Source of the DNA: Spirochaetes bacterium RBG_16_67_19
Lineage (GTDB): Bacteria; Spirochaetota; Spirochaetia; SZUA-6; DRHE01
Direction of reading: 5' to 3'
Length of the DNA stretch: 11,707 nucleotides
NCBI GenBank assembly: GCA_001829505.1
Contig: MIBK01000237.1
Location: 15,893-27,599 of the forward strand
The notes under the pieces were generated by a model. The model was given only the letters and a program-made list of their open reading frames with translations. It made no database searches and had not been told where the DNA came from. The position numbers and the translations under genes are program-made. Each line of letters opens with the position of its first letter. Position 1 is the stretch's first letter. This document shows, piece after piece, positions 1-11,707 of the stretch.

Positions 1-1092
1 GGCCACGAACAGCCCCCGGATGCGCTTGGCTTCCAGGGAGGGGGAGAGCTGGGTCGGGTCCAGGTAGTCGTACTCCACCGCGTAGCCCGGCCGGACCACG
101 CGCAGGTCCTCCAGCCCGGGCACGGTGCGCAGGAAGGCTTCCTGCACCTCCTCCGGCAGCGAGGAGGAGATGCCGTTCAGGTAGGCCTCTTCCGTGTCCT
201 GGCCTTCCGGCTCCACGAAGATCTGGTGTCGCTCCGCCTGCGGGAAGCGCATCACCTTGTCCTCGATCGAAGGGCAGTAGCGCGGGCCCACTCCCTGGAT
301 GCGCCCCGCGTACAGCGGAGAGCGGTGGAGGTTCTCGCGGATGATGCGGTGGGTCTCCGCATTGGTGTAGGTGATCCAGCAGGGCAGGGATGGCCGCTGG
401 AAGAGCTCCCCGCTGAAGGAAAAGGGCAGGACCTCGGCGTCGCCGTCCTGCCGCTGCATCCGGGATACGTCGATCGAGGAGAACAGGGCCCGGGCCGGAG
501 TGCCGGTCTTCAGGCGCCCCACGGTGAAGCCCAGCTCGCGCAGGCGGGTCCCCAGCCCGACGGCCGGCGGCTCCCCCAGCCTCCCTCCGGGCCCGGAGAA
601 CTCGCCGATGAACAGGCGCCCTTCCATAAATGTGCCGGTGGTGAGCACCACGGCGCGAGCCCGGAAGCGCCGCCCGCGCTCCGTGAGCACCCCGTGGATG
701 GCCCCGTCCTCCAGCAGGAAATCGGTGACCGTGTCCTGGAACAGGGCCAGGTTGGGGGTCCTCTCCAGGGCGTGCTTGGCCTCGGCGGCGTACCGGGCCT
801 TGTCGGCCTGGGCCCGGGGGGCCTGCACCGCGGGGCCCTTGGAGCGGTTCAGGATGCGGAACTGGATCTGGGTGCGGTCGATCAGCCGGGCCATCAGGCC
901 GCCCAGGGCGTCGATTTCCCGCACCAGGTTGCCCTTGGCCAGGCCGCCGATGGCCGGGTTGCAGGACAGGCGGCCGATGGCGTCCAGGCTCTGGGTCACC
1001 AGCAGGGTGGCGAAGCCCCGGCGGGCCAGGCTGCTGGCCGCTTCGATCCCGGCGTGCCCTCCCCCAATAACGATGGCCTCGAAATCGTTCAA
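1..1092 (-). CDS. mnmG: MnmG (GidA), tRNA uridine-5-carboxymethylaminomethyl modification enzyme, N-terminal 364 residues
   Basis: MnmG is the FAD- and folate-dependent partner of MnmE; together they build the (carboxymethyl)aminomethyl group on wobble U34 of certain tRNAs in the cytoplasm. The window holds residues 1-364 of a family normally about 620-630 long; the C-terminal part lies off the left edge. Visible motifs are the FAD-binding GGGHAG (10-15), RLSCNPAIGG with conserved Cys44, the RLKTGTPAR block (193-201), and YCPSIEDK with Cys273. These Cys match the two conserved catalytic-region cysteines of the family (Cys47 and Cys277 in E. coli). The start must be TTG at 1092: the codon two upstream in frame is a TAA stop, and the GGGHAG motif follows at the usual distance. 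It begins 10 bases after the mnmE stop, so the genes are co-transcribed. Identification is secure from motif order. Confidence 0.97.
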   Translation of the reverse strand, partial: MNDFEAIVIGGGHAGIEAASSLARRGFATLLVTQSLDAIGRLSCNPAIGGLAKGNLVREIDALGGLMARLIDRTQIQFRILNRSKGPAVQAPRAQADKARYAAEAKHALERTPNLALFQDTVTDFLLEDGAIHGVLTERGRRFRARAVVLTTGTFMEGRLFIGEFSGPGGRLGEPPAVGLGTRLRELGFTVGRLKTGTPARALFSSIDVSRMQRQDGDAEVLPFSFSGELFQRPSLPCWITYTNAETHRIIRENLHRSPLYAGRIQGVGPRYCPSIEDKVMRFPQAERHQIFVEPEGQDTEEAYLNGISSSLPEEVQEAFLRTVPGLEDLRVVRPGYAVEYDYLDPTQLSPSLEAKRIRGLFVA

Positions 1093-1102
1093 TGGTTAAC
1101 TT

Positions 1103-2491
1103 TCATTTTCCCACGCAGAAGCGGGAGAAGATCTCCGCCAGGATGTCCTGGGTGACCACCTCCCCGGTGATGCGGCCCAGGGCCTCCAGGGACTCGCGCA
1201 GGTCCACGGCCAGCAGGTCCAGGCTGGTTCCGGCCCGCAGTGCGGCCCGGAACTCGCGGAAGCAGGAGAGGGCCTGGTCCAGCAGCTTCTTCTGGCGCAG
1301 GGAGTCGATGACCGCCTCCTCTCCGGAGGCCGGCCCCACCCCGGCCAGGATGCGCGCGCCCATCTCACGGGCCAGCTCGCCGATTCCCCGGCCGGTGGCC
1401 GCGCTCACCGTCAAGAACCCCGCGGGGGCCGACGGGACGCCGGGCAGGTCGGCCTTGGCCCAGAGCGCCAGCAGCCCTGCATGCCCAGCAGGCGAGGGCT
1501 GTCCGGAGCGCCGCTCCAGAAAGAGGCGGTCCTCCTGCCGGAGGCCGGCGGCGGCGTCCACCAGGTACAGGACCAGCTGGGCCCCTTCCACCAGGGCGTC
1601 GGTGCGCCGCTGGCCCTCCCGCTCCACCGGGTCGCCGGCCTCCCCGTAGCCGGCCGTATCGAACAGGCGCACCGGCACCCCTTCCAGCTCGATGCCGCCC
1701 TCCAGGTAGTCCCGCGTGGTGCCGGGGGCCTCGCTCACGATGGCCCGCTCCTCGCGCAGCAGGCGGTTGAACAGGGTGGACTTGCCGGAGTTGGTGCGCC
1801 CGGCCAGCACCGCGGTCACCCCTTCCTGGTACAGGCGCCCGATGCGGTAGGTGGAGGCCAGGCCCGCCAGCCCCGCCTCCAGGCCGTCCAGCTCCGCCTC
1901 GGGGGCCAGCTCGCCGGGCAGGTCCTCCTCCGGGTAGTCCAGGCGGACCTCCACGGCGGCCTCAAGCTCCAGCAGGCGCTGCTTCAGCTCCCGGATCCGG
2001 CCCTCCACGGAGCCGGCCAGCCGATGCAGGGCCAGGGCCCGGGCCCGGTCGGTGCGGGCGCGCACGATCTCGTTCACCGCCTCCGCCTGGGTGAGGTCCA
2101 GCTTCCGGTTGAGAAAGGCCCGCAGGGTGAACTCGCCGGGCCCTGCCGGCCGGAACCCGGCGCGGTTCAACAGGTCCAGGAGGCGGCCGACGATCAGCGG
2201 GCTGCCGTGGGTGCAGATCTCCACAGACTCCTCCCCCGTGAAGCTGCGCGGGGCGCGGTACACGATCACCAGCACCTCGTCCACCGGCTCCCCCCCGGCC
2301 GGGTCCCGCAGGCGGCCGTGGACCACCGTGTGGCCGGGGGCGGCCCGCAGCGCGCCGGGCGGCTCGAACAGGGCCTCCAGCAGCCCCAGGCTGCCCGCCC
2401 CCGAAACGCGCACCAGCGCCAGGGCGCTCTGTCCCCAGGGGGTGCTCAAGGCGGCGATCGGCTCGAGGGGAGAATAGTCCGGACGGTTCAT
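1103..2491 (-). CDS. mnmE: MnmE (TrmE/ThdF), tRNA modification GTPase
   Basis: MnmE is the GTPase half of the MnmEG complex that modifies tRNA wobble uridine. At 462 residues it is full family length. The N-terminal folate-binding-like domain carries the ITPxG-like start (IAALSTPWG, 12-20), the FTGEESVEI block (84-92) and GEFTLRAFLNRKLDLTQAEA (119-138). The G domain follows: P-loop GRTNSGKST (231-239), GTTRD (257-261), DTAG (278-281), and Glu290 in DPVE at the place of the E. coli catalytic Glu282. The protein ends in FCVGK, the C-terminal Cys motif needed for tRNA modification. Two things are odd. The G4 motif reads AKAD (345-348) instead of NKxD, and the Arg usually found after DTAG(L/I) is Gly283. 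The ATG start gives the normal N-terminus, but no convincing ribosome binding site precedes it. Confidence 0.97.
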   Translation of the reverse strand: MNRPDYSPLEPIAALSTPWGQSALALVRVSGAGSLGLLEALFEPPGALRAAPGHTVVHGRLRDPAGGEPVDEVLVIVYRAPRSFTGEESVEICTHGSPLIVGRLLDLLNRAGFRPAGPGEFTLRAFLNRKLDLTQAEAVNEIVRARTDRARALALHRLAGSVEGRIRELKQRLLELEAAVEVRLDYPEEDLPGELAPEAELDGLEAGLAGLASTYRIGRLYQEGVTAVLAGRTNSGKSTLFNRLLREERAIVSEAPGTTRDYLEGGIELEGVPVRLFDTAGYGEAGDPVEREGQRRTDALVEGAQLVLYLVDAAAGLRQEDRLFLERRSGQPSPAGHAGLLALWAKADLPGVPSAPAGFLTVSAATGRGIGELAREMGARILAGVGPASGEEAVIDSLRQKKLLDQALSCFREFRAALRAGTSLDLLAVDLRESLEALGRITGEVVTQDILAEIFSRFCVGK

Positions 2492-2503
2492 GACGAGACT
2501 CTC

Positions 2504-2532
2504 ATTCTATTAACAAACCGCCGCCTTGTCAG
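2504..2532 (-). promoter_or_regulatory. Candidate sigma-70 promoter for mnmE-mnmG
   Basis: Read on the minus strand, a -35 box CTGACA (2532-2527, five of six consensus bases) is followed after exactly 17 bases by a -10 box TAGAAT (2509-2504, five of six). Transcription would start near 2497-2499, only about 6-8 bases before the mnmE ATG at 2491, which explains why no Shine-Dalgarno sequence is seen. It overlaps the candidate promoter of the divergent operon. Confidence 0.6.
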
Positions 2533-2538
2533 TATGTT
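2510..2538 (+). promoter_or_regulatory. Candidate sigma-70 promoter for the coiled-coil/GDPD/DinB-like operon
   Basis: A -35 box TTAACA (2510-2515, five of six) lies 17 bases before a -10 box TATGTT (2533-2538, four of six). The predicted transcription start is at about 2544-2545, on or next to the GTG start codon, so the mRNA would be leaderless. The -35 and -10 boxes alternate with those of the opposing mnmE promoter within 35 bases. The -10 is weaker than that of mnmE, so this call is less certain. Confidence 0.45.
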
Positions 2539-2544
2539 TGAGAA

Positions 2545-2976
2545 GTGGACACGGACATCGACTCCCTGGACTACGGCTCGGCCCGCGAGTACGTGCTGGC
2601 CTTCCTCACGGCCCTGAAGCAGGCCGAAAGGGAGCGGGCTGTGGCCGAGGAGGAGTTGGTCCACTGGCTGCGGCGGGCAAAGGCAGCCGATAGCCGCGGC
2701 GAGCCCCAGCTGAAGAAGCTGGCCGCCGCCCGGGCGGCGGAGCTGCGGGAGGCCGCCACGCGCTTCGGCGCCGAGGAACAGGTGCTGCGGCGCAAGACGG
2801 CCGTGCTGCGGAAGAAGCTCCTGGTGCTGCGCGACAAGGCCTCCTTCGCCGTTGACGCCGACGACCTGCTGGACCAGCTCCGCCTGCAGGCCGGCGAGCC
2901 GGGCACCCTGGACCAGGAGATGAAGGAGCTGGAAGCCCGGGCGGCCCTGGAGGCGCTGAAAAGGAAAAAGGCTTGA
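2545..2976 (+). CDS. Small charged, coiled-coil-like protein of unknown function
   Basis: I do not recognise this 143-residue protein. It has no signal peptide or membrane segment, so it is probably cytoplasmic. It is almost wholly alpha-helical in composition: alternating Lys/Arg/Glu with regularly spaced Leu and Ala, especially residues 24-95, which look like a coiled-coil hairpin. A second acidic-then-basic helix follows (about 103-143) and ends in KRKKA. The start is GTG at 2545, because TGA lies two codons upstream in frame; an out-of-frame ATG at 2534 is not used. A GAGAA lies immediately before the start, too close to be a normal ribosome binding site. Its TGA overlaps the next gene's TTG start, so the two are probably translationally coupled. 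Codon use matches the neighbours, which supports a real gene. Confidence 0.75.
   Translation: MDTDIDSLDYGSAREYVLAFLTALKQAERERAVAEEELVHWLRRAKAADSRGEPQLKKLAAARAAELREAATRFGAEEQVLRRKTAVLRKKLLVLRDKASFAVDADDLLDQLRLQAGEPGTLDQEMKELEARAALEALKRKKA
2961..2965 (+). promoter_or_regulatory. Ribosome binding site that supports the TTG start of the GDPD gene
   Basis: AAGGA sits 7 bases before TTG at 2973, inside the end of the upstream gene. It supports the rare start codon. The next in-frame ATG or GTG would fall inside or after the HRG catalytic motif. Confidence 0.6.
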
Positions 2977-3761
2977 GGGGCGGTTCCGGCCCGCTGGCCG
3001 ATCCCCGCGGCCCGCCCCTGCTGTTCGGTCACCGGGGTTACTCCGCCCTGGCCCCGGAGAATACCCTGGCCGCTTTTCAGGCCCTGGTGGAGCACGGCAT
3101 TCCGGGGGCGGAGCTGGACGTGCAGCTCGCCGCCGACGGACAGCCGGTGGTCATCCACGATTTCACCCTGGAGCGCACCGCGGGCCTGGCGGCGCGCGTG
3201 CGGGACGTCCCGCTCTCGGCGATCCGCGAGCTGGACGCCGGGCAGTGGCGGGGAGAGCAGTTCCGCGGCCAGAAGGTCCCGCTGCTGGAGGAGGTGTTCG
3301 CCGCCTTCGGTGAGCGCCTGTACTTCGACGTGGAGCTGAAGTGGGACCTGAAGGCCGAGGGCGGGCTGGAGCAGAAGGTGGTGCAGGCCATCCGGCGCCA
3401 CGGACTCCAGCGGCGCTGCCTGCTTTCCTCCTTCAACCCCTACTGCCTGCTGCGCGCGCGGCGCCTGGCCCCGGAGCTGCCCACGGCGCACATCTGGGCC
3501 GACACCCCCGAGCTGCCCTTCCTGCTGCGCCACGGGGCCGCCGCCGTGCTGCTGCCCGGCCCGCTGGCCAAGCCTCAGGGCCGGCGCATCCGGGCCTGGA
3601 ACGCGGCCCTGTTCCGCCTGCTGGGCAGCCGCCTCATAGCTTGGACCGTGGACGAGCCGCAGGAAGCCCGGCGCCTGCTGGACCTGGGAGTGGGCGGCCT
3701 GATCTCCAACGACCCCGGGCGCCTCGCGGCCGCGGGTCTGTTCGAAAGGAGCCTGACATGA
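2973..3761 (+). CDS. Glycerophosphodiester phosphodiesterase (UgpQ-like)
   Basis: This enzyme family hydrolyses glycerophosphodiesters, the deacylation products of phospholipids, to sn-glycerol 3-phosphate and an alcohol. The 262-residue protein has the complete GDPD TIM-barrel signature: GHRGYSALAPENT (19-31) with His20, Arg21 and Glu29; AELDVQ (46-51) with metal ligands Glu47 and Asp49; VIHD (60-63) with the second catalytic His62; FDVELK (118-123) with Glu121; and the C-terminal WTVDEPQEARRLLDLGVGGLISNDP region split across 224-248. There is no signal peptide, so it is the short cytoplasmic UgpQ type rather than the exported lipoprotein GlpQ type. It starts at TTG inside the stop of the coiled-coil gene and ends inside the start of the DinB-like gene (ATGA). 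The substrate is not shown by the sequence; phospholipid turnover is the family role. Confidence 0.93.
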   Translation: MRGGSGPLADPRGPPLLFGHRGYSALAPENTLAAFQALVEHGIPGAELDVQLAADGQPVVIHDFTLERTAGLAARVRDVPLSAIRELDAGQWRGEQFRGQKVPLLEEVFAAFGERLYFDVELKWDLKAEGGLEQKVVQAIRRHGLQRRCLLSSFNPYCLLRARRLAPELPTAHIWADTPELPFLLRHGAAAVLLPGPLAKPQGRRIRAWNAALFRLLGSRLIAWTVDEPQEARRLLDLGVGGLISNDPGRLAAAGLFERSLT

Positions 3762-4231
3762 GTCGAAGGCATCTGCTGGAAGCGTTGAAGCTCAATCCGG
3801 TGATCCTGAAGGATTTCGTGGCCGACATTCCCGAAGCGGCCCTGGACCGGCGCCGGGGGGAGGGCTACTGGACGATCTACGAGCACCTGCTGCACCTGGT
3901 TGAAACCCAGGAGGTGATCCTGGGGCGCCTGGAGCTGATCCGGGACCAGGCCAAGCCCGTGATCACTCCCTATGCGCCCAAGCGCCTGGCGGCCGGGGAG
4001 CGGCCCTCCGCGCGCGAGCTGGTCGAGCAGTTCGCCGGCTGGCGCGAGCGGCAGGTGCGGCTCATCGAGGCGGCCCCCGAGCCGCTGTGGAGCAAGCCCG
4101 CCGAGCATCCGGAATACGAAAGCTACGGTTTCCGGATCCTGGTGCGCCACATCCTGGTGCACGACGGGCTGCATTTCGCCCGCATCGAGGACCTGTGGCT
4201 GTTCAAGGACGAGTTCCTCAGCCCGCTTTGA
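3758..4231 (+). CDS. DinB-like four-helix metal-binding protein
   Basis: The 157-residue protein resembles the DinB/YfiT-like four-helix bundle superfamily, members of which are metal-dependent transferases (for example of low-molecular-weight thiols) or have no known reaction. The support is a conserved layout rather than strong identity. One helix near the N-terminus carries His43 and His46 (WTIYEHLLHLVETQE, 38-52), and a late helix carries His131, His135 and His139 (VRHILVHDGLHFARIEDL, 129-146). This matches the usual three-His metal site with one ligand early and two late. No signal peptide is present. The start is ATG at 3758, overlapping the upstream TGA, with AAAGGAG six bases before it. 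It is the last gene of the operon; 39 bases separate it from the convergent lipoprotein gene and no clear terminator fits there. The specific reaction is unknown. Confidence 0.75.
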   Translation: MSRRHLLEALKLNPVILKDFVADIPEAALDRRRGEGYWTIYEHLLHLVETQEVILGRLELIRDQAKPVITPYAPKRLAAGERPSARELVEQFAGWRERQVRLIEAAPEPLWSKPAEHPEYESYGFRILVRHILVHDGLHFARIEDLWLFKDEFLSPL

Positions 4232-4270
4232 CTCACAGGGGGCTTCCCGGCGCGGATAGCCTCGACGCGG
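4232..4270. other. Convergent gap between the plus-strand operon and the envelope operon
   Basis: This 39-base gap must serve the 3' ends of two operons. The only structure seen is a short inverted repeat, TAGCC (4257-4261) and GGCTA (4269-4273), with a 7-base loop; it overlaps the minus-strand TAG stop. It lacks a T-tract on either strand, so I do not call it a terminator. Confidence 0.4.
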
Positions 4271-5764
4271 CTACCGCAACTGGTTGGCGATAGCCTGACC
4301 CAGGTCCTCGCCCAGCTTTTTGAAAGCCGTGGCCAGGGCGGCGGAGGCGCTGGAGCCCTGGGCCCGCTTGGTCTTGTTCACGGCCAGCAGGACTTTGCCC
4401 GAGGCCAGCTCCACCACCTTCACCGCGCCGCTGACCTGGATGAGGATGGTCTGGCCTTCCTGCACGGTTTCCGAAATGCGGGCGGTGCCGAAGATGGCCC
4501 GTTCCACCTGGCCCTTGTATCCCGCGGCCAGGGCGGCGATCACCTGGTTGTCGGGGCGGCCGGCGATTTCCGGGGCGGTGACCGGCAGCGACACCACCTT
4601 GAAGCCGGCCTTGCCCAGCTCGGCCAGCAGCCCGGAGGAGGTTTCGCTCATGGTGATGGGGTTGCCCGTGGCGTCCAGGTCGAACACGGCGATGCCGGTG
4701 GGGATGGTGCCGGCCAGGGACAGCGACTCGTAGGCGAAACGCACGCTCTTGGTGCGGGCCAGCTCCTCCATGGCCTCCACCTGGGCGTAGAGCCGGTCCG
4801 GAACGTCGGCCAGGGACTCCAGGGCCTCGTCCAGGTCCAGGGCCATGGTCAGGGTTTCGGCCCCCACGGACTCGGGGGGCGGAGGCTGGAAGGAGAGCCT
4901 CCCGTCCGGCCCGCTCTTGGCCTGCTGCGAGCGCGTGGAGCTCCTGCCCGAGGCCCGCATCTCCTTGTACGAAACGCGCAGCGCGGCGCCGGCGATGCCC
5001 GGGTCGGAGCCGGCGGATCCGGCCACGACTTTGAGCTGGAAGCCGGCGGGGAAGCCCTGGCCCACGTGCACCTTCAGGTTGTCGTTTAGCTTCACGAGGC
5101 CGATGCGGCGGACCGCCTCGCGGGCCTGGTTCATGTTGCGCTCGAACTTGATCTCCGCGTTCTCCAGATCCGACTTGAAGGCCGCCGCGGCCGCCTCCAG
5201 GTAGCGCAGCGTGGCCTGGTACAGCTCGCCCCGGCCTTCCAGCTCCCGGCCCTCCGCTTCCGGCCCGGAGATGGCCTGGACCTTCTCGCGGAAAATCTCC
5301 TCCAGCCGGCGCCTCTCCTTGGCCAGTTCGGTCTTGTTGTAGCGGGCCAGCAGGTACACCCCGGTGCGGCCCTCCCGCCGGCTCACCCAGCGCTCGGCGA
5401 TTTCCAGGCCCACCACCCTGCCGGCGGAGGTGGACTTGAGGGTCTGCACCACGTCCGCCTGGTAGGACTCCAGCGACGCCCTGGCGGTGGCGGTGGTTTC
5501 GGAAGCGATGCGCACCCCCAGGTAGCGCATGATCTCGTCGATCAGGGCCCCGCGGGCGAAATCCTCCCCCTCGGCCATGCTGCCGGTCTTGGATTCCCCG
5601 GAACCGACGAAGTACATGTATTGGGCGTCGGCCTCCGGCGGGTCCAGCACCCAGGCCGGCGGCGCCTCCTGGGCGGAGACGGGCTTGGGCGCGGAGCCGC
5701 AGGCGAACAGGAACGCCGCGGCCGCGGCCACCGCAAGAATCCTCAGAGGGCGGATGGTTTTCAT
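4271..5764 (-). CDS. Large LPP20-like lipoprotein with a C-terminal FlgO/CsgG-like domain
   Basis: This is a 497-residue lipoprotein. The signal peptide ends at LFAC (Cys22), after a Lys/Arg start and an Ala-rich core. The next region (about 35-150) looks LPP20-like: PPAWVLDPP, then YFVGSGES, then an Ala-rich helix with a YLGVRI strand and ALARYNK-type repeats of the family. A charged helix (150-220) follows. Residues about 228-315 look like a beta-sandwich of the kind that decorates envelope proteins. The C-terminal part (about 355-497) has the alternating FDLDATGN, LLAELGKAGFKVV, TILIQVSGAVKVVELASGKVLL pattern of TolB-N/CsgG/FlgO-like domains. It is the last gene of the four-gene operon. 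AGGAG lies six bases before the ATG, behind a strong GC hairpin. The domain calls rest on pattern, not alignment. A structural role in the outer-membrane periplasmic face is inference. Confidence 0.85.
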   Translation of the reverse strand: MKTIRPLRILAVAAAAAFLFACGSAPKPVSAQEAPPAWVLDPPEADAQYMYFVGSGESKTGSMAEGEDFARGALIDEIMRYLGVRIASETTATARASLESYQADVVQTLKSTSAGRVVGLEIAERWVSRREGRTGVYLLARYNKTELAKERRRLEEIFREKVQAISGPEAEGRELEGRGELYQATLRYLEAAAAAFKSDLENAEIKFERNMNQAREAVRRIGLVKLNDNLKVHVGQGFPAGFQLKVVAGSAGSDPGIAGAALRVSYKEMRASGRSSTRSQQAKSGPDGRLSFQPPPPESVGAETLTMALDLDEALESLADVPDRLYAQVEAMEELARTKSVRFAYESLSLAGTIPTGIAVFDLDATGNPITMSETSSGLLAELGKAGFKVVSLPVTAPEIAGRPDNQVIAALAAGYKGQVERAIFGTARISETVQEGQTILIQVSGAVKVVELASGKVLLAVNKTKRAQGSSASAALATAFKKLGEDLGQAIANQLR

Positions 5765-5777
5765 CAGATGCTCCTGG

Positions 5778-5812
5778 AAAAAGATGTGGGCGGGGGGGCC
5801 GCCCCCCCGCCC
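5778..5812 (-). terminator. Intercistronic 11-bp all-GC hairpin with U-tract (attenuator-like)
   Basis: Between the third and fourth genes of the envelope operon lies a perfect inverted repeat: an 11-base arm at 5788-5798 and its exact complement at 5802-5812, with a 3-base loop. Every pair is G-C. On the transcribed (minus) strand the stem is followed by five spacer bases and then five U (5782-5778), just before the AGGAG of the last gene. The spacer makes it a poor classical terminator. It therefore looks like a leaky terminator/attenuator or an mRNA-stabilising or processing stem. Confidence 0.6.
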
Positions 5813-5820
5813 GGCGTGTC

Positions 5821-6486
5821 TTACATGCCTTCGGAGAAAAGCTCCTTGACCCGGTCGCGGGCGGTCTGCTCCTCTTCGGTCTTCGGCTTGGCCTTGCCGC
5901 TCTGCGCGTCCAGAGCCCGCTGGATGGCCGCGTCGATCTGCTCGCGGGGCACCGTGTACAGCAGCAGGTAGCGGTAGACCTTGTCGGTCGGCTTGCCGGC
6001 GTCGTCATAGTACTGCTGGTGGACCCAGAAGTCCGCCTTCTGGCGGGCCCCGGCGTACTCGGCCACGGCCAGGATCTTGGCCACCTCTTCCATGTAGGTT
6101 TCCACCATGTCCTTGTCGCCGATCTGGGCGCCGACGAACTTGTTCATCACCCGGGTGGAGACCATGCGGGCCACCTCGGTGGCCGCGGTGAAGCTGCGGG
6201 TCCAGGCCTTCACCCCCTCCAGGTCCTTGCCGGTCTGCTCGAACTTGAACACGTACAGGCCCTTGTAGTCCCGCTCCCCTTCGATGTTCTCCTGCTCCTC
6301 GAAAATCCAGTTGGGCACGTCCATGCCGAAGGCGGTGCCTTCGTGCTCGATGGTCTTGGGCGGGTAGACCTTGGGCTCGACCTTGATCTCGCCCTTGGGC
6401 TCCTTGGCCTTGGGCCCGCCCGCGCAGCCCACGAAGGCGAAAGCGACCATGGCGATCACCGCTACGATGATCCAAAGTTTTTTCAT
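5821..6486 (-). CDS. LPP20-like lipoprotein, short form
   Basis: This 221-residue protein starts with a classic lipoprotein signal peptide ending in FVGC (Cys21). Phe at -3 is unusual in enterobacteria but accepted in spirochaetal lipoboxes. A Lys/Glu/Pro-rich linker (25-45) leads into a single domain with VPNWIFEEQE (57-66), where LPP20-type proteins have a PxWV motif. A long helix (about 93-150) and a YRYLLLYTVPREQIDAAIQRAL strand-helix unit follow (171-192). The last 25 residues are charged and probably extended. The ATG at 6486 has AAGGAG eight bases upstream. It lies between two larger lipoprotein genes, with GC hairpins on both flanks. By size and style it is the nearest match to FlgP-like LPP20 proteins, but the relation is weak by eye and its function is unknown. 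Confidence 0.82.
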   Translation of the reverse strand: MKKLWIIVAVIAMVAFAFVGCAGGPKAKEPKGEIKVEPKVYPPKTIEHEGTAFGMDVPNWIFEEQENIEGERDYKGLYVFKFEQTGKDLEGVKAWTRSFTAATEVARMVSTRVMNKFVGAQIGDKDMVETYMEEVAKILAVAEYAGARQKADFWVHQQYYDDAGKPTDKVYRYLLLYTVPREQIDAAIQRALDAQSGKAKPKTEEEQTARDRVKELFSEGM

Positions 6487-6514
6487 CGAACTTCTCCTTG
6501 GTTAGAGATGGATA

Positions 6515-6531
6515 GCGGGGCGACGCCCCGC
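6515..6531 (-). repeat. Perfect 7-bp GC hairpin just after the second envelope gene
   Basis: GCGGGGC (6515-6521) and GCCCCGC (6525-6531) are exact complements with a 3-base loop. The hairpin follows the stop codon of the 439-residue lipoprotein gene by one base. No T-tract follows, so it is more likely an mRNA 3'-end protecting or processing stem than a terminator. The ribosome binding site of the next gene lies 20 bases further on. Confidence 0.6.
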
Positions 6532-6532
6532 A

Positions 6533-7852
6533 TCAGTTGCCGGTATTGAAGGTGACACTCTTGCCCCGCAGCACGACCTGGTACATATCCTCCAGGCCGG
6601 GAACCCCCTCGGCCACGTCCAGCACCTTGTCGGCCAGGTCCTCCAGGGAGCCCAGGATGAAGACGCTGTACCGGGCCTCCTCGGCGGTCTGGCTCACGGT
6701 CAGCACGTCGCGCGCCTGCCGGCGCAGCTTGCGCCGGAAATCGGACATCGCCCTGGCGTCGGAGCTGCCCTGCACGACCAGCTCGTACTTGATCCCCCCG
6801 GCCAGCGCCTTGGCCATATAGGCCCTGGCCTGTTCCAGCACGATGGGCATGGCCTTGTACACGCTGGTCTGCAGCGCGTTGATGCGCGCGGCCTGCTCCG
6901 AGGCGGTGGAGAAGGTGCGCGGGCTGTTCCAGGGCTGGGAGCCCAGCAGGCGGCCGGTGGAGGCCTCGAAGCCCTTCAGGGTGATGTTGGCCTGCCCGTA
7001 GTACTTGCCCGCGGAGCTCTCCCCGGTGGTGCGCCCGTCGATCTCCACGTACACGTCGGCGTTGAGCTTCTGGGCGATCCACTGGATCATGGAGATCGAC
7101 TCGCCGGTCTCCTCCTCGTACAAGCGCTGCTGGTCCTTCTTGAGCTTCTCCACCTGCTCCAGGTCGATGGCCTCCAGGGCGTTGGAGGTCAGGTACTCGT
7201 TGGCGATGCCCACGGCGGCCTTCATATAGAAGGGATCCTCCGTGGTCTGATCGTGGAAGTAGACCATGTAGGTCATCTGGCTCAAGTAACGGGCGATGAA
7301 GCGCTTCTCCTCAGGCGTGGGCTCCGGTCCGCTTTCCTCGGGTACCTCGGCCTCGGCGGACTCAAGCTGGACCACCCCCTCGGCGGTAGTGGCCTGGGCG
7401 CCGGCGGCCGCCGCGGCACCTCCAACCGATTCCCCGCCCAGCAGGCCGTTGGCCTTCAGGGTGTTCTCCACCGCCCGCATGTTCACCGCCACGCGGATCT
7501 CGAACAAGTAGTCCTCGCCGACCTTGTCCTTGCGCAGGGTCTCCAGGCTCTCCTTCTTGATGTAGGCGTTGGGGTTGGAGGTGTTGTACAGCACGGAGCC
7601 CAGCTTTTCCTGGTTGGCCCGCTCGCTGCCCACCCCGATCAGCTCAATCACCCCCTTGCGCACCGCGTCCATGATGGCGAAGCTGCGGGCGTTGAGCATG
7701 GAGGGGCTCTGGCCCGCGCCTTCGTACACCTTCTCGGCGGGCATGGCCGGGGCCTTGGCAGCGGGCGCGGCGGCCTGAGGTGCGGAGGCGCAGGCGGCCA
7801 GGAAAAGCAGGGCGAGCAGCGCCGCGCCGGCGGCAAACAGGCTTCTCTTCAC
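6533..7852 (-). CDS. Lipoprotein with FlgT-like N-terminal region and a TolB/CsgG-like middle domain
   Basis: This is a 439-residue lipoprotein with a textbook lipobox, LAAC (Cys21). An Ala/Pro-rich tether (22-40) is followed by a region (about 40-137) with KVYEGAGQSPSMLNARSFAI and a helical run. This pattern, in which a strand with GxG is followed by AR-xx-AI-xDA and a helix, is that of FlgT N-terminal-like domains. An Ala/Gly and Glu-rich linker (140-180) separates it from a second domain (about 183-350), with MIQWIAQKLNADVYVEIDG and then YYGQANITLKGFEASTG (284-300), typical of TolB-N/CsgG-like folds. A third alpha/beta unit (353-439) ends in a strand near YQVVLRGKSVTF. The start is GTG at 7852, fixed by a strong ribosome binding site that overlaps the previous stop. 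These assignments are pattern-based. Anchoring to the outer membrane is inferred. Confidence 0.85.
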   Translation of the reverse strand: MKRSLFAAGAALLALLFLAACASAPQAAAPAAKAPAMPAEKVYEGAGQSPSMLNARSFAIMDAVRKGVIELIGVGSERANQEKLGSVLYNTSNPNAYIKKESLETLRKDKVGEDYLFEIRVAVNMRAVENTLKANGLLGGESVGGAAAAAGAQATTAEGVVQLESAEAEVPEESGPEPTPEEKRFIARYLSQMTYMVYFHDQTTEDPFYMKAAVGIANEYLTSNALEAIDLEQVEKLKKDQQRLYEEETGESISMIQWIAQKLNADVYVEIDGRTTGESSAGKYYGQANITLKGFEASTGRLLGSQPWNSPRTFSTASEQAARINALQTSVYKAMPIVLEQARAYMAKALAGGIKYELVVQGSSDARAMSDFRRKLRRQARDVLTVSQTAEEARYSVFILGSLEDLADKVLDVAEGVPGLEDMYQVVLRGKSVTFNTGN

Positions 7853-7858
7853 GGTACT

Positions 7859-7869
7859 CCCTCCTCCTT
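7859..7869 (-). promoter_or_regulatory. Ribosome binding site overlapping the upstream stop codon
   Basis: On the minus strand the TAA stop of the first envelope gene runs straight into a purine block, AAGGAGGAGGG, which ends six bases before GTG at 7852. It justifies the GTG start and implies that ribosomes finishing the first gene re-initiate on the second. Unlike the two later gaps, this 15-base gap has no room for a hairpin. Confidence 0.7.
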
Positions 7870-9202
7870 ACAGCTTGATCGTCAGTCCCGCGCCGATAAA
7901 CAGGCCGTCGTAGTCCGGGAACAGGAACTCGGCGTCGAAGAAATACTTGGTCGGCACCAGCGAGAACCAGTTCAGGTAGCCCACGTCCAGGGTGAAACGC
8001 ATCTTCTTGTTGAACAGGTAGGCCAGGCTCAGGCCCGCCTGCCCGCCCACGTGGGTGAGGGCAAACTTCTCATCATCCGGTACGTCCGCGTACCAGAGGA
8101 AAGCGCCCCCCACGCCCGCCGCGACGGAGGGCATCACGGTGAGCCGGCCCAGGTACAGGACGTACTCCCCGCCGACGTACAGATTCAAGGGGAGGGCCGC
8201 CAGGATATTGGCGATCAGCGGCACCTCCAGGCCGAAGATCGGCCGGAAGCCGTAGAAGCCGCGCGAGATGGACTGCTTGAAACCGATCAGGCCGGTGATC
8301 TTGCCCGGGTCGTACAGCAACCCGCTGGCCACGTGCAGGTAGGGGGTGGTTTCCACGCCCAGCAGCGGGAACTCCCGCAGCTGGTCCCCCTCCTGGGGCC
8401 TGGGCCGGGCGTACAGCACCTTGCCCACCGAGACCTCGTCGCTGACCTCCTTGATCACCAGCAGGCCGTTCTCCGTGGTCAGGGTCTTGCCGGAATCCAG
8501 CACGCGGCTGGCCACCAGCACGAACTCGTCGCCCACCTTGATGCCCATGTCCCGGCCCAGCTCCAGGATCACCTCGCCGCCGTGGACCTCCAGCACCCCG
8601 GTCTTGAGCTGGAACTCGGGGATCTTGCGGATCTCGTAGGTCAGCAGGATGGCGATGCCGTCCAGGGCGCTGCGGGCCGCCCCTTGCGGGCTGTCCTCCG
8701 TTCCTTCGGTCTCCACGAAGGCCTGGGCGAAGGTGGTGCCCTGCTCCACGTTGATGAAGCTGAAGGAGGTCTTGAGGGCCACGTGGAAATCCCCGTCGTC
8801 CTTGACCTCCAGCACGTAGCTGGCCACGGAGGGCACCACCACGATGAAGGAGCCCACCAGCCGCTCGAAGTCCGACTGGGTGAAGAACTCGCGGCCCATC
8901 TGCACCGCCTCGGGCATCTCGGCGCGCACTTCCTTGAAGGCCTTGATCCTGTCGATGAACTGGCTGAGGTCGCCGGGTTCCAGGCGCTGGGTCATGCCCA
9001 GGACGTTGAAACGGCCGATGTTGACGAACACCCCGCGGATTTCCTCGTCGATTCCGCCCAGGACCGAGTCGGGAATGTCCCACTGGTAGTAGCTCAGCTT
9101 GAAAACCGCGATGTCCTTCTTTTGGGACACCTGCTGGGCTATCGCCAGCGGGGCGACCGCCAGGACCAGCAGCAGGAGCGCGACGACTCGCCTGGACTTC
9201 AT
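7868..9202 (-). CDS. Exported protein with TolB/FlgT-like periplasmic region and C-terminal beta-barrel-like domain
   Basis: This is a 444-residue protein with a Sec signal peptide (residues 1-22, cleavage after AIA, then QQV) and no lipobox Cys. Residues about 29-195 start with DIAVFKLSYYQ and continue through GRFNVLGM, a strand order seen in TolB-N/CsgG-like domains. Residues about 198-268 form a small beta unit (LEVHGGEVILELGRDMGIKVGDEFVLV, in pieces at 204-230, then VIKEVSDEVSVGKVLYA), typical of the SH3-like C-terminal domain of FlgT. From about 286 to 444 the sequence alternates hydrophobic and polar residues with aromatic girdles (FYGFRPIFGLEVPL, LNLYVGGEYVLYLG, GYLNWFSLVP) and ends in GLTIKL, which suggests an 8-stranded outer-membrane barrel. 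It is first in the operon, with a strong GGGAGGTGA before ATG. A membrane-spanning anchor for the three lipoproteins is a plausible role, unproven. Confidence 0.88.
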   Translation of the reverse strand: MKSRRVVALLLLVLAVAPLAIAQQVSQKKDIAVFKLSYYQWDIPDSVLGGIDEEIRGVFVNIGRFNVLGMTQRLEPGDLSQFIDRIKAFKEVRAEMPEAVQMGREFFTQSDFERLVGSFIVVVPSVASYVLEVKDDGDFHVALKTSFSFINVEQGTTFAQAFVETEGTEDSPQGAARSALDGIAILLTYEIRKIPEFQLKTGVLEVHGGEVILELGRDMGIKVGDEFVLVASRVLDSGKTLTTENGLLVIKEVSDEVSVGKVLYARPRPQEGDQLREFPLLGVETTPYLHVASGLLYDPGKITGLIGFKQSISRGFYGFRPIFGLEVPLIANILAALPLNLYVGGEYVLYLGRLTVMPSVAAGVGGAFLWYADVPDDEKFALTHVGGQAGLSLAYLFNKKMRFTLDVGYLNWFSLVPTKYFFDAEFLFPDYDGLFIGAGLTIKL

Positions 9203-9205
9203 GCC

Positions 9206-9273
9206 TCACCTCCCTTTTGGCACTCGCAGAATGGGTATGTTGATAAGATACAACCGCATCGACCCGATTTCCA
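9206..9273 (-). promoter_or_regulatory. Leader and candidate promoter of the envelope operon
   Basis: The ribosome binding site GGGAGGTGA (9214-9206) precedes the ATG by three bases and is the strongest in the window. Upstream, a weak candidate promoter has -35 TGGAAA (9273-9268) and -10 TATCTT (9250-9245), separated by 17 bases, each matching four of six consensus bases. Other AT-rich -10-like boxes, TATAGT (9278-9273) and TTTAAT (9285-9280), lack a good -35. The promoter is therefore uncertain; the ribosome binding site is not. Confidence 0.4.
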
Positions 9274-9300
9274 CTATAGATTAAACAATTTCAGCGGGCT

Positions 9301-9328
9301 TTGAAAGCACCGCCCGCTGTGGTATTAT
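9301..9328 (+). promoter_or_regulatory. Strong sigma-70-like promoter of the large lipoprotein gene
   Basis: A -35 box TTGAAA (9301-9306, five of six) is followed after 16 bases by a -10 box TATTAT (9323-9328, five of six). Transcription should start near 9335, only two to five bases before the ATG at 9338. A short AGGT-type purine run (9332-9335) lies at the start site itself, so the mRNA would carry little or no Shine-Dalgarno sequence. Confidence 0.65.
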
Positions 9329-9337
9329 TGTAGGTAG

Positions 9338-11212
9338 ATGCGCGCCTATCCCGGCCTGGCCGCGATCCTTCTGATTCTCCTCGCGGTTTCCTGCTCGGAT
9401 ATGTCCGTGTTCGGCCCCCAGGACGCGGTCCCGGCCAGCATCGAGGTACGCTCCCTGCGGGACGGCGGCCTGGTGCAGGTCGGCGACCCGCTGGCCTACG
9501 TGGTGCACGCGGAGCGGCAGCCCGGGGAGGACCTGGTGCTGGAGGCCACGCTCCTGGACGCCGCCGGCGGCGAAGCCTGGTCCGGCACGCTGGCCTCGCC
9601 GCAGCTGGAGGAAGAGCTGAAGCTCAAGCCTCCCGGCCTGCCCGCCGGGCTGTACCGCCTGAAGCTGGTGCTGACCCGGGAATCCGGGGCCACCGTGGAG
9701 AAGGAGCTCTCCTTCTTCTACGTGACCGGGGATTTCGCCATCGAGGGCATCAGCTCCTTCCCGCCGACCATCCAGCCGGAGAGCCGCATCCTGCTGAAGG
9801 CCGACCTGCGCTATCCGGACGGCTTCGACCCCTACGTGCGCTGGACCCAGGACGGCAAGCCACTTGGGAGCGGCCGGGTCAGCGAGGGCCTGGCCCAGGT
9901 GGGCTGGCAGGCTCCAAAGGAAGGCGTCTACCCCGTGCAGGTGGAGCTGTTTCCCACCCCCCCCCAGGATGGCCGGGACTTCCGCTTCACCTCCCCGCTG
10001 CTGGCCACCGGCAAGCTGTATGTCACCCCTTCGGCCGCAGCGGCCTCCGAGGAGCTGGGACCCCTGGAATCCTATTACCTGCTGTTCCATTTCGACGGCA
10101 GCCTGCGCGACGCGGCTTCGCCGGAGGCGGCGGAAGCGGCCGCTTTCGGGGCGGCGGAAGTTTCCAAGGCCGGACTGCGCCTGACCGAAAACGCCGGAGT
10201 CCGCTACCCGCGCCTGCTGCTGCCGGCCGCCGGCGGGCAGCCGGCCCCCTGCACCCTGACCCTGCGGCTGGAAGTGGCGGAGGGCGCCGCGGGCCGCGAC
10301 CTGCTGGCCACCGAGTCCTCCGACCGGGCCTTCCGGTTGAAGCTCGCCCTGGACCAGGAAGGGCGGCCCTGGGCGGAGCTGCTGCTGCCCACCGGCGCCG
10401 CCATGCGCCTGCCCTCGGGCATGCCCCCGCTGGCCCCCGGCCGCACCTACCGCCTGGACCTGTCGCTGCTGCCCGGCGCCCGCTCCCTGACCGCCATGTG
10501 GTTCCTGGACGGGCTGCAGACCTCCCTGGCCACCGTGAAGGCGGAGGGCGGCGCAATGCAGGCCGAAGGCACGACCCTGATCGGCGGGGAGAACGGCCTC
10601 CGCGGCCTGATCTCGGAGCTGGGGGTCTACTACCTGGACGAGGGCAAGCGGCCTTCCGTGGACCCGGGAATCTACCGCTGGGTCATGGAGAGGCGGCTGG
10701 GGCGGCGGCTGATCCTGGCAGAGGGCTTCGAGGGCTCCCGCCTGCCGGAGGGCTTCCAGGCGGCGCCCGAGACCGCCGCGCGCCTGTCGGGCGGCAGCCT
10801 GCGCCTGGACCCGGAGTCCGGCCTGACCCTGCCCTTCTTTGACCTGAACGCGGCCGCGTCCGGCGAGACGGTTCTGGAAATGGTCTTTGCCGCGCCCCTT
10901 CCCGCGGGCACCAGCGCCTCGCTCACCTGGGAGAGCGACGGAAAGGCCTTCCTGGACATCCTGCCGGAGGGCAAAGCCCTGGCCGCCGGGAAGGAAGCGG
11001 CCTCCTTCCCGGCGCTGACCGACACCCTGCAGCTGGAGCTGGGGGAAAAGAGCCTGGTCCTGAAGCTGCCGCCCCCCTCCGAACCGGTGCTGCTGGCCCT
11101 GCCCGCCCCTGCGCTGGGAAAGGAGCGCTGGCTCAAGCTGAGCGTGCGCAGCCCGGCCGCGGAGACGGGAGTCTCGCTCGACCGGATCCTGGCCTACTAT
11201 AAAGCCGAATAG
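9338..11212 (+). CDS. Large lipoprotein built of Ig-like and LamG/concanavalin-like beta-sandwich domains
   Basis: I do not recognise the exact family of this 624-residue protein. The signal peptide ends in LAVSC (Cys19), a loose lipobox of the spirochaetal kind. Two Ig-like units follow (about 33-130 and 131-230); the second has WTQDGKPLGSG and ends in the GVYPVQVELFP strand typical of such folds. Residues about 245-435 look like a LamG/concanavalin-type lectin fold: a LLFHFDGSLRDAA opening, GRTYRLDLSLLPG with WFLDGLQ in the middle, and LRGLISELGVYYLDEG at the end. A further beta-rich unit (460-624) has FEGSRLPEGFQ and ends DRILAYYKAE. Such lectin-like folds often bind glycans or protein partners, but no binding residues can be assigned. 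Surface or outer-membrane placement is inferred. The gene is alone, divergent from the envelope operon, and ends 7 bases from the next convergent gene. Confidence 0.87.
   Translation: MRAYPGLAAILLILLAVSCSDMSVFGPQDAVPASIEVRSLRDGGLVQVGDPLAYVVHAERQPGEDLVLEATLLDAAGGEAWSGTLASPQLEEELKLKPPGLPAGLYRLKLVLTRESGATVEKELSFFYVTGDFAIEGISSFPPTIQPESRILLKADLRYPDGFDPYVRWTQDGKPLGSGRVSEGLAQVGWQAPKEGVYPVQVELFPTPPQDGRDFRFTSPLLATGKLYVTPSAAAASEELGPLESYYLLFHFDGSLRDAASPEAAEAAAFGAAEVSKAGLRLTENAGVRYPRLLLPAAGGQPAPCTLTLRLEVAEGAAGRDLLATESSDRAFRLKLALDQEGRPWAELLLPTGAAMRLPSGMPPLAPGRTYRLDLSLLPGARSLTAMWFLDGLQTSLATVKAEGGAMQAEGTTLIGGENGLRGLISELGVYYLDEGKRPSVDPGIYRWVMERRLGRRLILAEGFEGSRLPEGFQAAPETAARLSGGSLRLDPESGLTLPFFDLNAAASGETVLEMVFAAPLPAGTSASLTWESDGKAFLDILPEGKALAAGKEAASFPALTDTLQLELGEKSLVLKLPPPSEPVLLALPAPALGKERWLKLSVRSPAAETGVSLDRILAYYKAE
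9957..9965 (+). repeat. Run of nine cytosines inside the large lipoprotein gene
   Basis: An uninterrupted C9 tract encodes part of Thr-Pro-Pro at about residues 207-209. Insertion or loss of one base would shift the frame and truncate the protein after its second Ig-like unit. It could be a slippage-prone site, though runs of C are less surprising in DNA this GC-rich. Confidence 0.7.
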
Positions 11213-11219
11213 CCCTGCA
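11213..11219. other. Seven-base convergent junction
   Basis: Only seven bases separate the stops of the large lipoprotein gene and the methyltransferase gene. There is no room for a terminator in the gap, so either transcript must end inside the opposing gene or run on antisense. Confidence 0.6.
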
Positions 11220-11707
11220 TCATCCGCCCAGCTCCGCGTCTACCGCCCGCCGCAGGGCGGCGATGTGCGCCGGACCCGTGCCGCAGCAGCCGCCGATGAT
11301 CGAGGCTCCAGCCAGCGCCAGGGACGGCACGTGGCGGGCCATGTCCTCGGGTCCCTGCCGGAACATCGCGCGGCCGCCTTCCAGCACCGGCAGGCCGGCG
11401 TTGGCCTGCACCAGCAGCGGCAGCGCGGTGAGGGCGCGGAAGGCGGCGGCAATGGGCAGCATCTGCTCGATGCCGTTGCCGCAGTTGGAGCCCAGCACGT
11501 CGGCCCCCGCCCGGGTCAGTCCCGCCACGGTCTGGGGGACGTCCACCCCCATGGCGGTGCGGTAGCCCGAGGGGGTCGGCCCATAGGTGAGGGTGGCCAT
11601 CACCTCCACGGCCAGGCCCAGCTCGCGGGCGGCCCGGCGCGCGCCCCGCACCGCGCAGCAGGCCTCCGTGAGGTCGATCATGGTCTCCACGCACACGATG
11701 CGCACCC
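11220..11707 (-). CDS. Homocysteine S-methyltransferase family protein, C-terminal fragment
   Basis: The window shows the last 161 residues of a protein of the BHMT/MetH-N family, which moves a methyl group to the thiol of homocysteine, or a related thiol, on a zinc-bound site. The N-terminus lies off the right edge, so a GTG at 11705 is not the true start. The zinc ligands are visible as Cys75 in LGSNCGNG and Cys140-Cys141 in GGCCGTGPAHI of the fragment, spaced as in MetH. Other family blocks are ETM(I)DLTEA (8-15), QANAGLP (100-106) and FRQGPEDMA (115-123). The protein ends 20 residues after the GGCCGT motif, so no cobalamin module follows. It is a stand-alone enzyme or the methyl-acceptor part of a split system. 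The methyl donor (betaine, S-methylmethionine or methylfolate via a partner) cannot be told from this fragment. Confidence 0.92.
   Translation of the reverse strand, partial: VRIVCVETMIDLTEACCAVRGARRAARELGLAVEVMATLTYGPTPSGYRTAMGVDVPQTVAGLTRAGADVLGSNCGNGIEQMLPIAAAFRALTALPLLVQANAGLPVLEGGRAMFRQGPEDMARHVPSLALAGASIIGGCCGTGPAHIAALRRAVDAELGG

Follow-up and report, generated by a model that had tools for sequence, protein, structure and literature searches.

Layout and conservation of the gene cluster

The window, i.e., the whole stretch of 11,707 nucleotides that we analyzed, lies on contig C237 of a draft genome that is 83.7% complete. It holds four genes, A to D, on one strand with intergenic gaps of 15, 46 and 56 bases (A-B, B-C and C-D, respectively) and a fifth gene, E (Table 1). 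The N-termini of B, C and D read as lipobox-like from the sequence, and a loose lipobox pattern was found in the ORFs of relatives of B (21/28), C (23/25) and D (23/31), compared with 2/29 for A.

Table 1. Genes, protein domains and candidate signals of the locus, with positions in the window.
Feature	Residues	Window position	Strand	Basis
Gene A, exported barrel protein, 444 aa		7868-9202	-	ORF list
A FlgT_M/CsgG/PelC-like domain	26-199	8606-9127	-	Fold match
A FlgT_C SH3-like domain	200-277	8372-8605	-	Pfam and fold match
A OmpA-like 8-stranded barrel	280-444	7871-8365	-	Predicted model
Gene B, lipoprotein, 439 aa		6533-7852	-	ORF list; Pfam DUF6175
Gene C, lipoprotein, 221 aa		5821-6486	-	ORF list; hhalign to D
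Terminator-like G+C hairpin, then ACATCTTTTT, between C and D		5788..5812	-	Consensus match only
Gene D, lipoprotein, 497 aa		4271-5764	-	ORF list; Pfam in relatives; predicted model
D LPP20/SHS2-like domain	36-143	5336-5659	-	Pfam in relatives
D helices	144-219		-	Predicted model
D beta-sandwich, macroglobulin/invasin-like	221 to about 309		-	Predicted model
D TolB/CsgG/PelC/FlgT_M-like domain	349-497	4274-4720	-	Fold match
Sigma-70-like promoter for E, TTGAAA-16-TATTAT, A/E intergenic		9301..9328	+	Consensus match only
Gene E, lipoprotein, 624 aa, conserved Cys19, divergent from A		9338-11212	+	

At E <= 0.001, with about 8000 candidates scored for each query, we found 169 homologues of A (identity 96 to 48% among the 120 of 169 matches listed), 311 of B (100 to 61% among the 120 of 311 listed) and 118 of D (95 to 37%). 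These homologues show that A, B and D are real genes. The taxonomic scan of contigs used B as its only query; the 19 loci with named hosts were all from Spirochaetota, a restriction that thus holds for B and agrees with the spirochaete host proposed in the initial annotation. The order A-B-C-D on a single strand was unbroken in 15 of these 19 loci, indicating that the set described in that annotation, three lipoproteins and a barrel-like exported protein, is real. Contig edges cut two of the other loci, which start at or within B (L020 and L024), and a contig end cuts another, which stops inside C (L023); the last has the arrangement E-A-B-D, in which C was not found (L028). Among loci chosen beyond the 19, three showed E-A-B-C-D (L034, L035 and L036) and one A-B-C-D (L033). 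In two reduced loci (L043 and L049), the alanine racemase gene is adjoined by a gene for a D-like lipoprotein whose LPP20 part was unmatched; each looks like the same locus from which E-A-B-C has been lost.

The fifth gene was present in 4/19 Spirochaetota loci (L021, L022, L023 and L028) and in five loci outside that set; therefore, E is an occasional partner. Its homologues, each on the strand of the gene that follows, directly precede A in seven loci (L021, L022, L023, L028, L034, L035 and L036) and precede B in two (L041 and L048). Relatives of alanine racemase adjoin E in six loci (L022, L023, L028, L034, L036 and L041). Cys19 was invariant in 10 sequences, and the window's E had no Pfam family above cut-off. 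The candidate promoter ahead of E was the one sigma-70-like site in the scanned stretch, compared with 0.3 expected; terminator-like sites numbered 5, compared with 3.1 expected in shuffles.

We counted matches at E <= 0.001 in a phylum sample of 247 draft genomes of varying completeness. A was matched in 41 genomes, B in 31 and D in 68 (many of the D matches being weak or partial); at most six candidates per genome were scored in these searches, so the absences are soft. A and B occurred together in 25 genomes, hereafter carriers. B was found in 19/26 genomes of the window's own order. We considered whether the products might work apart from one another, as individual envelope lipoproteins and an independent OmpA-type protein that are joined by co-expression alone rather than in a common complex. 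A occurs without B in 16 genomes and B without A in 6, A is separate from B-C-D in G194, G063 and G245, treponemes have D-like proteins without A-C, and C and D are separated by a terminator-like hairpin. However, D was also matched in all 25 carriers and the gene order was held in 15/19 loci, and we regard this explanation as very improbable. The idea of a T. pallidum outer-membrane protein was rejected, as the sole match in the genome that we take to be that of T. pallidum was a D-like C-terminal domain elsewhere.

The recurrent flanking genes were mnmE, mnmG, gidB, GDPD, alanine racemase, an M20 peptidase and a small conserved ORF without a Pfam family; genes for polymer biosynthesis did not appear as a set among them. 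The flanks comprised 98 ORF slots, of which 40 were scanned with Pfam, together with 10 proteins partly outside those 40. The 40 ORFs represented housekeeping and transport families (10/40 without a family at E <= 1e-5), with two exceptions: a chemoreceptor gene (MCP, HAMP) adjoining A in L017, whose cluster also takes in ORFs from L018 and L025, and a VWA/CsgG/FlgO gene near D in L013. Besides these two, no flagellar family was found among the flank ORFs scanned.

Protein A combines FlgT-like domains with a predicted barrel

The structure model of A (pLDDT 79) begins with a helix that resembles a signal peptide. The top PDB match of the model was Vibrio FlgT (Foldseek E 1.5e-11), above CsgG and PelC. 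A has the middle and C-terminal domains of FlgT in the same order and with the same fold, followed by an OmpA-like barrel that is absent from FlgT. FlgT_N (SHS2), which precedes the M domain in FlgT, is absent in A; the M-like domain starts directly behind the signal-peptide-like helix. In fold comparison, the first domain also matched DUF330/PqiC and HpaA. The score of the window's A against FlgT_C was 20.4 bits, below the Pfam cut-off of 27. The model supports a predicted FlgT-like fold for A. In the literature searched (titles and abstract starts), there was no architecture in which FlgT M-C is fused to an OmpA-like barrel.

Proteins D, C and B

The window's D scored 13.5 bits against LPP20, below the Pfam cut-off of 25.9. 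Therefore, the claims of LPP20 in D and of FlgT_C in A rest on relatives and on fold. LPP20 exceeded the cut-off at D in 5/25 carriers (G047, G126, G245, G019 and G173, the last at the margin with 25.7-25.9 bits) and in 0/14 control genomes; at E <= 0.1, it was matched in 28/47 members of the D family. For these 47 members, FlgT_C was not seen among the 25 of 33 families listed. A search with PF02169 at E 0.001 missed the window's own genome. Window C had no Pfam family at E <= 0.1, and the 21 members of the C alignment gave no LPP20 match. In an hhalign comparison, C proved to be a homologue of the N-terminal, LPP20-like region of D (probability 97.4, E 1e-11, with the signal peptide inside the aligned region). 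This homology and the LPP20 matches in relatives support the assignment of D and C as LPP20-type lipoproteins. B contains DUF6175 (PF19672) at residues 211-364 (25.6 bits, cut-off 23), a domain matched at E <= 0.1 in 5/29 members of the B family; the term DUF6175 did not occur in the literature searched.

By hhalign, A was related to neither D nor B, although A and D have a TolB-like fold in common, and the similarity of B to C and to D was confined to the signal peptide and N-terminus. NCBIfam gave nothing above its cut-off. When the PDB was searched by sequence, neither D nor the D-, A- and B-family profiles gave a credible match; fold comparison was the sole route to PDB matches.

In the structure model of D (pLDDT 86), residues 82-119 (38 residues) occupy the position of the FlgP hairpin; the model places a helix at 92-110, and the block has a pLDDT of 55-68. 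The ring-forming hairpin of FlgP is thus not clearly seen in the predicted D. D aligns in order with FlgT 1-263 (Foldseek E 4.4e-6 for 8z5n and 3.3e-5 for 3w1e); however, PelC, HpaA and CsgG came ahead of FlgT (E 1.6e-6 to 3.9e-6), a ranking that weakens the standing of FlgT as a relative of the modeled D.

This ranking and the matches to PelC, CsgG, HpaA and PqiC/DUF330 would fit a transport or secretion complex, in which A, a CsgG/PelC-like protein with its own barrel, would export a substrate or display it (e.g., E or a polymer) with the help of the lipoproteins. The linkage of the lipoprotein gene E in some genomes points in the same direction. For A, however, FlgT outranks CsgG and PelC, and the recurrent neighbors included no gene set for polymer biosynthesis. 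In addition, an 8-stranded barrel is not known to form a wide pore. We therefore doubt that the cluster encodes such a complex.

FlgO was not matched in any of the four window genes, and FlgO (PF17680) had no match at the operon at E <= 1 in the 25 carriers; away from the operon, it was matched in 10/25 carriers, four of them above cut-off. In L013, D is followed after 295 bases, on the same strand, by a gene for a 664-aa protein with VWA, CsgG and FlgO domains (CsgG 29.9 bits, cut-off 20.8; FlgO 26.2 bits, cut-off 22.6). This gene occurs in one relative only, and in the window the gene past D is DinB-type on the other strand. It is the closest thing to the FlgO counterpart that the initial annotation expected, and it favors the reading of the cluster by fold. 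That annotation had described an LPP20-like or FlgT/FlgO/CsgG-like pattern in each protein, a reading that proved largely right. FlgT-like (A), CsgG-like (A and the TolB/CsgG-like D) and LPP20-type (C, and D through its relatives) parts were found in the four genes, but FlgO was not.

Co-occurrence with flagellar genes

All 25 carriers, which have A, B and D, have flagellar genes; G047, the only one without a FliG match, does so by its matches to flagellar rod genes. In the window's genome, FliG and flagellar rod genes lie on other contigs (C198 and C39). Nevertheless, FliG was matched in 236/247 genomes; therefore, the carriers are flagellated like the phylum as a whole. FliG was found in 24/25 carriers and 212/222 other genomes (Fisher p = 1, without phylogeny correction), and 212 of the 236 FliG genomes lacked the A+B pair. 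The expected co-occurrence with flagellar genes thus holds for the carriers, but the presence of the cluster does not track FliG.

One family, presumably Sphaerochaeta-like, had no FliG in 119 genomes and no A in the same 119 when searched with the A profile that matched 41/247 phylum genomes; rod genes were missing in the five genomes checked. The operon was thus not found in non-flagellated relatives, but this is a weak test with one clade only. Three of the five genomes had weak matches to the LPP20 end of D, so LPP20 lipoproteins as such need no flagella.

FlgH was matched in 2/25 carriers, including the window's own genome, and in 106/222 others (Fisher p 7e-5, without phylogeny correction); the absences, taken at E <= 0.001, may include draft gaps or divergent FlgH. 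Spirochaete flagella are periplasmic by nature, so that one main task of the H-ring, penetration of the outer membrane, does not arise. For this reason, and because 23/25 carriers have no FlgH match, most carriers are unlikely to have an H-ring of the Vibrio type. The link to a periplasmic motor-support structure, one of two possibilities suggested in the initial annotation, was not borne out by the FliG and FlgH counts.

We weighed these counts against the possibility that A-D serve the periplasmic flagella as a ring or bearing anchored in the outer membrane. Such a structure would sit close to the motor or along the filament and would guide rotation or protect the outer membrane, in a position comparable to that of the FapH ring or of the H-ring of FlgT, FlgO and FlgP. 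The FlgT-like and LPP20 genes are adjacent, as are flgT, flgO and flgP by their consecutive locus tags in Vibrio, Shewanella and Colwellia (accessible text of PMC6375700). The CsgG/FlgO-domain gene in L013, the L017 chemoreceptor with its relatives in L018 and L025, the flagellar genes of all carriers and the lack of A in the FliG-less family agree with such a role. However, co-occurrence is expected when nearly all genomes have FliG, the A+B pair is absent from most genomes with FliG, those with neither FliG nor A represent one family and one event at best, other flagellar families were not found among the flank ORFs scanned, and most carriers have no FlgH match. We therefore consider this role unlikely. 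We give still less weight to a specific form of it, a split, barrel-anchored FlgT/FlgP ring (M-C in A and N-M in D) beside the periplasmic flagella, serving as a bearing between the rotating filament and the outer membrane, which it would protect; most such spirochaetes would have no L-ring protein.

Comparison with known systems

A has the M and C domains in the order of FlgT (PDB 3w1e and 8z5n), whereas no single chain here equals N-M-C, and the SHS2-like domain sits in D. A ends in a predicted outer-membrane barrel, whereas FlgT is a soluble periplasmic protein without one. D bears helical and beta-sandwich insertions, PelC, HpaA and CsgG fit its last domain equally well or better, and linkage to flagellar genes was not found. 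Compared with FlgP/LPP20 proteins (H. pylori Lpp20, which is HP1456, and C. jejuni FlgP), D has an N-terminal domain that is LPP20 by Pfam in its relatives and C is related, both being lipoprotein-like. The insert behind the SHS2 helix exists in D without a confident beta-hairpin, and D has three extra domains. A and D share the TolB-like domain fold with the CsgG and PelC lipoproteins, but A would be anchored by its own C-terminal barrel, and D adds an LPP20 domain and a beta-sandwich insertion.

According to the accessible text of PMC6375700, the Vibrio H-ring consists of FlgT, FlgO and FlgP and encircles the L-ring. FlgH, the protein of the L-ring to be encircled, had no match in 23/25 carriers; the window's genome has a FlgH match. 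Deletion of flgT reportedly yields mostly periplasmic flagella (accessible text of PMC7990780). In the accessible portion of PMC7225975, the L-ring is not mentioned. The spirochaete flagellar collar (FlbB and FlcA-D) is likewise a spirochaete periplasmic scaffold (accessible parts of PMC7693769 and PMC13023049), but it is associated with the inner membrane (accessible text of PMC7990780). In H. pylori, the products of an operon with HP1454 and HP1456 bind FlgP and FapH, the significance being unclear to the authors, and the bacitracin resistance of an hp1456 deletion equals that of the wild type (accessible text of PMC11756786). No description of the present operon was found in the titles and abstract starts of the literature searched.

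Proposed envelope scaffold

We propose that A-D form an outer-membrane-anchored periplasmic scaffold, possibly ring-shaped, in which FlgT- and LPP20-type folds are re-used, a function to which we give about an even chance. The proposal builds on the gene order, the FlgT M-C fold and barrel of A, the LPP20 and TolB-like domains of D, and the kinship of C and D. Judging from their N-termini, the proteins would be exported and the lipoproteins lipidated. A would be fixed in the outer membrane through its 8-stranded barrel. The FlgT_M/CsgG/PelC-type domain of A has the fold from which the rings of FlgT, CsgG and PelC are built, and it may oligomerize on the inner side of that membrane. C and D, as acylated LPP20 proteins, would form together with B a collar around A that braces the outer membrane and extends into the periplasm. 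Within this proposal, A-D is a re-used fold set distinct from the Vibrio H-ring, and the assembly is most likely a general envelope scaffold rather than a dedicated motor part.

Several observations count against the scaffold. The predicted TolB-like fold is common to proteins of other kinds (PelC, HpaA, CsgG and DUF330/PqiC), and the FlgP ring hairpin is predicted in D as a low-confidence helix. In addition, every carrier has flagellar genes and A adjoins a chemoreceptor gene in L017, which leaves some probability for a role in motility, and A is apart from B-C-D in three genomes.

Many spirochaetes share this conserved four-gene set, sometimes with a fifth gene, which seems to encode an outer-membrane assembly made of the folds of a Vibrio flagellar ring. 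FlgT-type and LPP20-type folds are joined here in a conserved cluster without sign of a flagellar ring context, which bears on whether the H-ring folds came from general outer-membrane scaffolds. The cluster points to a conserved, uncharacterized outer-membrane system of spirochaetes.

Variation at related loci

Alanine racemase relatives flank the lipoprotein gene E in six loci, and the D-like loci L043 and L049 are probably the same locus having lost E-A-B-C. By reading of the sequence, a lipoprotein-like protein at another locus (L032:8816-10168) has the D-like C-terminal domain only, and its gene adjoins a recA-like gene. Genome G003 has a TAG stop that interrupts gene B (L037:8940-10169).

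Features at the operon and at related loci
Feature	Location	Strand	Context and basis
D-like lipoprotein, LPP20 part unmatched	L043:7709-8776		Adjoins alanine racemase gene
D-like lipoprotein, LPP20 part unmatched	L049:7602-8747		Adjoins alanine racemase gene
Strong G+C hairpin, then T-rich tail	Window 5788-5812	-	Between C and D; terminator-like by consensus match
VWA + CsgG + FlgO domain gene	L013:10940-12931	As D	295 bases downstream of D; all three above Pfam cut-off
Chemoreceptor gene (MCPsignal, HAMP)	L017:3195-5396	Opposite to A	Adjoins A; Pfam

FlgO and LPP20 domains near and far from the operon

Among the flank ORFs scanned, a VWA/CsgG/FlgO-domain gene beyond D was seen in a single relative, L013. 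Pfam matches were also found distant from the operon in genomes carrying A, B and D: FlgO-domain matches in G031 (G031:C1:125617-126862 and 48932-49261; 35.4, 27.5 and 22.6 bits against a cut-off of 22.6) and LPP20-domain matches above cut-off in G003 (G003:C1:1517837-1519607).

Neighbouring ORF and the hairpin between C and D

Relatives of a small ORF (window 2545-2976) recur in seven related loci, mainly adjoining mnmE; a Pfam scan of this ORF returned no family above cut-off. Within the operon, the putative hairpin, as judged from the sequence, may lower the expression of D relative to that of A–C.
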